From NCBI GenBank assembly GCA_030427805.1, contig JAUICP010000005.1, positions 310,001 to 374,000 on the forward strand: 64,000 bases of DNA, in the 5' to 3' direction. Position 1 is the stretch's first letter, and each line of letters opens with the position of its first letter. Of this stretch, positions 1-64,000 are shown one piece after another. This DNA is from Bdellovibrionia bacterium. GTDB lineage: Bacteria > Bdellovibrionota > Bdellovibrionia > Bdellovibrionales > JAGQZY01. A program made the position numbers and the translations under genes. The notes beneath the pieces are model-generated. The model made no database searches. It saw nothing but the letters and a program-made list of their open reading frames with translations, and was not told where the DNA came from.

Positions 1-1164
1 CTTCATGTACTCAATCGTTTCTTCTAGGTAATGGTAATAGCGATCATCTAAGTTCTGTAATGACAGCCAAGCGGGATATCGCAAGAAAGGAACATCGAAA
101 AAGACCCTATGAAAGTGTTTGTTGTGCCTCTTTTGTAGCTCAACCACCCCCTCCATAAATCTCTTAAGCTGAGGTACAGACAGCAGATTCATGGTCACAA
201 TAAAAGTAATCAATCCATCCTCAACTTCATCCAAGTAGCGGTTGACGTTACCCCAAAACTTTTCCCAATCCATCCCATAGCGAATATAGGCCGCTTGTTC
301 GCCCCAGGTATCGACGCTCGGAAACAACATAAAGCGTTTTAGTTTTTTCTTTCCGACAATGTCTTTCATAGAGCTCAGAAACTTATCAAAAAGGTCATCG
401 TGGGCACACATATTTGAAGTAATAGCTAACTCTAAGTCATCTCGAGGATGGTCCTTAATGTAATCGAGAACCTTGTAGGTATTGGGATCGAGAAGGGGCT
501 CCCCGCCCGTCATGCGAAAAACCTTCAAATCCTTGTAGAGTTCGGGCCAGTACTGCCAAAAGGCTTTGAGGTAAGGATTATCTTTTTTGTGCTTTATAGG
601 CATCAAACCCTGTTTTTCAAGAGCTTCGATACTATTGTGCGGAATCAAAGTGGGATACTCACCAAACTTTTGAATTTCCTTTTCCCACGTCGTTGACAAG
701 TGCGGCGAACAGTAGGCACAAGCCAGGTTACAACTTTGATTAAAATTGACTTCAACATATCGAGGATTTACGTCGTAGTCATAGGGATGCCCTACGACTT
801 CTTCAAATGCCCCACGAGCCCAGGGCTCACCACTTCGATAGTGGCGATCACTCATATGCTCTCCAGGGGCGTCTTCAATTTTCCAACAGTATTCACAGCC
901 CTTAGGTCTCAAGCCTTCGCGCATCATCTTACGCTCAGTTTTTTTCTGACTCGTATTGTGAAGAGCTTTTGGATTTTTCTCTAGCTCTTCGAGGTCAATT
1001 TTATGGGTCGGAGGATGATAGCAGGATTGAGTTAAGCCATTCGTCAAATGCATACTCACCTGGAGCCATTTGGCAAGGCACATACTCGGACTCACTTCAT
1101 CCAAGCGTTTTTTCATGGTCTCTGCCTGCTGAAAATAGTCTGTAGTTACTTTGTCCGAAGCCAA
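1..1164 (-). CDS. Radical SAM protein, twitch-type (3' end beyond window)
   Basis: The reading frame is open on the minus strand and runs off the left edge. About 145 codons in is CNLACAYC, the CxxxCxxC loop that binds the radical SAM 4Fe-4S cluster, followed further on by MTGGEPLLD, the GGEP motif for the methionyl group of SAM. Four further cysteines lie upstream (SPSMC, QSCYH, CEYCW), so extra metal or cluster binding is possible. The arrangement resembles uncharacterised 'twitch domain' radical SAM proteins; the substrate is unknown. The start is uncertain: TTG at 1164 has AGGG upstream, while the first ATG is at 1116 with a poor ribosome site. It is divergent from the membrane-protein gene at 1281. 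Confidence 0.85.
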   Translation of the reverse strand, partial: MASDKVTTDYFQQAETMKKRLDEVSPSMCLAKWLQVSMHLTNGLTQSCYHPPTHKIDLEELEKNPKALHNTSQKKTERKMMREGLRPKGCEYCWKIEDAPGEHMSDRHYRSGEPWARGAFEEVVGHPYDYDVNPRYVEVNFNQSCNLACAYCSPHLSTTWEKEIQKFGEYPTLIPHNSIEALEKQGLMPIKHKKDNPYLKAFWQYWPELYKDLKVFRMTGGEPLLDPNTYKVLDYIKDHPRDDLELAITSNMCAHDDLFDKFLSSMKDIVGKKKLKRFMLFPSVDTWGEQAAYIRYGMDWEKFWGNVNRYLDEVEDGLITFIVTMNLLSVPQLKRFMEGVVELQKRHNKHFHRVFFDVPFLRYPAWLSLQNLDDRYYHYLEETIEYMK

Positions 1165-1280
1165 TAGCTGCCCTTTGTTATAGGCGTTTATTCAATCATA
1201 ACTAGGCGCAAAAGGCCAAGTTTCTTGACTGATTTAAAGTGTCACATAGACTAGATCCGTCATTTTAAAGGGAGGGAAAA

Positions 1281-2453
1281 ATGGCCAGCCAAAGTCAGAC
1301 TCAAACAGCAAGTCATACATCCGTCGCAACCGACCTCTTCGACAGTAAATTGTGGATTAAAAACCCGCTTTTCGATTTACTTTTCGTCTCGGGCGGAGCT
1401 TTTTTCACTCTCCTCGTCGCGGCCGCAAGCTTTCAATTTCCAGAATTTTTACCGATTTTCTTTTGGATTTGGATTATTGGTTTTGAAGGCTCTCATTTCT
1501 GGGCCACTTTTTCGCGAACCTACGTCGACCCTGAGTATCGCAGTAAAAACAAAACACTTCTCTTTGGTAGTCTTATCTTCTTCCTATTGCCCGGCATAGC
1601 TATTGGGCTCAACCAGAGCCAGTCTCATATCGACTTTGCCCTTCTCTACGGATTTTTTATCTTTGTCTGGTCACTTTACCACAATGCAAGACAGCACTTC
1701 GGTTTTTTATCCATTTACTCGAAAAAGGCTGAGCTTCCAGACGAATTGAAATTAAAAATGACTCGAAGCCTTTACCTGGCCGTTGGCGCGGCACAGGTTT
1801 ACTTCTTGCTAAATTTTAAGATTCAAAGCGCATTCGGTCTGGCTGGGGCCTCAGAAATAAATCCAAGTCTTGGATTCTTGATAGAGAGCCTACCTCTTTA
1901 CTTTAGCATTGGCGTTTTTGCCTATTTGATTGTTCTTACATGGGGAGCTGTTAAATACGTGGGCAAGCAAAGTCTCGTGAGCCTTTACTACATTTTTGTC
2001 TGCTGGTTTTTTTATTCGACCATGTTCTATTTTATCGCCCCCCAAGATCACTTCGTTCAAAACCTAAGTGGTGGCGAGACACTTATGCTCATAGCCATAA
2101 TGAATTCGCTTTTTCACAATATTCAGTACCACGCCATTGTTTGGTACTACGGTAATCGACGCTACAAAACAGATCAAAAAAAGAAGTTTGGCCTTGCAGG
2201 TTTTATCGGTTCAAATACCTTTACCTACCTGGCATTTGCTTTGATCTTAGGTTTAGTTTTTTCTTTTATAACATGGAATGTAGGAGACTGGCCAAGCCCT
2301 AGTGGTTCTTGGGCTGGAGTGACCATGAGTGAATGGGCCTACATCGCCTTTTTCGGAATAATCGGACATCACTTTTATCTTGATCAAAAAATATGGCGTC
2401 CGAGCCGCTCCAATGAACTTAGAAATTATTTAAAAATCAAAGGGAATCAATAA
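1281..2453 (+). CDS. Polytopic membrane protein with conserved-looking His motifs
   Basis: A 390-residue protein with roughly eight to ten hydrophobic segments and a strong ribosome site (AGGGAGG) before the ATG. Histidine-containing motifs fall near membrane segments: SHFWATFSRTY, YHNARQHFG, FHNIQYHAIVW and GHHFYLDQKIW. Multi-pass proteins with comparable WH-Q and HNxQY motifs occur in myxobacteria and relatives, without known function. The His motifs could bind a metal, as in membrane desaturases or Brp/Blh proteins, but that is inference. The secreted-protein gene 22 bases downstream is probably co-transcribed. Confidence 0.8.
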   Translation: MASQSQTQTASHTSVATDLFDSKLWIKNPLFDLLFVSGGAFFTLLVAAASFQFPEFLPIFFWIWIIGFEGSHFWATFSRTYVDPEYRSKNKTLLFGSLIFFLLPGIAIGLNQSQSHIDFALLYGFFIFVWSLYHNARQHFGFLSIYSKKAELPDELKLKMTRSLYLAVGAAQVYFLLNFKIQSAFGLAGASEINPSLGFLIESLPLYFSIGVFAYLIVLTWGAVKYVGKQSLVSLYYIFVCWFFYSTMFYFIAPQDHFVQNLSGGETLMLIAIMNSLFHNIQYHAIVWYYGNRRYKTDQKKKFGLAGFIGSNTFTYLAFALILGLVFSFITWNVGDWPSPSGSWAGVTMSEWAYIAFFGIIGHHFYLDQKIWRPSRSNELRNYLKIKGNQ

Positions 2454-2475
2454 CACGACCTTTCCTGGGGGAATT

Positions 2476-3657
2476 ATGACTCGATGGATTTTAATCCCAT
2501 TATTTACTCTTCTTTTTTCAAGCCTCAGCTATGGCTATGATCAGGGAGATCGCATCCAAACAAATCTCTGCCCCAAGGCAGGCGATAGTTTTAAACTCTA
2601 TAAACCACCCGTTGGCCTTCTGCAATTTTCAATGGATTACGTCCTCAGCTGTACATCGAGTGCGGAATACTACTTTTTAAAGTCCATGGAAAATGAGCAG
2701 TTTGAAGTGGTAGGAAAGGTTCATAAGTCTCTTCCTGGAGGACTCTTTTTTAGGGCCGATGAACTGAGAGGTGAATCGAGTTTCATTCAAAACAACTACG
2801 ATATTTATACCTTCTATTTCGCGGAAGGTCCGAATTGCCCTGATCATCTCGAACTCCATTCAAACATGGCTTCACTTGATCCTAATACGTTTGCCCTCAG
2901 CTTTGACTCTGGTCAGGCCCTGGGCATTTGTTCCAATTGGAAAAAGGATCAGTACGCCTACTATCCTCGCCTTGTGAACTTTCTTGATATTAACGACAAT
3001 AGTTTTCAAGATGATGGCAAACTGGAAGCTTTGATTTACGTTGAAGACCCCAATAACCGACCAGACCGTCAACTCCTGTGGATCCACTGGGATGTTAATG
3101 CTAAAAAAGCCACATTCAAGGCTCGATTCGGCCAAGGCCACCTTTATCAAGACTGTGGACGCGAGTTTGTAACCGCTCGATTTTTACCGGGTTATGCCAA
3201 TCGAATCATCTTGTTTGATATGCAGCCAGGCTTTCAAATCCTTCAGCTCGAAGGAACCAATAAAGTCAGCCAGCTAGAAGGTATCGCTGATAAGCACTAT
3301 CAGGGACGCGGTCGCTCTTGTATCTTTCCATCTCCAAATTTCAATAGCCTTAGACCGGGCAAAGATACCCTCGGAAGCTTTCAAACTGTAAGTGGGTCTC
3401 CGACCTTTCAGTTAGATTTTTATAGTGTCTCTCTGTTTCCTCACTATAGCGTGCACTACAACTACTGGGAGAGTTGTGTTGACCAGGCCTATATCAAACC
3501 CGGTGGAATTGCTGAAATGACTTTATTAGGATCGACGCGAAGTAACTGTCGGACACGACCTCCGCGGAACGAACCGCGCCCCGTTCCGGCTCCAACGGAT
3601 CCGAATGATGGATCTGGTGGTAAGGATGATGGAATCGACGTGAAGATTCCTATTTAA
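2476..3657 (+). CDS. Secreted protein of unknown function
   Basis: A 393-residue protein with a clear N-terminal signal peptide (hydrophobic core about residues 4-18, likely cut after SYG). The mature part is rich in aromatic residues and holds about nine cysteines, suggesting a disulfide-bonded extracytoplasmic fold. The last 35 residues are a Pro/Asp/Gly-rich tail that is probably disordered. No family is recognised. It follows the membrane-protein gene by 22 bases and ends at a strong terminator, so the two likely form one transcript. Confidence 0.8.
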   Translation: MTRWILIPLFTLLFSSLSYGYDQGDRIQTNLCPKAGDSFKLYKPPVGLLQFSMDYVLSCTSSAEYYFLKSMENEQFEVVGKVHKSLPGGLFFRADELRGESSFIQNNYDIYTFYFAEGPNCPDHLELHSNMASLDPNTFALSFDSGQALGICSNWKKDQYAYYPRLVNFLDINDNSFQDDGKLEALIYVEDPNNRPDRQLLWIHWDVNAKKATFKARFGQGHLYQDCGREFVTARFLPGYANRIILFDMQPGFQILQLEGTNKVSQLEGIADKHYQGRGRSCIFPSPNFNSLRPGKDTLGSFQTVSGSPTFQLDFYSVSLFPHYSVHYNYWESCVDQAYIKPGGIAEMTLLGSTRSNCRTRPPRNEPRPVPAPTDPNDGSGGKDDGIDVKIPI

Positions 3658-3670
3658 GAGAGAAAATTAA

Positions 3671-3699
3671 AGGCGGTCTCCCCAGACCGCCTTTCGCTT
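3671..3699 (+). terminator. Rho-independent terminator
   Basis: A perfect 9-bp stem, AGGCGGTCT with AGACCGCCT, closes a CCCC loop and is followed by TTCGCTTTTT. It ends the 1281-3657 transcript. From here to 3915 I see no other gene or structured element. Confidence 0.9.
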
Positions 3700-3915
3700 T
3701 TTGCCAAAGCTACCCAATACTTCTCATGCCTTAAATTCCCAGCCCGAGCTTTACTTGTAATTGTGATTGTCACCTATTGCAGTGAGCATGCCGACGTCAC
3801 GAGAAAATGAGTGGACGGAGTCCATGACAGAGACGGAAAAATGCTGACTCACGCCGCCCCTTTGTGTCAAATTTTCTAATGATTTCAAGTAGTTCCAAAA
3901 TGGCACTGGGATTAC

Positions 3916-4530
3916 TTAATGAATGACCTGGCCAGATTGTATGAGGGTATTCATGACTTTCAATTTTTCATTGATGTCATCGATTTCGAGAAGAAGTTGC
4001 TGAATGTCGGAGTCTGCCACTAAAAATGAACCAAAAAAACCGACAATTTCTTCGGGCTTCTTTATACTCTCCGTAAACTTACTTCGCTGTTCTTTATTTC
4101 CAACATTTTTTTCGATCCATTGAAATAGAATTTTAGTAAGGTTTTTTAAAGCCGGCTCCGAAGCTTCAGCGATGTCTGATTTTTCATCGACAGGCCGAGC
4201 CTTACAGACGATGTATGGTTTTTCACTCGCCTGAACGTCTTCTAAAACGACCTTGCCTTGGCCATCGAGTAAAATAACCATTGAGCCATCGGGCCGCTCT
4301 TCGATGACATGGGGGTAACCAATACCTGCAACTGGCTTACAAAAGTACAAGGGTTGACCCGGCTCAATTTGGTCTTCAATCATACTGTCGGCAAAAGCCA
4401 AGGCGATCGGTGTCTGAGTGGCCAGGGAGTCTTTAACCATTTGAATATACCTTGGCTCAAAAATATTGAGAGGTTTCGTCGTATTCGGAAAAAAGACAGC
4501 ATTAGGTAGCGGAAAAACAAAACAATTCAT
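3916..4530 (-). CDS. Lon-protease N-terminal-domain protein (LON substrate-binding domain only)
   Basis: A 204-residue protein starting MNCFVFPLPNAVFFPN, followed by LNIFEPRY: the typical opening of the Lon N-terminal (PUA-like) domain, which recognises substrates in Lon. There is no AAA+ ATPase or Ser-Lys protease part, so this is the stand-alone family. In known bacteria its biochemical role is unclear. The gene seems monocistronic, with 127 bases separating it from the lipoprotein gene upstream in its direction. Confidence 0.9.
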   Translation of the reverse strand: MNCFVFPLPNAVFFPNTTKPLNIFEPRYIQMVKDSLATQTPIALAFADSMIEDQIEPGQPLYFCKPVAGIGYPHVIEERPDGSMVILLDGQGKVVLEDVQASEKPYIVCKARPVDEKSDIAEASEPALKNLTKILFQWIEKNVGNKEQRSKFTESIKKPEEIVGFFGSFLVADSDIQQLLLEIDDINEKLKVMNTLIQSGQVIH

Positions 4531-4657
4531 GATAGTTAATTATCGGTCGAATTGATTCTTCTGACAAAGGACTTTTGAGATATGGAGAAAATTGCCGGAC
4601 AAAATCTCTAAAAAAGACAAAACACACTTTAAACTTGATTTTTTGCTCAGGTTTTAA

Positions 4658-5137
4658 TCATTTGCCTTCCGTGAAACGCAAACTGTACTCCAGTTCGACT
4701 TCTCCACAGGCACCTTCGTTAAAGACAAAGAACTGAATCCCATACTCAGCTTTATCCATGAGCTCGAAGGCAACAACTCCGCCAGGAACAAGCAACTGTC
4801 TTTTTTGAATCTTATCGCCAATGACGCTCACTAAATTCATCTCTACGATGGGGTCAACAGCACAGTCATCGTGCTTTGTCTCTAGTGATTCAAGAGTGAT
4901 TTCTCCCTTATTCGTCAACAATATAGGAAGAGTCGAAAGTGCGAAGTTATCCCTTAAGCGAAAACTCACACGATTTTCAATACTATCCTGATTGCCAGCT
5001 TTAGAAAATCGAACAGGCTGATTATTTCGCCAACCATTTTTAGTGCCTTCGATCGGAGATCTTGCCTTTTCTTTACCGCATGAAATTGAAAACAGAATTG
5101 AAGTGAGTAATACCAATTTAATGAGACGAATGAACAT
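4658..5137 (-). CDS. Small lipoprotein, unknown function
   Basis: I start it at the ATG at 5137 because GGGGGAGAAGATA lies directly before it; a longer frame to 5161 lacks such a site. The 159-residue product opens with a basic stretch, a hydrophobic core and a lipobox ending SISC followed by GKEK, so it should be lipidated. The rest is a short, probably beta-rich domain of no recognised family. Its start overlaps the end of the ALDH-like gene by 20 bases, which indicates translational coupling and a shared operon with 5118-7939. Confidence 0.8.
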   Translation of the reverse strand: MFIRLIKLVLLTSILFSISCGKEKARSPIEGTKNGWRNNQPVRFSKAGNQDSIENRVSFRLRDNFALSTLPILLTNKGEITLESLETKHDDCAVDPIVEMNLVSVIGDKIQKRQLLVPGGVVAFELMDKAEYGIQFFVFNEGACGEVELEYSLRFTEGK

Positions 5138-6482
5138 TATCTTCTCCCCCGTAACTTGCATAACTACATAAGTCTAAAACCGATGATCCATTGGACCAAA
5201 AAGAAGTTTTAAAGCTAAACAGTTCTTGGCGTAAGCGTAACGCGCGCCAATTATTATGTTGAACAAATGGCACCTGCAGGCCATTTGAGAGTTTTCTAAA
5301 TCGATCTTCACTTTGCGTCCAGATCGAGCCAAAGCTCCCAAGTCCCGTAGTATTTGCAAACTTAATTGCCTCAGCAGGGTACTTAACACGAGAAAGACTC
5401 ACATAGGGGCCCACCACAGACTCTTGCTGAATTTCAGCACAATTGGGTAACTCGTGAATAATCGCCGGTCCAAAAGAAAGTCCCTTTTGATCAGAGTACT
5501 TTTCAGGAGCGAGTAATTCACGCCCTTCTTCTTTTAGACTCTTTTGCCAAGCCCCTAAAAACAGTTCCTCCCTGCCACGATCACTCATACTCATTTGCTG
5601 TGATTTTTTCAGAAGAGAAGTTTTCAACCAGTCTTCAAATTGATCAATTATTTTTTCAACTACAAAAATCCGACTGGGCCGTGTTCGAGAGTAAAATTCA
5701 AAATTTAGAATACCTTCAGCCAGCAGGTCGCAGTGACCTTCGGTAATATCGTCAAGGACCAGGGCGACTCCACGGCCATCTGATTCGAAACTCACTTTCT
5801 TAAAACTGTCAGACAAAATACTCTTGAAGTGTTTGACTTCGGCAAGAGGGGTCTTCACCACAAGCGAAGTCACGGCAGGATGTCGAACCACAAAATCGCG
5901 CAACTCGCGGCTCTCACTTATTAAAAGGTGAACCAAACCTTTAAAACTCTCATCAAACTTAAATAGTCCTTGAAGAAGAATCGATAGGGTCAGGTTTTGA
6001 TCTCCATCACCCAGGACAAAAACACCATTACCAGCTAATAAACCCATCAATACCTTATGAACTGCCCAGAACCCACAATTTTCATAATCACTAATGACAC
6101 CCAATATCCCCGTAGGGGTTCCCCGATAATCCTCGAGTCCTTCGATTTCTTTAAAAAAGTGCTCAAACTCTCTTTTGGCTCCAACGAGATGACTATCGAT
6201 GAAAGGCTCACCTTGTCCCGACTGAGCGAGTTCAGCTCGTTTTACAGACTCAAAGCTTTCGTACAACGCCGTCTGAAACGCCAATATCTTTTGCTTTCTT
6301 TTCTCAAAACTCTGGGCGGACCAGGATCGTTTTGCCTTATGAGTCGCCTGGACCGCGGCCACTAAGTCTCCCAGCTCAGAAAAAAAGACTTCCAGAGATT
6401 CTTCTGGCGAAGAAAAGCTTCTAAGAATCTTTGAAGAACTATGCCGAATTTCTTCTCCGTTAATCAGTCCAGTTATTTGCAT
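5118..6482 (-). CDS. ALDH-superfamily protein, probably catalytically inactive
   Basis: A 454-residue protein with the overall aldehyde dehydrogenase pattern: TGILGVIS and LLAGNGVFVL in the NAD-binding half, and FESDGRGVALVLDD where the family has the general-base Glu motif. In the active-site loop (FYSRTRPSR, about residue 270) the catalytic Cys is missing, and the Asn of the usual PWN motif is replaced (SDYENCG). It is therefore an ALDH fold without the normal nucleophile, perhaps a pseudoenzyme or a binding protein. Its ATG overlaps the upstream stop codon (TAATG), so it is translationally coupled to the PhoD-like gene. Confidence 0.75.
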   Translation of the reverse strand: MQITGLINGEEIRHSSSKILRSFSSPEESLEVFFSELGDLVAAVQATHKAKRSWSAQSFEKRKQKILAFQTALYESFESVKRAELAQSGQGEPFIDSHLVGAKREFEHFFKEIEGLEDYRGTPTGILGVISDYENCGFWAVHKVLMGLLAGNGVFVLGDGDQNLTLSILLQGLFKFDESFKGLVHLLISESRELRDFVVRHPAVTSLVVKTPLAEVKHFKSILSDSFKKVSFESDGRGVALVLDDITEGHCDLLAEGILNFEFYSRTRPSRIFVVEKIIDQFEDWLKTSLLKKSQQMSMSDRGREELFLGAWQKSLKEEGRELLAPEKYSDQKGLSFGPAIIHELPNCAEIQQESVVGPYVSLSRVKYPAEAIKFANTTGLGSFGSIWTQSEDRFRKLSNGLQVPFVQHNNWRALRLRQELFSFKTSFWSNGSSVLDLCSYASYGGEDNVHSSH

Positions 6483-7939
6483 TACTTTTTTACTCGCAAT
6501 TCTTTTTCAAAAATAAGTGGGTTTTCACCCGTTTTTGGCCCCCACGACTTAACTTTGAAATCTATGCTTTTTGTATTCAAGGATTTGCTACTAATATACA
6601 TATAATTAAAAGTTCCATCCTTACCGACTAACTGCCTGGGATTGGGATCTCTCTGAAAAGATCCTGGATAGACTTTTGCGTGCATACCACTCGAAGTGAG
6701 TTCATAGGTTTGATAGCCAACTTCTTTTTTATCAATCTTCATCACTTCAGTCAGATGACGGTCTCCTGAGACAAATATCACGGGGACCCTGAGCTTTTTT
6801 ATCTTCTTTTTAAATTCAGTAAATGCTTTTGGGTGATTTCCCTCAAATGACTCAAAGGGGTGATAGGCTCCGAAGAACTGATCGCCACTAATAAGCCACG
6901 TAGGCCTCGGGGACCTCTTTATCTCTTTAAAAAGCCAGTCGAGCTGTTCTTCTCCAAAGTGTTCCTGAGAACCACTGCTTTGATTATTGGCACTTCTGAA
7001 GCTTCGATCATCCAAAAAGAAGAAGTTTTGACCGGCGAAGCCAACGTAACTGGAAACACCCGGGCCTGCTTTATAAAAACCTGGCATCTCGTTAACAGGC
7101 CAAAAACTCTTAAATATTTTCTGGGCCTCATTTCGATAGGCGTAACTAGAGTCTCCATTATTCCATCCATAATCGTGATCGTCCCAAGTAAAAAAGCTCG
7201 GCACCAGTTTTCGAAACTTATAGAATTTCACGCGATTTAGGGTTTCAGCATAACGACGCCACATTTGATCCGCGGTAGCTGGTCCTGGGATAATATTTAT
7301 TCCCTTATCAGCGTAAACATTGTCTCCAATGAGAAAGGCAACTTCAAATTTGCCGGCATTTAAGTCCTCTTCAACTTGCGTCCACATTTCGTTTTGGGCT
7401 TTTTTAAAATTATCATCCATGCAACTCGCAACAAAAATATCGCTCGTCTTTTTCTTGGGATCAAAGGCCTTTAATAAACGAAGGTCCCTTAAACGGGATT
7501 CATGATCGATAATGGCTAAAGCATACTCCTGACCAACTACCAAGCCTGAAAACATCAAACGATGAACCTGCCAAGGGCTTTTAGGCCACGTTTTGACTTC
7601 TGAGCGACTGAGTTTTGCCAATTCTCCATTTTCACGATTCACTAGAAAAAACTGTAATTTTTCGGTGTTTTTCGAAAGAAGGCTCACTTGGGTTTGGGTC
7701 TCTGTAGTCGCCCCCTGAACAATAGCAAATTCGGCACTCGGCATTTCATAATCTGAATTACTGAGGGCACAGGCAGCTCGATTCCCCAACCCACAAAGCC
7801 GGGTGAGCTCAGTGAGCGATTGGCTCTGATTGACCTCAATTTGCCCCAGTGCTTTGAGTGTTTCTTCCTTGTAGGAAGGAGCTGAAGAACAGGCAGAGAT
7901 TAAAAGTAATAGAATAGAAACTAAGCTGATATAACCCAT
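6482..7939 (-). CDS. PhoD-like metallophosphatase lipoprotein
   Basis: A 485-residue protein with a lipoprotein signal (LLLLISAC, then SSAP). The C-terminal two thirds carries PhoD-type metal-binding motifs: SCMDD, GDNVYAD, WDDHDYG and SGDRH. PhoD enzymes are phosphomonoesterases or phosphodiesterases that use Fe and Ca; relatives also act on phospholipids and teichoic acids, so the substrate here is open. The residues before the phosphatase domain (about 60-150) form a separate domain like the PhoD N-terminal region. It is first in a three-gene overlapping operon running to 4658. Confidence 0.88.
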   Translation of the reverse strand: MGYISLVSILLLLISACSSAPSYKEETLKALGQIEVNQSQSLTELTRLCGLGNRAACALSNSDYEMPSAEFAIVQGATTETQTQVSLLSKNTEKLQFFLVNRENGELAKLSRSEVKTWPKSPWQVHRLMFSGLVVGQEYALAIIDHESRLRDLRLLKAFDPKKKTSDIFVASCMDDNFKKAQNEMWTQVEEDLNAGKFEVAFLIGDNVYADKGINIIPGPATADQMWRRYAETLNRVKFYKFRKLVPSFFTWDDHDYGWNNGDSSYAYRNEAQKIFKSFWPVNEMPGFYKAGPGVSSYVGFAGQNFFFLDDRSFRSANNQSSGSQEHFGEEQLDWLFKEIKRSPRPTWLISGDQFFGAYHPFESFEGNHPKAFTEFKKKIKKLRVPVIFVSGDRHLTEVMKIDKKEVGYQTYELTSSGMHAKVYPGSFQRDPNPRQLVGKDGTFNYMYISSKSLNTKSIDFKVKSWGPKTGENPLIFEKELRVKK

Positions 7940-7996
7940 AATGGACTCCTAATTCTTTATATAAAAACTAGTTTTTAAAAAGGAATCTGGCAAGCT

Positions 7997-8932
7997 TCAG
8001 TCTTCTGAAGAAAGCCGAAGGGACTTGAGTTCGCTACTCAACCAGTTCTGACAGTTTGAAACGGCAGGCGACTGACTGCGTCCAGCAAGGTAGGCAAGTG
8101 ATATGGAGTTAAACATGGGCTTAGACTTATAGGGAAAGATTTCTATGGCATCCCCCGCCTCACGCATTTTTCTTACTTTGTGGAAAGGTAAAACTCCCAC
8201 ACCGATACCATTTCGAACGAATTGAGCGATCCCCGTCACATCAGCCACACGAGCTCTCACATTCAAGTTGATCTTTCTGATTTTGAGAACTTGCTGGAAC
8301 CACATTCGCAGGACAGGAGCATCCTCTTGATAAGAAATATAGGACAATCCTTCAAAGAACTTTTTATTGAGTGATTTCTCATCGGGCAGCTTTTTGAGGT
8401 ACTTTTTCGAGTAACACAGCTCCAAGCGCTCATCGTAAACCTTTTGCGTGGCAATTCGACCGTCGAGCTTAAACTCATCCACAAAGGCAAAATCCAGTTC
8501 TCCGCGAATAATCATTTCGCTGAGGGCTGGCGCCATGTCCACCCGCAAATCAATGCGAACCTCCGGATATTGACTCATAAACTCAACGATTTTAGGTACG
8601 ATCAAATTAAATCCAAACTCGGCAGGCACACCAATAATAATATTACCCCGAAGTTCGTTTTCGTGGGCTGTGACCTCCAACAGGGTCTGCTCGAGAAGAT
8701 TGAGGTTTTGTACGCTTTTCTCGTAGAGATGTTTACCCGCAGTGGTCGGAACGAGCTTTTGTTTGATTCGATCGAATAGCTGCACTTCAAGGATTTCTTC
8801 GAGAGCTTTAATATGCTGAGAAATACCTGACTGAGTCAGGTGGAGCTCTTCAGCGGCCTTGGTCATACTTCGAGTTTTATAGACTGACTGAAAAACTCGG
8901 ATTTGATTGAGATTTATTTGATCGAGAAGCAT
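7997..8932 (-). CDS. LysR-family transcriptional regulator
   Basis: A 311-residue protein with a standard LysR N-terminal winged helix-turn-helix (residues 5-65; motif SMTKAAEELHLTQSGISQHI) and a C-terminal effector-binding domain beginning near residue 90. The length is normal for the family. LysR regulators often control a divergent or neighbouring gene; here it lies just upstream of the PhoD operon on the same strand (57 bases from its start). The target and inducer are unknown. Confidence 0.93.
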   Translation of the reverse strand: MLLDQINLNQIRVFQSVYKTRSMTKAAEELHLTQSGISQHIKALEEILEVQLFDRIKQKLVPTTAGKHLYEKSVQNLNLLEQTLLEVTAHENELRGNIIIGVPAEFGFNLIVPKIVEFMSQYPEVRIDLRVDMAPALSEMIIRGELDFAFVDEFKLDGRIATQKVYDERLELCYSKKYLKKLPDEKSLNKKFFEGLSYISYQEDAPVLRMWFQQVLKIRKINLNVRARVADVTGIAQFVRNGIGVGVLPFHKVRKMREAGDAIEIFPYKSKPMFNSISLAYLAGRSQSPAVSNCQNWLSSELKSLRLSSED

Positions 8933-9309
8933 AGGATTTTATTGCCCTATTTTAAATAGCTTGTCATTAGCTTGTACAAAACTTCTGCAATTTTTCGAAG
9001 TTTTCTGAGTCGTACTGAGAAGCTCGAGAGATTTCTTCACGAAAGTGACGAAGCTTTTTTCATCACAACTTTTTTTACAAAATGCTTTTTTTTTGAGTTT
9101 TCTGTAATTTCCGACACTTAGGGCGCACGACTTTGGGCCGTGTATCAATAATAGTTAGTATAATCATATAGTTAGGCTAAATTTGGTTTTTTTAGTCTAG
9201 ACTTTTATCCTAAGATCAGAACACTGATTCTATTGTTCCTGTGGCATGTATGCGATGAAAAATAAATATTATAGGTCCAGTGGTACGTCGAGGAAGAGGG
9301 GGCCCCGCC
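8933..9309. other. Intergenic region between divergent genes
   Basis: About 375 AT-rich bases between the LysR gene and the VWA lipoprotein gene. It must carry both promoters. I see no convincing RNA gene, small ORF with a good ribosome site, or repeat. Confidence 0.6.
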
Positions 9310-10368
9310 ATGAGAACAATTATTGTTTCTCTTATTTATTTATTGAGTTTAGGTTTTCTTACCGCATGCGGTGAGAAAGAAACAAGTTACTCACTATTAC
9401 CCGATCAAGATGTCTTTGAGCAAAGTGCAAAAGAAGTCAGCGGAAAAATCGATATTCTTTGGGTTATCGATAATTCAGGCTCCATGGAAACGTCCCAACA
9501 AAATGTCGCAGATAATTTTCAGTCCTTTATAGAGCAATTTCAAACTAAGGGATTTGACTTCAACATCGCCGTAACAACTTCAGAGGCTTACCTCGATTAC
9601 TTCCAATCTGAAATTGATTATTCGCGATTTCGAGATGGAACTGATTTTACTGAGCACACGGGTGTGACCATTATTAATAAAGATACACCCGATTTAAGCG
9701 ACACCTTTATCACTAACATCCTCCAGGGTATTAGTGGAAACGGTGACGAGCGGGTTTTTCAAAGCATGAGAGCAGCCCTCGAAAACCAAGACAATTTAGA
9801 CGAAGGCTTTCCGCGAGAAGATTCCTTTTTGGCGGTAATTATTGTCAGTGATGAAGACGATTTTTCACACGATGGCTCTAACTTTCTGGGGGGGCAGTAC
9901 TCGAACCCAGATCTCCATTCCCACTTGGATTACGTATCGTTTCTCGATGGCATCACCAATTCTTCTCCTGGGCGACAAAACTACAGTGTCAATGCCATCG
10001 GAATTTGGGACGAAGATTGTCGCCTTGAACTCACAGATCTCTGGCCTGGTCGAAAAATTGGTTATCGAATGGGTGATCTCGTGGATGCTACTGAAGGAGT
10101 CAAAGGAAGTCTTTGTGACGACTTTGCTGGCACCCTTGAGGCGATCTCTGCCAGTATTATTACCCTGACGACTCAATTCTATATGTCGCGAGTTCCCGTC
10201 GAGAGCACCATCGAGATTATCGTTGATGGCGTCGAAGTTCCGAAGAGTAGCGAAAATGGCTGGTCCTACGACGAAATCAAGAATGCGATCATCTTCTCGG
10301 GAGACTATATTCCTGCTGCCGGTGCGGAGATTATCGTCAAATTTGACCCAGTAACGATTAAAGAATAA
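9310..10368 (+). CDS. VWA-domain lipoprotein
   Basis: I start at the ATG at 9310, preceded by a GGAAGAGGGGG purine run, because the product then begins with a proper lipoprotein signal (FLTAC, then GEKE). The mature protein contains a von Willebrand factor A domain: ILWVIDNSGSM about 45 residues in gives the DxSxS metal-ion-dependent adhesion site, and IIVSDEDDF lies near the expected later Asp. It is probably an outer-membrane or periplasmic protein that binds a ligand through a divalent metal. A GTG-started solute-binding-like gene follows after 59 bases. Confidence 0.88.
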   Translation: MRTIIVSLIYLLSLGFLTACGEKETSYSLLPDQDVFEQSAKEVSGKIDILWVIDNSGSMETSQQNVADNFQSFIEQFQTKGFDFNIAVTTSEAYLDYFQSEIDYSRFRDGTDFTEHTGVTIINKDTPDLSDTFITNILQGISGNGDERVFQSMRAALENQDNLDEGFPREDSFLAVIIVSDEDDFSHDGSNFLGGQYSNPDLHSHLDYVSFLDGITNSSPGRQNYSVNAIGIWDEDCRLELTDLWPGRKIGYRMGDLVDATEGVKGSLCDDFAGTLEAISASIITLTTQFYMSRVPVESTIEIIVDGVEVPKSSENGWSYDEIKNAIIFSGDYIPAAGAEIIVKFDPVTIKE

Positions 10369-10427
10369 TGCAACTAGGCATTTTCCTTTGATGACACAAT
10401 AGCCTCTCTTGTTAAAATCGAGGGGCT

Positions 10428-11507
10428 GTGGATTTAGCTCGAAGACTTATCATACTTTTAGTTCCCGTATTCTTCCTCACCGGTCTCTGGTGGGGATTAA
10501 AGGAATTTCGCTCGCAAAAGACCGTAGCCATCCAGTACAGTAAAAGTCTCAACGTCCTCCTTCCGAAGGGCCTCATTAACAAGCCGACCCAACGTCGCAT
10601 CGAACGGCAAAATGAAATCGGCCTCAATTTGATTGAAGCCGAGAGCCCTAAAGACCTTCTCTACCGACTCAAAGATTCGACCCAAAGCTATGATCTGATA
10701 TTTGCAATTTCAGACCAGGTCACATTTGCGGGACTCGGTGATATTTTTACGGATTTGCCACCTGAAAAAAATAAACTCATCGAGAGTCTCCACTCTGACT
10801 TTACATGGAACCCCGTTGACCCAGAAATGCAGTATACGATCCCCTTCTTTTGGTATTTGGAGGGTGTCTACGTACAAAAGAAATTTCTTGAGGAGAAAAA
10901 ACTGGGAACTGATTTTAGCTGGAAGGATCTTTACGGTCAGCTGGACAAGGACCACCAACTGATCATGCCTCGCCATTCGAAGAGCCTCCTCGATTTTCTT
11001 CTCCAAGCCGAGCAGCTCGAAGAAAAGTGGCTCAACCTATCCCAACCCGATTTCGCAAGAAAGCCCCTACGGGAAGCCCTTGAACGCATACAGATCAAGG
11101 AGGGCTTTAACATCGAAAGCCCCGCAGAAGAAGTCGTCGCGATCCTCTCTGCTGAGAACACCCAGCTCTCTGCCAAAGAAGACTGGCAATTTATTCTGCC
11201 AAAAAACAAGTCCAATCTTCGAGAAATTCTCGTGGGCATCGCTCGAGAAACCATTTATCCGCAAAAAGCCTTTGGCGTGATGCAGTCTCTGAGCGATGTA
11301 AAAACCAATTATGGGATCACCCAGTTTTCTCAGTTTTCTAGCACCATAAAGGCCATGGTGGATTCAGATCTCCCTGCCCATAAGAAGCCCACAGCTTTGC
11401 GCAAGTACCCACTCCCCCGTGTTAATCACTCTGTAACACAGAATACAGAACTCTTGGGCTGGGAGCGAATGCTCGATTCAATTATTGAAGAGAAAAAGGC
11501 TAACTAA
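10428..11507 (+). CDS. Periplasmic solute-binding-like protein (PotD/type 2 fold)
   Basis: A 359-residue protein that starts with GTG after a GAGGGG ribosome site. An N-terminal hydrophobic segment (residues 5-22) acts as a signal or membrane anchor. The body resembles type 2 periplasmic binding proteins of the spermidine/putrescine class (YDLIFAISDQ, YTIPFFWYLEGV, YNLR-like region). No permease or ATPase gene lies nearby, so the ligand and partners are unknown. It may be co-transcribed with the VWA lipoprotein upstream. Confidence 0.7.
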   Translation: MDLARRLIILLVPVFFLTGLWWGLKEFRSQKTVAIQYSKSLNVLLPKGLINKPTQRRIERQNEIGLNLIEAESPKDLLYRLKDSTQSYDLIFAISDQVTFAGLGDIFTDLPPEKNKLIESLHSDFTWNPVDPEMQYTIPFFWYLEGVYVQKKFLEEKKLGTDFSWKDLYGQLDKDHQLIMPRHSKSLLDFLLQAEQLEEKWLNLSQPDFARKPLREALERIQIKEGFNIESPAEEVVAILSAENTQLSAKEDWQFILPKNKSNLREILVGIARETIYPQKAFGVMQSLSDVKTNYGITQFSQFSSTIKAMVDSDLPAHKKPTALRKYPLPRVNHSVTQNTELLGWERMLDSIIEEKKAN

Positions 11508-11510
11508 GAT

Positions 11511-12038
11511 CTAATTCATTCTCGAAATGAGTTGGGTTGAAACATTGGTACCCGTGGGATTGTCGATCGCTTGCCCCAAATTACTTTGGTCGACGCCGTA
11601 TATTTTCACTCGAATTTGATAGTCTTGGGTGTCGAGATTCATGCTTCCCACATTAACCTGAATCCAAAATCGACCAATGTCATTACAGTTACTGGTGGCA
11701 TCGGTTTCGCCAAGGTGAACGGCACCTGTGGCCGTAAGAAGCGTATATGTGATTCTGTTTAAATCATAATTGCCGGCATCGCAAAAGCCAGAAACATCAA
11801 TTACATTATTTCCAGTGGGAACATCGATACTACTGTTAGCGATACTAATAGAAATTGCATTCTTGTCTTTGTAGCATTGCTTGTCCACAAGACATGAGGC
11901 ATCTTGGTTGCTCGAAGTACCGGTCGTCCTTTTCTGTGAAAGACCAATCCCTTCAGAAGCTCCCCCACAGTTTTGGAAGGAGATTAAGCAGACTCCTGCA
12001 AGCATCATCATTAAAGTTAAGTGCAAATCTTTATTCAT
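11511..12038 (-). CDS. Lipoprotein with FQNC lipobox, unknown function
   Basis: The start is taken as the ATG at 12038, since the upstream in-frame extension to 12131 would place about 31 charged residues before the signal peptide. The product (175 residues) begins with a signal ending LISFQNC, then GGAS. The mature part has several Cys residues and looks like a small beta-sandwich domain. No family is recognised. It is convergent with the preceding gene, only three bases from its stop, with no room for a separate terminator. Confidence 0.75.
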   Translation of the reverse strand: MNKDLHLTLMMMLAGVCLISFQNCGGASEGIGLSQKRTTGTSSNQDASCLVDKQCYKDKNAISISIANSSIDVPTGNNVIDVSGFCDAGNYDLNRITYTLLTATGAVHLGETDATSNCNDIGRFWIQVNVGSMNLDTQDYQIRVKIYGVDQSNLGQAIDNPTGTNVSTQLISRMN

Positions 12039-12228
12039 ATTTAGCTTCTTATTCTTTTTCTTAGACGAATCCTGCCCCATATATAGACTTATCGACCCTA
12101 TTTCACGAGACTGAAGCCTATTTTGTCTCATTCTTGTTTTTTTTTCAGTGAGCTTCTGAGGTCAAACTGAAGTAACGAAGACCAATATTAAATTGTATCG
12201 AAATGATACATGTTTTATATCCTATTCT

Positions 12229-13794
12229 ATGTTGAAAATAGCCGTCCACCTCTTCTCAGCCCTTATTATTAGTTCCCCGCTCCTGGTGGTTTCAATTCCA
12301 TTGAAGGCCAAGCAGAAGGCGGATACGAGCTTCTCGTTCCACCTCATGCAAGAACCCCATAAATTGGACCCAGCTCTCTACCGAAGCTCTGCCTCGAGCT
12401 ACTTTTTTTCAAATATTCATCGGGGTCTTTATCGTTACGACAACGAACGGGGCTTGATCCCCGAGGGGGCTAAGTCCTGCAACTGGATCAATCCCAAAAA
12501 ACTACTATGTCGCTTAAACAGTAACATTCGATGGAGCGATGGAAAATCTGTCACCGCAGAAGAATACATTCGCGGTTTTCATCATCTTATCAATCCTGAA
12601 ACCATTGCCCCAAGGGCGAATCTTTTATTTCGCCTTAAAAACGCCAAAGAAATCTATACAAAGAAGCTCGCCCCAGGTCAGCTCGGTGTCAGCAGCCCCC
12701 AGAGTGATCAACTCATTTTTGAATTTGCAGAAAAGGACCGAGAGTTTATTCATAAACTGAGTTCTAATGCCATTATCCCGCGAAGAAACCTAAAAACCAT
12801 TCAAACGAAGGACCTCAAGACTTTACCCGTCAACGGCCCTTATCGAGTTAAAAATTGGGTGCCCGGGCAGAAACTCACACTTGAGGCAAATCCCTACTAC
12901 CCCTTTGGCAACAAGAATCGACCCAATGTCGATGTCTATTTTATCGAAGACGACAAAACAGCCCTTCGCTTTTACAAAAGCGGCAAACTTAAATTCCTTC
13001 GAAGACTTCCCAGTGGACTCATTGATACTTATAAAAAAAGTCCTGAGTTTTTACAGTTACCCGTGGCCCGTTTTGATTATATTGGTTTTGGCCCAAGACT
13101 TATGAACCGCCCTCAACTGCGTAAGGCCATGAGTTTAGCCCTGAACTACCAAGAGTTAAAAGATCTCTACAGTGCCCTAGGCAGACCCGGGTGCCCGAGT
13201 ATACCGGCCCGTTACATGGATAAAGTCCCGTGTCACAAATTCCAATTAAAAGCCGCCAAAGAAGCCTTTGCTCAATACAAAAAGGGCACCTCACTTAAGG
13301 GCCTCAAGTTTGGTTTTTCTAAAATGGGAGGAGAGGACGTCCGTAGAGGGATGGAGTGGATTCAAGATCAGTGGCTCAAAAACTTAGGTTTGAAAACAAT
13401 TCTCGACCCAACCGAGCAAGGAGTTTATCTCTATCAACTGGCAAACTCTCCACCTGACCTCTTTAGAAAAGGTGTTGGCTTGGATCGTCCGACCTGCCTG
13501 GCCGCTCTAGAAACCTTTTCTAAGAAAGGTTCAGAAAATTTTATTCGACTCAATAACGAAGACTACGAAGAAATTATTTCGAAACTCGATCTCGAGCGAA
13601 GCAGCAAAAAACAAAAAAAACTCTGTCGACAAGCCGTCGAAATTCTTATCGACAATCACCTGCTGATTCCCATGGGCGAAATCCATTTTAGTCTTCTCGT
13701 AGATCCACGCTTCACCGGCTGGAAGCTCAACGAAATGAATCAGCTCGATCTGACTGATCTGCGCTTCGACCCCACGAAAAAGGAAAAGCCTTAG
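12229..13794 (+). CDS. Peptide-binding protein, ABC-transporter SBP family 5 (OppA/DppA-like)
   Basis: The start is uncertain: ATG at 12229 gives a product with a proper signal peptide, while the frame stays open to 12193. The mature protein matches family 5 extracellular solute-binding proteins: HKLDPALYRSS, a Trp/Ser/Asp motif IRWSDGKSVTAEEYI and the VNGPYRVKNW segment. These bind oligopeptides or nickel for an ABC importer. No importer genes accompany it. It is followed after one base by the SDR gene, so the two are likely co-transcribed even though their jobs seem unrelated. Confidence 0.88.
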   Translation: MLKIAVHLFSALIISSPLLVVSIPLKAKQKADTSFSFHLMQEPHKLDPALYRSSASSYFFSNIHRGLYRYDNERGLIPEGAKSCNWINPKKLLCRLNSNIRWSDGKSVTAEEYIRGFHHLINPETIAPRANLLFRLKNAKEIYTKKLAPGQLGVSSPQSDQLIFEFAEKDREFIHKLSSNAIIPRRNLKTIQTKDLKTLPVNGPYRVKNWVPGQKLTLEANPYYPFGNKNRPNVDVYFIEDDKTALRFYKSGKLKFLRRLPSGLIDTYKKSPEFLQLPVARFDYIGFGPRLMNRPQLRKAMSLALNYQELKDLYSALGRPGCPSIPARYMDKVPCHKFQLKAAKEAFAQYKKGTSLKGLKFGFSKMGGEDVRRGMEWIQDQWLKNLGLKTILDPTEQGVYLYQLANSPPDLFRKGVGLDRPTCLAALETFSKKGSENFIRLNNEDYEEIISKLDLERSSKKQKKLCRQAVEILIDNHLLIPMGEIHFSLLVDPRFTGWKLNEMNQLDLTDLRFDPTKKEKP

Positions 13795-13795
13795 C

Positions 13796-14557
13796 ATGAA
13801 AGAAACAGTGTTTTTGACCGGAGCAGGTAGCGGCATAGGTAAAGCCATCGCTAAAAAATTGAGTGCGGACGGCTATGACTTGGTACTCATTGGACGTCGC
13901 CTCAACAAACTCCAAGAAACAGCAACAGAAATCAATAGGCCATCTGAATGCCTCGAACTGGATCTCTCCCTAGGAAGTCAAATAGTAACAGACACAGTCA
14001 AGTCGTGGATTCAAGATCACAGCGAAAACCAAGTTATTGGCCTCGTTAATAACGCCGGACAATTTCTTCGCTCTCCCTTTGGTGACGATCAGGATGACTG
14101 GGACCTTTTGTTTCAGGTCAACCTAATGGGGCCCGTTAACTTGACCCGAGCCCTGTGGCCCCACTTTCAAAAAAATCGAGAGGGTCGCATCGTAAATATT
14201 TCTTCAAATCTCGGACAAACTCCAGTGGCGGGAACTTCAGCCTATTCGGCTTTAAAGGCAGCTCTCGATAACTTCACAAAATGTCTCGCCCTCGAAGGAG
14301 GAGCTTTTAATATTAGAGTCAATTCCGTTGCTCCTGGTCTTGTGGACACACCGATCCACGATTTCCATCAAAAAGACGATTCGGGCTCACTACAGCTAAA
14401 AGCGGCCCTCCATGGAATGCATCCCCTGTCTCGGATGGGTCAAGCCGAAGACATTGCCGGAGCGGTCTCTTACTTTCTCAATCCCAATAACTCGTGGACG
14501 ACCGGAGCTATTCTCAACGTAGACGGCGGCTTAAGTCTCACCTCAAAGGATCCCTAA
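13796..14557 (+). CDS. Short-chain dehydrogenase/reductase
   Basis: A 253-residue classical SDR: TGAGSGIG nucleotide-binding motif at residues 8-15, NNAG, the catalytic Ser (VNISS) and the YxxxK pair (AYSALK), plus NVDGG near the C-terminus. The stop codon is directly followed by the ATG of the 6-pyruvoyl-tetrahydropterin synthase gene. That tight link suggests a pterin substrate, that is, a sepiapterin-reductase-like role in tetrahydrobiopterin synthesis. This is inference from context; the sequence alone fits many SDR functions. Confidence 0.9.
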   Translation: MKETVFLTGAGSGIGKAIAKKLSADGYDLVLIGRRLNKLQETATEINRPSECLELDLSLGSQIVTDTVKSWIQDHSENQVIGLVNNAGQFLRSPFGDDQDDWDLLFQVNLMGPVNLTRALWPHFQKNREGRIVNISSNLGQTPVAGTSAYSALKAALDNFTKCLALEGGAFNIRVNSVAPGLVDTPIHDFHQKDDSGSLQLKAALHGMHPLSRMGQAEDIAGAVSYFLNPNNSWTTGAILNVDGGLSLTSKDP

Positions 14558-14986
14558 ATGAATTCAGAAAAGGAAGTACGCCTTTCGCGAAAGGTCTATT
14601 TTTCGAGCGCTCACTTCTATAAGTCTGATCAATTGAGCCCAGAAGAAAATGAAAAAAAATTTGGTGCCTGCTATTCTGAGAACGAATATGGACACGGACA
14701 TAATTACGTCCTTGAAGTAGAACTTCAAGGACGACCAGATCCCGTCAGTGGCCTTGTCGTGAATCTTATTGATGTCGATAAAGTTCTTAAAAACATTATA
14801 GGTGAATTAGATCACAAGCATCTCAATCACGAAGTTTCACACTTTAAAACTGTTATACCGACAACAGAAAACATTGCCCTTTATCTAGGCAGCAAACTAA
14901 AACCTCAAGTCGATTCTCTAAAAGTGAAAATAGTTAAACTAAGACTTTATGAAGAAGAGGATATTTGGGTGGATATTTTTCTCTAA
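14558..14986 (+). CDS. 6-pyruvoyl-tetrahydropterin synthase / QueD family
   Basis: A 142-residue protein of the PTPS/QueD fold. The zinc ligands are visible: His in FSSAHFY and the two His of GHGHNY, with the catalytic Cys in FGACYS just before. PTTENIALYL holds the substrate-binding Glu region, and LDHKHLNH is typical of the family. The enzyme acts on dihydroneopterin triphosphate. The adjoining SDR favours 6-pyruvoyl-tetrahydropterin (biopterin) synthesis over queuosine synthesis, as no other que genes are nearby. Its start directly abuts the SDR stop. Confidence 0.88.
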   Translation: MNSEKEVRLSRKVYFSSAHFYKSDQLSPEENEKKFGACYSENEYGHGHNYVLEVELQGRPDPVSGLVVNLIDVDKVLKNIIGELDHKHLNHEVSHFKTVIPTTENIALYLGSKLKPQVDSLKVKIVKLRLYEEEDIWVDIFL

Positions 14987-15086
14987 TTGAAACACTATGA
15001 CCTCGAACCGCGCGTTAATATCAAAGGACTTCGTTTAGTTCATAAATGGGCTTTACTTAAATTCCGATAAACATATCGGGAGATTT

Positions 15087-15551
15087 ATGCTTTTAGCGGG
15101 CTTCATTCTCATTTTGCTCAGTTATTGTTTGGGACACTTTTTTGCCCAAATGCGCCCTCCTATGTCCAAAAAACAGATGGACAAAAAAACTCCCGTGCTA
15201 CTCCACTCTTCAATGGCTTTCACCAAACTCGAAGAAATGCTTCGCGAAGAATTTAAACCAGAGTTTAAAGGTAAAAAGATTCGGCTCAGGCATAGTGAAC
15301 CAGGTTATTTAGTTTTTCTAGAAAAATCGAGATGGGATCACTGGGGCTATTTTTATGGGATTCAAATATTTCCTCAAAATCGAGAAAGTCTCGGCTCCGA
15401 AATTAAAGTTCATTTCGAATCACGTCTTATATCTACAGGAAGTGATAAAAAGCACTATCTCAATTTTCAAGAACAACTCGAACACTTCGTCAATCACCAT
15501 GAACTCGATGGTGAAATCAAAAAAAAATTGGGCCAAGAAAAGTCTTCATAG
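15087..15551 (+). CDS. Single-pass membrane protein, unknown function
   Basis: A 154-residue protein with one N-terminal membrane segment (about residues 2-20) followed by a soluble, charged domain. No signal cleavage site is obvious, so it is probably anchored in the inner membrane. No family is recognised. It lies 100 bases after the PTPS gene and converges with the secreted-protein gene at 15607. Confidence 0.65.
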   Translation: MLLAGFILILLSYCLGHFFAQMRPPMSKKQMDKKTPVLLHSSMAFTKLEEMLREEFKPEFKGKKIRLRHSEPGYLVFLEKSRWDHWGYFYGIQIFPQNRESLGSEIKVHFESRLISTGSDKKHYLNFQEQLEHFVNHHELDGEIKKKLGQEKSS

Positions 15552-15606
15552 GCCCAACTTAAGATCACCTCGATATTCTTAGATGCTATACATTTAACTA
15601 CAAGAG

Positions 15607-16353
15607 CTAGTTCGCCGCTTGATTGCTTCCTGCTTCGTCTGGATAACTATAGGTCGTAACGGCATCTAGGTCTTTCCAATCGTCTCCCTTTTTAATCTTC
15701 GGAGCGACTCGACCTTTAATTCGAAGCATTCTCTTTTTTTCAACGTCATAAGTGATCGTCAAATCGTCAACTAATTGGCGAATGAGCCAGCTCGTCGGGT
15801 TCATAACGACATTCATGAGTTTTTTTCCATTTTCTTCGTACTCTCTATTTTTAAAGAAGCGAAAACCAACAGTTTCTTTCCGGTGCCAAACTCCAAAGCG
15901 AAACTTCACTTTGTCACCTTTGAGGAGTTTTTCCCAATTGGCATTCAGCATTAGGTTTTTTGAAAGAGTTGGGCCAACGATAAGACGTGGATCCATGTCT
16001 TCTTTGTCAGTTTTAGTTTTTCCATCTTTGTCGGTGACAGAAAATAGAATTTTTCCATCTTTAACAAGAATTTGTGCCTTCTCGCCAGTTTGCTTTTGGT
16101 CCACCTTGTAGGATTGAACCATGTTACCCTTCACTTCCCCTGTCTCAATGACCGCTGGAGTTCCATCGGGATAGGTGTAGGTACTCGTGAAAGTCCAATT
16201 TTCTCCCTCAAACTTTGTTTCAGACTTAAAATTAAAAAGGAGTTTATCGGTCGCCATGTCTCTAACTTCACCCATAGTCACTTTGGTCTCGGCTAGGATC
16301 GAACCGCTAAACAACATCATTGCTAAAATCGTGAAAACGCTTTTTTTGAGCAC
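15607..16353 (-). CDS. Secreted/periplasmic protein, unknown function
   Basis: A 248-residue protein with a cleavable signal peptide (hydrophobic core residues 5-18, likely cut after ILA). The mature domain alternates short beta-like stretches rich in Thr, Lys and Tyr, and has no cysteine. It could be a lipid-binding beta-barrel or clam-like fold, but I recognise no family. Its promoter shares the 104-base gap with the divergent pseudouridine synthase gene. Confidence 0.72.
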   Translation of the reverse strand: MLKKSVFTILAMMLFSGSILAETKVTMGEVRDMATDKLLFNFKSETKFEGENWTFTSTYTYPDGTPAVIETGEVKGNMVQSYKVDQKQTGEKAQILVKDGKILFSVTDKDGKTKTDKEDMDPRLIVGPTLSKNLMLNANWEKLLKGDKVKFRFGVWHRKETVGFRFFKNREYEENGKKLMNVVMNPTSWLIRQLVDDLTITYDVEKKRMLRIKGRVAPKIKKGDDWKDLDAVTTYSYPDEAGSNQAAN

Positions 16354-16457
16354 TTTTAGCCCCCCTGATAAAATAGAAGTTTTTCAAAAGTGAGTGTAGC
16401 AGCCCGATCCGGGAAGTAAAGCCTTCAAGTCGGGAAAAAACGGTGCTATGAAGCCCT

Positions 16458-17324
16458 ATGAAGAAATCGTCCCCGCCAAAGAAGTCGGCCCCAACGAGAA
16501 AAAATAGCAAAAGACGCCCCGGCCCCCAATCTGGCGCAAAAAAATCGACTCAGCCCGTGGTCCGTAAAACTGCGGATTCACAGCCAAGTCTCCTTCTCGA
16601 CGAAAGCATTCGCCTCTCAAAACTCATGTCCGAGCGCGGCCTTTGTTCAAGGCGCGAAGCGGACCGGTTTATTGAAAAGGGCCTGGTTGAGGTTAATGGT
16701 GAGGTCATTAATGAATTAGGGACTAAGGTGACTCGGAGGGATTCTGTGCGCCTCCTGGAGCAGGCCTTGGCGCACCAGGACAAGCTCCTCACCATAATTA
16801 TCAATAAACCGATTGGTTACGTTTCTTCCCAGCCTGAAGATGGATACAAAGCAGCAATGGAGCTGATTCTCCCTGGAAACTGCTTTGGTGACGAAAAGTA
16901 TTCCTGGAAAGATTCCAGGTGTATTGGCCTCGCTCCAGCGGGACGACTCGACATCGATTCCAAGGGCTTACTGATTCTGACTCAAGACGGACGCCTTGCT
17001 AAGAAAATCATCGGTGAAAATTCCGAAATCGAAAAAGAGTACCTTGTGCGTATTGATCGCAAACTTTCTGAAGAAGAGATCGATTTACTACGTGAAGGAT
17101 TAGAACTCGATGGAAAGAAGTTAAAGCGCGCGGAAGTTGAAGTCCTCAATAAAGACCAACTAAAAATGGTTTTGCGCGAGGGTAAGAAACGACAAATTCG
17201 TCGCATGATTGAATTAGTCGGCGCAAAAGTGACTGGCCTTAAGCGCGTTCGAATTGGCCAACTCAAACTGGGCCAGCTTCCCGAAGGCCAGTGGCGCCTC
17301 CTGGAACCCGACGAAACCGTTTAG
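16458..17324 (+). CDS. rRNA pseudouridine synthase, RluB/RluF type
   Basis: A 288-residue protein. After a basic, low-complexity N-terminus (residues 1-45) comes an S4 RNA-binding domain ([20 protein letters not shown]) and an RsuA-family catalytic domain with the diagnostic [12 protein letters not shown], whose Asp is the nucleophile. [10 protein letters not shown] and EKEYLV are family motifs. It converts a uridine in 23S rRNA to pseudouridine; RluF-like by its overall pattern, though the exact site cannot be told from sequence. Its TAG stop lies inside a repeat element. Confidence 0.92.
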
Positions 17325-17420
17325 GTGCCTGGCACCTACTGGTACTCCCCATCCCCAAAAGGTAATTGGTACCTACTTGCCGCACTCCATCCCCAAAAGG
17401 TGCTTGGTACCTACTTGCCG
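17323..17420. repeat. Three tandem degenerate copies of a TAGGTRCC hairpin repeat
   Basis: Three units of about 38 bases fill the gap between the convergent pseudouridine synthase and DUF455 genes. The first holds a perfect palindrome AGGTGCC-T-GGCACCT (17323-17337). The next two share a 33-base block (17350-17382 and 17388-17420) with two mismatches. On the minus strand each unit reads TAGGTACC, a few bases, ACCTTTT, like a small hairpin with a T run. Both flanking genes use the TAG in TAGGTRCC as their stop codon. A fourth relative is at 24858. Confidence 0.85.
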
Positions 17421-18217
17421 ATCAGCTTGGCTCGCTCCGCTTCTAGGACATCGATTTCAAAATCGCTGAAACCGGCCTTCTTTCGAACCTGACGATTGAT
17501 TTTCTCCCGTCGGGGAATGACTTTATAAATCAAAGCCATTTGCTTCTTAAAAAGGTCCTGTTCATCGACCCCAAATTCTCGACAAAGTTTTCGGTACCAC
17601 TGACTCCCAAAATCGACATGACCAATCTCTTCAGACACAATCATGCGCAAGGTTTGATCCACTTGTTTTTGGGTGGAGTTATTTTGTAGTTTTCGCAAAA
17701 GGGTATCGCCAGCATCAAGCCCTGAACCTTCTAAGTACCGATGAACAATTAATATTCGCTCAAGAAGGTCATTCTCACTGGAGGTCGCTTGCCAAAGACC
17801 ACAATGCACCGCCCAATTCCCCCAGGTAAAACCAAGACTCTCCATTGAATCTAAACACGAATTCAAATGCCTGGCTTCATCGAGGGCAATCTCAACCAGC
17901 CGCTCGCGAAAAGCCCGCGGGGCTTCCGGAAACTCACTCAAGGTTCTTAGCGCCAGCTCATAGGCCTGAAGTTCAATACTCGCTAAGTCGTGAAGGAGGC
18001 GGGCTTGAGCTTCTTTTTGCGAAAAACCCTTTTTGGCTGGAAGCTCAGAGGGCAGGCAAATTTCCACATCTCGACCGGGCATTTCGGGAACCTGCAACTG
18101 ACCTCCATCGAGAAGAAAATGGCAAACTTCCCCTGCCCTAGCGATCTTATCGCGAGTCGATGGACCCTGTATGAAGCGAGCGAGGTTCTGCGCTCCCTCA
18201 ATATCATTATTTTGCAT
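17411..18217 (-). CDS. DUF455 ferritin-like protein
   Basis: A ferritin-like alpha-helical protein of the DUF455 family. EIALDEARH and VSEEIGHVDFG supply the ExxH pairs expected of a di-iron or related metal site. Family function is not established; it is sometimes placed near tRNA-modification or metal enzymes. The frame stays open upstream to a TTG at 18256, but the first ATG is at 18217, and I use that. It is divergent from yebC, 68 bases away. Its TAG stop is embedded in the hairpin repeat at 17323-17420. Confidence 0.85.
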   Translation of the reverse strand: MQNNDIEGAQNLARFIQGPSTRDKIARAGEVCHFLLDGGQLQVPEMPGRDVEICLPSELPAKKGFSQKEAQARLLHDLASIELQAYELALRTLSEFPEAPRAFRERLVEIALDEARHLNSCLDSMESLGFTWGNWAVHCGLWQATSSENDLLERILIVHRYLEGSGLDAGDTLLRKLQNNSTQKQVDQTLRMIVSEEIGHVDFGSQWYRKLCREFGVDEQDLFKKQMALIYKVIPRREKINRQVRKKAGFSDFEIDVLEAERAKLIGK

Positions 18218-18285
18218 AGCGAAATTTACCCCATGCCCCTTTCGCGGGCGTGACAAGGCCCAGGCTTTTATTTAATTTGTCACCC

Positions 18286-18996
18286 ATGGGTAAGCAATGG
18301 AAAAAAGATGGAAAACTCGCCAATGCCAACGCTAAGGGGGCATTGATTTCAAAACTCGCCAAGGAAATCACCGTGGCCACCAAACTCGGTGGTCCCGATC
18401 CCGATTCCAACTCGCGACTTCGATTAGCTATTTCTGCGGCAAAAAAAGAAAGCGTCACTAAGGACACGATCGAAAGAGCCATTAAAAAAGGTTCCGGAGA
18501 TCTCGACGGCGGTGAAATTGAAGAGGTCGTCTATGAAGGCTACGGCCCACACCAGGTAGCCGTCATCGTTGAATGCCAAACCGATAACCGTAATCGCACA
18601 GCATCGGATATTCGCTTTGTATTTAAAAAACACAATGGGCAAATCGGCAACCAAGGTAGTGTCGGCTGGATGTTTGATCGCGTTTGTTACCTTTCGGGAA
18701 GTCTTGAAGGCAAAGAGTTTGACCCCGAAGAAGAGGCCATTGAAGCCGGCTGCGATGAAGTCTTTGAAGACGGCGAAGGGGCCTGGGGATTCTATGGGGC
18801 TCCCGACGAGCTCAACAACATTCAAGAGGCTTTGACCGCAAGAGGTTGGAATTTAGAAAAGGCCGAACTTTCTTATAAGCCAAAGAATGTGACCGAAGTG
18901 AATGATGAACAGAGAAAAGAAGCTTTGGAATTCATCGAAGCACTCGATGATAACGAAGACACATACCGCATTCACGCTTCTTTGAATTTTGACTAA
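18286..18996 (+). CDS. yebC: YebC/PmpR family protein
   Basis: I start at the ATG at 18286, giving MGKQWKKDGKLANANAKG, the usual family opening (typical members start MxGxSKW or MGRxWxxK); an earlier in-frame GTG lacks support. It is 236 residues, the normal length. Motifs include DPDSNSRLRLAI, YEGYGP and TDNRNRTASDIR. YebC proteins act as DNA-binding regulators in some bacteria and help ribosomes through proline stretches in others. Here it stands alone, followed by a terminator. Confidence 0.95.
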   Translation: MGKQWKKDGKLANANAKGALISKLAKEITVATKLGGPDPDSNSRLRLAISAAKKESVTKDTIERAIKKGSGDLDGGEIEEVVYEGYGPHQVAVIVECQTDNRNRTASDIRFVFKKHNGQIGNQGSVGWMFDRVCYLSGSLEGKEFDPEEEAIEAGCDEVFEDGEGAWGFYGAPDELNNIQEALTARGWNLEKAELSYKPKNVTEVNDEQRKEALEFIEALDDNEDTYRIHASLNFD

Positions 18997-19038
18997 ATCA
19001 AGCGAAGTCATCTCATCAATAACAGCTCGATTACTTTT

Positions 19039-19063
19039 AAAAGCCACTATGGGTGGCTTTTTT
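19039..19063 (+). terminator. Rho-independent terminator after yebC
   Basis: Stem AAAAGCCAC with GTGGCTTTT around a TATGG loop, running into six T residues. It ends yebC transcription. It abuts the end of the convergent desaturase-family gene at 19068 and its A/T-flanked stem could serve both strands. Confidence 0.85.
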
Positions 19064-19067
19064 GCGT

Positions 19068-19871
19068 TTAAGTAAAGGGATTTTTAAGGAGTTTCAAAAG
19101 ATTCACCCCCTCTTTCCCGGGGTACTCCTTGAGGCCTATATCGAGACCGCCTTGGCCTTTTTTAGGTTCGGCCACGTAGGTGCCAAAAACTCGATCCCAA
19201 AACGAAAAACAAAAGGCAAAATTGCTATCGGTTTCTCTCACAACTTGGGAGTGGTGAATACGGTGCATATCTGGGGTCACGAGAATCCAGCGGATTGGTT
19301 TTTCGAGAATCGTGGGCAAACTCATGTTTGTATGGTTAAAATTGGCACTGGTACTGAGAATGATTTCGAAAAGAATAACGGATTCCGCCGATGCACCTAT
19401 CGCCATAATCATTAAAAACTTCACGCCCATCGACAACAAAATCTCTATGGGGTGAAAGCGAGCCCCTGTCGTAATATCAAATCCAGGATCAGAATGATGA
19501 ACCCGGTGGAGGCGCCAAAGGACTGGCACTCTGTGAAAAATTCTGTGTTGAAAATAAATCCCCATATCGAGCAATAATAAACTGGCAACTAAGGCCACTA
19601 GGTAGGGAACCTCAATCCAGTGAAAGAGACCGAAACCTTGTGTTTCTGCCAACAGGGCAAAGCCCACGGCCGAGGCCGGAAAAATAAGCCTCAAAAGTAA
19701 TGTATTTCCAAAAGTTAGAACGAGATTTGAAGTCCATCTTGAACTTCGACTCTCTTTGAAGTGCCGAAAAGGCTTGATTAACTCTATCGACATAAAAAGC
19801 AGAAAGCTGCCAAAGAAAAATCCAAGGCGTAAACTGGCTTCATTGCTTGTGAAAAACTCACCAAATTCCAT
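19068..19871 (-). CDS. Sterol desaturase / fatty acid hydroxylase family membrane protein
   Basis: A 267-residue integral membrane protein with the eight-histidine pattern of the fatty acid hydroxylase superfamily: HRIFH, then HRVHH, then HRIHH in TPDMHRIHH. These bind a di-iron centre on the cytoplasmic side. Four or more membrane segments occupy the N-terminal half. Members hydroxylate or desaturate lipids or sterols; the substrate here is unknown. It lies 52 bases from sufE upstream in the same direction and could be co-transcribed with it. Confidence 0.92.
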   Translation of the reverse strand: MEFGEFFTSNEASLRLGFFFGSFLLFMSIELIKPFRHFKESRSSRWTSNLVLTFGNTLLLRLIFPASAVGFALLAETQGFGLFHWIEVPYLVALVASLLLLDMGIYFQHRIFHRVPVLWRLHRVHHSDPGFDITTGARFHPIEILLSMGVKFLMIMAIGASAESVILFEIILSTSANFNHTNMSLPTILEKPIRWILVTPDMHRIHHSQVVRETDSNFAFCFSFWDRVFGTYVAEPKKGQGGLDIGLKEYPGKEGVNLLKLLKNPFT

Positions 19872-19923
19872 AGTTTATTCTAACCCCTAGGCTTCAGGGC
19901 CATTATAACCTAGATTATAAAAA

Positions 19924-20346
19924 CTAGCTAATTTGCTTGAGAGCTAAGGCATACATCATGATCTGCTTCACCATGGAGGCAAACCCATTGGCCCGACTGG
20001 GTGAAAGATGGGAATCGAGGCCCAATTCTTTCATAAAATGGGGCGGAGAGGCCAAAATTTCATCGGGCTTCGCCCCAGAATAAACCTTTAAAAGTAACGA
20101 AACTAGGCCTTTAACAATCATAGCATCGGAATCGGCCTGGAGAACCACATTCTTGTTATCGTCGAGGCTGGCGTGAAGCCAAACCTGTGAGGTGCAGCCT
20201 TTGACCTTTAACTTCTCGTCATAGAATTCTTCAGGAAGTTTCTCTAAATCTTTTCCCATTTCTATGATGCGCTTATAGCGATCTTCCCAAGTCTTGAGAT
20301 GTGAAAATTCTTCAACCAATTGGCTCTGTTTTTCTTGAATGGACAT
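19924..20346 (-). CDS. sufE: SufE-like sulfur acceptor
   Basis: A 140-residue SufE/CsdE-family protein. The acceptor cysteine is in KVKGCTSQVW at about residue 51, and LPEEFYDE and SRANGF are family motifs. SufE takes persulfide from the SufS cysteine desulfurase for Fe-S cluster assembly in the cytoplasm. No sufS or scaffold gene is in the window, so the rest of the pathway is encoded elsewhere. An ATG with no strong ribosome site begins the gene. Confidence 0.93.
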   Translation of the reverse strand: MSIQEKQSQLVEEFSHLKTWEDRYKRIIEMGKDLEKLPEEFYDEKLKVKGCTSQVWLHASLDDNKNVVLQADSDAMIVKGLVSLLLKVYSGAKPDEILASPPHFMKELGLDSHLSPSRANGFASMVKQIMMYALALKQIS

Positions 20347-20734
20347 GAAGCAAACTTAATCTAAAAAGAGATAAAGGTACAGCCATCATAGGCAGATAAA
20401 AACGCGCCGCATTTCTTGAATGTTTTTGGCATCACGTTTTTTAAAGTGTCGCTTTTGGTCCCTCCCATTGAAACCCTGTAAAAATAAAAGAGTCCGACTC
20501 TAAAGAGAAAAAGAAATATTCTAGCGCTCCCCTCGTAAATTCACATTCTTAACGCGATGACCTTTGAAAAGGATTCAGGACGCACCCCTGCCAAAATACT
20601 TTGGTACGAATCCTGTTAGTAAAAGCCTTGAAAAGTTAAGGGGGAAGGGGTCATACCAAAGGTGACTTCACTTAGCAAAATTAACAAAGGTAGGGGGACC
20701 TGCCCAAACTCAACAATTCTACGGGAGGTTGTTA
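20347..20734. other. Long intergenic region with paired inverted repeats before the porin gene
   Basis: The 388-base gap holds the divergent promoters of sufE and the porin-like gene. In its second half, AGGATTC (20570-20576) pairs with GAATCCT (20608-20614), and TTTGGTA (20600-20606) pairs with TACCAAA (20654-20660). The two potential helices abut and could stack in a structured leader. No known riboswitch class is recognised. The ribosome site before the porin ATG is ACGGGAGG. Confidence 0.45.
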
Positions 20735-21778
20735 ATGGTAAAGTTACGTCTCATCAAATCAATGATGGCATCATCAGTGCTTGCGTGCACACTATCTGCT
20801 CAAGCTGATATGGACACAAGCTGGCTTACAGTCGAAGCACGCGGTAGTGCTGACGCTAAATGGGCCGAGGACTCTAGCGGAGATCTTAAAGAAAGTCTCA
20901 GTACTTCGGATGTCGAAGTTATTATGACGGCTCAGATCACCAAAAACATAAAGTTTGTCTTAAAGACAGAACTCGAAAGAGCACTTCGTACGAGTGGTAC
21001 GGACGTCAGTTCTACTTTCGATTTAGATTCTTTTATAGAAGAAGCTTATGTTGAAATCAGAAATGTTGCAGGTCAACCTGTGGCTTTCGTTGTCGGTAAG
21101 CAGGAAATCCCTGTGGGACTACAAAAAACTTTAATGCCTTTTGACGAAGATGGAACAAAAAACATCATTCGTGAAAAAGGTGTATTCGGTTTAACTATGA
21201 AGCTCGGATATAACTTTTTTGGTCTCATCGATTCGGCAGAGGTTTCAGTATTCGAAACGGGTCGTGACGATCTCGAAATCGGTGATATCGAGGGCATGTC
21301 AGTTCGTGTGAACAAGCAACTCTCTGAAGTTGTTAAGGCTTCTGCCTCTTACAAGTATCGCGGAAGCGCTGGTGCCGGTGGTGAAGATGAGCACACAGTT
21401 TCAGTTGGTGCTGTCTATGACGATGGAACTTGGATTGCTTATGTCGAAGGTATCGGAATGGTGAACCACGCCGATTATCCGGATGCTGACTTTGCTGTCA
21501 CTCTTGGTGCCGGTAGAAAAATTGGACCTGGACAAGCTGTTGTTGAATACAATTACATCGACAGTGCCTTCCATTCAATTGGACTTGGCTACAACTTGAA
21601 ATTAACTGATCACCTCACGATTGGACCTGAAGTTCGTTACAATATGTACGAAGATGGCCGCGAAGATGGTGCTCAATTTGGAGTTCGCGCCACTGTAGAC
21701 TTCACCGACGATCGCAAAGAAAACGAGAACACTCTTCTCGGCAATAAAGCTTCTGGCGATCCTATTAAAAAGAAATAA
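20735..21778 (+). CDS. Outer-membrane porin-like beta-barrel protein
   Basis: I start at ATG 20735, seven bases after GGGAGG. The signal peptide is cut near AQA-D (residues 23-24). The mature 320 residues show regular alternating polar/hydrophobic strands, with few cysteines and many Gly/Asp/Glu turns, and MVKQ-like strand ends typical of porins (for example VEYNYIDSAFHSIGLGY). The tail after the last strand (residues 325-347) is polar, so the C-terminus is not the classic terminal aromatic. It is probably a general porin; a well-made terminator follows, fitting an abundant product. Confidence 0.78.
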   Translation: MVKLRLIKSMMASSVLACTLSAQADMDTSWLTVEARGSADAKWAEDSSGDLKESLSTSDVEVIMTAQITKNIKFVLKTELERALRTSGTDVSSTFDLDSFIEEAYVEIRNVAGQPVAFVVGKQEIPVGLQKTLMPFDEDGTKNIIREKGVFGLTMKLGYNFFGLIDSAEVSVFETGRDDLEIGDIEGMSVRVNKQLSEVVKASASYKYRGSAGAGGEDEHTVSVGAVYDDGTWIAYVEGIGMVNHADYPDADFAVTLGAGRKIGPGQAVVEYNYIDSAFHSIGLGYNLKLTDHLTIGPEVRYNMYEDGREDGAQFGVRATVDFTDDRKENENTLLGNKASGDPIKKK

Positions 21779-21876
21779 TTTTAGAACACCCGGATGGTCT
21801 AACCAGCCATCCATAACAGAGAAGAGTTTAATTGAGGAACCTTCGTTAAACCCTTCTCGCACTTCCTTCAACACTC

Positions 21877-21906
21877 AGCTGGGTCTTCGGACCCAGCTAT
21901 TTTTTT
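21877..21906 (+). terminator. Rho-independent terminator with UUCG loop
   Basis: A perfect 9-bp stem AGCTGGGTC/GACCCAGCT closed by a TTCG tetraloop and followed by eight T residues. It lies about 100 bases after the porin-like gene and is one of the strongest terminators in the window. Confidence 0.93.
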
Positions 21907-22041
21907 TCAAGTATTATACTCTCCCTGAAATGCAAATTGGACACTCCTTGTTCGGTACAAATATTGAAAACTAGTCTCAGGAGTTTTCTGAGTCTCATCA
22001 ACTCAATGCTCAGAAGAAAGGTACCTGGAGAAGCTTTGAAA

Positions 22042-24024
22042 ATGGGAAAAGTTCAAGTTGTATTCGCGCTCATACTGTCACTCACTCTCGCCATTTTGCC
22101 TAAAGCTCACGGGCAAAAATATTCCGAATTGGAGAATTTTCTTCGATCAAACTTAAACGCCAAAGAACTCCTCCACCTTACCGACCTCGGCTACAGTCGC
22201 ATTATCCCCGCCCGGTTTTTAACGGAGTACTGGAGTGCTGAGAGCTTTGAACGCCTGGCACAGGATGCGAACAGTCCCATAGAGGTTGACGACGGATTAA
22301 GTCTCCATCATGCCCTGGCTCACGCAGGATCCAATGAAGCCGCAGGTGTTTACCGAAAGATGAAAAATTATGTTTCACTACTAGGAGCCCCCCATCGACT
22401 CAAAAGAGTCGATTTAATTCACCTTGCGACTCGCATATACTGGCAGAAAATCACTGATTCTGTGAGTGCCTACTTACCTGTGGTGACCGGAACAAATTAT
22501 TTACAAATTCAATCCCATGCCATCACAAAGCCTCGATACGAGCGAATCTTTGAGCAGTTAAATTCTGGAGACATCGAGAGCATTGCTCGTAACCACTTGA
22601 TCGAAATTGCACAGATCTTTGGGCCTATGGACGAGCGACTCTTGACCGTTAATCTCTTTCTCATTTTAAAAAGTATCGAATATTATGCTGATTCGGAGAG
22701 TATCGAGGAGCGGGCCCTTGATCAAAGAATTGTTCACCATCGAGATCCAAATGGAACCATTCGCTATGGCGTTCCTAGTTCAAACAGCGAAGGTGAATTA
22801 AAAATTCATTGGGTCAGCCGAACCGACTCGGGAGTTCAGGTTCAAACAGAGTTTCGCGATCCCAGTCCGACCAGCATCCAGTTAACTCGGCTTAAAAATT
22901 TATTACGTAGTCGTTTCAATACAGCGGAACTTTTTCAATTTACGGCAGAAGGACTCAGTGAAATCCTCAGTCCCCTTTACTTTCTAAGGCCTCTAACCGC
23001 TTCAGACTGTAAAGACATCGCCCAAGAACTACTGACCGTCCGGGAAGTCAATGTTCGGTCCAGTGCTCCACTTCAAATTTTTCATGCTCGCTCGGACCAT
23101 GCAGGACAAACATTTAGAAAGTTAGCAGCAATAATGGAAGCGGGCCGCATTGAAAGAATTCAATTTTCTGATCTCCGACGGCTCGCTTCTGAAGTTTATT
23201 CAGAAATGAAATCGTCAGAGAATATTGCGGCTACTTTTCATATTAAAGCGGGAGCCTTTCACCCTGTGGTCAATCCCCAAAACATGAAAACATCCACCAT
23301 GGAACGTATAGAAACTCTCTTTAGTGAGGACTTTACAATTCCTGTCGATGATAACGTGGACCGTAGTGATCGCCAAATAGGCCTTTCCCATCGAGCGATC
23401 CATGAACTTTCGGCTCTGCGCCTGGCAACTCGTTACTTCGAAAATGAGTTTGAAATCCTTAGAGAAGACATGGGCGGATGGGAAGGAAATATCCCACAGT
23501 TTGCAATCGACATCTATAATGATTACTTGGGTGGAACTCACAGAAACAGCAAACGGTTCGTTTGCACGGACGAAGCCATGACGACCATGTTCTTTGTTTT
23601 TCATTTAATGAAAAAAGGGCTGATTCGAGAGTTTGAAATCGTGGACTTCCGCTTTGCCCATCGTTTTAAAGAAAGAACTCTCGGAGGGAAATGGTATAAA
23701 CAGCCTTACTCCGACCATTTTGGAGTTCTCATTCGCCACAAGAGCACAGGAAATTTTTATGTTATCGATACATGGGTCAAAAATGGCGGAGAGCCTGCTC
23801 ACATAATGAATGTCAGTGACTGGAATAACCACGGTGAAAACAATGACCTAGATACCGTGGGTGTCCCTCGATTTTTAGAGGGATTTGATTCGTACCTCGA
23901 CAATGCCATTCACAATCGAAGGGTTTTACGAAGTGAAACTCCAAGTTCTGCTGAAGAACTCTTAAATCCAAATACTCCTAACCCTCTCAAACGCGAAAAA
24001 AAAAACTGTGAACACTCTTTCTAG
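22042..24024 (+). CDS. Secreted protein with duplicated N-terminal module and Cys-His-Asp C-terminal domain
   Basis: The start is taken at ATG 22042, which puts a signal peptide (cut after AHG-Q) at the N-terminus; the frame is open to 21937. Two similar modules follow: LENFLRSNLNAKELLHLTDLG near residue 10 of the mature protein and LKNLLRSRFNTAELFQFTAEG about 270 residues later, each followed by a similar stretch. The C-terminal part has FVCTDEA, HFGVLI and FYVIDTW, the Cys...His...Asp order of papain/transglutaminase-like enzymes. A thiol hydrolase or crosslinking activity is inferred, not shown. I know no named family. Confidence 0.7.
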   Translation: MGKVQVVFALILSLTLAILPKAHGQKYSELENFLRSNLNAKELLHLTDLGYSRIIPARFLTEYWSAESFERLAQDANSPIEVDDGLSLHHALAHAGSNEAAGVYRKMKNYVSLLGAPHRLKRVDLIHLATRIYWQKITDSVSAYLPVVTGTNYLQIQSHAITKPRYERIFEQLNSGDIESIARNHLIEIAQIFGPMDERLLTVNLFLILKSIEYYADSESIEERALDQRIVHHRDPNGTIRYGVPSSNSEGELKIHWVSRTDSGVQVQTEFRDPSPTSIQLTRLKNLLRSRFNTAELFQFTAEGLSEILSPLYFLRPLTASDCKDIAQELLTVREVNVRSSAPLQIFHARSDHAGQTFRKLAAIMEAGRIERIQFSDLRRLASEVYSEMKSSENIAATFHIKAGAFHPVVNPQNMKTSTMERIETLFSEDFTIPVDDNVDRSDRQIGLSHRAIHELSALRLATRYFENEFEILREDMGGWEGNIPQFAIDIYNDYLGGTHRNSKRFVCTDEAMTTMFFVFHLMKKGLIREFEIVDFRFAHRFKERTLGGKWYKQPYSDHFGVLIRHKSTGNFYVIDTWVKNGGEPAHIMNVSDWNNHGENNDLDTVGVPRFLEGFDSYLDNAIHNRRVLRSETPSSAEELLNPNTPNPLKREKKNCEHSF

Positions 24025-24206
24025 GTAGAGGCTGTCCTGAGTTCGCGGCTCCGCATCAAAGCTCCTCAGCCTTATCAGTCGGCAAAAAGAAACACTGTAG
24101 CTATTAAAAAGAAGGATCTATCGAGTGTTTCAATTTTGCACGCGACAATAGATGGTTCCAGAAATTCGTATTGTAGTTTCAAGACAACAACAACAGTGGG
24201 GTTCAA

Positions 24207-24710
24207 ATGAAATTACTATCTATTTTTATTATTCTTTTAGGTTTATCGATGACTGCTCAGGCTCAAGTTAACTTTGGGAAACTACAGAACATGACACGGC
24301 AAAAATTAGTAAATCAATATCAAGACGGTCGTCTTTCACGAGGACTATTTGTTTACGCCGTCAATAGGGATCTTTTGGAAGAACTCATGCTCTATGGAAA
24401 GATTAACGAGCATCTAAAATCTATCGAAAATAGAGATTCTGATCGCTATTACAATCAAAAATCAACGTCAATTGTGACAATCGAAAAGCTTCAAGACGGT
24501 ATCTGGTGGAAATCAGGAGATGGCTCTAAATCGATCTATAAACTCGTCTACAACATAAATAGCAATTATGGGAGCGGAGACAACTACTATCGCTGTGATG
24601 TCCAACTTTCGCAAAAAGTTCTACAAAACGAACGTCGAAAGTTTGTCATAGGAAACCCGAGTTGTGAATACGTGGTAGTCCCCCGTGATTATGGTCGCTA
24701 CGGAAGATAG
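24207..24710 (+). CDS. Secreted protein, unknown function
   Basis: A 167-residue protein with a signal peptide (likely cut after AQA). The mature part is basic and Tyr/Asn-rich, with two Cys near the C-terminus (YRCDV and PSCEY) that may form a disulfide. No family is recognised. A GTGGGG run lies just before the ATG as a possible ribosome site. It ends at a terminator at 24739. Confidence 0.72.
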   Translation: MKLLSIFIILLGLSMTAQAQVNFGKLQNMTRQKLVNQYQDGRLSRGLFVYAVNRDLLEELMLYGKINEHLKSIENRDSDRYYNQKSTSIVTIEKLQDGIWWKSGDGSKSIYKLVYNINSNYGSGDNYYRCDVQLSQKVLQNERRKFVIGNPSCEYVVVPRDYGRYGR

Positions 24711-24738
24711 AATATTCTATTAAATAAAGACTTCAGTG

Positions 24739-24766
24739 AAGGCGAGCCTCAACTCGCCTTTTTATA
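24739..24766 (+). terminator. Rho-independent terminator
   Basis: Stem AAGGCGAG/CTCGCCTT around CCTCAA, followed by TTTAT. It terminates the secreted-protein gene ending at 24710. Confidence 0.88.
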
Positions 24767-24780
24767 TTTCAACACTCAAT

Positions 24781-24809
24781 GAAAAAAAGGTGAGTTTTCA
24801 CTCACCTTT
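24781..24809 (-). terminator. Rho-independent terminator for the minus-strand regulator gene
   Basis: Stem AAAGGTGAG/CTCACCTTT around a six-base loop. Read on the minus strand, the stem is followed by a run of T residues (the A run at 24782-24788), so it terminates the regulator gene at 24870-25958. It lies back-to-back with the plus-strand terminator at 24739. Confidence 0.85.
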
Positions 24810-24857
24810 CTAAAAATATCGTTTTGATAAAATGATAACGCGCTCGCGCTACCATTA

Positions 24858-24880
24858 AGTACCCGGCACCTACTGGTTGA
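24858..24880. repeat. Single TAGGTRCC-type hairpin repeat at a stop codon
   Basis: On the minus strand this reads CAG TAG GTGCCGGGTACTT, matching the units at 17323-17420. The TAG is the stop codon of the regulator gene, the same placement as in the other two genes. Confidence 0.6.
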
Positions 24881-25958
24881 CCGCCGTTGAGAGGTCAGAG
24901 TTTCCAGCAAGAAGATCGATGCGCTGTTCGCCGGCTTGAAGAATTTCTTGATGAGACTCTTCTTGGTGTTGAACAGGTCGAGCTTGCTCCGAAGAAGCCG
25001 CGTGACGATCGAAGTCTTTAAACATTAACCAGAAAAAGTGGTCGAGCTGAAAGACAACTTCTTTATTCTCATCATTCTTCGATTCAAGGGCTGCGAAGAC
25101 CTCAAACTCAGCATACTTTTGATAAATTCGAACTGCCGTCTTTTTAGAGCAAGCAAAAGTATTTGTAATTCCGAAGTTTCCACGTCTTTTGTTAAGAGCT
25201 TTAATTTGGTGCTCAGCAAAGTAATTAGCGTATTCCAGTCCCAATTCAGGAAAATGACTGAAGTCGATTCGACCCATAGCTGACTTGTAAAATCCATCCT
25301 CGCCAAGCTCTAAAATACCGGCGTGATGAAGATTATCAATTTCAGTTACTACGAGGTTGGCATCCAACTCGAAGTAATCAGCAAAAATTCGAGCCGCGTC
25401 AGCTTTATTCTCTTTAGAGAAAATACTGGCACCTGAAATCAAAGTATGAACCCAAGGTCTTGAGATCATCTTTTGCTCAATGAGTCTATATTTAGCTTCC
25501 AACTCAAGGGAATCAGTTCTCAATGCGAACTTAGTTCCGATAATACGAGAAAGAGCTAAAGAGAAAGGTCGTGTTGTGTGTGTCATAAGAAGCATAATTT
25601 TATCGAGGTTTAACTTCACCTGATAAGATAAGATCTTACTAATAGAACTTGCCGAAAGACCGAGAATCTCTTCAAGATTCTGTCTTGAGAAGTCTTTCAG
25701 AAGAAAACCAACAAATCCTTCATAGCTTAAATCATCTGGTCTGTAGCCGATGAATAGCAACGAAGCCTTAAGATCTATATTATAGATCTTGCAGTAATCT
25801 ACGAATTGATCCCAGCTTGGACATGAACGCCCAGCCATCCAATTTTTAATATTGGAGATCATCTTCATATCTGTAATTTGGATGTGTTTGTTTTTCTTGC
25901 GGATGATGCGCAACATTTCAATGCGCTTTTCTTTAATGTTATCGATTTCTGCCATCAT
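24870..25958 (-). CDS. Putative transcriptional regulator, DUF4423/TIGR02147-like
   Basis: A 362-residue cytoplasmic protein. Residues 35-65 (IKNWMAGRSCPSWDQFV) look like an XRE-type recognition region, and residues 85-115 (ILGLSASSISKILS) a second helix-turn-helix. The C-terminal half resembles the DUF4423 domain of TIGR02147 proteins, which are common in Bdellovibrio and Fibrobacter and have no known targets. AGGATTT precedes two consecutive ATGs at 25958 and 25955; either could start. Stop codon lies in a hairpin repeat. Confidence 0.72.
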   Translation of the reverse strand: MMAEIDNIKEKRIEMLRIIRKKNKHIQITDMKMISNIKNWMAGRSCPSWDQFVDYCKIYNIDLKASLLFIGYRPDDLSYEGFVGFLLKDFSRQNLEEILGLSASSISKILSYQVKLNLDKIMLLMTHTTRPFSLALSRIIGTKFALRTDSLELEAKYRLIEQKMISRPWVHTLISGASIFSKENKADAARIFADYFELDANLVVTEIDNLHHAGILELGEDGFYKSAMGRIDFSHFPELGLEYANYFAEHQIKALNKRRGNFGITNTFACSKKTAVRIYQKYAEFEVFAALESKNDENKEVVFQLDHFFWLMFKDFDRHAASSEQARPVQHQEESHQEILQAGEQRIDLLAGNSDLSTAVNQ

Positions 25959-26366
25959 AAATCCTCGTTAAAAGTATCACTTGTCACTCACTGAACCTAT
26001 AGAGCAAGACGAAAGCCAAAACCGTAAACTAAGCGTGCGGGAATCCTTAGAAAAGTAGAATCTGCACACCAGTGAATCTTCTAAATACTCGATTTAATTC
26101 ATTTTTTAAGGTGAGAAATTCGGCAAAAGAATTCTTAAGTTGTGCCAAAATTGGCTTAAAAAGAGGATTCCAGTTGCATAAAGAACAGAGCAAAACTGTT
26201 TAACTACTAAACATTCCCCTGCCGAGAAAAGTCTGACCCCTCTCATTTGCATCTGAGCCCACTCAGCACGAGGCCCAAAATAGGAACATTCCCTTGTTAT
26301 TTTAGATAGATACAAACTTGTCCCAAAAATGCCACATTGGTTTGCGGTTTGCTCTTCTCTATAAAT
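25959..26366. other. Intergenic region between divergent genes
   Basis: About 400 bases between the regulator gene and the small secreted-protein gene. It is AT-rich with no convincing ORF, hairpin with a T run, or RNA gene. It must hold two divergent promoters. Confidence 0.55.
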
Positions 26367-26798
26367 ATGAAAAAGAAAATCTTTGAACCACAGACTATGA
26401 CGAGTTTTAAGAGCAGCTTCCTTTACCTGGCTCTCGCATTGATTATTACTTCAAGCCTGGGCATTACCCCTCAGGATCAAAGCCAATTTGCTCAAGGCTC
26501 AGTAGAGCTGAGCAGTCAGGCTGAGGAGTTGGCCGCCAAGGCTGCTATGAGTAAGGCTCAGGTAAAAACTTTGAATCAAAGCCCCGAATCCTGGGTCGTT
26601 TGTAAATATCAGGCTCAGGACACTGGACTGATTCAATTTCGTGGCAAAGACTACGATCAAGCTTTTCGAAGAACAGCCAATAAGTGCTTTCAAGTTCGAC
26701 AAGCCATTTACAAGAATAAGAACAACAACAAAGCTCTCGGAGAAGACCCCGGAGTTTTCTTTATAGAACTTTGTACGAATAAGATTACGTGCAGCTAA
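26367..26798 (+). CDS. Small secreted protein, unknown function
   Basis: The start is ambiguous: ATG 26367 (MKKKIFEPQ) or ATG 26397 (MTSFKSSF); neither has a good ribosome site. A hydrophobic segment follows the second ATG, giving a signal peptide. The mature 100 residues are Gln/Ala/Lys-rich, with four Cys (VVCKY, NKCFQ, ELCTN, ITCS) that could form two disulfides. No family is recognised. Confidence 0.6.
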   Translation: MKKKIFEPQTMTSFKSSFLYLALALIITSSLGITPQDQSQFAQGSVELSSQAEELAAKAAMSKAQVKTLNQSPESWVVCKYQAQDTGLIQFRGKDYDQAFRRTANKCFQVRQAIYKNKNNNKALGEDPGVFFIELCTNKITCS

Positions 26799-26832
26799 GT
26801 ACGACATAGTACCCAACCCCTCCCCAACCCCG

Positions 26833-26866
26833 AGCCGGTGCTGCCCCCCAGCACCGGCTACTTTTT
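26833..26866 (+). terminator. Strong Rho-independent terminator
   Basis: An 11-bp perfect stem AGCCGGTGCTG/CAGCACCGGCT around five C residues, followed by ACTTTTT. Confidence 0.9.
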
Positions 26867-27049
26867 AACTCATTGCAATAGAAAAAAGGTAACCATCTCA
26901 CCCAGCGAAATTTCGGAATGGGGTCAAATTGTTACTGATAATTTTCCCAAACTTAATTTATTTGATTTGAAGTTGGCACAACTTTAGCTATTAAGAGCTT
27001 CTGTAGATTACATCTATACGGGTTAGGAATATTTCATAGGGGAAATGTA

Positions 27050-27961
27050 ATGAAAAAACTTATTAGTTCAATGCTAGTTTTCGCAACTGTGCTCGGCTTA
27101 TCTTCTTTAGCCAGTGCTTTCCAACAAGAGTACACTCTGGATATGGGTGATCAGCTCATTCAAGCGGGTCCTCGTGTTGGTGCCAAGACAGTCTTTCTTA
27201 AAAGAGAGCTTATTAGAAGATATGGCCTTCGCGGTTTAGACAATGATCAACTCATCAATGTTCGAGTTGTTTCTAAAACTCGCGCCGGTCGTGGTTCTGT
27301 TGCTCTTTATTCTGGACAAAGACTTGTTGAAAAAGAATTTGTTGCCGCTGGTGACTTTAACAAAGATGGTCCACGTACATGGGATCGCGTTGATTTAACT
27401 CCCCGTCGTCCTGGTTTTTCTGTAGGACAAGCGTGGCAGCTCGACTTTGAAGGGTTTCACAAGCTTCGCCGTATCGTAGTTACAGTCAACCACATGCGCG
27501 CGCGCCCAACTCCTCCACCTCGCCCACAACCACCTCAAGTAGGCCGTGGTGAAATTGTTCAACTTGGTGGAACGACTGTTGAGAAATTCTTTATCGAAAG
27601 AGATGCATATTCTCCGAAAGGAAACGTTGTTGTTTCGCAGATTCGCATTAAAGGTGATCGCAACTTCATCCTTGTTGATAACGCTTACGTTGTTTTCAAG
27701 AACGGTCAAAGACGTGAACTCACTGAGCTCGAAGGTATGCTTGCCGATGGTGAAGTAAAAATCGCTCAGGTGGCTAACCGTGGTATTCAAAACATCGTAA
27801 TCGAAGCCGTAAGCGGTTTGATTGGTCCTCGAGGTAAGTACACAGTATCTGTTCGTCAGCACAGAATGGGTGCCGTTCAGCCAAATCCTGGTCGCCCTGG
27901 CCCTGCTCCTGGCAGACCTAGTCGTCCCGGACGTCCTTTCAACGGCGGACATGGTCGATAA
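27050..27961 (+). CDS. Secreted two-domain protein with Pro-rich linkers
   Basis: A 303-residue protein with a signal peptide cut after ASA. Two probable beta-sandwich domains (mature residues about 1-125 and 145-250) are separated by a Pro-rich linker (RPTPPPRPQPP) and followed by a Pro/Gly/Arg-rich tail (NPGRPGPAPGRPSR) that should be disordered. The product is very basic overall. GGGGAAATGTA-type ribosome site precedes ATG 27050. No family is recognised; a surface-exposed or cell-wall-associated role is possible. Confidence 0.75.
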   Translation: MKKLISSMLVFATVLGLSSLASAFQQEYTLDMGDQLIQAGPRVGAKTVFLKRELIRRYGLRGLDNDQLINVRVVSKTRAGRGSVALYSGQRLVEKEFVAAGDFNKDGPRTWDRVDLTPRRPGFSVGQAWQLDFEGFHKLRRIVVTVNHMRARPTPPPRPQPPQVGRGEIVQLGGTTVEKFFIERDAYSPKGNVVVSQIRIKGDRNFILVDNAYVVFKNGQRRELTELEGMLADGEVKIAQVANRGIQNIVIEAVSGLIGPRGKYTVSVRQHRMGAVQPNPGRPGPAPGRPSRPGRPFNGGHGR

Positions 27962-28001
27962 TTAATTCGTTAATTAAACAAGACGTCACTCGCTAATTTT
28001 C

Positions 28002-28033
28002 AAAAAGCCCAGCTGATTCAGTTGGGCTTTTTT
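28002..28033. terminator. Bidirectional Rho-independent terminator
   Basis: AAAAAGCCCAGCTG pairs with CAGTTGGGCTTTTT around ATT, with A and T runs on both sides. It serves both the plus gene ending at 27961 and the minus lipoprotein gene ending at 28049. Confidence 0.9.
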
Positions 28034-28048
28034 AATTGGAGCAGTAAA

Positions 28049-28615
28049 TTAATTCATTTTTCTGATTTCTATTTGGTCAAGATCTACAGAGTTACCAGAT
28101 CCTTCGTTAATCCAAAACTCTATGTACATATCAGGCCCTTTTGCTACAAAACTCGCTGAATAGTACTCCCAGTCAGAACTTTCACCAATCATCAAACTGA
28201 CACTGTCACCTAACCCAGAATTACTTGAGGAGGTATCATAGTGATAGATGTACATTCCGGTATCTCTACTTCCAATAGCGAGACGTCTAGCATAAAAAGA
28301 TACTTGATAAGTACTCCCCACCTCCAAGTCTGGTAAATCTGGAGGACTAATCGTAAACCAAACGTTATCGAGATGAAGTCCAAAGTTGCCGCTATAGGCC
28401 GACTCGGTTCTCAACTGACTTCGCCCGGGTCCGATGGGTACAGATAATCCGAAAACATCCAAATCGATGGGCGACTCTAAATTTCCTTCTAAAAATAAAT
28501 TTTGAGAAAAGGAACTCTGACTACTATTATTGTCAGGGTTTTTCCCTTTAAATGAATCACAATTTTGAAAAAGGCCAACTGACAGACTTGCCAGTAAGAT
28601 AAAGATAGTGCGCAT
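28049..28615 (-). CDS. Lipoprotein with carbohydrate-binding-like jelly-roll domain
   Basis: A 188-residue protein with a lipobox ending GLFQNC, then DSF. The rest resembles a galactose-binding-like/CBM4-9 jelly roll: LEGNLESP near the start, SAYSGNFGLHLDN, YQVSFYARR and VDLDQIEIRK at the end are the usual landmarks. It may bind sugars or another surface ligand; no catalytic part is present. ATG 28615 follows a GGGGGAAAG ribosome site. Confidence 0.72.
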   Translation of the reverse strand: MRTIFILLASLSVGLFQNCDSFKGKNPDNNSSQSSFSQNLFLEGNLESPIDLDVFGLSVPIGPGRSQLRTESAYSGNFGLHLDNVWFTISPPDLPDLEVGSTYQVSFYARRLAIGSRDTGMYIYHYDTSSSNSGLGDSVSLMIGESSDWEYYSASFVAKGPDMYIEFWINEGSGNSVDLDQIEIRKMN

Positions 28616-28818
28616 TAACTTTCCCCCGTGATAAATCCCTAGTTCGAAAAAAATGCAGGGCTCATTCCAACCCTAAAATCATCAAATCGATTCCAAGCAT
28701 ACGAGACCGTTCTAAATTGAGATGTGGGGATCAGCCTCTTGACGGCTGTAAAGCTTTTGATCAACTTAGTTTAAGCAGTTCCTCAAAAGGCAAAAGTCAA
28801 AAATGCCGATAAAGTTTT

Positions 28819-29331
28819 ATGTTACAGGCAATAGGTATTCGTAATTCAATGATGTACTTCACCTTTGTTGGTTTGTTCGTCTTACTACCTGGATGTGGCA
28901 ACACCTCGGGCACGCCACAAAGTTTAAGTTTGAACTCTCTCGACTACGAGTGTGATTCAGGAACAGTTGCCAGTTGTAATGCCTCAGCTCAAAGCCGCAC
29001 CATGCGCCTCGGGCTTATTTTGGCTCCATCCCAAAGTTGTGAACAGATGATTACAAATCTAGTTGGTGGGGACTTTTCTCAAACATTTGAATACAGCGGT
29101 TCTAGCCAAAGCCTCTTTAATGGAACAGTGGCCTACGGACGCATCGAAAATTTCGTGGACAGCAACGGCGACCCTGCCACTGAAGTGGATGATGGCAATT
29201 ACACGGCCTGTGGTTTTATCGATATTAACCAAAACTCATTAATGGACACAGGTGAACCTTTTCTCGATAGTGAATACGACATCCGCCTAGATCTTGAGCG
29301 CAATCTCACCGATTGGTCCTCAGCCCCTTAG
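28819..29331 (+). CDS. Lipoprotein, unknown function
   Basis: A 170-residue protein with a lipobox ending LLPGC, then GNTS. The start is uncertain: ATG 28819 adds an Arg-containing n-region, while ATG 28849 or 28852 would give a shorter signal. The mature part is a small Asp/Ser-rich domain with four further Cys. The Asp-rich motif DINQNSLMDTGEP resembles a dockerin/EF-hand loop and might bind calcium. No family is recognised. Confidence 0.65.
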   Translation: MLQAIGIRNSMMYFTFVGLFVLLPGCGNTSGTPQSLSLNSLDYECDSGTVASCNASAQSRTMRLGLILAPSQSCEQMITNLVGGDFSQTFEYSGSSQSLFNGTVAYGRIENFVDSNGDPATEVDDGNYTACGFIDINQNSLMDTGEPFLDSEYDIRLDLERNLTDWSSAP

Positions 29332-29345
29332 GTACAAGCATCTAC

Positions 29346-30011
29346 CTAACGGGTTTTTACGGCGATGGTCATTCCTTCGCCCGTTGGAAGAATGGTAGTG
29401 GCAAAGCGATTGGATTGACTGAGTTCGCGATTGAACTGCCTGAGAGCTGTCACCTGAGCTTGAAGAGCTTCATCGGCAACTGAATTTTTTTGAATATTGC
29501 CGAAGGCAAAGGTGTTGTCTCCGATAATCATGCCCCCCACTTTTAAATTATCAATCGCCCACTTTAAATAGTTGGGGTAATTCAATTTGTCGGCATCAAT
29601 AAAAACTAAGTCAAAAGGACCTTGGGACTTGATCGAATCCAGGTTTTCTAGGGCCGGACCGATGTGGACTTCAGCCTGCTCTTTATAGCCACAGCGCTCG
29701 AAGTTTTCGATGGCCACCTGAGCGTGATGGGGGTCCATTTCAAAGCTGTGGAGCTTTCCTGTGCGCCCCATTCCCCTCAATAAACAAATCCCAGAATATC
29801 CACCGAGGGTGCCAATCTCTACTGCTCTACGGGCATGGCTAGCTGCAGCAATCACTTCGAGATGGCGACCATCAGAAGGACAAACTGAGATCGAAGGCAA
29901 TCCTGACTTTTCACAATGGGCTAAAACCTCTTCTAACTGGGAGTCCCCCAGCTTTAGTTCCTCAAAGACGTAGTTGGCTATGTCCTCATTATTACAGGCA
30001 TAATTTTTCAT
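29346..30011 (-). CDS. SAM-dependent O-methyltransferase, family 3 type
   Basis: A 221-residue protein of the catechol/caffeoyl-CoA O-methyltransferase-like class 3 family. Motif I is VEIGTLGGYSG; FIDADKLNYPNYL and GGMIIGDNTFAFG carry the metal-binding Asp residues. Members methylate catechol-type or other small acceptors; the substrate here is unknown. It is a complete, normal-length copy, and stands alone. Confidence 0.92.
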   Translation of the reverse strand: MKNYACNNEDIANYVFEELKLGDSQLEEVLAHCEKSGLPSISVCPSDGRHLEVIAAASHARRAVEIGTLGGYSGICLLRGMGRTGKLHSFEMDPHHAQVAIENFERCGYKEQAEVHIGPALENLDSIKSQGPFDLVFIDADKLNYPNYLKWAIDNLKVGGMIIGDNTFAFGNIQKNSVADEALQAQVTALRQFNRELSQSNRFATTILPTGEGMTIAVKTR

Positions 30012-30095
30012 TTCTAGCAGGGCTCCCCTAATTTTTTATTGGTCATCTCAGCGAAAACGAGTTACACCACAATAAAGGAATTTGGAGTATTAATC

Positions 30096-30290
30096 ATGCT
30101 GAAAAAGATTTTAGAATTTTTAGGCGGTCATGCGCCAAAGATTTTTAATAGTAAGGGCGAAGTCCAACACGATCTTGGTGATAAGAAGTGGAAAGACTGG
30201 GATCAAAAGAATCGAACGAATCCTGAATACAATTGGAAGCAACACACGGGTCGCTCCTCTGGTAAAAAAGGCAACCGCGCCCACCACTAA
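30096..30290 (+). CDS. Small basic cytoplasmic protein, unknown
   Basis: I start at ATG 30096, eight bases after TTGGAG; an earlier in-frame ATG at 30039 has no ribosome site. The 64-residue product is rich in Lys, Trp, Asn and His and has a short hydrophobic start (MLKKILEFLGG). No family is recognised. An imperfect hairpin (GTGGCC..GGCCAC at 30297-30322) follows, but with no T run. Confidence 0.55.
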   Translation: MLKKILEFLGGHAPKIFNSKGEVQHDLGDKKWKDWDQKNRTNPEYNWKQHTGRSSGKKGNRAHH

Positions 30291-30419
30291 AAAAATGTGG
30301 CCCGGGACGAGACCCAGGCCACTGGAGGGGGAGAATAATAACCTTGTTTTCTTACTCTTACTCTTCTTCATTGTCGTTCACACTCAAAGATGGTTTTTAC
30401 GAGAGGGTCCATCGAGAGC

Positions 30420-30977
30420 TTAGAACAAGTACTTAACAGTCACTCCACCATTGATATACTGAGTCTCTTCAAGATCAACAGTCGTTGGCGTTCCAAGAAT
30501 ATCTACTTCCGCTTCAGTTTCAGCCGCAACAAGATAGTTCGCTTCAAAATCAATAGTCACTTGGTTGTTTACTTTAAATGAGTAGCCAAGGCCCCCACCG
30601 TAGGCAAGCGCATATTCATCAACTTCAACTCCAACAGTTTTCGAGTAACGATTCACCATACCGGCTTTACCCGAAACAAAAAGTCCTTCAACTAAAAAGA
30701 GATCCGCAGAACCCATGGCAAAAAGGTCTGATGCTTCTGAGTCAGCCGGCATATCTTCTGTATCCATCGGGTTATACATGACATGAAGCCCGAGATTGAG
30801 ATTGTTCATGGAGTAACCGAGCTTACCACCATAAGCAATAGCCGGATCGACATCGTCTTCTTGCATAGCCGAGTAAAGCCCTTGGGCACCAACATATAGG
30901 TTGTTTGCCAAAGCCATGTGTGAAAATGTGAAAAAAGAAACTGCAAAAGTTAAACTTAAAAAGATTCGACTTAACAT
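30420..30977 (-). CDS. Outer-membrane beta-barrel protein
   Basis: I start at ATG 30977, five bases after AGGAGG, which is decisive. The product is 185 residues: signal peptide cut after ALA, then eight likely strands of an OmpA/OmpX-size barrel. It ends in TVKYLF with a terminal Phe, the classic outer-membrane assembly signal. Function is unknown; small barrels of this type are usually structural or adhesive. Confidence 0.82.
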   Translation of the reverse strand: MLSRIFLSLTFAVSFFTFSHMALANNLYVGAQGLYSAMQEDDVDPAIAYGGKLGYSMNNLNLGLHVMYNPMDTEDMPADSEASDLFAMGSADLFLVEGLFVSGKAGMVNRYSKTVGVEVDEYALAYGGGLGYSFKVNNQVTIDFEANYLVAAETEAEVDILGTPTTVDLEETQYINGGVTVKYLF

Positions 30978-31139
30978 AAAGTCCTCCTTGGTTTTCAGTT
31001 CACAATCAGTTTCGACGAAATTTTGATTTGCAACCAGCATTTGGATCACGGAGCATTCCAAACCTGGTAACCTCTTCTATTTATTGAATTCTTTGGCTTG
31101 AAATTTATTGAGACTGGCCTCGATTTGGCCTAATGACAC

Positions 31140-32126
31140 TCATTCTGGAACATTGGGAATATCAAAAGGATACACTCCCATGTAACTTCCCTGCCAAATA
31201 TAGCAGGGCTTTTCACTCTCAGACTTACGAGAACATTCCCTCTCAGTCCCTATGCTCTTATAAGAGTTGAAATCAAGCCATCGCCCGATAAAGGCATCAA
31301 CGTAGCCATGGAGCTTCCAAAAAATAGGATTGGCGTGGGCTGAAAGATTATCGCCAAGGTCATCGCAGCTCTCTTTATAGATCTCGCGATTTTCAGGGCA
31401 TTTCCTTTCGACCACTGAATAGTCTTCAGAATAAGTGGTGTGAAGCATGATATGAAGCGCTTGAATATGAGCGCCCAACTCATTGAGGGTCCAAGTCTTT
31501 AAGCCCTCTTCCATCTTATCAATCTCGGCGCGAATCCATCGGTAATTGCCGTGATTGATTTCGTTGGGAATTGGCCAATTTCTATCTAGGGGATCATTTG
31601 GAACTTCTGACCACGGAGCAATGCAGGCCTGGCCATTAAAAGAGAGTTCAAAGTAGAGCATTTTAATCATTTGTCTGTGCATAAAAAAGAAACTCTCACC
31701 CCAGTGGGCTTCATTTCGCGCCAAATATTCGCTTTTAGTCTCCTGAGACAAGGCGTGCCCCATACTCTTAATCTTTTCAAATTCGGAATCAGTAAGCTGA
31801 ATGCCATCGTTGAAGGAATTATGCCAATAGAGATGCCAATAGCGATGGGACCAACTCTTCAGCATGGGCATAACGCTCTCTAGCTGGCCCGTCCTCCACG
31901 TATCGCTGCAACCCCTACAGATATTCCAGTCAGACTCCCCTTGAACCTTACAGACTCCTGCCTGAGTCTCATCTGCGATTCCATAGGGACTGTAGAGCTC
32001 TAGAAACTGCTTAGGGAAACTCGATTCTTTGTGGTTTTCAGCAAAGAGATTAAGCGAACCACATACACTTTGTGCATGGCTGTAATGTGAGGCTAATAAA
32101 AGAAAAATCAGTACTATTTTACGCAC
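31140..32126 (-). CDS. Secreted tyrosinase-like (type 3 copper) protein
   Basis: A 328-residue protein that starts with GTG at 32126, after AAGGAT, giving a signal peptide cut near SHA-Q. Two regions match the tyrosinase/hemocyanin copper sites. CuA-like: HWGESFFFMHRQMIKMLYFEL near residue 140, the HxxxxFxxxHR...FE pattern. CuB-like: LHIMLH (HxxxH) near residue 224, then NPIFWKLHGYVDAFIGRW near 272, matching the FWxHHxxxD signature with its second His. About eight Cys may be disulfides. It may oxidise phenols outside the cytoplasm. I judge this by motif only. Confidence 0.65.
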   Translation of the reverse strand: MRKIVLIFLLLASHYSHAQSVCGSLNLFAENHKESSFPKQFLELYSPYGIADETQAGVCKVQGESDWNICRGCSDTWRTGQLESVMPMLKSWSHRYWHLYWHNSFNDGIQLTDSEFEKIKSMGHALSQETKSEYLARNEAHWGESFFFMHRQMIKMLYFELSFNGQACIAPWSEVPNDPLDRNWPIPNEINHGNYRWIRAEIDKMEEGLKTWTLNELGAHIQALHIMLHTTYSEDYSVVERKCPENREIYKESCDDLGDNLSAHANPIFWKLHGYVDAFIGRWLDFNSYKSIGTERECSRKSESEKPCYIWQGSYMGVYPFDIPNVPE

Positions 32127-32293
32127 GGTCCGTATCCTTAATCTACTTTTGGCTCGACTTGGGTTTTGCAATCTAAAGTCCAACAGCGGAGGGCAATACA
32201 ACCCCGTCCATCCGCTAGTTTTATTGAGTTCATAACTTAGGTCTAAAAGGTCACGGGGCCTATGTTCCGAAAAGACTTAGGGAGACCGGATTT

Positions 32294-32872
32294 ATGAAAC
32301 TATTCATTTTTGGATTCATTGCAGGAAGCCTCTTGGTGGGCCTTTTAGCATCACATCTTGCAAGTGATCGATCAGAAATCATTCTGACCCGTACAGTGCC
32401 CAATAACTCACCTCCCAAAGAGAACTGCCGAAAAAGTAAAACGACACAGGCCTCTAGAGAGTCGCGAAGTCCTAGTGCTCAACAAAAAACCGTCGAGCCG
32501 CAACCGACTCTCAAAAAAGAGAGTCCAAAAATCACTCTTCCCGCTCCGGTTTTTCATAAAGACCTACCAACGAGCCTCGATACAGTCCCGCCAGGAGAGG
32601 TAAAAGTTCAATGGACTGCACCAAAACGAGCCAAGCGGACACGAGTTTATATTTACGACCACAACAACAAACTCGTTAAAACAAATAGTACTGTAAAAGA
32701 AAAACTCTTTTTAAAAAACATACCCTATAACGACCCAAGCAAACCGGTATTGAGGTACACCATTCGCCTTTCATCGCAGGACAAAACCGGCCAATGGGGC
32801 CAGGTTTCAAAAGCAAAAACCCTTTGGGTTCACAAGAGACACTTTGAATCACTCCGAGTGACCAACAAATAA
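32294..32872 (+). CDS. Membrane-anchored protein with fibronectin-like domain
   Basis: A 192-residue protein with one N-terminal membrane segment (residues 3-20), a low-complexity Ser/Lys/Pro linker (about 40-90) and a C-terminal beta domain (VKVQWTAPKRAKRTRVYIYD...) resembling a fibronectin type III fold. GGGAGACCGGATTT ribosome site precedes ATG 32294. Function unknown; it probably sits in the periplasm tethered to the inner membrane. Confidence 0.7.
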   Translation: MKLFIFGFIAGSLLVGLLASHLASDRSEIILTRTVPNNSPPKENCRKSKTTQASRESRSPSAQQKTVEPQPTLKKESPKITLPAPVFHKDLPTSLDTVPPGEVKVQWTAPKRAKRTRVYIYDHNNKLVKTNSTVKEKLFLKNIPYNDPSKPVLRYTIRLSSQDKTGQWGQVSKAKTLWVHKRHFESLRVTNK

Positions 32873-32914
32873 AAACTGATTGCCGTAAACGAAATTATCA
32901 TCAGAAAAAAAGAC

Positions 32915-34279
32915 CTAACTCAGACGGGAAAGAATATCTTCTTTGCTAAGACTTGGATCCACTATTTGCCAGCAGAAAGCCCGATGGAGGGTTTCTTGAA
33001 TAGCAGGCCCCTTAGGAAGCTGCATTGACTGGATATCGTCAAAGCTCACAATTTTATCGGGAAACCCCTGATCGCTATTTATCACCGAAGACAATGCCTC
33101 CAGTAAACTCGCAAACCCCTTCAAGGCTCCCCACTGGGAGTATCCGATTCTGTCTAGTAATGCGATCAAGTATCTCAAACTCTCATTAGCTGAAACGTTT
33201 GGGTAAAGGCACTTTTCTAGTGCACTCACTTTGCTCTCGGAGTCTAAGTTTTCACTTTCCCATTCAGGTAATTGTAAAAGCAGATTCCAAAGCTTAGATA
33301 ATGTGGCCGCTTCGGTTTTAGAGAGCACCAGTTCCGTCTTTAACCCTTCTAAAAAGTTCTCAAAAGAAAACGGACTTCCATCCCGAGCCTGCAAATTTAA
33401 AAAAGGTAAAAAGAAGCGCACAAACAACTCTTCTCTCTCTAAGTTCGATTGACTCATTTTTCTCGGCAGGGTTTTTGAACTGACCTCCAATAATTCATCA
33501 CGTGCCTCTTCATTTAGTTTTTGAAGCTCTCTATGGAAGCTTGGAACAATCCATGCAAATGCCTGCCAGCCATATAAAAGCCCCAATGCCCCAATAGCAT
33601 CTTCAGCCATTAGCAACTTTAAAAACTCTTCTCTAATCCGCTCATTAGAAACCTTTTGAACCTTAGGTAAGCAATCTCGAATGGCTTTTTCAGTGCCTTC
33701 TTCGATTTCGAAACCCAGTTGCGCCTTGAAGCGAATACCACGAAGAACTCGCAAGTGATCTTCATTAAAGCGCTCTTCTGCAAGCCCAATGGCTTTGATG
33801 CGCTTTTTCTTTAGGTCACTTAATCCATCAACATAATCGATAATTTTCTTTTCTTTGTAATCAAAGAAAAGAGCATTGATGGTAAAGTCCCTGCGCTTTG
33901 CATCTTCTTTTTCAGAAGAAAAACTCACTTTTGTGGGGTGCCTTCCGTCTTTATAGGCTTCATCCATGCGAAACCGAGTTACTTCAATTTGATAACCTTC
34001 AAAGGGAATAATCATTACTCCAAAAGCTTTTCCTACGTCGATCGCGTTCGGAAAGAGTTTCAACACTTCATCGGGAGTGGCATCACTGGCAACATCAAAG
34101 TCTTTGGCTTTTACTCCTAACAAAGCGTCGCGCACACAGCCCCCTGCTAAGAGGGCTTTAAATGAATTTTCGACGAGTTTATCGCAAACAAAAGACAGTC
34201 CTTCCCACTGCTCGTGGGAAGTCATTTGAGAAATAAAATTCTGTTCTGGCTCAATAATAGAGCAATCTTTAAATTCCAA
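32915..34279 (-). CDS. tRNA nucleotidyltransferase / poly(A) polymerase family
   Basis: A class II nucleotidyltransferase. ALLAGGCVRDALLG and KDFDVASDATPDEV carry the nucleotide-binding and metal-binding residues; RRDFTINALFFD, the adjacent EDHLRVLRGIRFKAQL, and the RNA-binding helical C-terminal half are all typical. Such proteins add CCA to tRNA or poly(A) tails to RNA (PcnB); motifs alone do not settle which. The TTG at 34279 overlaps the end of the upstream gene; ATG 34225 is the first ATG. Neither has a clear ribosome site. Confidence 0.92.
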   Translation of the reverse strand: MEFKDCSIIEPEQNFISQMTSHEQWEGLSFVCDKLVENSFKALLAGGCVRDALLGVKAKDFDVASDATPDEVLKLFPNAIDVGKAFGVMIIPFEGYQIEVTRFRMDEAYKDGRHPTKVSFSSEKEDAKRRDFTINALFFDYKEKKIIDYVDGLSDLKKKRIKAIGLAEERFNEDHLRVLRGIRFKAQLGFEIEEGTEKAIRDCLPKVQKVSNERIREEFLKLLMAEDAIGALGLLYGWQAFAWIVPSFHRELQKLNEEARDELLEVSSKTLPRKMSQSNLEREELFVRFFLPFLNLQARDGSPFSFENFLEGLKTELVLSKTEAATLSKLWNLLLQLPEWESENLDSESKVSALEKCLYPNVSANESLRYLIALLDRIGYSQWGALKGFASLLEALSSVINSDQGFPDKIVSFDDIQSMQLPKGPAIQETLHRAFCWQIVDPSLSKEDILSRLS

Positions 34280-34775
34280 GAGATTTCAATAAATCGTTAA
34301 TATCGTCTTGAGCCATGGCATCGTCTCCGGTCCCCACTTGAACGCTGGCACGAGTGTTCTCATTAAAGTGAGAGTTCACCCATTTTAAACGATCAAGGAA
34401 GGTATCCGAAAGAAAGTCATTCCAACTTTTTCTTTCTTTACCAAGGCAGTCGACGACCGACTCCATAGTTTCAGTCGCGTCCATTAACAAGGCCACGACG
34501 ATATGAAAAAAGTCTTCATTCTTTTCAATCTGTGAGCCACGATAGCCAACTTTCTTACAAAGCTCGGCAAACTTCGCGATACGATCGATTTCAACGGGAT
34601 CGTCAACGGCCATCGAAACCGTTGTCGCTCCGCCCATAATTCGATCAACGACCTGCCCGTATTTCTCCAGATCCTGGACCTTGGTGAAGTCTCCTTCGAG
34701 ATCTTCCAAGATATTCATCAAGTCTGCAATCAGGGCCTTTGATTCGCTCTTAAAATCTTCTACAATTTCATCCAT
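34269..34775 (-). CDS. Hpt-like protein with a CheZ-type C-terminal motif
   Basis: I start at ATG 34775. The 168-residue protein is all helical. Its N-terminal 60 residues look like a histidine-phosphotransfer domain (SKALIADLMNILEDLE), but the usual HxxKG His is absent (VVDRIMGGA). Its last residues, AQDDINDLLKSLGI, match the CheZ-type CheY-binding tail (DDLLxSLGF). It may therefore bind a CheY-type response regulator, perhaps as a phosphatase. The gene overlaps the nucleotidyltransferase gene by 11 bases and is 36 bases from the divergent HD-GYP gene. Confidence 0.65.
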   Translation of the reverse strand: MDEIVEDFKSESKALIADLMNILEDLEGDFTKVQDLEKYGQVVDRIMGGATTVSMAVDDPVEIDRIAKFAELCKKVGYRGSQIEKNEDFFHIVVALLMDATETMESVVDCLGKERKSWNDFLSDTFLDRLKWVNSHFNENTRASVQVGTGDDAMAQDDINDLLKSLGI

Positions 34776-34811
34776 AATAGAAATTCTACCACCCCGTGAA
34801 AGGATCTCCAA

Positions 34812-35762
34812 ATGGATTACGTACCAATTAGAACAAGCACCCTTCGAGGAGACCAAAAAACCGGTTTTGATATCTACATTAAAATCGCTTCTAAATACAT
34901 TCTTTACATTCGCGAGGGAGCATCTTTTGAAGGGGCCCGACTGAGTAAACTCAAAGAAAAGAAGTTAAAGAAACTGTACATTCTCAGTGATAAAGAAGAG
35001 AACTATAGAACCTACTTGTCAGCCAATATAGAAAGGGCTTTTGACAAGAGCTCCGGCCAACCGATCGAAGAAAGAGGCCGAGTTATACAAGGCCTACAAG
35101 AGTCTCAATGTGATGAGATTATGGAAGACCCTACTAATGAGATTCAATATCAAATTGCTAAAAAAGGCGCGGGTCGTTTTGCTGAATTTCTAATGGCTGA
35201 AAATAAGGCAGTACAATCGATTCTCAATGTGACTAATGATGAGAAATCGATTGCCGCCCACGGTGTTGCTGTATCAACTTATGCCGTAGCTCTCGCTGAG
35301 AAGCTTGGATATAAAGATAACGAGACACTCAAGCAACTCGCACTCGGTGCGCTCATTCACGATATCGGTCACACAGAAAGCGAAGTCCCATTTGGTAGTC
35401 TTTACGAAGAAATGGATGCGACAAAACTAAAAGCCTATCAGGAGCATCCCTTTAAAGGGGGCCACAAGGTCAAGGAACAAAACCATTTCGATCGCAATGT
35501 GATCGAAATCATTCTCCAGCACGAAGAAACAGCCGACGGAACGGGTTATCCCAAAAAACTCAATGAGAATAAAATGAATCCTTTGGCATTGATCGTTGGA
35601 ACTGCGAACTTTCTCGATCGCATGATGACTTTTGAGGGTGTGTCCGAAAAAGATGCCGCCAAAGAAATCATGGTACGCGGACTTTCAAAGTACCCACTCC
35701 AACACCTCCAGCACTTGCAAGCCATCATCAAAGAGGTCTATGTAAACTCAAACGCCAGTTAG
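34812..35762 (+). CDS. HD-GYP-domain protein
   Basis: A 316-residue protein. The N-terminal half is an uncharacterised domain; the C-terminal half is an HD-GYP domain with HDIGH (about residue 184; the usual form is HDxGK) and HEETADGTGYPKKL, holding the GYP motif. HD-GYP proteins hydrolyse cyclic di-GMP. The Lys of HDxGK is His here and could affect activity, while the metal-binding His/Asp pairs appear kept. AAGGA lies seven bases before ATG 34812. Divergent from the Hpt-like gene, 36 bases away. Confidence 0.88.
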   Translation: MDYVPIRTSTLRGDQKTGFDIYIKIASKYILYIREGASFEGARLSKLKEKKLKKLYILSDKEENYRTYLSANIERAFDKSSGQPIEERGRVIQGLQESQCDEIMEDPTNEIQYQIAKKGAGRFAEFLMAENKAVQSILNVTNDEKSIAAHGVAVSTYAVALAEKLGYKDNETLKQLALGALIHDIGHTESEVPFGSLYEEMDATKLKAYQEHPFKGGHKVKEQNHFDRNVIEIILQHEETADGTGYPKKLNENKMNPLALIVGTANFLDRMMTFEGVSEKDAAKEIMVRGLSKYPLQHLQHLQAIIKEVYVNSNAS

Positions 35763-35792
35763 AGAGTCAGCAATTCCCATAAAATCCAAAGG

Positions 35793-35821
35793 AGCGATGT
35801 CATTGTGCATCGCTTTTTTTT
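35793..35821 (+). terminator. Rho-independent terminator
   Basis: Stem AGCGATG/CATCGCT with an eight-base loop, followed by eight T residues. It terminates the HD-GYP gene. Confidence 0.88.
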
Positions 35822-35949
35822 CAAGATCTCCGGCTCTAAACAACTATTCGCCGCATCGATCCAGGAATTTCAAACTAGCCCTTCCCTAAGTGAAAACCAG
35901 TTGGTAGGCTTTGCTTCAGTTTAAAATTAATATTTAAGGAGTCGAAACA

Positions 35950-36528
35950 ATGGCTATTGAATTACCAGAGTTACCTTTCGCGATGGATGCTCTTCAACCT
36001 CATATTTCTAAAGAAACTCTCGAGTTTCACTATGGCAAACATCACAAAGCCTACGTAACAAAGTTAAATGCTGGCATTGAAGGAACTGAATTTGCCAACA
36101 TGTCTTTGGAAGATATTATTAAAAAGTCCGACGGTGGAATTTTCAATAATGCTGCCCAAGTTTTCAATCACACTTTCTATTGGAATTGTCTCTCACCGAA
36201 TGGTGGTGGCGAAGCAACTGGGCCTCTCGGCGATGCCATCAAAAAGAGCTTCGGATCATTTGATGAGTTTAAAAAGCAATTCACGCAAGCGGCGGCGACT
36301 CAATTTGGATCTGGCTGGGCATGGCTTTGCCAAAAATCCGATGGAAGTTTGACGATCGAGCAAACGGCCAACGCTGGTTGCCCTATTACTCATGATTTAA
36401 AACCCATCCTTACTTGTGATGTATGGGAGCACGCCTATTACATCGATTATAGAAATGCGCGCCCGGATTACATTGAACACTTCTGGAGCCTAGTAAACTG
36501 GGACTTCTGTAATAGTCAGTTCAATTAA
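35950..36528 (+). CDS. sodB: Iron superoxide dismutase
   Basis: A 192-residue Fe-type SOD. Metal ligands are visible: His in LEFHYGKHH, His in FNHTFYW, and Asp and His in DVWEHAYY. AAQVFNHTFYW and AATQFGSGWAWL are hallmarks of the iron form. It removes superoxide in the cytoplasm. The length is normal and there is no signal peptide. ATTTAAGGAGTCGAAACA ribosome site precedes the ATG. Confidence 0.97.
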   Translation: MAIELPELPFAMDALQPHISKETLEFHYGKHHKAYVTKLNAGIEGTEFANMSLEDIIKKSDGGIFNNAAQVFNHTFYWNCLSPNGGGEATGPLGDAIKKSFGSFDEFKKQFTQAAATQFGSGWAWLCQKSDGSLTIEQTANAGCPITHDLKPILTCDVWEHAYYIDYRNARPDYIEHFWSLVNWDFCNSQFN

Positions 36529-36554
36529 TAATGACGAAATAACGAAAAATGTTG

Positions 36555-36575
36555 CGCAGAGCTAATCGCTCTGCG
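36555..36575 (+). terminator. Probable terminator hairpin after sodB
   Basis: An 8-bp stem CGCAGAGC/GCTCTGCG around TAATC, extended by mostly paired flanks and followed by TAATATTTG. The T run is weak, so termination may be partial. Confidence 0.6.
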
Positions 36576-36648
36576 TAATATTTGCTTACCGTCAAAGCCT
36601 TTTCCTTTATTGACCTAAGCCCTGGCTCCGGGTAATGACCTGCTAGGT

Positions 36649-37221
36649 ATGGTCAAATTTAAGCTCATTCTCATCCTCATTTTAACTTCAATTTTGCCCC
36701 CTATGGCACTAGCCATCGAAGGCATTATTATGCGGACTGGGAACCAGCAGCTTATCTATTTATCTGACGGTAGCTCCTACCCTGTTTCAGGCAACTCTCA
36801 CAGCAGTAGAACGGCCCTCAATCGTTTAAATAACGGAGACTATATCTATGGGGATGGCCGCCTCGAATACTCCTCAGGAACCATCGTCATGGAAACTGTA
36901 GACGTCGTCGGACTCAATAATTTATTGGGAGCCTGGGTCGGCAGCCAAGATACCAATATTTTCGATTTTGTGAGCTTCAAAAACCTCAAGATCTATACTC
37001 GAAAACAAAACCAAAACTTTAGTTCTATTCCACAGAACTGGCACTATTGGGTAACACCTGGAGACCTAGGCAGCTGGTCGATATTTATTTCGAAACGCGA
37101 TCAAGTTCTTTACGGCAGTCTCGGTTTTACAAATAACCATCTCAGGATCTCGATCTACAACCCTGGTGGTGAGTATCTGTACAACGACCGGGTCATCCCC
37201 ATCTCGGCACCCCGAGATTAG
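36649..37221 (+). CDS. Secreted protein, unknown function
   Basis: A 190-residue protein with a signal peptide (hydrophobic core about residues 4-20, cut after ALA). The mature part is rich in Asn, Ser and Tyr, with no cysteine and no recognised domain. It ends 8 bases before the arginase-family gene and could be the first gene of that operon, although it shares no obvious role. Confidence 0.65.
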   Translation: MVKFKLILILILTSILPPMALAIEGIIMRTGNQQLIYLSDGSSYPVSGNSHSSRTALNRLNNGDYIYGDGRLEYSSGTIVMETVDVVGLNNLLGAWVGSQDTNIFDFVSFKNLKIYTRKQNQNFSSIPQNWHYWVTPGDLGSWSIFISKRDQVLYGSLGFTNNHLRISIYNPGGEYLYNDRVIPISAPRD

Positions 37222-37229
37222 AGGCTATT

Positions 37230-38216
37230 ATGATGGCCTTTCATACGACCAATCCTAGCCTTTTCTTTTCGAAGAACGATCGGGCTGATATTCGCCTGGG
37301 AGAAATTTGCCAAAGAATTGATTATTCCGGGGGTCTTGTTGAACTTAAAGATGTTCTTAAAAGTCACGATAAGCAAAAGCAGCACTATTATTTAGCCGGC
37401 TATCCAGACGACAAGGGTATTGAACTCAACGGTGGGCGGGTCGGCGCTAGAGAAGCTCCAGATACGATACGTAAATTTCTCTACAAAATGACACCCTCTG
37501 CGCAAAGCGAAAGTCATAGTTTCTATGATATTGGAAATTTAGAAACTTCTAAAGAACTGGAAGAGAGACACGACACCGCCAGGCGATTCGTCAAAGCCTG
37601 TTTAGAAAATTCTGGAAACTTTATCGGACTCGGTGGAGGGCACGACTACGCTTATCCCGACGGAGCTGGTTTTCTCCAACATCTCGAGGACAGCAAAAAC
37701 AAAAAGCGGCCCGTCGTACTCAATTTCGATGCTCACTTGGATGTTCGCCCCTCAGACCGAGGTCTTTCGAGCGGCACACCCTTTTTTAGATTAATTAAAG
37801 ACTTTCCAGACCAATTTGATTTTTATGAGATCGGGATTCAATCCCACTGTAATAGTCCAAATCACATTCAATGGGCAAAAGACCACAACGTAAAAATTCT
37901 CAATTTCGAAAAACTCAATCGATCCGGAAAATCCCTGGTTGAATCTATTCAGAAAAAGTTTTCTAAGAAAGACGAGGGACGTCCCTGTTACCTTTCTATC
38001 GATATTGATGGGTTTTCATCGGCTTTTGCAATGGGTTGCAGTCAAAGCTGGGCCACTGGTTTGACCCCAAATGACTTTTTCCCCTGCCTTGCCTGGCTCA
38101 GGGAATTTTTCGATATTCGAGTTCTCGGTATATATGAGGTTTCGCCTCCCCTTGATCTAGATGATCGAACATCAAAATTGGCCGCCCAAATTATTTACAG
38201 CTATTTAAATTTTTAA
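37230..38216 (+). CDS. Arginase-family hydrolase (formimidoylglutamase-like)
   Basis: A 328-residue ureohydrolase. The di-manganese ligands are in GGGHDYAYPDG, NFDAHLDVR and LSIDIDGF. The GGGHD form, with Gly before His, is closer to formimidoylglutamase (HutG) than to arginase (usually GGDHS). It probably hydrolyses formiminoglutamate or another guanidino/formimino compound. No hut genes are nearby; instead it begins an operon with a threonine aldolase, an AsmA-like protein and tryptophan dioxygenase (spacings 10, -4, -4). Confidence 0.85.
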   Translation: MMAFHTTNPSLFFSKNDRADIRLGEICQRIDYSGGLVELKDVLKSHDKQKQHYYLAGYPDDKGIELNGGRVGAREAPDTIRKFLYKMTPSAQSESHSFYDIGNLETSKELEERHDTARRFVKACLENSGNFIGLGGGHDYAYPDGAGFLQHLEDSKNKKRPVVLNFDAHLDVRPSDRGLSSGTPFFRLIKDFPDQFDFYEIGIQSHCNSPNHIQWAKDHNVKILNFEKLNRSGKSLVESIQKKFSKKDEGRPCYLSIDIDGFSSAFAMGCSQSWATGLTPNDFFPCLAWLREFFDIRVLGIYEVSPPLDLDDRTSKLAAQIIYSYLNF

Positions 38217-38226
38217 AGGGAGAACC

Positions 38227-39255
38227 ATGCGAGGCTTTGGCAGTGATAACCACGCGACAGTACATCCCGAATTACTTGCCGCAATTAACGACGCTAATTT
38301 AAACCATGCACCCAGCTATGGAACTGATGACTGGACGGATTCAGCAAATAAAAAAATAAGATCTATTTTTGGAACTGAATGGCATCCATTCTTTGTTTTT
38401 AATGGCACAGCAGCCAATGTTTTATCCCTTGGCAGTCACCTTGAAAGTTTTCATAGCGTCGCTTGTGCAGACGTCAGTCACCTCAACGTCGATGAATGTG
38501 GGGCTCCCGAAAAAATTGCTGGAGTAAAACTCATTCCCCTTAAGAGTCACCTCGGGAAGGTCTCTGTCGACACTATCGAAGAGGTAAGAATTCGTCTAGG
38601 CGATCAACATTTTTCGCAATTAAAAATGGTGTCGATCACACAACCGACAGAACTTGGTACCGTTTACTCATTGGAAGAAATTAAGGCGATCGCTTCCTAT
38701 TGTCAGAAACATGAATTACTTCTTCATCTCGATGGAACTCGATTTTTTAACGCCTGTATAAGCCTTGATTGCGAGGCTCCCGACATAGCTCGCTATTTCG
38801 ATGTCATCTCACTCGGTGGAACAAAAAATGGCTTTATGATGGGTGAAGCGGTATTAGTGAAAAATCCTGAAAGAGCAAAAGTATTTAAATTTTTCAGGAA
38901 GCAGTACTTACAACTCCCTTCTAAAACTCGCTTTATTTCTTGCCAATTTGCGCGCTACTTTACTAATGAACTCTATCTAAAAATCGCAGCACACTCATGC
39001 TCTATGGCTAAACAACTTGAACAACGAGTACGCGAAGTCCCTTTTATGGACATTTTATACCCTGTTGAGAGCAATGCTGTTTTTGCTCGTTTCCCTAAAA
39101 AGTTTCTAAAGAAGATGCGGGAAAAATACTTTTTTTATGTTTGGGACGAAAATGATTTTAGCGTTCGCCTTATGACTTCATGGGATACCACAGAAGAAGA
39201 CATTGAGGGGTTTTATAATCAGGCTATGGAACTGACACGGGAGACTTCACTTTGA
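38227..39255 (+). CDS. Threonine aldolase family (PLP enzyme)
   Basis: A 342-residue fold-type I PLP enzyme of the low-specificity threonine aldolase group. SDNHATVHPE opens it, HLDGTRFFNA holds the PLP Asp, and SLGGTKNG holds the Lys that forms the Schiff base. It splits L-threonine into glycine and acetaldehyde, or acts on related beta-hydroxy amino acids. AAAGGGAGAACC is a clear ribosome site. Co-transcribed with the genes on both sides. Confidence 0.92.
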   Translation: MRGFGSDNHATVHPELLAAINDANLNHAPSYGTDDWTDSANKKIRSIFGTEWHPFFVFNGTAANVLSLGSHLESFHSVACADVSHLNVDECGAPEKIAGVKLIPLKSHLGKVSVDTIEEVRIRLGDQHFSQLKMVSITQPTELGTVYSLEEIKAIASYCQKHELLLHLDGTRFFNACISLDCEAPDIARYFDVISLGGTKNGFMMGEAVLVKNPERAKVFKFFRKQYLQLPSKTRFISCQFARYFTNELYLKIAAHSCSMAKQLEQRVREVPFMDILYPVESNAVFARFPKKFLKKMREKYFFYVWDENDFSVRLMTSWDTTEEDIEGFYNQAMELTRETSL

Positions 39256-39665
39256 AATTTGTGCTTTATACTTTTGCATTTCTATCCTCTCTTTTTACGC
39301 TTTTTGTTCTATGCCTATTGCTTTTACTTAATATCAACGGCGATCAGTGGCTTAAAGATGGCCTACAAAGTGAGATTAAAGATCAGTTTGGGGTCAACGC
39401 ACGAATTGAGTCGGCTCAATTCTCTCTCATAAAGCCTGGAATCGAAGTTCAGGGGTTTTATGCCCCAATACAATATCCTCCCTTGAAATTACGTTTTGAA
39501 AAATTTAGGATTGCCTTTAATTTTCAACTTCTCAACCTATTTGATGCTGATAAAGAGGTCCTCGATATGGACCTTGAGCTCAAAGAGCCCAGAATGAGTT
39601 TTGGGGCCCATGGAAACGAAGATGAAGTGAGTGCCGATGAACCTACACAGGACGGTGAACAATGA
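39252..39665 (+). CDS. Short AsmA-like membrane protein
   Basis: A 137-residue protein that starts with TTG in a TTGA overlap with the upstream stop. It has one membrane segment (residues 3-26) then a domain like the N-terminal part of AsmA/TamB proteins (INGDQWLKDGLQSEIKDQFG, IEVQGFYAP). Normal AsmA proteins are several times longer, so this is a mini form or a truncated relative. Its end overlaps kynA by four bases (ATGA), so translation is coupled. Confidence 0.65.
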   Translation: MKFVLYTFAFLSSLFTLFVLCLLLLLNINGDQWLKDGLQSEIKDQFGVNARIESAQFSLIKPGIEVQGFYAPIQYPPLKLRFEKFRIAFNFQLLNLFDADKEVLDMDLELKEPRMSFGAHGNEDEVSADEPTQDGEQ

Positions 39666-40756
39666 CAAAATACCCACCCATTAATTATTCCGACTATCTC
39701 CAGCTCGATAAAGTTTTAAACGCCCAAGACTTGCGGAGCGAGGAATATAATAAAAAGGCCCATGACGAACATCTCTTTATAATTATTCATCAAACCTACG
39801 AATTGTGGTTTAAACAAATTTTATTCGAAGTTGATTCGGTTTTAGAACTCTTTGGGCACGATCACTTTGATGAGTCCCACATGGGTATTGTAATCTCTCG
39901 GTTGAATCGAATCATCGAGATCGAACGGGTGCTCGTCGATCAAATTAATATTCTTGAAACTATGACTCCCCTGGATTTTCTCGACTTCAGAGATTTTCTC
40001 GTACCGGCTTCTGGATTTCAGAGCCTGCAGTTTCGACTCCTCGAAAACAAACTCGGTCTCGTTCCCGAAAAACGTCTTACCTATACAGAGAGCTACTATT
40101 CCGAAGCCCTTCGTGAAGATGAAAAGAAACACGTTCATGAGGCTGAAAAAGCCCCTTCTCTGTTTGAACGGGTCGAAGCATGGCTTGCTCGTACTCCTTT
40201 TCTTAAATCACCCGATTTTGATTTTTGGGGAGTTTATAAGGATGCTGTGATAAAAATGTTTCAGGACGAAGAAGAACTTATTAGAAATAATACGTCTCTG
40301 ACTGAGAAGGATATCGAAAACAATATTGAACAACTCGCAAAATCTCGAGAGATTTTTGATGGCCTCCTCGATAAAGACAAGTATCAAGAACTTCAAGACA
40401 AAGGGCAGTTCCGTCTTTCGTATGACGCCCTCCACGGAGCTCTTTTTATTCTACTCTATCGAGACGAACCAGCACTCCAACAGGCGTTCTCGTTCATTAC
40501 CTGCCTGCAAAACATCGATGAGCTGCTCACACAGTGGCGATACCGTCATTCCCTAATGGCCTTGCGTATGCTCGGCAGCAAGGTGGGGACAGGAGGCAGC
40601 TCTGGTCACAAGTACTTACGAGCTGCTACCGAAAAGCACAAAGTATTTCATGACTTCTTCAATTTAACGACCTACTTATTGCCACGCTCAGCTCTTCCAC
40701 AGTTACCTGAAAACTTTAAAAGAGAACTGAATTTTACATTTACTCATAAAAAATAG
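39662..40756 (+). CDS. kynA: Tryptophan 2,3-dioxygenase
   Basis: A 364-residue heme enzyme. EHLFIIIHQTYELWFKQIL at the start and QWRYRHSLMALRMLGSKVGTGGSSG near the C-terminus match TDO; the His in the latter is the heme ligand, and the GTGGSSG loop is close to the substrate. It converts L-tryptophan to N-formylkynurenine. At 364 residues it is nearer to the longer animal-type enzyme than to the roughly 280-residue bacterial form, with an insert around residues 130-240. Kynurenine formamidase is 1.3 kb away on the other strand. Confidence 0.95.
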   Translation: MTKYPPINYSDYLQLDKVLNAQDLRSEEYNKKAHDEHLFIIIHQTYELWFKQILFEVDSVLELFGHDHFDESHMGIVISRLNRIIEIERVLVDQINILETMTPLDFLDFRDFLVPASGFQSLQFRLLENKLGLVPEKRLTYTESYYSEALREDEKKHVHEAEKAPSLFERVEAWLARTPFLKSPDFDFWGVYKDAVIKMFQDEEELIRNNTSLTEKDIENNIEQLAKSREIFDGLLDKDKYQELQDKGQFRLSYDALHGALFILLYRDEPALQQAFSFITCLQNIDELLTQWRYRHSLMALRMLGSKVGTGGSSGHKYLRAATEKHKVFHDFFNLTTYLLPRSALPQLPENFKRELNFTFTHKK

Positions 40757-40793
40757 AGTCGTCCGCCATTGATTTCTCGAAAATCGACTGGGG

Positions 40794-41942
40794 CTAGATC
40801 CCTGGTCGATCCTTCAGGCGATAAAAGCTGTTGATGATATAGTGATAAAGAGCATCCGAAGCAGCAGAACTTAAATACTGTTCGCAAAAATTACCGGCGT
40901 ACCAATTGTCGGTAGCCTCAATCTCACCTTCTTGCAGTTCACATCGGCTATTAAGGGCGTCCACAACTTCTTCGAGACTAAAATTGCACTGAATATTGAT
41001 TGGCCGAGCAAACCGAATTTGAAATTCGACGGCCAATGCTTCGTCACATAAATTGGTTTCGGCAACAACATCGGCCTCTGCGATACCGATTTCAGGAAAA
41101 ATATCGACCCGTTGTTCCCGAGAGTCCTGCCCGACGCTCAATAAATCGTCTCGAATGTCATCTTGATAGGAGAGTGTTATGAAACGAGCTTCATCATACT
41201 CGGGAACATTGTAGCGAGGTGGTTCATCGACTCTGTAGGTGAAGTAACTCGCTGAATAGACAAACTCATAGGTCTGTGTCGAAAAAAATGAAGCGGTGTC
41301 TGAGTTTTTCAGAACACGAAAGGACTCCGAAGGCTTGCGAACATAGTTTTGGATCGCGTAAAAGTAACTGGGGTATTCGGCCATTAAATCCAGATACTGG
41401 TGGCGTAAGCTCCGACAGCTCCTCGGAATCGAAGATACACTTAACTCTGAAGACTCTCCAATTCTTAAGCTATTTTGGTAATCAATAAGACTCTTTCTTA
41501 ATGATTTAATTTCTCGAAGTCGGTTATCAAGATTTTCATCTCCGACCAATTGAGGCCCTGTCAGACGACAAGAAGGACTTACTTGTTCCTGGGAAAAATT
41601 CTCTTTTTCATAAAGGCAACCTGAAAAGGTCTGAAACCTTGAGTTCGTCTCCACCAGGTCTTCGAAGTGGTCATAGTGGGTCAGGTTCGAAATACGCGCA
41701 TTGATAAAGGATCTATAGTTCTGAATAACTGATTCGACGACGGTATGAATCTTTGGAGCCCTGGCAAAGCTATCAAAACTATTAGAAAATCTCTGGATCG
41801 TCTCAACACCCTGACAGATTGAACCACCGTGAAGCCTAGAAACCTGAATTGTATCTTCGGTCCTGATTTGTTCTTGAGAGATATAGGCCTGAGACAATGA
41901 GCTCAAAATTGCTACAAGAAAGGTTAGAGCAAGAATTTTCAT
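40794..41942 (-). CDS. Secreted protein, unknown function
   Basis: I start at ATG 41942 (MKILALTF), after GTGAGATAT; the frame extends to 41966. A signal peptide is cut after SQA. The mature 365 residues are rich in Arg, Ser, Tyr and acidic residues, with about eleven cysteines, suggesting a disulfide-stabilised extracellular protein. No family is recognised. It converges with kynA, ending 38 bases from its stop. Confidence 0.7.
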   Translation of the reverse strand: MKILALTFLVAILSSLSQAYISQEQIRTEDTIQVSRLHGGSICQGVETIQRFSNSFDSFARAPKIHTVVESVIQNYRSFINARISNLTHYDHFEDLVETNSRFQTFSGCLYEKENFSQEQVSPSCRLTGPQLVGDENLDNRLREIKSLRKSLIDYQNSLRIGESSELSVSSIPRSCRSLRHQYLDLMAEYPSYFYAIQNYVRKPSESFRVLKNSDTASFFSTQTYEFVYSASYFTYRVDEPPRYNVPEYDEARFITLSYQDDIRDDLLSVGQDSREQRVDIFPEIGIAEADVVAETNLCDEALAVEFQIRFARPINIQCNFSLEEVVDALNSRCELQEGEIEATDNWYAGNFCEQYLSSAASDALYHYIINSFYRLKDRPGI

Positions 41943-42054
41943 ATATCTCACAGAGCATCTTTTCATTCATTTCATAGGGGCAATTTGAATGCCAGGTATA
42001 AAACGAAAAAGACTGCGGCAATACCTCCTAAACCGTTTAAATAAGGCGGGAATT

Positions 42055-42717
42055 TCAGTCACGTGCGGGATTAAGGGGCTCTTTTAGGTCACCCTGAGGC
42101 AGCAAAATTGCGCGGACGGGACTGGCATCCCCATCTTTGATCGGAAGCGGAAGACTGATCAAACTATACTCCCCTTCGGACACAGAGCTTAAAACGAGGC
42201 CTTCAAGGACAGAAACATCGTTTCGCAAAAGAGCTTGGTGACTTTCAAGCTTCTTAGAATCTTGGGGGTCAACTGAAGGGGTATCAATTCCAACAAGAAC
42301 AACCCCTCGCCCAGCAAGTTCATCAATAAGCTCCGGCGATAAACTATTAAAATCAGAATTCCAAGAGTTGGGATCGGGAAAGGAATTCGTCTTAAAAAGG
42401 ATCCGCGGTCGCTTAACCGCAGACATATCAATATCTTCGACTTTGATTCTCTCTCCTGCGGGCAGGCCCGTCACATCAAAAACTTGGCAAGCTCCAAAGT
42501 AAATTCTTAAATCCTTTTGCTCGATCCCCGGGGAATTGGCCCCGTAGTGATTAACAGCATCGCAGTGAGCGCCAATGTGCAAAGTCGTGGTCACCGATGA
42601 TAAACCAAGGTGATCACCTTTATCACAATCCATGTGAACTTTTCGTTCAAAAGATTGATCTCCTGGGAAGACGGCGGTCTTTTCACTAATCAAGGGACTA
42701 ATATCTATGATGATCAT
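42055..42717 (-). CDS. kynB: Kynurenine formamidase / arylformamidase (cyclase family)
   Basis: A 220-residue cyclase-family hydrolase. The zinc-binding motif appears as TTLHIGAHCDAVNHYG, with SPLISEKTAVFPGD at the start. KynB hydrolyses N-formylkynurenine to kynurenine, the step after TDO. The nearby kynA makes this assignment likely over other cyclase-family roles such as isatin hydrolase. No kynureninase gene is in the window. It directly follows the peroxiredoxin gene with one base of overlap, so the two are co-transcribed. Confidence 0.88.
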   Translation of the reverse strand: MIIIDISPLISEKTAVFPGDQSFERKVHMDCDKGDHLGLSSVTTTLHIGAHCDAVNHYGANSPGIEQKDLRIYFGACQVFDVTGLPAGERIKVEDIDMSAVKRPRILFKTNSFPDPNSWNSDFNSLSPELIDELAGRGVVLVGIDTPSVDPQDSKKLESHQALLRNDVSVLEGLVLSSVSEGEYSLISLPLPIKDGDASPVRAILLPQGDLKEPLNPARD

Positions 42718-43355
42718 TAGTTGTCCAAGCTTTCAAGAACCTCGGCAACATGCCCCTTTACTTTAACTTTTCTCCATTCCTTTGCGATCTTGCCACCTTT
42801 AATTAAAAAGGTACTGCGCTCCACACCCATGTACTTTCTTCCGTACATCGACTTCTCAACCCATACTCCAAATTTCTCACATAACTTTTTGTCTTCGTCG
42901 CTGATGAGCTCGAATGGAAATTTATATTTTTCTTTAAACTTGTCATGGGACTTTAAAGAGTCGGGGGACACCCCGTATATTTCAAACCCTTTAGACTTAA
43001 ACTTCTTGTATTGTGCCGTGAAATCTTGGCCCTCTAAGGTACACCCACTGGTGTTATCTTTAGGGTAAAAGTAGACAACAGCTTTTTTTAAGTCCGCCAA
43101 ATTAAGCGATGATCCACCCGTTACTGGAAACTTCCCCGAAGGAACCTTCTTACCTTCCATTTGGGCCCCACCGGTTTTTTTTGAAGAAACCTTTTTAGAG
43201 GACTTCTTTTTACCGGCCGCTTTCTTCGTCACCTTTTTTTTAGAGGTCTTCTTTGTGGTTTTTAGGCTGGTCTTTTTGGCGGCCTTCTTTTTGGTAGCTT
43301 TCTTACTGGCCTTTTTCTTTGTGGTCTTCTTCTTTACTGCTTTCTTTTTAGCCAT
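42717..43355 (-). CDS. Peroxiredoxin (Bcp type) with histone-H1-like Lys-rich N-terminus
   Basis: I start at ATG 43355, six bases after AGGAGG. The first 60 residues are almost only Lys, Ala, Thr and Ser in KKxxKK arrays, like the tails of histone H1 and of bacterial nucleoid proteins. The remaining 150 residues are a peroxiredoxin of the BCP/PrxQ type: YFYPKDNTSGCTLEGQDF carries the peroxidatic Cys, and the second Cys of EACxF is absent, so it is probably a one-Cys or atypical form. The tail likely binds DNA or other polyanions. It precedes kynB. Confidence 0.9.
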   Translation of the reverse strand: MAKKKAVKKKTTKKKASKKATKKKAAKKTSLKTTKKTSKKKVTKKAAGKKKSSKKVSSKKTGGAQMEGKKVPSGKFPVTGGSSLNLADLKKAVVYFYPKDNTSGCTLEGQDFTAQYKKFKSKGFEIYGVSPDSLKSHDKFKEKYKFPFELISDEDKKLCEKFGVWVEKSMYGRKYMGVERSTFLIKGGKIAKEWRKVKVKGHVAEVLESLDN

Positions 43356-43426
43356 GGGCGTCCTCCTGAAATCTTGAATTTGCCAATGCAATCATCTCAA
43401 GGCAAGATAAAATCAAGTGGGAGCCT

Positions 43427-44509
43427 ATGAAATCGTCAATGAAAACAAATGAGGAATTTAAGCAGTTTTTTATCGATTTTCTTGAAGTCATCGAAAGGCA
43501 AATTCTGGAGATTGGCTATTCGTACAGGCAACCTAAAAAGCTCGCAACCGCTATCAAAGGTCTTAGCGACCACTTTATTGGCAATGAACAGCGTATTACA
43601 CCTTGGAACTCTAAAGAGTTTAAAGCGGCCTATCTCGCCTATTACACGCCTCTCAACCTTTGGCGCTTGCTTCACCTATACAAAACAATATCCGAAGACA
43701 TCCCATGGCAAAATTTGGATAATGTCCTCGATTTCGGCATGGGCTCTGGAGCAGCCAGTTTTGCCCTCGACTATTTGCTAAGAGAAAAAGGCATTTCAGC
43801 CCAGCTCAACGGTCTCGATCAATCTGACGAAGCACTGAGTTGTTTTAAAGAGATTTCTAAATCCCAGTTATCGCAATTGAAAGTATCTCGACTTGCAGAA
43901 GACTTTTCGAATTTCACCAATGTGGAATTTGATTTTGCCATCGCCTCTTATTCCCTGAACGAGCTCGAAAACATCCCAGAAGAACTCTACAAAAGCCAAT
44001 GCCTTCTCATTGTCGAACCGAGTTCCAGCGAAGAAAGCCGAATCCTTATGGCAATGAAAGAAAAACTCATAGATCGTGGCTTTCGAATCCTTGCCCCTTG
44101 TAGTCACCAGACCCCCTGTCCCATGCTCACCACAAAAAAATTGTGGTGCCATGCAAGGACTCCAGCTCTTCCCCCATCTCATCTCAATAAAATTGAAGAG
44201 CACCTTCCCTTCAAAAACCGAACTCTCACTTACTCGTACTTGTTCGCTTCAAGGAAGAATAAAGCCGCCCCCCATGAAACCCACTATCGAGTTGTCAGCG
44301 ACCCTCTTAGAGAAAAAGGAAAGACGCGTTGGAATATCTGCTCAGACAGGGGGATCGAAACCTTATCTCTTCTCCACAGGGCTCAATTGGACTTGGATTT
44401 AAACCGAGGTGATCTCTTGGAACTCAATCGAAACTCGATTGAGCAAAAAAAAACCGAGTTAAGAATTAAAGACTTAAACTCGGTTTCAATCGTCAAAAAA
44501 GACTCTTAA
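43427..44509 (+). CDS. Rsm22-family methyltransferase-like protein
   Basis: A 360-residue protein with a Rossmann SAM-binding site (VLDFGMGSGAASFAL) in the middle. The Cys/His set CSHQTPCPM plus WCHARTP matches Rsm22/METTL17 proteins, where such residues hold a 4Fe-4S cluster. The family works on small ribosomal subunit assembly. Bacterial members exist but are little studied. The last 25 codons also contain the terminator of the convergent gene. Confidence 0.82.
   Translation: MKSSMKTNEEFKQFFIDFLEVIERQILEIGYSYRQPKKLATAIKGLSDHFIGNEQRITPWNSKEFKAAYLAYYTPLNLWRLLHLYKTISEDIPWQNLDNVLDFGMGSGAASFALDYLLREKGISAQLNGLDQSDEALSCFKEISKSQLSQLKVSRLAEDFSNFTNVEFDFAIASYSLNELENIPEELYKSQCLLIVEPSSSEESRILMAMKEKLIDRGFRILAPCSHQTPCPMLTTKKLWCHARTPALPPSHLNKIEEHLPFKNRTLTYSYLFASRKNKAAPHETHYRVVSDPLREKGKTRWNICSDRGIETLSLLHRAQLDLDLNRGDLLELNRNSIEQKKTELRIKDLNSVSIVKKDS
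44445..44486 (-). terminator. Terminator of the 44521-44814 gene, inside the Rsm22-like coding region
   Basis: Read on the minus strand: AAACCGAGTT, a 16-base loop, AACTCGGTTT, then nine T residues. It therefore terminates the small minus-strand gene while coding for the end of the plus-strand protein. A second perfect hairpin (CTCAATCGA/TCGATTGAG, 44423-44443) lies next to it. Confidence 0.8.
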
Positions 44510-44520
44510 TCGATAATTTA

Positions 44521-44814
44521 CTAGGACACTGAACGAGAACGTTCTTTCTCCCACGTCACGAGTAGTTTTGACATTTCGCCAAAAAGACTTTCAAAAACCA
44601 ATTCTGGGTCTTTGGCATGAGCTTGGGCTTGAAAAGGCCCATTCACTGAAGTCACCTTCCATTCACCAAAGTATTCGTCACCCACTTTTTTAATGGTAGA
44701 ACGGACACCGGAATCACTTGGTGCCATTGAAAGAATTTGGCTAATGAGTGATTTCAATCGGATTTTGACATGGGAATTCGCATCAAAACCGAGAAACTCA
44801 AAATGTCTAGGCAT
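44521..44814 (-). CDS. Small protein, possibly HPF/RaiA-like fold
   Basis: A 97-residue protein. The order of segments, strand-helix-strands-helix with a closing LLVTWEKERSRS, and the motif SLISQI...YFGEWKVTS resembles ribosome hibernation factor (HPF/RaiA) folds, but similarity is faint and the basic helix face typical of HPF is only partly present. ATG 44814 follows TAGGAGGTTAG. Function is uncertain. Confidence 0.55.
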   Translation of the reverse strand: MPRHFEFLGFDANSHVKIRLKSLISQILSMAPSDSGVRSTIKKVGDEYFGEWKVTSVNGPFQAQAHAKDPELVFESLFGEMSKLLVTWEKERSRSVS

Positions 44815-44987
44815 CTAACCTCCTAAAAGTTAGTTAAAAATGTGGTTGGACTCTAAACAATAATTTAAAATCAGATAGAGATGGGGCCTAAGAAAACATC
44901 CCCTCACACCTTTCTATTCTTTGACAACCCCTATCAAATGTCAAGAAATCTCAATAAATTTGATTTGGTCTAGGGGAGAATGGCTGG

Positions 44988-45752
44988 TCATGACACGATG
45001 CATTTACCCTCAGGCTGTTTCCTTAGATTCTCAATTTGAGACAAATAGTGTGCCAGAGTCTGCAACCGAACACTAAGAAGAGGACTCGTTGAAAGCCGCT
45101 CCAGAAGCTGAACTGCCGGATAGTCGCCACGTTTTTTTAGGGCGAGGAGGTAAGTTTGAATCATTAGCTCACCCTTCTCCTCTAGAATGACATCTTGAAC
45201 TTTATTCAAGCCCTCCTCCGAACAATCTCGCACAATTCGGAGGACTAATTTTGATTTTTCAAAGGGACTCAGCTTTTCTTTTTGTTGGATGATTTCACCT
45301 AAGACTTCTGGAGTTGCACTATCAATAGATTGAAGCCGCTCCTTCGAAGAAAGAGACAGGGACCACTTCGGATTCTGACTGGAGAGACTATCTAAGGTCA
45401 TACCAAGGGCTTTAAAGCGGTCGATCAAGAGGGCTTCAATGGTTTCAGGAAGGTGGCCCAGGAAGCCCCTGCTCAACTGCAAGTGCTTCTGCCCCAGGTT
45501 TTTTGGGTGTATCTTTAATAGCTCCAACAGTTTTTCTTCTTTGGAATCGTGACTGAACATAAGAGCCGCATGAAACCACTCGAAGCTTTCTTTATCGTAG
45601 GAGTTCAATATTTCCATCTGAACTCGAGCGTAGCGGGCTTCGCGATCCTCATAGGTCGAAGGACGGTCATCGATCATTAAACGCTGACTCACAATACTGT
45701 AGAGAAACAAAGCGATAAATAATATGAAAAGGCCCGGTTTTAGATATTTCAT
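44988..45752 (-). CDS. Membrane-anchored helical protein, unknown function
   Basis: A 254-residue protein with one N-terminal membrane segment (residues 5-22) followed by helical, leucine-rich repeats-like hydrophobic periodicity (EALLIDRFKALG, VLRIVRD, LLERLSTSPLLSVRLQTL). HEAT-like packing is possible. No family is recognised. It is divergent from the M20 peptidase gene, 93 bases away. Confidence 0.65.
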   Translation of the reverse strand: MKYLKPGLFILFIALFLYSIVSQRLMIDDRPSTYEDREARYARVQMEILNSYDKESFEWFHAALMFSHDSKEEKLLELLKIHPKNLGQKHLQLSRGFLGHLPETIEALLIDRFKALGMTLDSLSSQNPKWSLSLSSKERLQSIDSATPEVLGEIIQQKEKLSPFEKSKLVLRIVRDCSEEGLNKVQDVILEEKGELMIQTYLLALKKRGDYPAVQLLERLSTSPLLSVRLQTLAHYLSQIENLRKQPEGKCIVS

Positions 45753-45845
45753 AGTGATTTCAGTAAATAATGTTTTTCTGTTGGATTCAAGAGGCAGAGT
45801 TGATTGGCCAGTCTAAAAAAGGTATGAATTCGGGAAGGAGTTCCC

Positions 45846-47135
45846 ATGGCTGAAAATAGTCGATTGAATCGAATCAAACGGAGCCAACGCAAGACAAAGG
45901 CGCGGGCCCGACTTATTCGCAAGAACCTGAAACAAAGGTTTTCTGGATGGACCTTCAAGGCCACACCCATGCTCACCGCCGATGAAAGACAAAGCCTCAT
46001 GGAGTCCTATACGGAACTCCTAAAGAATATGGTTGAGATTGATTCCCAAACTCTAAATATTGAAGGTGTCAATAAAGTCCAAAAACAGCTGGCGAAATAT
46101 CTCACCGAGATCGGCTTTTCCTGTGAATGGTTTAGCAACCCCGAGACTGAAAGCGGTGACTTTCTTAAAGCTGAACTCAAAGGTCAATCATCAGAATTCA
46201 TTACCATCGTAGCCCATGGCGATACTGTGCTCAGTCCTTTTGGCAAAACTCCATTTGAGTTTTTCGAAAACGATCACAAAGTTCGGGGCTCAGGGGTTAT
46301 TGACAACAAAGGGGGCTTGATTGTGGCTCTCGGAGGTCTCGATCTGTTTCTGGCAAGACACAAACCCTATTATTCGATACGCTTTGTGAGCTCTCCCAAT
46401 GAAGAAATGGGTTCCGTTGGATTCCTTGAAAACCTAAGAGCATGTGCCGAAGACTCTGCCTTCGCCCTTGGCTTTGAGCCTTCTCTCGAAGATGGCTCCA
46501 TCGTTGAATCGCGCAGAGGTAATCGCTGGTACAATATTACGATCCAGGGGAAAGAAGCCCATGCCGGTCGTTCGAAGGGCCAACACGTCAACGCCGCCCA
46601 TGAGTTTGCAAAGAAAATATCTCTTCTGCATAAATTGAACGACTACAAAAAAAATATCGCCGTCAATATTGGAGCCGTCCAAGGGGGGCGTGACCGCCAC
46701 AATATTACCTGCGGAGAGGTTCACGCCAAACTCGATGTTCGCTTTGCGAGTTTTCGCGACCGAGAGGCTGTTCACAAATCCATTGAGAAAATATTTGATA
46801 AAAAGTACGTTAAATCAGTGGATGGACTTGAGCACGCGGACACCAGCTACGAAATTGTCGATGATTGCCCACCATTTTCTTGCTCTAAAAAGTCTAAGAA
46901 TTTTGTTCGAAAATACACAAAAATTATTGGGCAAATTGAAGCTAACAAGTGTCTTTCGGTTAAGGCTGGCGGCGCTGGTGACGTTAATTATATGTCAAAA
47001 AAAGGCGTCGTCGTACTCGATGGGCTCGGTCCAAAGGGTGGGCAGATGCACACCGAGAATGAATTCATTTATCTCCCAAGTCTTGTCACTCGCGCTGAGG
47101 CATTCGCTTCGTTCCTCGAATACGTCAACAAGTAG
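45846..47135 (+). CDS. M20-family metallopeptidase / amidohydrolase
   Basis: A 429-residue di-zinc enzyme. VAHGDTV and SPNEEMGS hold the metal and catalytic acid residues; GSGVIDNKGG is the Asp bridging motif; GKEAHAGR and the C-terminal His (GQMHTENE) complete the site. It cleaves peptides or N-acylated amino acids, as in the ArgE/DapE/CPG2 group. The first 35 residues are a Lys/Arg-rich extension not found in typical members. GGAAGGAG lies six bases before ATG 45846. Confidence 0.9.
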   Translation: MAENSRLNRIKRSQRKTKARARLIRKNLKQRFSGWTFKATPMLTADERQSLMESYTELLKNMVEIDSQTLNIEGVNKVQKQLAKYLTEIGFSCEWFSNPETESGDFLKAELKGQSSEFITIVAHGDTVLSPFGKTPFEFFENDHKVRGSGVIDNKGGLIVALGGLDLFLARHKPYYSIRFVSSPNEEMGSVGFLENLRACAEDSAFALGFEPSLEDGSIVESRRGNRWYNITIQGKEAHAGRSKGQHVNAAHEFAKKISLLHKLNDYKKNIAVNIGAVQGGRDRHNITCGEVHAKLDVRFASFRDREAVHKSIEKIFDKKYVKSVDGLEHADTSYEIVDDCPPFSCSKKSKNFVRKYTKIIGQIEANKCLSVKAGGAGDVNYMSKKGVVVLDGLGPKGGQMHTENEFIYLPSLVTRAEAFASFLEYVNK

Positions 47136-47140
47136 TCTTT

Positions 47141-47337
47141 CGAGGCACAAGGCCGAAGCCGTATCAAGAATACGCTCACGCTCCTGCGCTTTAAATTCGT
47201 GATTAATCGAGAAATGAGGAGGAAGCTTTATTCCCTAGTATTTAATATTGATTTTAATCGAGGCGCAAGGATGACGGCGTATCAAGAATACGCCGAAGAC
47301 GCAGCAACGAAGAGAAAGATCAATATTAAATACTAGG
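47141..47337. repeat. Two copies of a nested hairpin repeat element
   Basis: Copy B: 19-bp perfect inverted repeats (47234-47252 and 47319-47337) flank a 66-base centre with its own hairpin GGCGTAT-CAAGA-ATACGCC (47276-47294). Copy A (about 47141-47185) keeps the core CGAGGCRCAAGG and CGTATCAAGAATACG but not the long arms. The right arm of copy B includes the stop and last codons of the acyltransferase gene. No ORF or transposase is present, so it is probably a non-autonomous extragenic element. Confidence 0.82.
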
Positions 47338-48108
47338 TTGGGTTTGGGAGAGGAGGTGGAGCTGCCTCACCATCAACTGCCTCACCTTCTCGGCTTCTTC
47401 TCGAATCTGGGACTTTCTTTCTTCGATATTTTCACTGAGGTCTTCTGGCTTTAAAGGCGACTTGTAGAGAACGCAGCTCATTTTGAAAGCTTCGATACTC
47501 CCCGGCACAAGTGGTAGAGTAAATACACCTGTCTCGTTGATTTTCTTTTGCACGTAACTGGGTATGAATTGCGAAAAAGGAAGCAGGCTTTCGCCGATAT
47601 CTAGGGCTTGGGCCCAAGACTCAGACCCTTGATGAACCACCAGTACAATGGGGGTTCCCGTCATTATAGAAAGCTCCACAAATCTGGGAGAGCGAAATTC
47701 TTGAATCTCTGAAGGCTCTCCAAAAAAGCAGTTAGATCCCTCCGGAAAAAGCATTAAATCCATATAACTCGAAGAGATGAGGCGATCTTTAATCTCTTCG
47801 AAACTCCACATCACCGAAGACTGAGTTAGAAACTGACTCATGGTTTTTAAAAAAGGAACCTGGAAAAAGAATTTATCCATAACTCCGATGGGTGTTCGAC
47901 TCTCACCGCCGTTGCGAACTGCTTCGGTACCCAAAAGACAAATCGTCGGCAACCAAGATAAGGGAGTCGAATGATTGGCAATGAAAATAAGATTTTCATG
48001 CTCACTAAATAGCTCTCTTAACTTTGGCTGACTCATAAAATAGGAAGACCGGACCGTCATGGCCAAAGTTTTTTCTAAAAATGAATGATAATCCTTTAAG
48101 GTCTTCAT
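47326..48108 (-). CDS. PlsC-like acyltransferase-family protein, catalytic Asp replaced
   Basis: A 260-residue protein of the lysophospholipid/glycerol-3-phosphate acyltransferase superfamily. FIANHSTPLSW aligns with the NHxSxxD active site: the His is present but the Asp position is Ser. LFPEGSNCFFG matches the FPEGT motif. The Asp is needed for catalysis in the family, so activity is in doubt. The C-terminal codons lie in a repeat arm. Confidence 0.75.
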   Translation of the reverse strand: MKTLKDYHSFLEKTLAMTVRSSYFMSQPKLRELFSEHENLIFIANHSTPLSWLPTICLLGTEAVRNGGESRTPIGVMDKFFFQVPFLKTMSQFLTQSSVMWSFEEIKDRLISSSYMDLMLFPEGSNCFFGEPSEIQEFRSPRFVELSIMTGTPIVLVVHQGSESWAQALDIGESLLPFSQFIPSYVQKKINETGVFTLPLVPGSIEAFKMSCVLYKSPLKPEDLSENIEERKSQIREEAEKVRQLMVRQLHLLSQTQPSI

Positions 48109-48163
48109 GTAGAAAACTTATCAGGCCTTGACCCACCAGGCAAGGAAACCTAGAGTCAGTAGT

Positions 48164-49003
48164 ATGTGTCGGCTCTTTGGTTTTAAATCTGTCATTAAGT
48201 CCCAAGTTCACCGTAGTCTTGTTAGCGCAGATAACGCTCTCGCTCACCAGAGCAAGCAGCACCCAGACGGTTGGGGAATGGCTTACTACATCGATTCAAG
48301 TCCCCATGTTGTTAAAAGTCCGTTAACCGCAGAAGACGATACCGTTTTTAAAAAAATATCGGGAATTATTTCTTCGCAAACGGTTTTGGCCCACATACGA
48401 AAAGCGACCCAAGGGAGCACTTCACAACTTAACACCCATCCATTTCAGTACGGACGTTGGGTTTTCGCCCACAACGGTAATATTGAAAATTTTGAAACCG
48501 TTAAGAAGAAACTCTATAACGAATGCCACCCTCGCTTTAAACGTTTTGTTCTCGGCGAAACGGACTCAGAACTTATTTTTTACTTTTTACTGAGTGAGTT
48601 GGAAGCGAAAATTGATATCAATGACTACGACCTGAGTACTCTTGAACTTTTAGAAGCTATCAAAACATCACTGCGAGCATTGACGCGAATTGTAGGCCCA
48701 TTTAAAGAAGACACCAGCACTAATCCGCGGCTCAATTCGTATACTTTTTTATTGAGCGATGGCGATTTTTTAGTGGCCTATCAAGGCGGGCAAAACCTCT
48801 TTTGCTCGACCTATAAGAACTTTTGCGCAGACAAAGCCAATTGCGATTCATTTGCACCGGAATGTGAAAAACCTAACAGCAGTGGCAAGGTCACTCATCT
48901 CATTTTTTCAAGTGAAGAACTGCAAGGAGAAAATGTCTGGATTCCAATGGCTCCCGGGGAGCTCATTGGAGTGGGACCAGACATGATTGTTCATCGCGCT
49001 TAA
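48164..49003 (+). CDS. Class II glutamine amidotransferase (YafJ-like)
   Basis: I start at ATG 48164, giving MCRLFGF: after Met removal Cys2 is the N-terminal nucleophile. HPDGWGMAYY, LAHIRKAT and FAHNGNIENF are GATase2 motifs. The 279-residue protein lacks a synthase domain, so it is the stand-alone YafJ/EgtC-like kind, whose substrate is a gamma-glutamyl or amide group of unknown kind. No egt genes are near. It ends one base before the convergent lipoprotein gene. Confidence 0.88.
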   Translation: MCRLFGFKSVIKSQVHRSLVSADNALAHQSKQHPDGWGMAYYIDSSPHVVKSPLTAEDDTVFKKISGIISSQTVLAHIRKATQGSTSQLNTHPFQYGRWVFAHNGNIENFETVKKKLYNECHPRFKRFVLGETDSELIFYFLLSELEAKIDINDYDLSTLELLEAIKTSLRALTRIVGPFKEDTSTNPRLNSYTFLLSDGDFLVAYQGGQNLFCSTYKNFCADKANCDSFAPECEKPNSSGKVTHLIFSSEELQGENVWIPMAPGELIGVGPDMIVHRA

Positions 49004-50758
49004 TTAGACTTGAGTATATTCCATGCTCGGTGGTCGACGCTTATTCTTGAATTGAATTGCGATCAATGCGACGGCCGCTAAGACAATAACTCCAACCAAG
49101 AGCATTAAGGTCGAATTACCTGTAATAGATTTCTGCCCTATTGTCGGCTGATTCCCAGCATTTTGCGGGTTGTTTCCGGCAATTGGGTCCTGAGCTGGCG
49201 GAGAGAGCTGGCTGATGTCCTCAGGAGGTAATTGCGCTGGCGGTTGTTGAGCAATAGGATCCATCGGTGGTACATCGGGATCTTGTAAGGATCCAATGTC
49301 ATCGACTGGGTCTATTGTTCCGCCCGGATTATTAGCGGCAAATGGGTCAGCACCGGGGTTATTTAAACCAGGAGCCCCATTACCCGAGTTCATTCCGGGA
49401 TCCATTGGATTAGATGGATCACCTAAACCAGGATCAATGGGCTGTCCAGCTCCATTGCTAGCCAAATTGGTCGAGTTGGGATCATTGATATCCTGAGGCT
49501 CGAATCCAGGATCAGAAACAGGAGAAGCGGACGCATTATTAATGGGTACAGAATCCCCGACCCAGTAACTCAAAACTTCGCCTCCGGCTAGGGAGTCCTT
49601 AGAAGAAACGTCCGGGTTAGTAGCCCAAACTTCTTTCCAAGCTCCTTCAAACCCAAGAAAGTTCTGTGAAAGAGTTCTTATATTGTCGCCCGCTTTTGCA
49701 GTATATGTTTGCGGCTGAACGCCAACATCTTCATAAAATGTAAGAACTTTTGTGTTATCAGCAGGACGAGTTGGAGAGTTATAATACATTTTCTCACCAA
49801 CTTTAATGCCATCGCCTAACCAGGGGTTATCGGCTACTAGGTCCGCACTGCGATCTCTACCAAATATTTTGACGGAAACAGCAGTTACAGAGTCACCGGG
49901 ACGCCCTATATAGACTGAGTTTAGTAAGCGTCCATTTTTTTCGTAAGGAGTTGTATAGATTTTCTTTACCGAAACAAGGCCTAAGCGAGCGTTGACTTCT
50001 TCATAGCCACCGACTGCAAACTCATCGCCTTCTCCTTCTTGAAGAGGATCGGCTTCACCGATGTCGTCATTACTATCGAGAGCGACATCTTCAGCTCCGC
50101 CTTCGATCGCAAAATCTTCTTCAGTCAGTCCTTCGTCGACGGGTTGAGTAGCATCTCCGGTATCGGCTACGGCCGCGCCATCGTCGAAATCGGCAAAATC
50201 ATCATCTCCGCCACCTTCATCGACTGCAACTTCACCAGTGTCTCCACCTTCTTCATCGAAATCTTCGAAGTCCTCATCAGAGAATTCTTCATCGCCACCT
50301 TCTTCGGCGAACTCATCACCTTCTTCGTCACCAAAATCATCGTCTTCAAAATCTTCGTCAGCGAATTCGTCACCTTCTTCGTCACCAAATTCGTCGTCTT
50401 CATCGCCAAATTCGTCGTCTTCGTCGGCAAACTCATCACCTTCTTCGTCGCCAAATTCATCGTCTTCATCTGCAAATTCGTCGTCTTCGTCGCCCTCGAA
50501 GTCGTCTTCTACATCTTCACCATCTTCATCTGCAAATTCATCGTCTTCGAATCCCTCTTCTCCATTGTCGTCAGAAAAGTCATCATCTGCGAACTCGTCT
50601 TCTCCCTCGGCTCCACTGGATTCACCGAAGTCATCAGAAAAGTCATCAGAAGGTTGATCTTCAAAATCATCCTCTGTATCCCCCGAACCACATGCAGTGG
50701 TAAATGCGACCACTGAAAGGCTCAAAAGGGCTATTATGAAAAACTTGCGAAGTAGCAT
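49004..50758 (-). CDS. Acidic repeat lipoprotein with LysM domains and C-terminal membrane anchor
   Basis: I start at ATG 50758, seven bases after GGGAG. The 584-residue protein has a lipobox (TTAC, then GSGD), then 245 residues dominated by Asp, Glu, Phe and Gly in short repeats (EDDEFGDEEGDEFADED), two LysM-like domains (about residues 279-330 and 351-400), a Pro/Asn-rich linker, and a C-terminal membrane segment (549-569) ending KNKRR. A lipid at one end and a membrane span at the other could bridge the two membranes and bind peptidoglycan. The domain layout recalls FimV-like and gliding proteins, but I know no exact match. Confidence 0.78.
   Translation of the reverse strand: MLLRKFFIIALLSLSVVAFTTACGSGDTEDDFEDQPSDDFSDDFGESSGAEGEDEFADDDFSDDNGEEGFEDDEFADEDGEDVEDDFEGDEDDEFADEDDEFGDEEGDEFADEDDEFGDEDDEFGDEEGDEFADEDFEDDDFGDEEGDEFAEEGGDEEFSDEDFEDFDEEGGDTGEVAVDEGGGDDDFADFDDGAAVADTGDATQPVDEGLTEEDFAIEGGAEDVALDSNDDIGEADPLQEGEGDEFAVGGYEEVNARLGLVSVKKIYTTPYEKNGRLLNSVYIGRPGDSVTAVSVKIFGRDRSADLVADNPWLGDGIKVGEKMYYNSPTRPADNTKVLTFYEDVGVQPQTYTAKAGDNIRTLSQNFLGFEGAWKEVWATNPDVSSKDSLAGGEVLSYWVGDSVPINNASASPVSDPGFEPQDINDPNSTNLASNGAGQPIDPGLGDPSNPMDPGMNSGNGAPGLNNPGADPFAANNPGGTIDPVDDIGSLQDPDVPPMDPIAQQPPAQLPPEDISQLSPPAQDPIAGNNPQNAGNQPTIGQKSITGNSTLMLLVGVIVLAAVALIAIQFKNKRRPPSMEYTQV
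50240..50640. repeat. Degenerate minisatellite encoding the acidic repeat
   Basis: On the plus strand the block is dominated by TCGTCTTC and TCATCGCC-type repeats, coding on the minus strand for repeated DEFxDE units. Such arrays can expand or contract by slippage in multiples of three without breaking the frame. Confidence 0.8.
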
Positions 50759-51178
50759 GTTAAACTCCCATTCCAACAAGAAATTAAAGTGCACTAGTAT
50801 TGGCGAGGTGACACTTTTATCCCTGTCTTAACCTTTATGATACCGTCCGTTAGGGTTGTCTTATAGTCCTGAAAGCCGCTACCAAGGCCAATTTACAAAA
50901 ACCCACCCTTCGTCATTGGGATATTAAACTAGTTCTTTATCAAAGTCTGATCCGGGTTCGTTTCAAGATAAAACACTCTCCTCACCTTTGGGCTGAAAAC
51001 AGAGTGTCGAGAAACTAAGAAAAGGTCGGGCTAGAAAATTTGAGGTCCAGTGTTTTTCAAACAAAAAACACCGACTTCAGTTTAGAATTCACAGGCAATA
51101 ACGAATAGTTTTAAGAATAAGACTTTTCAAATGAAAAAGTTAAGGGTAAGGCCTTCGATTTTGTTGAAATAAGAATTT
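50759..51178. other. Intergenic region, nothing recognised
   Basis: About 420 AT-rich bases between the acidic lipoprotein gene and hmgA, both on the minus strand. It must hold the lipoprotein promoter. I see no RNA gene, T-run hairpin or convincing ORF. Confidence 0.5.
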
Positions 51179-52465
51179 TTATTTTTTAAAGATCCGCTCA
51201 ATGCCCTGCCAGCACTGCTGATAAGCCTTGTCCCTTTGTTCAGACTTCATGGCCTTAGGAGTTGGCCGGTAAATTTGATTACTTTCAAACATAAAGGCCA
51301 TGGTTTTGCCCTGATATACTGGTTTTAGTTCGCCGCTTGATGCCTTCTTAAAGGTATCGGCATCGGGACCATGTCCAGACATGCGGTTGTGAAGGCTCGC
51401 TCCACCGGGTTGAAAACCCTCGGCTTTTGCGTCGTACACCCCCTCGAGAAGCCCCATGTACTCATTCATGTAATTTCGATGGTAGTAAGGCGGACGAAAC
51501 GTATTTTCAGCCACCATCCAACGGGGCGGAAAAATCACAAAATCAACATTAGCAGTACCTTCTGCAGTCGTGGGCGATGTCAGTACCGTAAAAATACTAG
51601 GATCAGGGTGATCAAAGCTCACCGTATTGATCGTATTAAAATTGCGAAGATTGTATTTGTAGGGCGCGAGGTTACCGTGCCAGGCAACCACATCGAGAGG
51701 GCTTTGTTTCAAGCACGCCTGATAAAGATAACCAGCAAATTTATTAAAAAGTTTAAACTCCCCTGTTTTATCCTCAAAAGATGCCACAGGATATTGAAAA
51801 TCCCTAGGATTGGCCAAACCATTAGCTCCGATCGGACCTAAATTGGGAAGACGAAAGGGCTCGCCAAAATTTTCAGTCATATAGGCGGATACTTTGCCCC
51901 CCAGAGGATTGACTTGAAATTTCACGCCTCTAGGAATGACTGCAATTTCACAAAGACCCACTCGTAGCTCGCCCATTTCAGTTCGAATTTGCATTTCATT
52001 TTTGAAGGGTAAAAAAACAATTTCACTGTCAGAAGAGTAAAAGAAACTGTTTTCCATCCCTTGATCAAATTCGAGATGATAGATTGCAGAGCCCGACTGC
52101 CCGACTTCACCATTTCCGGCCATACAAATGAGACCTTGAAGAAAATTCTTCCCCTCACCGTTCAGTTTTTGTGGAAACCAACGAAGCTGATTCGGTGTGG
52201 GAGGTAGCTCCATCCAAGGTGAACCTGTAAACTCATTGTGAGCGACCTGTTCAAACTCGCCGTGAACAACCGTCGGTGTGATTCGGTAGAACCAACTTCT
52301 TAAATTATGATCCCGCGGCGCTGTAAATGCAGAACCCGAGAGCTGCTCGGGATAAAGTCCATACTCGGTTTTTTGTGGGGAGTTTTGACCTCGAGGAAGA
52401 GCGCCCGGTAAGGCTTCGGTTTCGAAATGGCTGGCAAAGCCGGTCATGTATTTGAGATCACCCAT
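51179..52465 (-). CDS. hmgA: Homogentisate 1,2-dioxygenase
   Basis: A 428-residue cupin dioxygenase. PPYYHRNYMNEYMG and LHNRMSGHGPD carry the iron-binding His and Glu residues. The start MGDLKYMTGFASHFETEALPGALPRGQNSPQ and NLRSWFYRI agree with the family. It opens the homogentisate ring in tyrosine/phenylalanine degradation to maleylacetoacetate. No fumarylacetoacetase or isomerase gene is in the window. Confidence 0.97.
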   Translation of the reverse strand: MGDLKYMTGFASHFETEALPGALPRGQNSPQKTEYGLYPEQLSGSAFTAPRDHNLRSWFYRITPTVVHGEFEQVAHNEFTGSPWMELPPTPNQLRWFPQKLNGEGKNFLQGLICMAGNGEVGQSGSAIYHLEFDQGMENSFFYSSDSEIVFLPFKNEMQIRTEMGELRVGLCEIAVIPRGVKFQVNPLGGKVSAYMTENFGEPFRLPNLGPIGANGLANPRDFQYPVASFEDKTGEFKLFNKFAGYLYQACLKQSPLDVVAWHGNLAPYKYNLRNFNTINTVSFDHPDPSIFTVLTSPTTAEGTANVDFVIFPPRWMVAENTFRPPYYHRNYMNEYMGLLEGVYDAKAEGFQPGGASLHNRMSGHGPDADTFKKASSGELKPVYQGKTMAFMFESNQIYRPTPKAMKSEQRDKAYQQCWQGIERIFKK

Positions 52466-52507
52466 AATTCCCCCTAAATAATGCCAATTAGCCTATTAAA
52501 TCTCGAT

Positions 52508-53422
52508 TTAGAAGACAACCAATAAACTAAAGCCAATGGCAAAGAGTCCGAGAGCCACTAAATGGAGGCGACTGGGAAGCTGCCTTTCAGAAACCAGCTC
52601 GAGCAGAGTGGCAAAGAGCGGGCCCGTGATAGCAATGGCCGTCACGATGGCTAAATCACCGTATTTAATGGCCCCTAGATAGAGAAGTAGTGAGAGGAAG
52701 GTTCCGGCCAAACTTGCTACGATCAAAACGACTTTTTGCTTCTTACCCAAATCTAAATAACTTCTAAAAAAGCCAATGGGCTTAATCTGCATCCAAAGAA
52801 AGAAGCCAACGCCAGCGCCGAGGGTTCGAAAAAAATGGGCTTGGCTCGCGCCATATTCGGGAGCAGATTCGAAACCCTGCCTGGTGAGGAGTATTCCACC
52901 GGCATCGAGGAGGACTCCCAAGAGAGCATACCCCAAGCCCTTGAGATTCCAAGAACGGTTTTTTTGGTAGCTTTCCAGTGAAATACTCGTAAGACACCCA
53001 ATAAAGAATAAGATTGAAATCAATTTATTGGCCGAAAGCACCTCACCATAAAGGATGTAAGAGAGAGTACCGAGGATCAGTGGATGAAAACCAAAAAGGA
53101 TTAATGTTCGGCCCGGCCCCAAGGTGGCAAAAGCTTTCAATAAGAAAAAGTCACCGACACAAAGCCCGATGAAGCCACTGACCATGAAAAAACCAATTGA
53201 AGAAGGCTCGAAGCTGTTAACGGGATTGATAATAAACATTAACGTTAAGGCTGCGAGGGCCACTCCCGACTTAAAGGCATTCATCCAAAGGGGCGATACT
53301 TCTCTTGAGTACTTCGCATAGACCATACTGGCCGATGAAAAGCTCAAGTTTGCACATAATGCCATTAGATAGGACAGGTTTTCCACAGTCGAAGAACTAA
53401 CTCGGTTTAAAGAAACTGACAA
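52508..53422 (-). CDS. EamA/DMT-family transporter
   Basis: A protein of about 300 residues with ten hydrophobic segments in two repeated EamA halves; typical motifs are FLLKAFATLGPGRTLILFGFHPL in the first half and the AIVTAIAITGPLFA-like segment in the second. Members export metabolites or drugs; the substrate is unknown. The start is uncertain: TTG 53422 (after AAGG) or ATG 53365. Separated from hmgA by 42 bases, so the two may share a transcript. Confidence 0.85.
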   Translation of the reverse strand: MSVSLNRVSSSTVENLSYLMALCANLSFSSASMVYAKYSREVSPLWMNAFKSGVALAALTLMFIINPVNSFEPSSIGFFMVSGFIGLCVGDFFLLKAFATLGPGRTLILFGFHPLILGTLSYILYGEVLSANKLISILFFIGCLTSISLESYQKNRSWNLKGLGYALLGVLLDAGGILLTRQGFESAPEYGASQAHFFRTLGAGVGFFLWMQIKPIGFFRSYLDLGKKQKVVLIVASLAGTFLSLLLYLGAIKYGDLAIVTAIAITGPLFATLLELVSERQLPSRLHLVALGLFAIGFSLLVVF

Positions 53423-53734
53423 TGGCCTTTTTAAACCAAGAGTTCTTTTTGGTTTTTAGTGAGGTTTTCTCGAACAGTTTATTATTTAGCACTGGAACCT
53501 CTATAAGAAGAGTTCGCTTTTCCTTAAGTTAAATATGAAAGATGCTTTTTGTTTTTTAGCCGAACCATGCACTAATCGTCGCCACTCCATGCGCAAAAAG
53601 TCTTATGACCTCAATTAGGTCTCCTAATGGCTTTAATTGCCCTGTGAGGTCGGCAAGCTTTTCGCAAAAGAGCCAGCCGTACTGAAATTATTATATTATA
53701 ACGATTAATCTATTTTTACTTAATGGAGAATCCC
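53423..53734. other. Intergenic region before the three-gene secreted cluster
   Basis: 312 AT-rich bases with the divergent promoters of the EamA gene and the cluster. ATTATATTATAACG before the ribosome site (TAATGGAGAATCCC) may be part of the cluster promoter. No other element is recognised. Confidence 0.5.
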
Positions 53735-55546
53735 ATGTTGAAAAATACACTCAAAAGGTACGTGCTGGCTCCCGCTCTTGTTGCCTCATTTGCTTTTACC
53801 CCTGTTGCTTTTTCTCAAACTCAAGTTGATGGAACCATCGCGACTGTACAATCTGGCAGTGCCATTGGTTTTAACCAGGACGGAACCTACGACTTCAACC
53901 AAACTTCTCAAGATAATACTCGAGTTATCCAAGATATCTTAAATAGAAAAGAAGACTTGAACCAACAAGATCGTGCTTTCTTAGAAAGCGTTGTTGATCG
54001 TATGAACACACAACTTGCTGATATTCTTGTTATTCGTGACGAAATCAGAAAAATGAGTCAAGACTCTTTAGCAAAAGAAGTTTCACTAAATGACTTCTTA
54101 GCTGTTTCTAATAAATTAAGAACAGCCCTTGACACTCTCGATCGTGAACTTGACCTTAACACTGTAATCACAGCTGATTCTCTTCCTTCTGCCACTGAGA
54201 TTTCTGTTGGTGACCAAGACATCACCTCTCCTACAGTTGGTAATATTGACTTTGGGCCTCTTGTAGAAAGAGTAAATGGTCAAAAATCATCAATCTTATC
54301 TGACCTTGATAATTATTCGGTAAAGGTTATTACTGAAATGCTCGACTCTAGAGAATTCTCTGGTGCTCAGGCTTTCTTAAACCCTGACCTTGCTTGCCTA
54401 CAAATTATTGGCCCCGATCGCCTTGAAGAGTTGAACCTTCAAATTGAAGAGAATAACCAGCTCACACGAAGAACTAGAGACCTTCTTCAAGGGCTTGTCG
54501 ATAGCCTACCTAGCCTCATTCAAAACTTTGTAACTGAATACGGTACAAGTGAGTGGCTTCGATTCACAAACGAAAACGATGCCATGGCTGCTCGAGAAGA
54601 GTTCATGAAGATTCAAGAGTTATTCTTTGTTCGATCTTACATGCGTGCTCGTTACCAGATCCCTATTGGAGCTTTCCAACCGGGTCCTAGCTTTGAAGCC
54701 AAAAAATGGATTGTTAACCTTGAAGACCTGACTCATCAGCCTCTCGTTCAAGCTCTTAAATCAGAAAACTGGTCACGTACTCTCGCAGTTACTGATCTTG
54801 AACTCGTTCAAGCTTTTGCAAAAGTTCGTCACTTCGTTGAAATGTACGACAAGAAAACGATCGAAGTTTTCGCATCACGCGACGATCTCGATGCTCGAGA
54901 AGAAGCTAACAACTACACTGCTAAAGATGTTGGTTTCGTAACTCGAATCAACGCCGCATTTACTTGGGCTACTGATCAAAGAGCAACGACTGAAGTTCTT
55001 CTTGGAATCTTAAAGCTCATGTTAAACGATATCCGCGAAGAAATGATGCTTACGAGCTTTGACAATACTGCTCAACAAAACTTTCACGAGCAAAATTACT
55101 TTGCAACTCCAGCCATGGCTGACAACAGCGCTCGCATTATCTGTAAGGTCGATTCTGATCGTTTCAATAATCAAAGGCCTGTTAAAGTTAATGTTGGCGG
55201 TCAAGTTCGCGATATGACTGAAGGTCAAAGAGATTTCTTAGCAACTTGCGGAAACCTCACTGATGCCAATGGAAATCGCATGTACACCGGTTTTGATCAG
55301 ATCCCAGCTCTTCCGCGAGCTCAAAGAGGACGTAACCTTGTTGCAGTTGTAGGACAAATCTTTCAACAAATGAAAACGACTGAAGCCGCACGGTACAGAA
55401 TTGTCGAGAACGCACAATCGCTTATGAATGGCTACGAAGCGTCTCGCTATACTTGCGAAGCTGGAGATGACTCTCCCGTACTTAACCTCGACGGAACTCC
55501 TGTTGATGGTGGAAATGACGGAGACTTCGGAAGCTTCTTCAACTAA
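53735..55546 (+). CDS. Large secreted protein, first gene of unknown cluster
   Basis: I start at ATG 53735, seven bases after GGAG. The 603-residue product has a signal peptide cut after AFS. The mature protein is mostly helical and rich in Asn, Asp, Gln and Leu, with only about four Cys, and coiled-coil-like stretches in the first 250 residues. The last 15 residues are Asp/Gly-rich. Codon use is rich in CTT/GAA/AAC types as in well-expressed genes of this window. No family is recognised. It begins a block of three secreted proteins. Confidence 0.75.
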   Translation: MLKNTLKRYVLAPALVASFAFTPVAFSQTQVDGTIATVQSGSAIGFNQDGTYDFNQTSQDNTRVIQDILNRKEDLNQQDRAFLESVVDRMNTQLADILVIRDEIRKMSQDSLAKEVSLNDFLAVSNKLRTALDTLDRELDLNTVITADSLPSATEISVGDQDITSPTVGNIDFGPLVERVNGQKSSILSDLDNYSVKVITEMLDSREFSGAQAFLNPDLACLQIIGPDRLEELNLQIEENNQLTRRTRDLLQGLVDSLPSLIQNFVTEYGTSEWLRFTNENDAMAAREEFMKIQELFFVRSYMRARYQIPIGAFQPGPSFEAKKWIVNLEDLTHQPLVQALKSENWSRTLAVTDLELVQAFAKVRHFVEMYDKKTIEVFASRDDLDAREEANNYTAKDVGFVTRINAAFTWATDQRATTEVLLGILKLMLNDIREEMMLTSFDNTAQQNFHEQNYFATPAMADNSARIICKVDSDRFNNQRPVKVNVGGQVRDMTEGQRDFLATCGNLTDANGNRMYTGFDQIPALPRAQRGRNLVAVVGQIFQQMKTTEAARYRIVENAQSLMNGYEASRYTCEAGDDSPVLNLDGTPVDGGNDGDFGSFFN

Positions 55547-55560
55547 CCTTCAATCTGAAC

Positions 55561-55592
55561 AAGACCTCAGCAAATGCTGAGGTCTTTTTTTG
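55561..55592 (+). terminator. Terminator-like hairpin between cluster genes
   Basis: AAGACCTCAGC/GCTGAGGTCTT around AAAT is followed by TTTTT. It stands 14 bases after the first cluster gene and 26 before the second. It should cut most transcripts after gene one, leaving lower expression of the next two genes. Confidence 0.85.
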
Positions 55593-55617
55593 CCTACTAA
55601 CTAACAGAGAGTGAACA

Positions 55618-57639
55618 ATGAAAATTCTAATGATTCTATTTTCAATTTCTCTTTCAGCAGGCTTCGCTCAAGCATACCCCTATGAGTGCAGTCAGTCTGG
55701 AAAACGATGCTCTGACGCTGGCTACAATGAAATTCCCGCTCCAAGGGAACGAATCGTCCAGCCTCCTCGAGAGCAAGTCATGGGAAATTGTGGCGAAATG
55801 CTCCCCTTAGAGCACTCCTATCAAAATCAATTTCGAGGTTTTTCTTGCGGTGAAGCCGGAGAGAGAACCGTTCGTACAGCCCACCAACACGACCCAGAAG
55901 CATTTGCGCGCTGGGAAAACATGGCTGGCGCTAACCTGCAAAATGAAAGACAAGAACTCCTTCAATTTGACCTTAATTGGGAAGGCGAATTGGATTTCTT
56001 AGTTAAAGAACACTACAGCTATGTAGAGCTTGAAGGTGACTTCTTGAGTACATGTAACGGTTACTCAAACACAGAACCTTACTCTACAACCTGTTATGTC
56101 AACGTCGAAGAGCAGTACACTTACTACGTTACTGTTAATACGACCTGTGCCGAATACTACCCCGAGCCTGAACCATCAACCTATGATTCTGGTGGTTCTA
56201 CCTACAGTCCCGGTGGATCGACTTACACTCCACCTTCAAGTCCTGGAAGTGGATTTGGTGGAGGTTCGAATCTAGGAACTGGTTTCGATCGTGATTCATC
56301 CTATGATGACTTCGATGGGTCTTTCTTTGACTTACAAAAATTCATGGAAGAAAGAAAACTCGTCCCCGAAATCGAAACAGTTCCAGCCTATACTGTAACT
56401 CGTAAACTGGCTGCCAACTGTAAGAGATGGAATACTAGAGAAGAGCCTCGCACAGGATGGAGAAGTGCTGGTAGAGAATCTTATTCGTGCACCAAGACAC
56501 GAAACAAATTTTGCATTTACCCTGTGACCCGCAATGCCTCTCGCAGCTGTGGAAATCACAAAGCAAAATATTCTGTCGACTTCGAAAAAGATCCTAATTT
56601 TAAACCTGGCTATGTAGACGCAAGTCAACCCCACAGAAGCTACTATGATGAACTTCCAAACAAATACGACCTTCTCAACGGTGAGTTTGAAAAGTACATC
56701 GTTTATACAAACCTTGGTACTTCATCTATTGGTGGTAGCATTTCTCCAGTTTTTCACTTTGACGAAGATGAGATGTTCAATGAGTACGAGTACTCAGTGG
56801 ATCAACCGCAAATTCGCTGTGAATACGGGATGGCTCCTGAATTCAATATTTCTGTGACGACTCTTGGACGTATTCCAAGAAGAGCTCCCAATCCACTCGC
56901 TTTTCCTGTTGATGAAGATGGAAATATTCAAAGCCCCATATCTTTTTCTGGTGGTGATCCGACTGTGAATGTAAACATCGACGAAGCTGGTGACCCGAAC
57001 CTTGATATACTTGGTGCGGGCAACCCCACTGAAATCGTTCTTTTCGATAAAGCTCGAATGTTCATGCTCATGGCATCAGAACAAAGTCGACTCTTTTCTC
57101 GACCTGTTGGTGCTCCCGAAGCTGATGATGATGCGAATCTTGTCGCTAACAATAACGTCGTCGGTGTGCAAAGCATGGATCAAGAAACGGCTTTCTTCTA
57201 TCGCGGTCGTTTTAAACTTCAGCTTTTTAGAAATGAAGGACTTTTAGGAAGAGAATTGATCATGTCTCGCCCACTCACTTTTAGCAACGACTCACAAGCC
57301 GATGTTTTTATGGACGAGATCCTCATTGATCTCGAAGGTAACGATGGGCTCGATCCTCTTATGCGAGGACCAAGAGTCTTCTTGCCGATGTTCAGCTTTA
57401 TGACTCGTGAACTCGGTGGCTGGGTCAAGCCAGGTGCGGAACACTATATTAAGATTCAAGTGGCGCAGCAAAGTTTCCCATTTTACATCAGCGGATGTGA
57501 TGACAAAGAATGTGACAGTGATGAAATTGAGGCCGCAGCCTACAGTGAACCACTCTACATTCGCTGGGAAGCCGATCGCAGTGTTGATGACAGAACCTTT
57601 ATCCAAAAGCTTTTGGATGCAACTCGGTTTCAATTTTAG
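55618..57639 (+). CDS. Large Cys-rich secreted protein, second gene of unknown cluster
   Basis: A 673-residue protein with a signal peptide cut after AQA. The first 330 residues hold about twenty Cys, many in pairs (YECSQSGKRC), so an elaborate disulfide pattern is likely. A Gly/Ser/Pro linker (GGSTYSPGGSTYTPP) at about residues 190-230 divides this part. The C-terminal half is Asp/Asn-rich and looks beta-rich, with a few Cys near the end (SGCDDKECDSD). No family is recognised. It follows a terminator-like hairpin after gene one and precedes gene three by 9 bases. Confidence 0.75.
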   Translation: MKILMILFSISLSAGFAQAYPYECSQSGKRCSDAGYNEIPAPRERIVQPPREQVMGNCGEMLPLEHSYQNQFRGFSCGEAGERTVRTAHQHDPEAFARWENMAGANLQNERQELLQFDLNWEGELDFLVKEHYSYVELEGDFLSTCNGYSNTEPYSTTCYVNVEEQYTYYVTVNTTCAEYYPEPEPSTYDSGGSTYSPGGSTYTPPSSPGSGFGGGSNLGTGFDRDSSYDDFDGSFFDLQKFMEERKLVPEIETVPAYTVTRKLAANCKRWNTREEPRTGWRSAGRESYSCTKTRNKFCIYPVTRNASRSCGNHKAKYSVDFEKDPNFKPGYVDASQPHRSYYDELPNKYDLLNGEFEKYIVYTNLGTSSIGGSISPVFHFDEDEMFNEYEYSVDQPQIRCEYGMAPEFNISVTTLGRIPRRAPNPLAFPVDEDGNIQSPISFSGGDPTVNVNIDEAGDPNLDILGAGNPTEIVLFDKARMFMLMASEQSRLFSRPVGAPEADDDANLVANNNVVGVQSMDQETAFFYRGRFKLQLFRNEGLLGRELIMSRPLTFSNDSQADVFMDEILIDLEGNDGLDPLMRGPRVFLPMFSFMTRELGGWVKPGAEHYIKIQVAQQSFPFYISGCDDKECDSDEIEAAAYSEPLYIRWEADRSVDDRTFIQKLLDATRFQF

Positions 57640-57648
57640 AGGTAAATT

Positions 57649-59178
57649 ATGTGGTATAAATTATTTATTAAATTATTGTTTTTAGTTGTACTCGGCGCCT
57701 CTTCTGCAGTTGCTCAATTGACTGTTCCGGAAGACGAAGTCGGTACTGTCAATTATGTTCGACCAGGGACTCGAGTTAAAGATCTTATCGATCGAGCCGA
57801 GGCCATTAACCCCGACTACGATTCACTCCCCGGTGAATTTACTTATGACCTACCTATCGTTGATAACATCGAAGATTTTCACGAACTCGTCGATCAAACG
57901 GTTTATAGTCTCGACAATTTAGAAGCTGTCGTACGCGACATCGGCTATTGGCAAGAAATTGCCGGTGGTGCTATTACTGAGCTTGTTGTCGATGAAATTT
58001 TTAAACGCGTTCGAGTGGGTTTTGCTCTTCTTGGCAGCATTGCTGCTGACGATAATATTCCTAGTGATCGTCAACTAGAAGCTTTTAGGGAGCTTACGGT
58101 TTCTCTAGATCAGCTTCTTAAAGAAGTACTCAACGAGCCTGGTCAGGATATTCCGGACATTACCTATGAGCCGACTTTTTCTGATCGTTACTTTGGATGG
58201 GTCAAGGAACTCCGCGATTCAGCTTTCAATCGTTTTAAAAAGACTCCCGTTCGAATGGACGAGAGAGTTGATAACGAGCTCGATCCCTACACTCAACGCT
58301 ACATCGATGGCGACATGAGTGATGAGGAGTACAAAGCCAAGAAATATGAAATCACGGCGAAGTACTTCCCTAAGTTTGTTGAAGAGATGAAAAAGCTTGA
58401 TCGTAAGTTCATTGAAGGACGACTTCTCACTCCAGAAGAGCGAAGAGCTTACCAAGGAGACCCAAAGGGTCTTGAAAAAGCGCGCGAAGCTAAATACCGC
58501 ATCGAAGAAGACCGCCTCGTGAGACTTCACTATGGTACGGGTGTTCGCACAAGTCGCGAGCGCAAAAACCGTAGAATCCTCGGCGATCGTCTTTTAAAAG
58601 ACGTTGTCTATGAATATGCCAAATATTCTATCAACGAATTTGATGCCGAAGATCCTGAAGATCGTCGTGGCGTTACTTTTTGGAAGAATCGCTTTATCCC
58701 AAAAGTTCGCTGGCTTAAAGAACGTCGTCTCTGGAATCAGCGTGTCGCAGTGGCCGTCCCTTTTGTTGCCGCTATTGCTGGCTTAACCGGAACCTTCTTT
58801 ACCGGTATCGGTTGGGATTGGTATGCAGCTGTATCTCACCTTCCTTACTGGCTAAAATTAACGGATATCCCTGGTGGTTACACAGCCTATTCAAGCGCGA
58901 TTTCACAACTTGGGTATTTTGCTCTTTGGATGTCGGTAACGATTTACCAGAGAAGTACGATCAGTCGCGATATCGTAAGAAGTTTGCGTAAGATCAAGTA
59001 TCTTTTCGAAAAGCCACATGAAGTTCTTAAGAAGCAACAGCAAAATGGTGGAATTGATCCTCCAAGCTTAAGGGAACGTTTCACTCCAAACTGGCTAAGA
59101 GGTAGAGGTGCTGATGATACTCCTCAATCTCGGGCAGAGAGTTTACCAATGACCTGCGAAGGCTCATTTGTTCTCTAA
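57649..59178 (+). CDS. Large membrane protein, third gene of unknown cluster
   Basis: A 509-residue protein with a signal peptide or anchor (residues 5-22), then a charged, mostly helical region (25-370) and two membrane segments at about 368-389 and 422-440. The region from 190 to 300 is Arg/Lys/Glu-rich, coiled-coil-like. A cytoplasmic or periplasmic scaffold tied to the inner membrane seems likely. AGAGG precedes ATG 57649, 10 bases after the upstream stop, so it is co-translated. No family is recognised. Confidence 0.72.
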   Translation: MWYKLFIKLLFLVVLGASSAVAQLTVPEDEVGTVNYVRPGTRVKDLIDRAEAINPDYDSLPGEFTYDLPIVDNIEDFHELVDQTVYSLDNLEAVVRDIGYWQEIAGGAITELVVDEIFKRVRVGFALLGSIAADDNIPSDRQLEAFRELTVSLDQLLKEVLNEPGQDIPDITYEPTFSDRYFGWVKELRDSAFNRFKKTPVRMDERVDNELDPYTQRYIDGDMSDEEYKAKKYEITAKYFPKFVEEMKKLDRKFIEGRLLTPEERRAYQGDPKGLEKAREAKYRIEEDRLVRLHYGTGVRTSRERKNRRILGDRLLKDVVYEYAKYSINEFDAEDPEDRRGVTFWKNRFIPKVRWLKERRLWNQRVAVAVPFVAAIAGLTGTFFTGIGWDWYAAVSHLPYWLKLTDIPGGYTAYSSAISQLGYFALWMSVTIYQRSTISRDIVRSLRKIKYLFEKPHEVLKKQQQNGGIDPPSLRERFTPNWLRGRGADDTPQSRAESLPMTCEGSFVL

Positions 59179-59206
59179 AAAATTCAGATAGAATTTCTAT
59201 CGATAC

Positions 59207-59237
59207 AAAAACCTCCCTCCCAAGGGGGGTTTTTTTT
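59207..59237 (+). terminator. Terminator of the three-gene cluster
   Basis: AAAACCTCC pairs with GGGGGGTTTT (one G-T pair), with TTTTTTTT after it. The stretch on to 59501 shows nothing else. Confidence 0.85.
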
Positions 59238-59501
59238 GGCCAAACCCCCATCCACAAACCATCTGACTCTCCAGTGACCCTCAGGCGACTCCCCAGCATC
59301 TCCCCGATTACTTCCTTTCAAGAGCCATCAATTACTACTCTTTTCTAGACCAGCCATTCCGCCTTTTGCGGATAGGGATTGTTTCTTTTTCCAAAGTGGA
59401 ACCATATAGAAATTACAAGTAACTGTAATCATTAGATAATTTAAAAATCCTGTAAACTTTACCCAGTGTGCAGCTGGTTCCAAAGTGGTATGCATAGCGT
59501 C

Positions 59502-60506
59502 ATGAAACGAGGCTACTTCGCACAATTCAATCAACTCTTTAAAAGCTTAGGACTGATCCTAGCACTCAGCGTCCTCGCTGCCTGTGCTCAAGATGCAAAA
59601 CAAACAAATGCACCCCAAGAAGAAGATCAAGCCACCGAAGAGCTTATGCAGCTTTCGTTTGAAAGTCACAGGGATGGTTCAGTGCGAGAACTCACTCGTG
59701 CAACGAAGCCCAGCCATTCCACTGAGTTCAGTTTTCGCCTCAGCTCTGGTCAAAGTCTCAACCTACAAAACAAAGAATTTTCTCTCAGTCACTTCAATCA
59801 ACTTCACTTTAGCCAAAACGGCAGTGAATGGAATCTTGAAGCACTTGAAGCTAACGGGGGAAGACTTAAGGTCTCTCAGCGCAGAGAGGTTCTGAACCTC
59901 AGCCTTCTTTCTAAATTAGAAAGTGCTCCAAATCACACTCTTCAAGAGGGAGCTACTTTTTACGTTCTCAGCCTAACGAAAGAGTCTTTTATCAGGGCCC
60001 AAGTTAAAATTTTGGCCATGAGTCAGCAAGGGATCGAAATCAATTACAAAGTTTTTGAAGACAGCGCGATCCACGCACTCGAACTCGATCAACTCGTTTT
60101 ATCAGATCAACAAATACAGACTGTTGAAGTCAGTAGCCTCAATGCTGATGAGACTATTTACCTTCCCATCGACACAGAAGATTCGAGCTTTGGCAACCTT
60201 CCACTGGGCTTTAATTTACGGTTTAGTGGAGATGGTGAAATGCAAATTCTCGCCACGGACGCTTGGTTTCCCGGGCAATCTGGAGTTTTTGAGCTTCCTT
60301 ATCAGAGTTCCCTAGAACGCTTGAGCGAAGCCGAACATTTCGCCTACTCTGGAAGTTTTAAAGGCTCCCGTCGCATCAAACTCGACGCGGTCTACTTATT
60401 GCGCTTAGAAAACCTCCACGAGCGAGTGCTCCTCGCCATGAGCTTCTACAAAGACTCTGAGGGTCGCATCCTTATGCAGTATAAAACCCAGGCCATTTAT
60501 AATTAG
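59502..60506 (+). CDS. Lipoprotein, unknown function
   Basis: ATG 59502 is used because a lipoprotein signal (VLAAC, then AQDA) follows; two earlier in-frame ATGs exist. The 334-residue mature protein has many Ser, Leu, Gln and Glu, seems beta-rich, and has no further Cys in the first 100 residues. No family is recognised. The small secreted-protein gene follows after 39 bases and may be in the same operon. Confidence 0.7.
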   Translation: MKRGYFAQFNQLFKSLGLILALSVLAACAQDAKQTNAPQEEDQATEELMQLSFESHRDGSVRELTRATKPSHSTEFSFRLSSGQSLNLQNKEFSLSHFNQLHFSQNGSEWNLEALEANGGRLKVSQRREVLNLSLLSKLESAPNHTLQEGATFYVLSLTKESFIRAQVKILAMSQQGIEINYKVFEDSAIHALELDQLVLSDQQIQTVEVSSLNADETIYLPIDTEDSSFGNLPLGFNLRFSGDGEMQILATDAWFPGQSGVFELPYQSSLERLSEAEHFAYSGSFKGSRRIKLDAVYLLRLENLHERVLLAMSFYKDSEGRILMQYKTQAIYN

Positions 60507-60545
60507 TTGTTATTTACTCGATTTTTTCCTAATAATAGATGAAGT

Positions 60546-61052
60546 ATGAATTGGCGCAATACACTTACCATTTTACTCATTTTTTTCAGCACTCCATTTT
60601 TGTATGGAGAGTCTTCTTCTGAAAAGGCGACTGCAGTAGAAGAAAAAAAGCTGGCCATGGAATTCGTTCCTGCGCTCAATATTGATGTAGAAATGAGTCC
60701 CCAAGCCCAGAAGCTACTTTCGCGTTATAAAGAAAATATTATTATCATGGCAAAATATGAAGGGCTCAGATCGAACGGCCAATTCGCAGGCCCTGAACCG
60801 CCTAAAGTTCTATCGCAAACCGTGAGTAAAAAGGGTGGTAAAGCCCACTTCAACTCATTCAACCTTTTGGATTTTGACGAAACCCCTCTCCATTTTGGCG
60901 GTATCATGATCCAAGCTGTTAACACGCAAAGAAATACCCGACAGCTCTTAGTGAAATGCTCATCGTTCTCGCTCTATCCAAAAAAGGCCAATGTCTTGCA
61001 GGAACGCTTTAAGACCAGCGTTCCCATTAGTTGTCGCGCCTCTAATGAATAA
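60546..61052 (+). CDS. Small secreted protein, unknown function
   Basis: A 168-residue protein with a signal peptide (residues 5-20, cut near LYG). The mature part is Lys/Gln-rich with two Cys (LLVKCSS, PISCRAS) near the C-terminus. No family is recognised. No strong ribosome site is seen before ATG 60546. Confidence 0.65.
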   Translation: MNWRNTLTILLIFFSTPFLYGESSSEKATAVEEKKLAMEFVPALNIDVEMSPQAQKLLSRYKENIIIMAKYEGLRSNGQFAGPEPPKVLSQTVSKKGGKAHFNSFNLLDFDETPLHFGGIMIQAVNTQRNTRQLLVKCSSFSLYPKKANVLQERFKTSVPISCRASNE

Positions 61053-61096
61053 CTTCAAAATCTCTCACCCAAATATTTTGCCCTGGAATATTTGAA

Positions 61097-61426
61097 TTAA
61101 TCAAAGCGCTTCAGATCAATTCCTGGAAGAAGTTGATAGTAATCAATCAGAAGATTTGCCCAGGCATTCAATCGATAAATAACTTCAGAGCGCTGCCCTT
61201 CGGCTCGACTCATGTATGAGAGGGCATTCCAAAAGACCCGGTAGGACTCTTCGACACTGGCATCATCTTCAAACCAATCGTCGTGAACACTCCAAGGATC
61301 CAACAAAAACTGTCGTGCCCAGACTCTCAATTTTTCAATACTTAAGTCTCCTGTGATATAGGAGTCGATAACCTCTAAGACTTCATAGGGTCCTAGCTTC
61401 ACATAGGTTTTACCTGCTTCGATCAC
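61097..61426 (-). CDS. Small cytoplasmic helical protein, unknown function
   Basis: A 109-residue protein, acidic, with mostly helical, Trp/Tyr-containing segments (LRVWARQFLLDPW, YRVFWNALSYMSR, YRLNAWANLLIDYYQLL). No family is recognised. AAAGGGGATGAATTGTG provides a ribosome site before ATG 61426. It stands alone on the minus strand. Confidence 0.65.
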   Translation of the reverse strand: MIEAGKTYVKLGPYEVLEVIDSYITGDLSIEKLRVWARQFLLDPWSVHDDWFEDDASVEESYRVFWNALSYMSRAEGQRSEVIYRLNAWANLLIDYYQLLPGIDLKRFD

Positions 61427-61739
61427 AATTCATCCCCTTTAACGTACCACTTGAAGGCTTTAAACAAAGCCCGGATGTTTTTAATATCATAGCCTTGTTT
61501 GGCCCCTTATAGGGGCTTTAACAAAAGATTGTGCCTATTGTGATGGTATTTTCGCAATCCTGGCTCAAAATTATCCAGGCCCTAAATCGCTAAATCCCAA
61601 CTTCGAAAAACCATTTCAATTTGAGTCGCTAGGAGCCCCTCCATGGACCCTAAATCCATTCGAACCAGACTGAAGTCTCGTGTATGGGAGCGCCTAAAAC
61701 ACCGATTAAATATTTGATTGTTAATACTGGAAAGAACTT
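61427..61739. other. Intergenic region before the kinase gene
   Basis: 313 bases holding a hairpin (GCCCCT/AGGGGC around TAT, 61502-61516) with a weak T run, and a 24-codon ORF at 61643. It must carry the promoters of both neighbours. Confidence 0.55.
61643..61717 (+). CDS. Possible short ORF (24 codons) upstream of the CheA-like kinase
   Basis: ATG 61643 follows AGGAGCCCCTCC, a good ribosome site with spacing of 7. The 24-residue peptide is strongly basic, with Lys or Arg at positions 4, 7, 9, 11, 13, 17, 19 and 21, and Leu, Val and Trp placed to make one hydrophobic helix face. It ends 22 bases before the kinase ATG. It may be a small protein or a leader peptide, or a chance ORF. Confidence 0.4.
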   Translation: MDPKSIRTRLKSRVWERLKHRLNI

Positions 61740-63815
61740 ATGTTTCTTGAAAAAATCCTGGGCAAACGCCACACCATTTTATTCCAATACCGTGTTCTCA
61801 TGGTGTTACTGGCACTCTTTTACCCGCTTTGGTATTTTGTTCTCGATAATTTCACAGACACCAGTGGTGATTCTCTTGTTCAAAGATCCGCTTTAGCAGG
61901 AATCTTTCTATTCGCCCTAGGTATGAGCTTTAAGTTTGTAAAGCTGCAAAAGCGAATCTACGAAATTTACTCACTCTTGTTGTGGACTCTTACTGCCCAC
62001 AGTATTTACCTCTACGCTGAAAACTCCTTCGACCCAGCGTACAGCCTAAGTACACTACTCGTTATCTTTGTATCTGGTAACACTATAATGACAACCAGAA
62101 GCCTGTCGCTCTACTATGGCTTCGCTAGTCTCGGAACCTTTTATCTAGCCTATACAAATAATAGCTCCCATACTCTGCTCGCTTTTGCCGGAGTTATCTC
62201 TTGTTATTTTATCTCTTTTGTCAGTCTTCAGGGACGACTCAGCATTCTCCACAATTTAAGGCAGAGTAAAGATGAAATTGCCAAAAAGGCTGACGAAATT
62301 GAATCAACGGCCAAAGAGCTCTCTGAAATCAATCGCAAACTCGATAGTCTTGTGAACTCACTTGGACAAGCCTTTCTTATCTTTGATGAGTCAGGGCAAT
62401 GTTCAAATATTTACTCAAAAGCGTGTCTTAAAATTCTTGAGTGCGACCCTCAACACAAGAATGTGACTGAAGTATTAAAAATTCCTGAAGACGAAAAAAC
62501 GGGCTTCATTGATTGGGTCAGCATGGTCTTTGAGGAGCCCATTCCATTTGATGAACTCATCGATATGGCCCCTCAGGTCTACGATCACAGCGGTGGACGA
62601 ATCATACCCCTTCAGTTTTTTCCAGTGAGAAATACAGAGGGACAAATCACCGACATCGTTCTTGTGGCTACAGATAAAACCGACGAGATCAAAGCCAATG
62701 AAGCTGCAGAAAAAGAGCGTAAAAACGCTAAAATGATCAATAAAATTATTTTGCAAAAGAAAGCCTTCCGGGAATTCTTGATGTTGATCAAAAACTACAC
62801 GAAAATTTTCAACGAGACTTTGTCTAAAGATGCTCCTGACCACAACGTGGTCGAAGAGTACATGCGATACCTGCACACAATAAAGGGTTCCGCAGGCATG
62901 TTTTTTATGGATGATTTCGGCGAAGCGGTACACGTACTAGAGGATGCTTGGTCAGAAACTGAAAACGTCTCAGATTTACAAAAAGAAATGAACCGCAAGA
63001 AAATGCTCGAAGAAGTCGGCCAAATTTACGAGCGTTTCTTTAACTTTGTCGACGAGCACGAGAGAATTCTCGGTGCTGGGACGGTATCAGAAGAACGAAT
63101 TATTGAGCTACCTCTGAGTCGCCTCAAAGAGACGACTCAATTTGCTGTTAAGCACGACACTCCAGATGTTGTCGTAGACCGTCTCGTGGATCTCATTAAA
63201 GAACCCATTATCGAAAGTCTACTTCAATACAGCCATTTGGTGGTCGAACTCGGCAACCAACAAGGAAAAGCCATTCTTCCGATTAACTTTGTCAATGGTG
63301 ACTTCCAGATTGTTCCCGAGCCCTTTACAGAGGTCTTTAATACCATGGTTCACATTTTTAGAAATGCGGTCGACCACGGCATTGAGGAGTTCGATGAAAG
63401 GGATGATCTCGGTAAAGACTTCCAGAGCCGAATGAATATCAATATTATTTCGCCGGTTGATGGGGACTCTGCCCGCTTCAGGATGGTTATTGAAGACGAT
63501 GGTCGCGGTATTAACCCCGAGATCATCCGCGAAAAACTCAAAGAAAAAGGGGCCGAGGACTTGGCCGCCGAAACAGACGATCACAAGGTCATCCAACACA
63601 TATTTAGCAAAGCCTTTTCTACCAAAGAAGAGGTCACAGAACTCTCTGGTCGCGGCGTCGGCTTAGATGCCGTCAAAGACTCGGTTGCTAAGGTCGGTGG
63701 AAGTGTTTGGGTCGAGTCAGAGGTTGGAGTGGGGTCAAAATTTATCATTGATCTCCCCGATCTCAGCGCACAGATTATCTTCTCAGAAGAGCCGGCCAAG
63801 AAAAACGTCGCATAA
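61740..63815 (+). CDS. Membrane histidine kinase of CheA type (Hpt + HATPase)
   Basis: A 691-residue protein: six membrane segments (residues 13-165), coiled coil (175-205), a PAS-like domain (about 205-320), an Hpt domain with HTIKGSAG at about residue 378 (phospho-His), and a CheA-type ATPase domain with HIFRNAVDHG (537), EDDGRGIN (585) and GRGVGLDAV (637). There is no CheW-like or receiver domain at the C-terminus, so it does not look like a chemoreceptor-array kinase. It probably senses a signal in the membrane and phosphorylates a response regulator. Confidence 0.9.
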   Translation: MFLEKILGKRHTILFQYRVLMVLLALFYPLWYFVLDNFTDTSGDSLVQRSALAGIFLFALGMSFKFVKLQKRIYEIYSLLLWTLTAHSIYLYAENSFDPAYSLSTLLVIFVSGNTIMTTRSLSLYYGFASLGTFYLAYTNNSSHTLLAFAGVISCYFISFVSLQGRLSILHNLRQSKDEIAKKADEIESTAKELSEINRKLDSLVNSLGQAFLIFDESGQCSNIYSKACLKILECDPQHKNVTEVLKIPEDEKTGFIDWVSMVFEEPIPFDELIDMAPQVYDHSGGRIIPLQFFPVRNTEGQITDIVLVATDKTDEIKANEAAEKERKNAKMINKIILQKKAFREFLMLIKNYTKIFNETLSKDAPDHNVVEEYMRYLHTIKGSAGMFFMDDFGEAVHVLEDAWSETENVSDLQKEMNRKKMLEEVGQIYERFFNFVDEHERILGAGTVSEERIIELPLSRLKETTQFAVKHDTPDVVVDRLVDLIKEPIIESLLQYSHLVVELGNQQGKAILPINFVNGDFQIVPEPFTEVFNTMVHIFRNAVDHGIEEFDERDDLGKDFQSRMNINIISPVDGDSARFRMVIEDDGRGINPEIIREKLKEKGAEDLAAETDDHKVIQHIFSKAFSTKEEVTELSGRGVGLDAVKDSVAKVGGSVWVESEVGVGSKFIIDLPDLSAQIIFSEEPAKKNVA

Positions 63816-63831
63816 TATCGGTATCGTTTCA

Positions 63832-63893
63832 AACATCAAAACATCAAAACATCAAAACATCAAAACATCAAAACATCAAAACATCAAAACATC
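63832..63893. repeat. Tandem 8-bp repeat (AACATCAA), about 7.8 copies
   Basis: Seven perfect copies of AACATCAA follow one another from 63832 to 63887, with six bases of an eighth. The array lies 17 bases after the kinase stop and 60 before a possible next start. Direct repeats of CATTTGGAT (63901 and 63927) follow. Confidence 0.97.
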
Positions 63894-63954
63894 ATCCAAT
63901 CATTTGGATCAAGGCAACATCCCATTCATTTGGATTTTCAAACTAATTAAAATT

Positions 63955-64000
63955 ATGGAAGAGAAGTTCGGCCCAGAAGGTTCCGTGATTAGTGTGGATT
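63955..64000 (+). CDS. Start of a possible gene, cut by the window edge
   Basis: ATG 63955 opens a frame of 15 codons (MEEKFGPEGSVISVD) to the edge. It lacks a good ribosome site, so the true start may differ. It could be the partner of the kinase, but too little is visible to say. Confidence 0.35.
   Translation, partial: MEEKFGPEGSVISVD

Follow-up and report, generated by a model that had tools for sequence, protein, structure and literature searches.

Our analysis suggests that the window, i.e. the whole 64,000-nucleotide stretch of Bdellovibrionia DNA that was analysed, probably encodes an exported, stand-alone enzyme with a type-3 copper site that is of the same kind as PvdP, the pyoverdine tyrosinase of Pseudomonas. 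Three observations carry this reading. Namely, exactly six histidines are invariant among 19 aligned relatives, PvdP is the closest match of known structure, and arthropod prophenoloxidases and hemocyanins match the protein better than ordinary tyrosinases do. As its copper site is closer to those of the insect and crab enzymes than to that of ordinary tyrosinases, the protein probably oxidizes phenols outside the cell, and it bears on the origin of the animal proteins.

The open reading frame lies where the preliminary description had placed it (Table 1), and all of the motifs quoted from it are present: HWGESFFFMHRQM corresponds to residues 141-153 and is followed by YFEL, LHIMLH to residues 224-229, and NPIFWKLHGYVDAFIGRW to residues 266-283. 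In a sibling genome of the same genus, the corresponding protein (L002) is 91% identical and starts at the identical position, with TTG as its start codon. Between the two genes, dN is 0.046 and dS is 0.388, which gives a dN/dS of approximately 0.12 by the Nei-Gojobori method; for comparison, the values for the neighbouring superoxide dismutase-like gene are 0.004 and 0.375. In other words, the copper gene is maintained, albeit less tightly than housekeeping genes, and purifying selection appears to act on it between the two members of the genus. Taken together, the sibling identity, the dN/dS ratio and the homologues in the phylum argue for a real gene and against a chance frame.

Table 1. 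Location of the copper-protein gene, of its sequence features and of surrounding genes in the window.
Feature	Positions	Strand	Remarks
Copper-protein gene	31140-32126	-	328 aa; GTG start at 32124-32126; stop codon within span
AAGGA, likely ribosome-binding site	32135-32139	-	8 bases 5' of GTG, read from the sequence
Signal peptide, residues 1-18	32073-32126	-	likely cleavage after SHA; no twin arginine; by eye
HRYWHLYWH, residues 94-102	31821-31847	-	predicted CuA ligands H98 and H102 (HxxxH), 19/19; H94, 13/19
H141	31704-31706	-	nine residues before H150, at the site of the second CuA His of ordinary tyrosinases; 4/19
GESFFFMH, residues 143-150	31677-31700	-	predicted third CuA ligand H150, with F146 four residues before; 19/19
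HIMLH, residues 225-229	31440-31454	-	predicted CuB ligands H225 and H229; 19/19
FWKLHGYVD, residues 269-277	31296-31322	-	predicted CuB ligand H273, with F269 four residues before and D277 four after; 19/19
Small gene, divergent	32294-32872	+	192-aa frame, hydrophobic start
Outer-membrane barrel-like gene	30420-31061		
Tryptophan 2,3-dioxygenase	39662-40753		
Putative cyclase	42055-42714		
Homogentisate dioxygenase	51179-52462		

The putative copper ligands were read from an alignment of 19 relatives (A4), PvdP included, most of them at 20-34% identity. Left out of these rows were same-gene copies (L001, L005, L006, L018 to L024 and others), the near copies H2, H4 and H5, the His-less L009:1501-2445 (which equals L015 and L030), L033 with three lost ligands, the C-terminal remnant L013/L028, and L014, which matches by its signal peptide only; L012, L029, L031, L036 and L037 were cut to the copper domain. 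The columns invariant in all 19 rows are H98, H102, F146, H150, L214, H225, H229, F269, H273, D277 and W283, so that the only invariant histidines are H98, H102, H150, H225, H229 and H273. The CuB half had been read correctly in the preliminary description, H225, H229 and H273 all being invariant, and the CuA half has to be redrawn. In particular, its CuA motif (HWGES...MHRQM) relies on H141, which is a histidine in four of the 19 rows and was rejected as a ligand of the family, with H98 and H102 invariant instead. On the other hand, HRYWHLYWH, mentioned there as an uncertain candidate for the first CuA histidine, does hold H98 and H102, even if its leading H94 is not conserved throughout. The resulting CuA layout is H98-(3)-H102-(47)-H150. 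Apart from the window protein, the histidine at position 141 occurs in L002, L035 (Rhizobium) and L037 (Mesorhizobium), apparently in three lineages, where it may be due to chance or may be a relic.

According to excerpts of a 2013 survey (PMC3658974), type-3 copper proteins are marked by a Phe that precedes the third His of each site by four residues and by an Asp that follows the last His at the same distance. These are the places of F146, F269 and D277, which accompany the six histidines in every one of the 19 rows. The same excerpts give the CuA site of the alpha and gamma classes as H1(n)H2(8)H3 and place H2 of the beta class elsewhere; the window protein is arranged in the latter fashion, its second CuA His not standing eight residues before the third. 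Judging by its sequence, it is a type-3 copper protein, and not one of the usual bacterial kind.

Searches against known structures point in the same direction. With the window protein alone as the query, phmmer finds PvdP among PDB sequences at an E-value of 4.6e-8 and an arthropod phenoloxidase lower, at 0.65. A profile built from 8 sequences without PvdP (A1) and run against 177,635 PDB sequences again ranks PvdP best (2.3e-37), followed by Manduca phenoloxidase (3hhs_B, 6.5e-7; 3hhs_A, 5.8e-6), hemocyanins at approximately 2e-4 (3ixv, 1.8e-4), mosquito prophenoloxidases and the fungal protein AsqI (5yy2, 0.31); no alpha chain is found among its 13 matches up to an E-value of 10. The wider profile A4, of which PvdP is a part, finds PvdP at 1.4e-80, phenoloxidase chains at 2.5e-6 and 0.0016, a hemocyanin at 0.03 and the best alpha tyrosinase only at 0.64. 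The divergent relatives added in A4 weaken most of the arthropod matches, which counts against our reading: 3hhs_B goes from 6.5e-7 to 0.0016 and 3ixv from 1.8e-4 to 0.03, while 3hhs_A moves from 5.8e-6 to 2.5e-6. As a control, a single ordinary tyrosinase of the phylum (L047, genome G200) was searched in the same manner, and the 60 of its 62 matches that were listed are all of the alpha or gamma class, including mollusc hemocyanins, with neither PvdP nor an arthropod chain among them. Finally, in a profile-profile comparison by hhalign, two ordinary tyrosinases from the phylum could be aligned over the CuB part alone, with a probability of 7.4%.

A structural model gives the same picture, within its own limits. 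The AlphaFold model, made from 6 sequences, is of middling quality (mean pLDDT of 61.9, pTM of 0.65, 98 of 328 residues below 50), and in it helices 92-106, 142-163, 214-231 and 267-286 each bear putative ligands. Aligning this model with VIA-align places PvdP on top (Z of 12.1, 221 aligned residues, rmsd of 4.1), followed by the prophenoloxidase PPO6 (Z of 10.2; 166 residues, 3.7) and Limulus hemocyanin (Z of 10.1; 167 residues, 3.8), where one should note the tool's own warning that helical models may reach a Z near 10 without kinship. Lower down are insect storage hexamerins (Z of approximately 9), mollusc hemocyanins (7.3 and 7.2) and tomato polyphenol oxidase (6.1), and unrelated chains score 3.1 and below, beneath the arthropod rows. 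Bacterial tyrosinase chains do not appear among the 30 matches listed, from which their exclusion does not follow. Foldseek also lists PvdP first, at 1.3e-3, and prophenoloxidase 8jib at 4.8, with nothing at an E-value of 0.001 or better. Either kind of search is modest by itself, and the two give one order: the nearest solved relative appears to be PvdP, and arthropod prophenoloxidase and hemocyanin come next, ahead of the ordinary tyrosinases.

The preliminary description had called the protein tyrosinase-like, had proposed a search against the Tyrosinase family and had regarded a better score against another family as an argument to the contrary. Tyrosinase (PF00264) is indeed the sole Pfam match, but with 20.0 bits it falls below the cut-off of 22.6 and covers only profile positions 152-211 of 214, i.e. 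the CuB part, while the PvdP model of NCBIfam (NF051454) outscores it at 41.9 bits (E-value of 4.6e-11; cut-off of 625). Eight of the 19 relatives match PF00264 at an E-value of 1 or less, with the one from G054 reaching 22.8 bits. As for Hemocyanin_M (PF00372, cut-off of 20.8 bits), the window protein has no match up to an E-value of 10 and its genome none up to 1, one of the 19 relatives matches at 0.015, and the 13 matches across 144 genomes of the phylum, none of them above the cut-off, are taken as chance. In its own genome, the copper gene is the only match both to PF00264 and to the PvdP model.

How does the protein compare with the systems already known? It shares with PvdP (6eys, 6eyv and 6rrp-6rrr, of which 6rrq is titled as copper-bound) the six histidines and the motifs GxxFxFMHR, HxxxH and NPxFWxxHGxxD, and it would be exported, as PvdP is. 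However, PvdP has approximately 190 extra N-terminal residues (model residues 77-321 align to residues 195-484 of its chain), a C-terminal tail that is missing from the window protein, and a twin-arginine start (MTVSRRGFM in L036) where the window protein has no twin arginine. What is more, the PvdP gene in L036 adjoins pvdM, ompQ and pvdT, whereas the window gene has no pyoverdine neighbours. The idea that the window protein is PvdP itself was rejected on the missing N-terminal domain and on the score of 41.9 bits against 625. That said, the profile match (2.3e-37), the VIA-align Z (12.1) and the common histidine columns all place it within the wider family of PvdP-like copper domains.

The likeness to arthropod prophenoloxidases and hemocyanins (3hhs, 8jib, 1lla and 3ixv; PF00372 middle domain) consists of a CuA HxxxH followed by GExFxxMH, and of a CuB HxxxH with F-xxx-H-xxx-D. 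Hemocyanin 3ixv, for instance, has HWHWH and then GELFFYMH, and the printed profile alignments show that the stretch after CuA, GLPxIxPW / GLPQVKPF, is also alike in the window family and the arthropod chains. In contrast to these chains, the window protein is one third to half as long and has no N- or C-terminal hemocyanin domains. It also appears to carry a signal peptide, while the animal beta class is given as cytosolic and without one in the excerpts of PMC3658974, which name a Phe placeholder over the active site as a mark of that class. With ordinary bacterial tyrosinases (PF00264; 1wx2 and 3nm8, as well as L047 and L048 of the phylum) it has the type-3 site and the CuB layout in common, but their second CuA His is placed elsewhere. 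AsqI, a fungal hemocyanin-like cyclopenase, resembles it in the HxxxH metal pair and a related scaffold, and differs from it in using zinc, in carrying out a ring contraction and in its full-length hemocyanin-like chain. By membership, the window protein would hence count neither as a canonical tyrosinase, nor as PvdP, nor as a hemocyanin.

The N-terminus of the window protein (MRKIVLIFLLLASHYSHAQS) reads as a Sec-type signal peptide when judged by eye, being composed of MRK, IVLIFLLLAS and HYSHA, with QS after the cut, and export would presumably follow the Sec route. Six cysteines (C22, C70, C73, C168, C298 and C308) are common to the six Bdellovibrionota rows of alignment A2, one of which is His-less, and such a set suits an exported, disulphide-bonded protein. 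With the signal peptide and the six invariant histidines, the earlier picture of a secreted protein in which the CuA and the CuB half of a binuclear site are both present was a sound one. Relatives without a signal peptide do exist: L032, L034, L035 and L038 start at most approximately 30 residues from the CuA motif, and the rhizobial and Paenibacillus proteins, like L032, have their start near the copper domain.

The family appears to be sparse and patchy, yet it spans at least three phyla, namely Bdellovibrionota, Pseudomonadota and Bacillota. Matches occur in 10 of the 143 genomes of the class, although in G012 the match is solely to a remnant and in G136 solely to a stretch of signal peptide, and within the phylum homologues occur in 13 of 368 genomes, with G012 contributing just the 60-aa C-terminal remnant. 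The scan of genome contigs gave three relatives. A close family member used as a query matches 8 of 72,556 plasmid records (3 from Rhizobium, 2 from Pseudomonas and 1 each from Paenibacillus, Sinorhizobium and Mesorhizobium). Two IMG/VR contigs match as well, and phage records give no match. In a maximum-likelihood tree built from the 19 aligned rows, the window protein groups with L002 (support of 96/93), while 11 rows including PvdP are split from the window clade (97/98) and PvdP itself pairs with the Mesorhizobium plasmid protein (98/98); every row outside these 11 comes from Bdellovibrionota. Genome G088 has tandem family genes, one (L009:2445-3734, minus strand) with the six copper histidines and the other (L009:1501-2445, minus strand) with none, and this pair may be likened to hexamerins beside hemocyanins. 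Since all six ligands are lost in L009:1501-2445 and three of the six in another member, L033:1-927 (plus strand), the family is not made up of copper enzymes throughout. Two genes on from the latter, L033:2489-2935 (plus strand) encodes a separate small protein similar to the N-terminal portion of L037, the PvdP-like protein from Mesorhizobium, which indicates that the front domain of PvdP can stand as its own gene.

In its genome, the copper gene stands by itself, flanked on one side by a small divergent gene and on the other by a gene for an outer-membrane barrel-like protein. The L002 locus does not have this small gene; there a frame ends at 4927, 73 bases from the start of the copper protein at 5001. 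When the neighbours of 18 loci were compared by mutual blastp at 1e-5, none was common to more than two loci, and no pvd-like gene was found in the window or beside its own or its relatives' loci. A hint of function had been seen in aromatic amino-acid genes elsewhere in the window. Such genes are present, namely those for the two dioxygenases and the putative cyclase. At a distance of 7.5 to 20 kb from the copper gene, and with no neighbour conserved among the loci, they provide no evidence of function. The regions 37230-42714 and 51179-52462 also contain arginase family and beta-eliminating lyase genes, and the amino-acid breakdown genes of the window would fit a peptide-eating life. Elsewhere in the genome (G000, contig C7), L071:4194-10490 encodes a protein of 2099 aa with ketosynthase, acyltransferase, class-III aminotransferase and condensation domains and no listed adenylation domain; it is preceded by amine oxidoreductase and cyclopropane-synthase-like genes, in what looks like an uncharacterised small biosynthetic cluster. 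The Mesorhizobium PvdP-like gene, L037:5112-7067, is followed by one annotated as a LodA/GoxA family CTQ-dependent oxidase, another quinone-type oxidase.

Because its six ligands are kept and because it is akin to PvdP, the protein is most likely an exported phenol or catechol oxidase that works outside the cytoplasm. The chain would cross the membrane unfolded by way of Sec and would fold, with its disulphides, either in the periplasm or beyond it. Between two pairs of helices it would then bind two metal ions, copper in all likelihood, in site A by H98, H102 and H150 and in site B by H225, H229 and H273, where site A would be laid out as HxxxH...H, like that of the animal beta class, and not as H-(n)-H-(8)-H, like that of ordinary tyrosinases from bacteria. 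With oxygen, such a site could produce an o-quinone from a monophenol or a diphenol, much as PvdP acts on a tyrosine.

Would other roles explain the same observations? One may think of a protein that binds or senses oxygen, as arthropod hemocyanins do beside prophenoloxidases, since hemocyanins lie near prophenoloxidase in the same profile and fold searches. In ordinary tyrosinases, an Asn after the first CuB His favours monophenol oxidation. This residue is Ile in the window protein and Asn in 8 of the 19 relatives. Still, the closest relative, PvdP, is an enzyme, and we know of no need for a small secreted oxygen carrier in single-celled bacteria, which makes this role unlikely. Rather unlikely, too, is another metal enzyme on the same scaffold, such as a zinc Lewis acid: the weak profile match to 5yy2 speaks for it, together with the excerpts of PMC6053404 that describe AsqI as hemocyanin-like and zinc-requiring, with its zinc on the HxxxH pair His176 and His180, while the six ligands kept in all 19 rows would be unneeded for one metal on two histidines.

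The kinship with PvdP could also be taken further, to an oxidase of a matured siderophore or of peptide tyrosine that acts on a peptide-synthetase product, in keeping with excerpts of PMC6206403 in which PvdP hydroxylates peptide tyrosine and oxidises the product to an o-quinone. We hold this to be quite unlikely, seeing that the window has no pvd-like gene, that the one condensation domain found in the genome sits in the above ketosynthase, acyltransferase and aminotransferase protein, which has no listed adenylation domain, and that the tree separates the clade of the window protein from the set that holds PvdP; a pyoverdine-type role was rejected on that single condensation domain. A divergent ordinary tyrosinase of the alpha class is very improbable. 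Its best arguments are that H141 stands exactly nine residues before H150, so that the two would form the H-(8)-H pair, and that Tyrosinase is the best Pfam family; against it, H141 is kept in so few rows when H98 and H102 are kept in all, alpha chains reach an E-value of 0.64 at best, and hhalign covers the CuB part only. An exported phenol or catechol oxidase is the reading that we prefer.

The window protein is a real and new variant among the PvdP-like proteins, secreted and with a copper site of the beta type. The likeness of PvdP to the arthropod proteins may have been published already. In the open-licence literature, we found nothing on such a protein for Bdellovibrio and tyrosinase, no paper joining PvdP with hemocyanin or haemocyanin, and nothing on bacterial relatives of arthropod hemocyanin, the beta-subclass and bacteria together leading to PMC3658974 alone. 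Bacterial tyrosinases have so far been treated as a single class, and the excerpts of this 2013 survey report no class but alpha from the bacteria that it covered and let the beta class, the source of arthropod hemocyanin and prophenoloxidase, arise in unikont eukaryotes. Given a bacterial family with a beta-type site over three phyla, the idea of a bacterial source can be put to the test in a phylogenetic tree. Being small and of a single domain, the window protein would also be a useful model of the arthropod site, which flanking domains block in the animal proteins. It is, moreover, a candidate new exported phenol oxidase for polymers and dyes. The histidines at both places of the second CuA ligand (H102 and H141 in the window protein, L002, L035 and L037) may be the record of a layout switch or a switch still in use. 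Tentatively, and with considerable doubt on our part, one can further propose that the PvdP-like proteins, with the secreted Bdellovibrionota clade as a deep branch, represent the bacterial side of the type-3 copper beta class. If this were true, a duplication in early amoebae, fungi and animals would not be the starting point of the beta class, and the ancestry of arthropod hemocyanin would lead back to a phenol oxidase of a bacterial type, secreted or cytosolic.

Follow-up and report, generated by a model that had tools for sequence, protein, structure and literature searches.

Do three consecutive genes that match nothing in the family libraries encode the parts of a single, undescribed system of the cell envelope? 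This question was raised by a cluster in a 64,000-nucleotide stretch of Bdellovibrionia DNA (the window, meaning the whole stretch that was analysed), for which a first-pass annotation had proposed three large proteins of no known family acting together. The positions of the three consecutive plus-strand genes, of 603, 673 and 509 codons at 53735–59178, were verified. Gene 1 (53735–55546, plus strand) encodes protein 1 (603 aa), with a signal peptide at about residues 1–27, a Gly/Ser/Asn-rich N-terminal tail that carries a conserved G-x-Y, and a long alpha-helical part. Gene 2 (55618–57639, plus strand) encodes protein 2 (673 aa), with a signal peptide at about residues 1–19, a long disulphide-rich beta-ribbon, a beta domain with the motif [LI]PNK[YF]DLLPGE, and a C-terminal beta domain. 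Gene 3 (57649–59178, plus strand) encodes protein 3 (509 aa), with a signal peptide at about residues 1–22, a helical domain, a C-terminal hydrophobic hairpin and a cysteine near the C terminus. The start of gene 1 at 53735, as first annotated, is favoured over an in-frame ATG at 53723 because a GGAGA Shine-Dalgarno motif, read from the sequence at 53725–53729 (plus strand), lies directly before it. The upstream intergenic region (53423–53734, plus strand), mostly kept in the congener G001, is likely to hold the promoter and leader; no consensus promoter in this region scored above shuffles.

All three genes are genuine and under strong purifying selection, since their dN/dS ratios against G001 are 0.03, 0.05 and 0.005 for genes 1, 2 and 3, respectively, similar to or under those of the neighbouring enzymes; the encoded proteins are 97%, 97% and 99.6% identical to those of this congener. 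The export signals claimed earlier are present, as sequence reading and hydropathy place a Sec-type signal peptide at the N terminus of each protein, with cleavage sites that read as A-x-A or A-x-S type. The statement that the proteins belong to no known family was likewise borne out: none of the three matched a family above chance in Pfam, NCBIfam, PHROGs or PADLOC. Across 23 protein 2 and 19 protein 1 family members there was no consistent Pfam match, and no enzyme or known domain was found in any member examined. Rfam gave no match in the window. Sequence matches in the PDB, among them one of low complexity to an engrailed entry, were dismissed as chance. The sequence families and their association appear to be new, and the mechanism put forward here is a proposal. 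Our preferred reading, to which we assign a probability of about 40%, is that the three genes specify a single assembly of the envelope or surface, abundant and obligately linked, in which protein 1 would be the bulk subunit and protein 3 the membrane anchor, while protein 2 would serve as stalk or adaptor.

Single-protein BLAST against 60 relatives recovered the congener alone, and the resulting picture of an orphan cluster was overturned by an order-wide search and by profiles. Among 141 genomes of the order, weak protein 3 matches were found in three further genera; a protein 2 homologue lies directly upstream of each of them, and these loci hold genes 1, 2 and 3 in the same order. When 369 genomes from the phylum were scanned, a protein 2 profile detected 26 of them, and a rebuilt profile agreed. 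An independent protein 1 profile matched 25 of these 26 carriers and had no clear match in the other genomes of the 369; in the remaining carrier the contig stops inside gene 2, so that gene 1 is out of reach. Wherever the contig allows (23 of 23 loci), gene 1 stands immediately before gene 2 on the same strand. The set occurs in about 24 genera and many GTDB families, with one copy per carrier genome. The flanking genes are unlike between loci, and the fetched loci showed no recurring neighbour family other than the two genes described below (gene X and a fourth gene). The first-pass annotation had advised such a search for conserved neighbours in Bdellovibrionota and had named two outcomes that would speak against a joint system, namely genes lying apart in most relatives or strong matches to separate known families. 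Neither occurred. Its core claim, that exported proteins cooperate here in a system not described before, is strongly supported by the adjacent, ordered pair of genes 1 and 2 and by a gene 3 family confined to this locus.

Marginal protein 2 matches in two genomes of genus g16 (E about 1e-3; one spans four stops) were dismissed as noise, as were three marginal protein 3 matches. This genus, taken to be Bdellovibrio, has no convincing protein 1 or 2 match at profile sensitivity. A scan of genome contigs for the signature P-N-K-Y-D-L-L-x-G-E, which rested on this one short stretch of protein 2 and which relatives in other phyla could escape, returned 17 named records. All of them are metagenome-assembled, and most carry the label Bdellovibrionota, Bdellovibrionales or Bacteriovoracaceae.

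The trees of proteins 1 and 2 have well-supported deep groups in common; the window clade and the pair G058 and G348 are each supported at 100/100 in both. The constant linkage of proteins 1 and 2 and the congruence of their trees at depth suggest an ancient set that was inherited as a unit. The main clades combine different taxonomic families, which probably reflects either vertical inheritance with repeated loss or a certain amount of transfer of the complete set. That the genes are selfish or mobile cargo (a phage, plasmid or defence module) would agree with the patchy distribution and with the mixing of families in the tree clades, which suggests some horizontal transfer, but we regard this as very improbable: no PHROG or PADLOC family was matched, the gene set was not found in plasmid, phage and viral collections, including IMG/VR, at the sensitivity used, and single copies under strong purifying selection sit among ordinary flanking genes. 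A very divergent branch is formed by the loci of G058 (L086, 6847–11000) and G348 (L087, 6699–11007), two genomes of different taxonomic families that are sisters in both trees; it suggests a transfer or an ancient paralogue.

Downstream of gene 2 the loci differ. In the window clade (G000, G001, G079, G083, G086, G114 and G271) the protein 3 gene directly follows gene 2. In most other loci this place is taken by gene X, which encodes an exported helical protein unrelated to protein 3, and in G270, G317, G277, G276, G364 and probably G352 gene X precedes a fourth gene, one similar to the protein 3 gene of the window. The kinship of this fourth gene with protein 3 rests on an hhalign probability of 86% together with a common architecture, in which a signal peptide and helices precede a hydrophobic hairpin at the C-terminal side and a cysteine near the end. 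A joint profile of protein 3 and the fourth gene matched 12 genomes, all of them carriers of the set and always in this locus; it had no match in the other 14 of the 26 carriers, which counts against the proposed assembly. Because locus content varies after gene 2, genes 1 and 2 are, as far as these loci can be compared, a fixed core, with gene X and the protein 3 gene as putative exchangeable modules. The notion of a three-gene system is upheld in that the gene 3 family is found in this locus alone, and weakened in that the presence of gene 3 varies between loci. Two C-terminal membrane segments had been assigned to protein 3. By hydropathy the first (residues 366–384) is clear, whereas the second (about 415–433) is weak in the window copy, although the hydrophobic hairpin (58744–58947, plus strand) recurs across the family.

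Individual loci showed some peculiarities. The protein 2 gene of G114 is split by an in-frame TAG (L010, 16552–18468), though gene 1 there ends normally with TAG; either the copy is decaying or the assembly is in error at this point. The same locus adjoins flagellin and other flagellar genes (L010, 8509–9342 and 14027–14938), which other loci do not. In G086, a REP-type transposase-like gene with the motif HFHMLASF (L024, 5504–6157, minus strand) lies just downstream of the set.

Of the proteins in the set, protein 2 alone keeps strongly conserved stretches of sequence throughout the phylum. In the alignment of 23 members, Cys159 and Cys401 are invariant, Cys77, Cys299 and Cys311 are near-invariant, and so is the family signature P-N-K-Y-D-L-L-x-G-E (residues 347–356; 56656–56685, plus strand). 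The AlphaFold2 model (mean pLDDT 68, pTM about 0.5) predicts four unusually long strands (residues 119–142, 152–180, 268–296 and 298–323), followed by beta domains. Strands 1 and 2, with Cys159, are encoded at 55972–56157 (plus strand) and have pLDDT values mostly about 80–92; strands 3 and 4, which carry the conserved Cys291, Cys299 and Cys311 by model and alignment, are encoded at 56419–56586 (plus strand). Between Cys177 and Cys268 lies a Gly/Ser/Pro-rich loop (residues 181–267; 56158–56418, plus strand) with pLDDT mostly under 50. It had been described as a linker between domains, but is instead a disordered insertion between long strands 2 and 3 that is specific to the window clade. The loop near Cys177 has 74–128 residues in six aligned members and 9–21 in all others. 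Cys268 is limited to the six long-loop members, and Cys177 is present in all six, and therefore a disulphide between the two residues probably closes the loop. Nothing in the PDB or among viral folds matched the protein 2 model below E = 1e-3; Foldseek paired it weakly with beta-pore proteins and with receptors of the fibronectin type (TM about 0.1, E above 1e-3), a resemblance dismissed as generic to long hairpins.

A variable loop of this kind could be the binding part of a system of fibres for adhesion or prey handling, comparable to those on the surface of Bdellovibrio; alternatively, protein 1 could bind. The carriers belong to a phylum of predators, the proteins are exported and apparently abundant, and the loop ranges from 9 to 128 residues among members. 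The MAT proteins of Bdellovibrio bacteriovorus form trimeric fibres with variable tips, some of which have an S74 domain (PMC10769870). They resemble the cluster proteins in being exported, in coming from the same phylum and in their proposed action at the cell surface. The cluster proteins, however, are a fixed gene set, and the MAT-type Pfam match is absent from them and their relatives; no S74, tail-fibre or adhesin family was matched in Pfam or PHROGs. The MIDAS-family adhesins of Bdellovibrio (Bd0875; PMC11003981) are also exported proteins of this phylum, with a candidate role in attachment that the cluster would share. The cluster, unlike them, has no conserved DxSxS motif and no von Willebrand A domain: the DxSxS strings that occur are scattered and non-homologous, and Pfam detected no such domain. 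With the genus taken to be Bdellovibrio also lacking a convincing match, we consider a fibre system of this type quite unlikely.

Protein 1 has a profile without a conserved block, and its conserved C-terminal DDLF motif is found in the window clade only. The AlphaFold2 model is helical (mean pLDDT 65, pTM about 0.5) with a disordered N-terminal tail, and protein 1 had no PDB match by fold, nor by sequence beyond chance. Clues to its amount come from codon usage. Calculated against the genome's own ribosomal-protein operon, the codon adaptation index (CAI) of gene 1 is 0.689, level with ribosomal proteins and second among the 55 genes of the window (mean 0.588, sd 0.044); gene 3 (0.662) is fourth and gene 2 (0.651) seventh. 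The CAI of gene 1 exceeds that of gene 2 in 15 of 17 genomes (the window and 14 of 16 others), with one tie and one reverse. Judged from this codon bias, protein 1 is apparently abundant. High codon bias can, however, also mark a periplasmic or metabolic protein that is made in quantity, and the values of genes 2 and 3 are themselves fairly high. Low amino-acid cost, considered as a sign of an extracellular protein, put protein 1 on the cheap side (seventh of 55), which is not decisive. The top CAI in the window (0.706) belongs to a gene for an exported protein of 303 aa (27050–27961, plus strand), which is probably another very abundant envelope protein.

A complex with an internal role, in periplasmic stress, folding or cell-wall maintenance, would agree with the disulphide-rich protein 2, with the helical protein 1 and with a protein 3 that evolves very slowly (dN/dS 0.005 between the two congeners). 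We consider it doubtful, since no chaperone, protease, thioredoxin-like or peptidoglycan-binding domain was found in the 23 protein 2 and 19 protein 1 members and since a housekeeping function would not be expected to show so patchy a distribution (26 of 369 genomes).

The cluster had been described as ending at one terminator. An intrinsic terminator is indeed found at the cluster end (59213–59236, plus strand; kept in G001), but a second strong one, a putative attenuator, sits between genes 1 and 2 (55561–55592, plus strand). It has a perfect 11-bp stem, a loop of 4 and a T-run (z = -3.7), and is also preserved in G001. The gap between genes 1 and 2 exceeds 40 bases in nine loci, eight of which have a stable stem-loop there, namely the window and seven other distant loci whose stem-loop sequences are unrelated to each other. 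The fold is clearly more stable than shuffles in six of the eight (not in G083 and G114). A clear T-run is present in only some, and therefore the others may serve as stabilisers of the mRNA 3' end. In 12 of 21 loci the junction of genes 1 and 2 is tight or overlapping, with no room for a terminator, which counts against the attenuator part of the proposal. In operons for surface structures, a terminator after the gene of the major subunit is a general principle. The present locus resembles these operons in having the stem-loop right after its first and most codon-biased gene; it differs in that the stem-loop is found in fewer than half of the loci and in that the proteins are unrelated to known subunits.

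The abundant, linked assembly that we prefer could work as follows. Proteins 1, 2 and 3 would exit the cytoplasm through Sec. The alpha-helical protein 1, produced in large excess, would be the bulk structural subunit, and protein 2, with its beta domains and a long beta-ribbon locked by disulphides, would act as the stalk or adaptor that binds it. Protein 3 would sit in the inner membrane by its C-terminal hairpin, with the C-terminal cysteine outside, and would anchor the complex or help to assemble it; in other clades the product of gene X would replace or join it. The terminator after gene 1 would let part of the transcripts continue into genes 2 and 3 and so set the subunit ratio. From obligate linkage, co-inheritance, codon bias, stem-loops, conserved cysteines, export and the protein 3 hairpin we infer that the proteins form a physical complex, what each of them does in it and where it ends up. 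The lack of enzyme or known domains, the invariant cysteines and long beta-ribbon of protein 2 and the helical protein 1 would suit a structural function better than an enzymatic one. AlphaFold2 models of only moderate confidence and without a PDB match count against this reading. The "envelope machine" of the first-pass annotation is an inference that fits the signal peptides, cysteines, membrane hairpin and codon bias; surface attachment, its example of a role, is conjectural.

In the fetched loci, genes for an outer-membrane channel, an usher or a secretion system do not recur beside the set, which counts against the preferred reading because the products would need a route to the surface. 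A rival reading is a periplasm-spanning transport or secretion apparatus, in which protein 3 (with X) would be the inner-membrane part and protein 2 a long beta-stalk crossing the periplasm, while protein 1 would form a tunnel in the periplasm or carry substrate. The export of all proteins and the membrane hairpin of protein 3 are compatible with such an apparatus, and the predicted strands of protein 2, of 24–29 residues, could reach far. It is nevertheless unlikely in our view, as the loci examined hold no ATPase, outer-membrane barrel, secretin or recurring neighbour that could power or open a channel, and as protein 1, the most abundant by codon bias, would be odd as a machine part. The envelope part of F-type type IV secretion systems includes the Cys-rich TraN, the helical TraH, and TraU. 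The cluster is similar in combining a Cys-rich exported, a helical exported and a membrane protein. However, the Pfam matches of the family members (23 for protein 2, 19 for protein 1) include no Tra family, genes for an ATPase, a relaxase or a pilin do not recur nearby, the flanks differ by locus, and the cluster was not found on plasmids. Chaperone-usher pili were dismissed as well, with no usher or chaperone Pfam match in the set and no recurring neighbour beyond it.

The more specific form of the preferred assembly, a new appendage or coat particular to Bdellovibrionota in which a helical subunit of new fold is carried on a disulphide-locked beta-ribbon, with exchangeable membrane anchors and a ratio set by the attenuator, is possible, and we put it forward tentatively. 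The locus is a conserved and apparently highly expressed multi-gene system in a predator phylum, and it is absent from every family library searched. Should it encode a surface structure, it would add a new class to the envelope assemblies of bacteria and open a way to study how members of this phylum, largely uncultured as they are, encounter surfaces, prey or hosts. With the family profiles and the signature motif, the set can be looked for directly in other genomes and put to the test.

Elsewhere in the window, a lipoprotein-like gene on the minus strand (49004–50794, 596 aa) encodes long acidic repeats of the DDEFADEDDEFG type, together with stretches that resemble LysM and a membrane segment at the C terminus. 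On the opposite strand, the repeats leave long open shadow frames (50039–50716).
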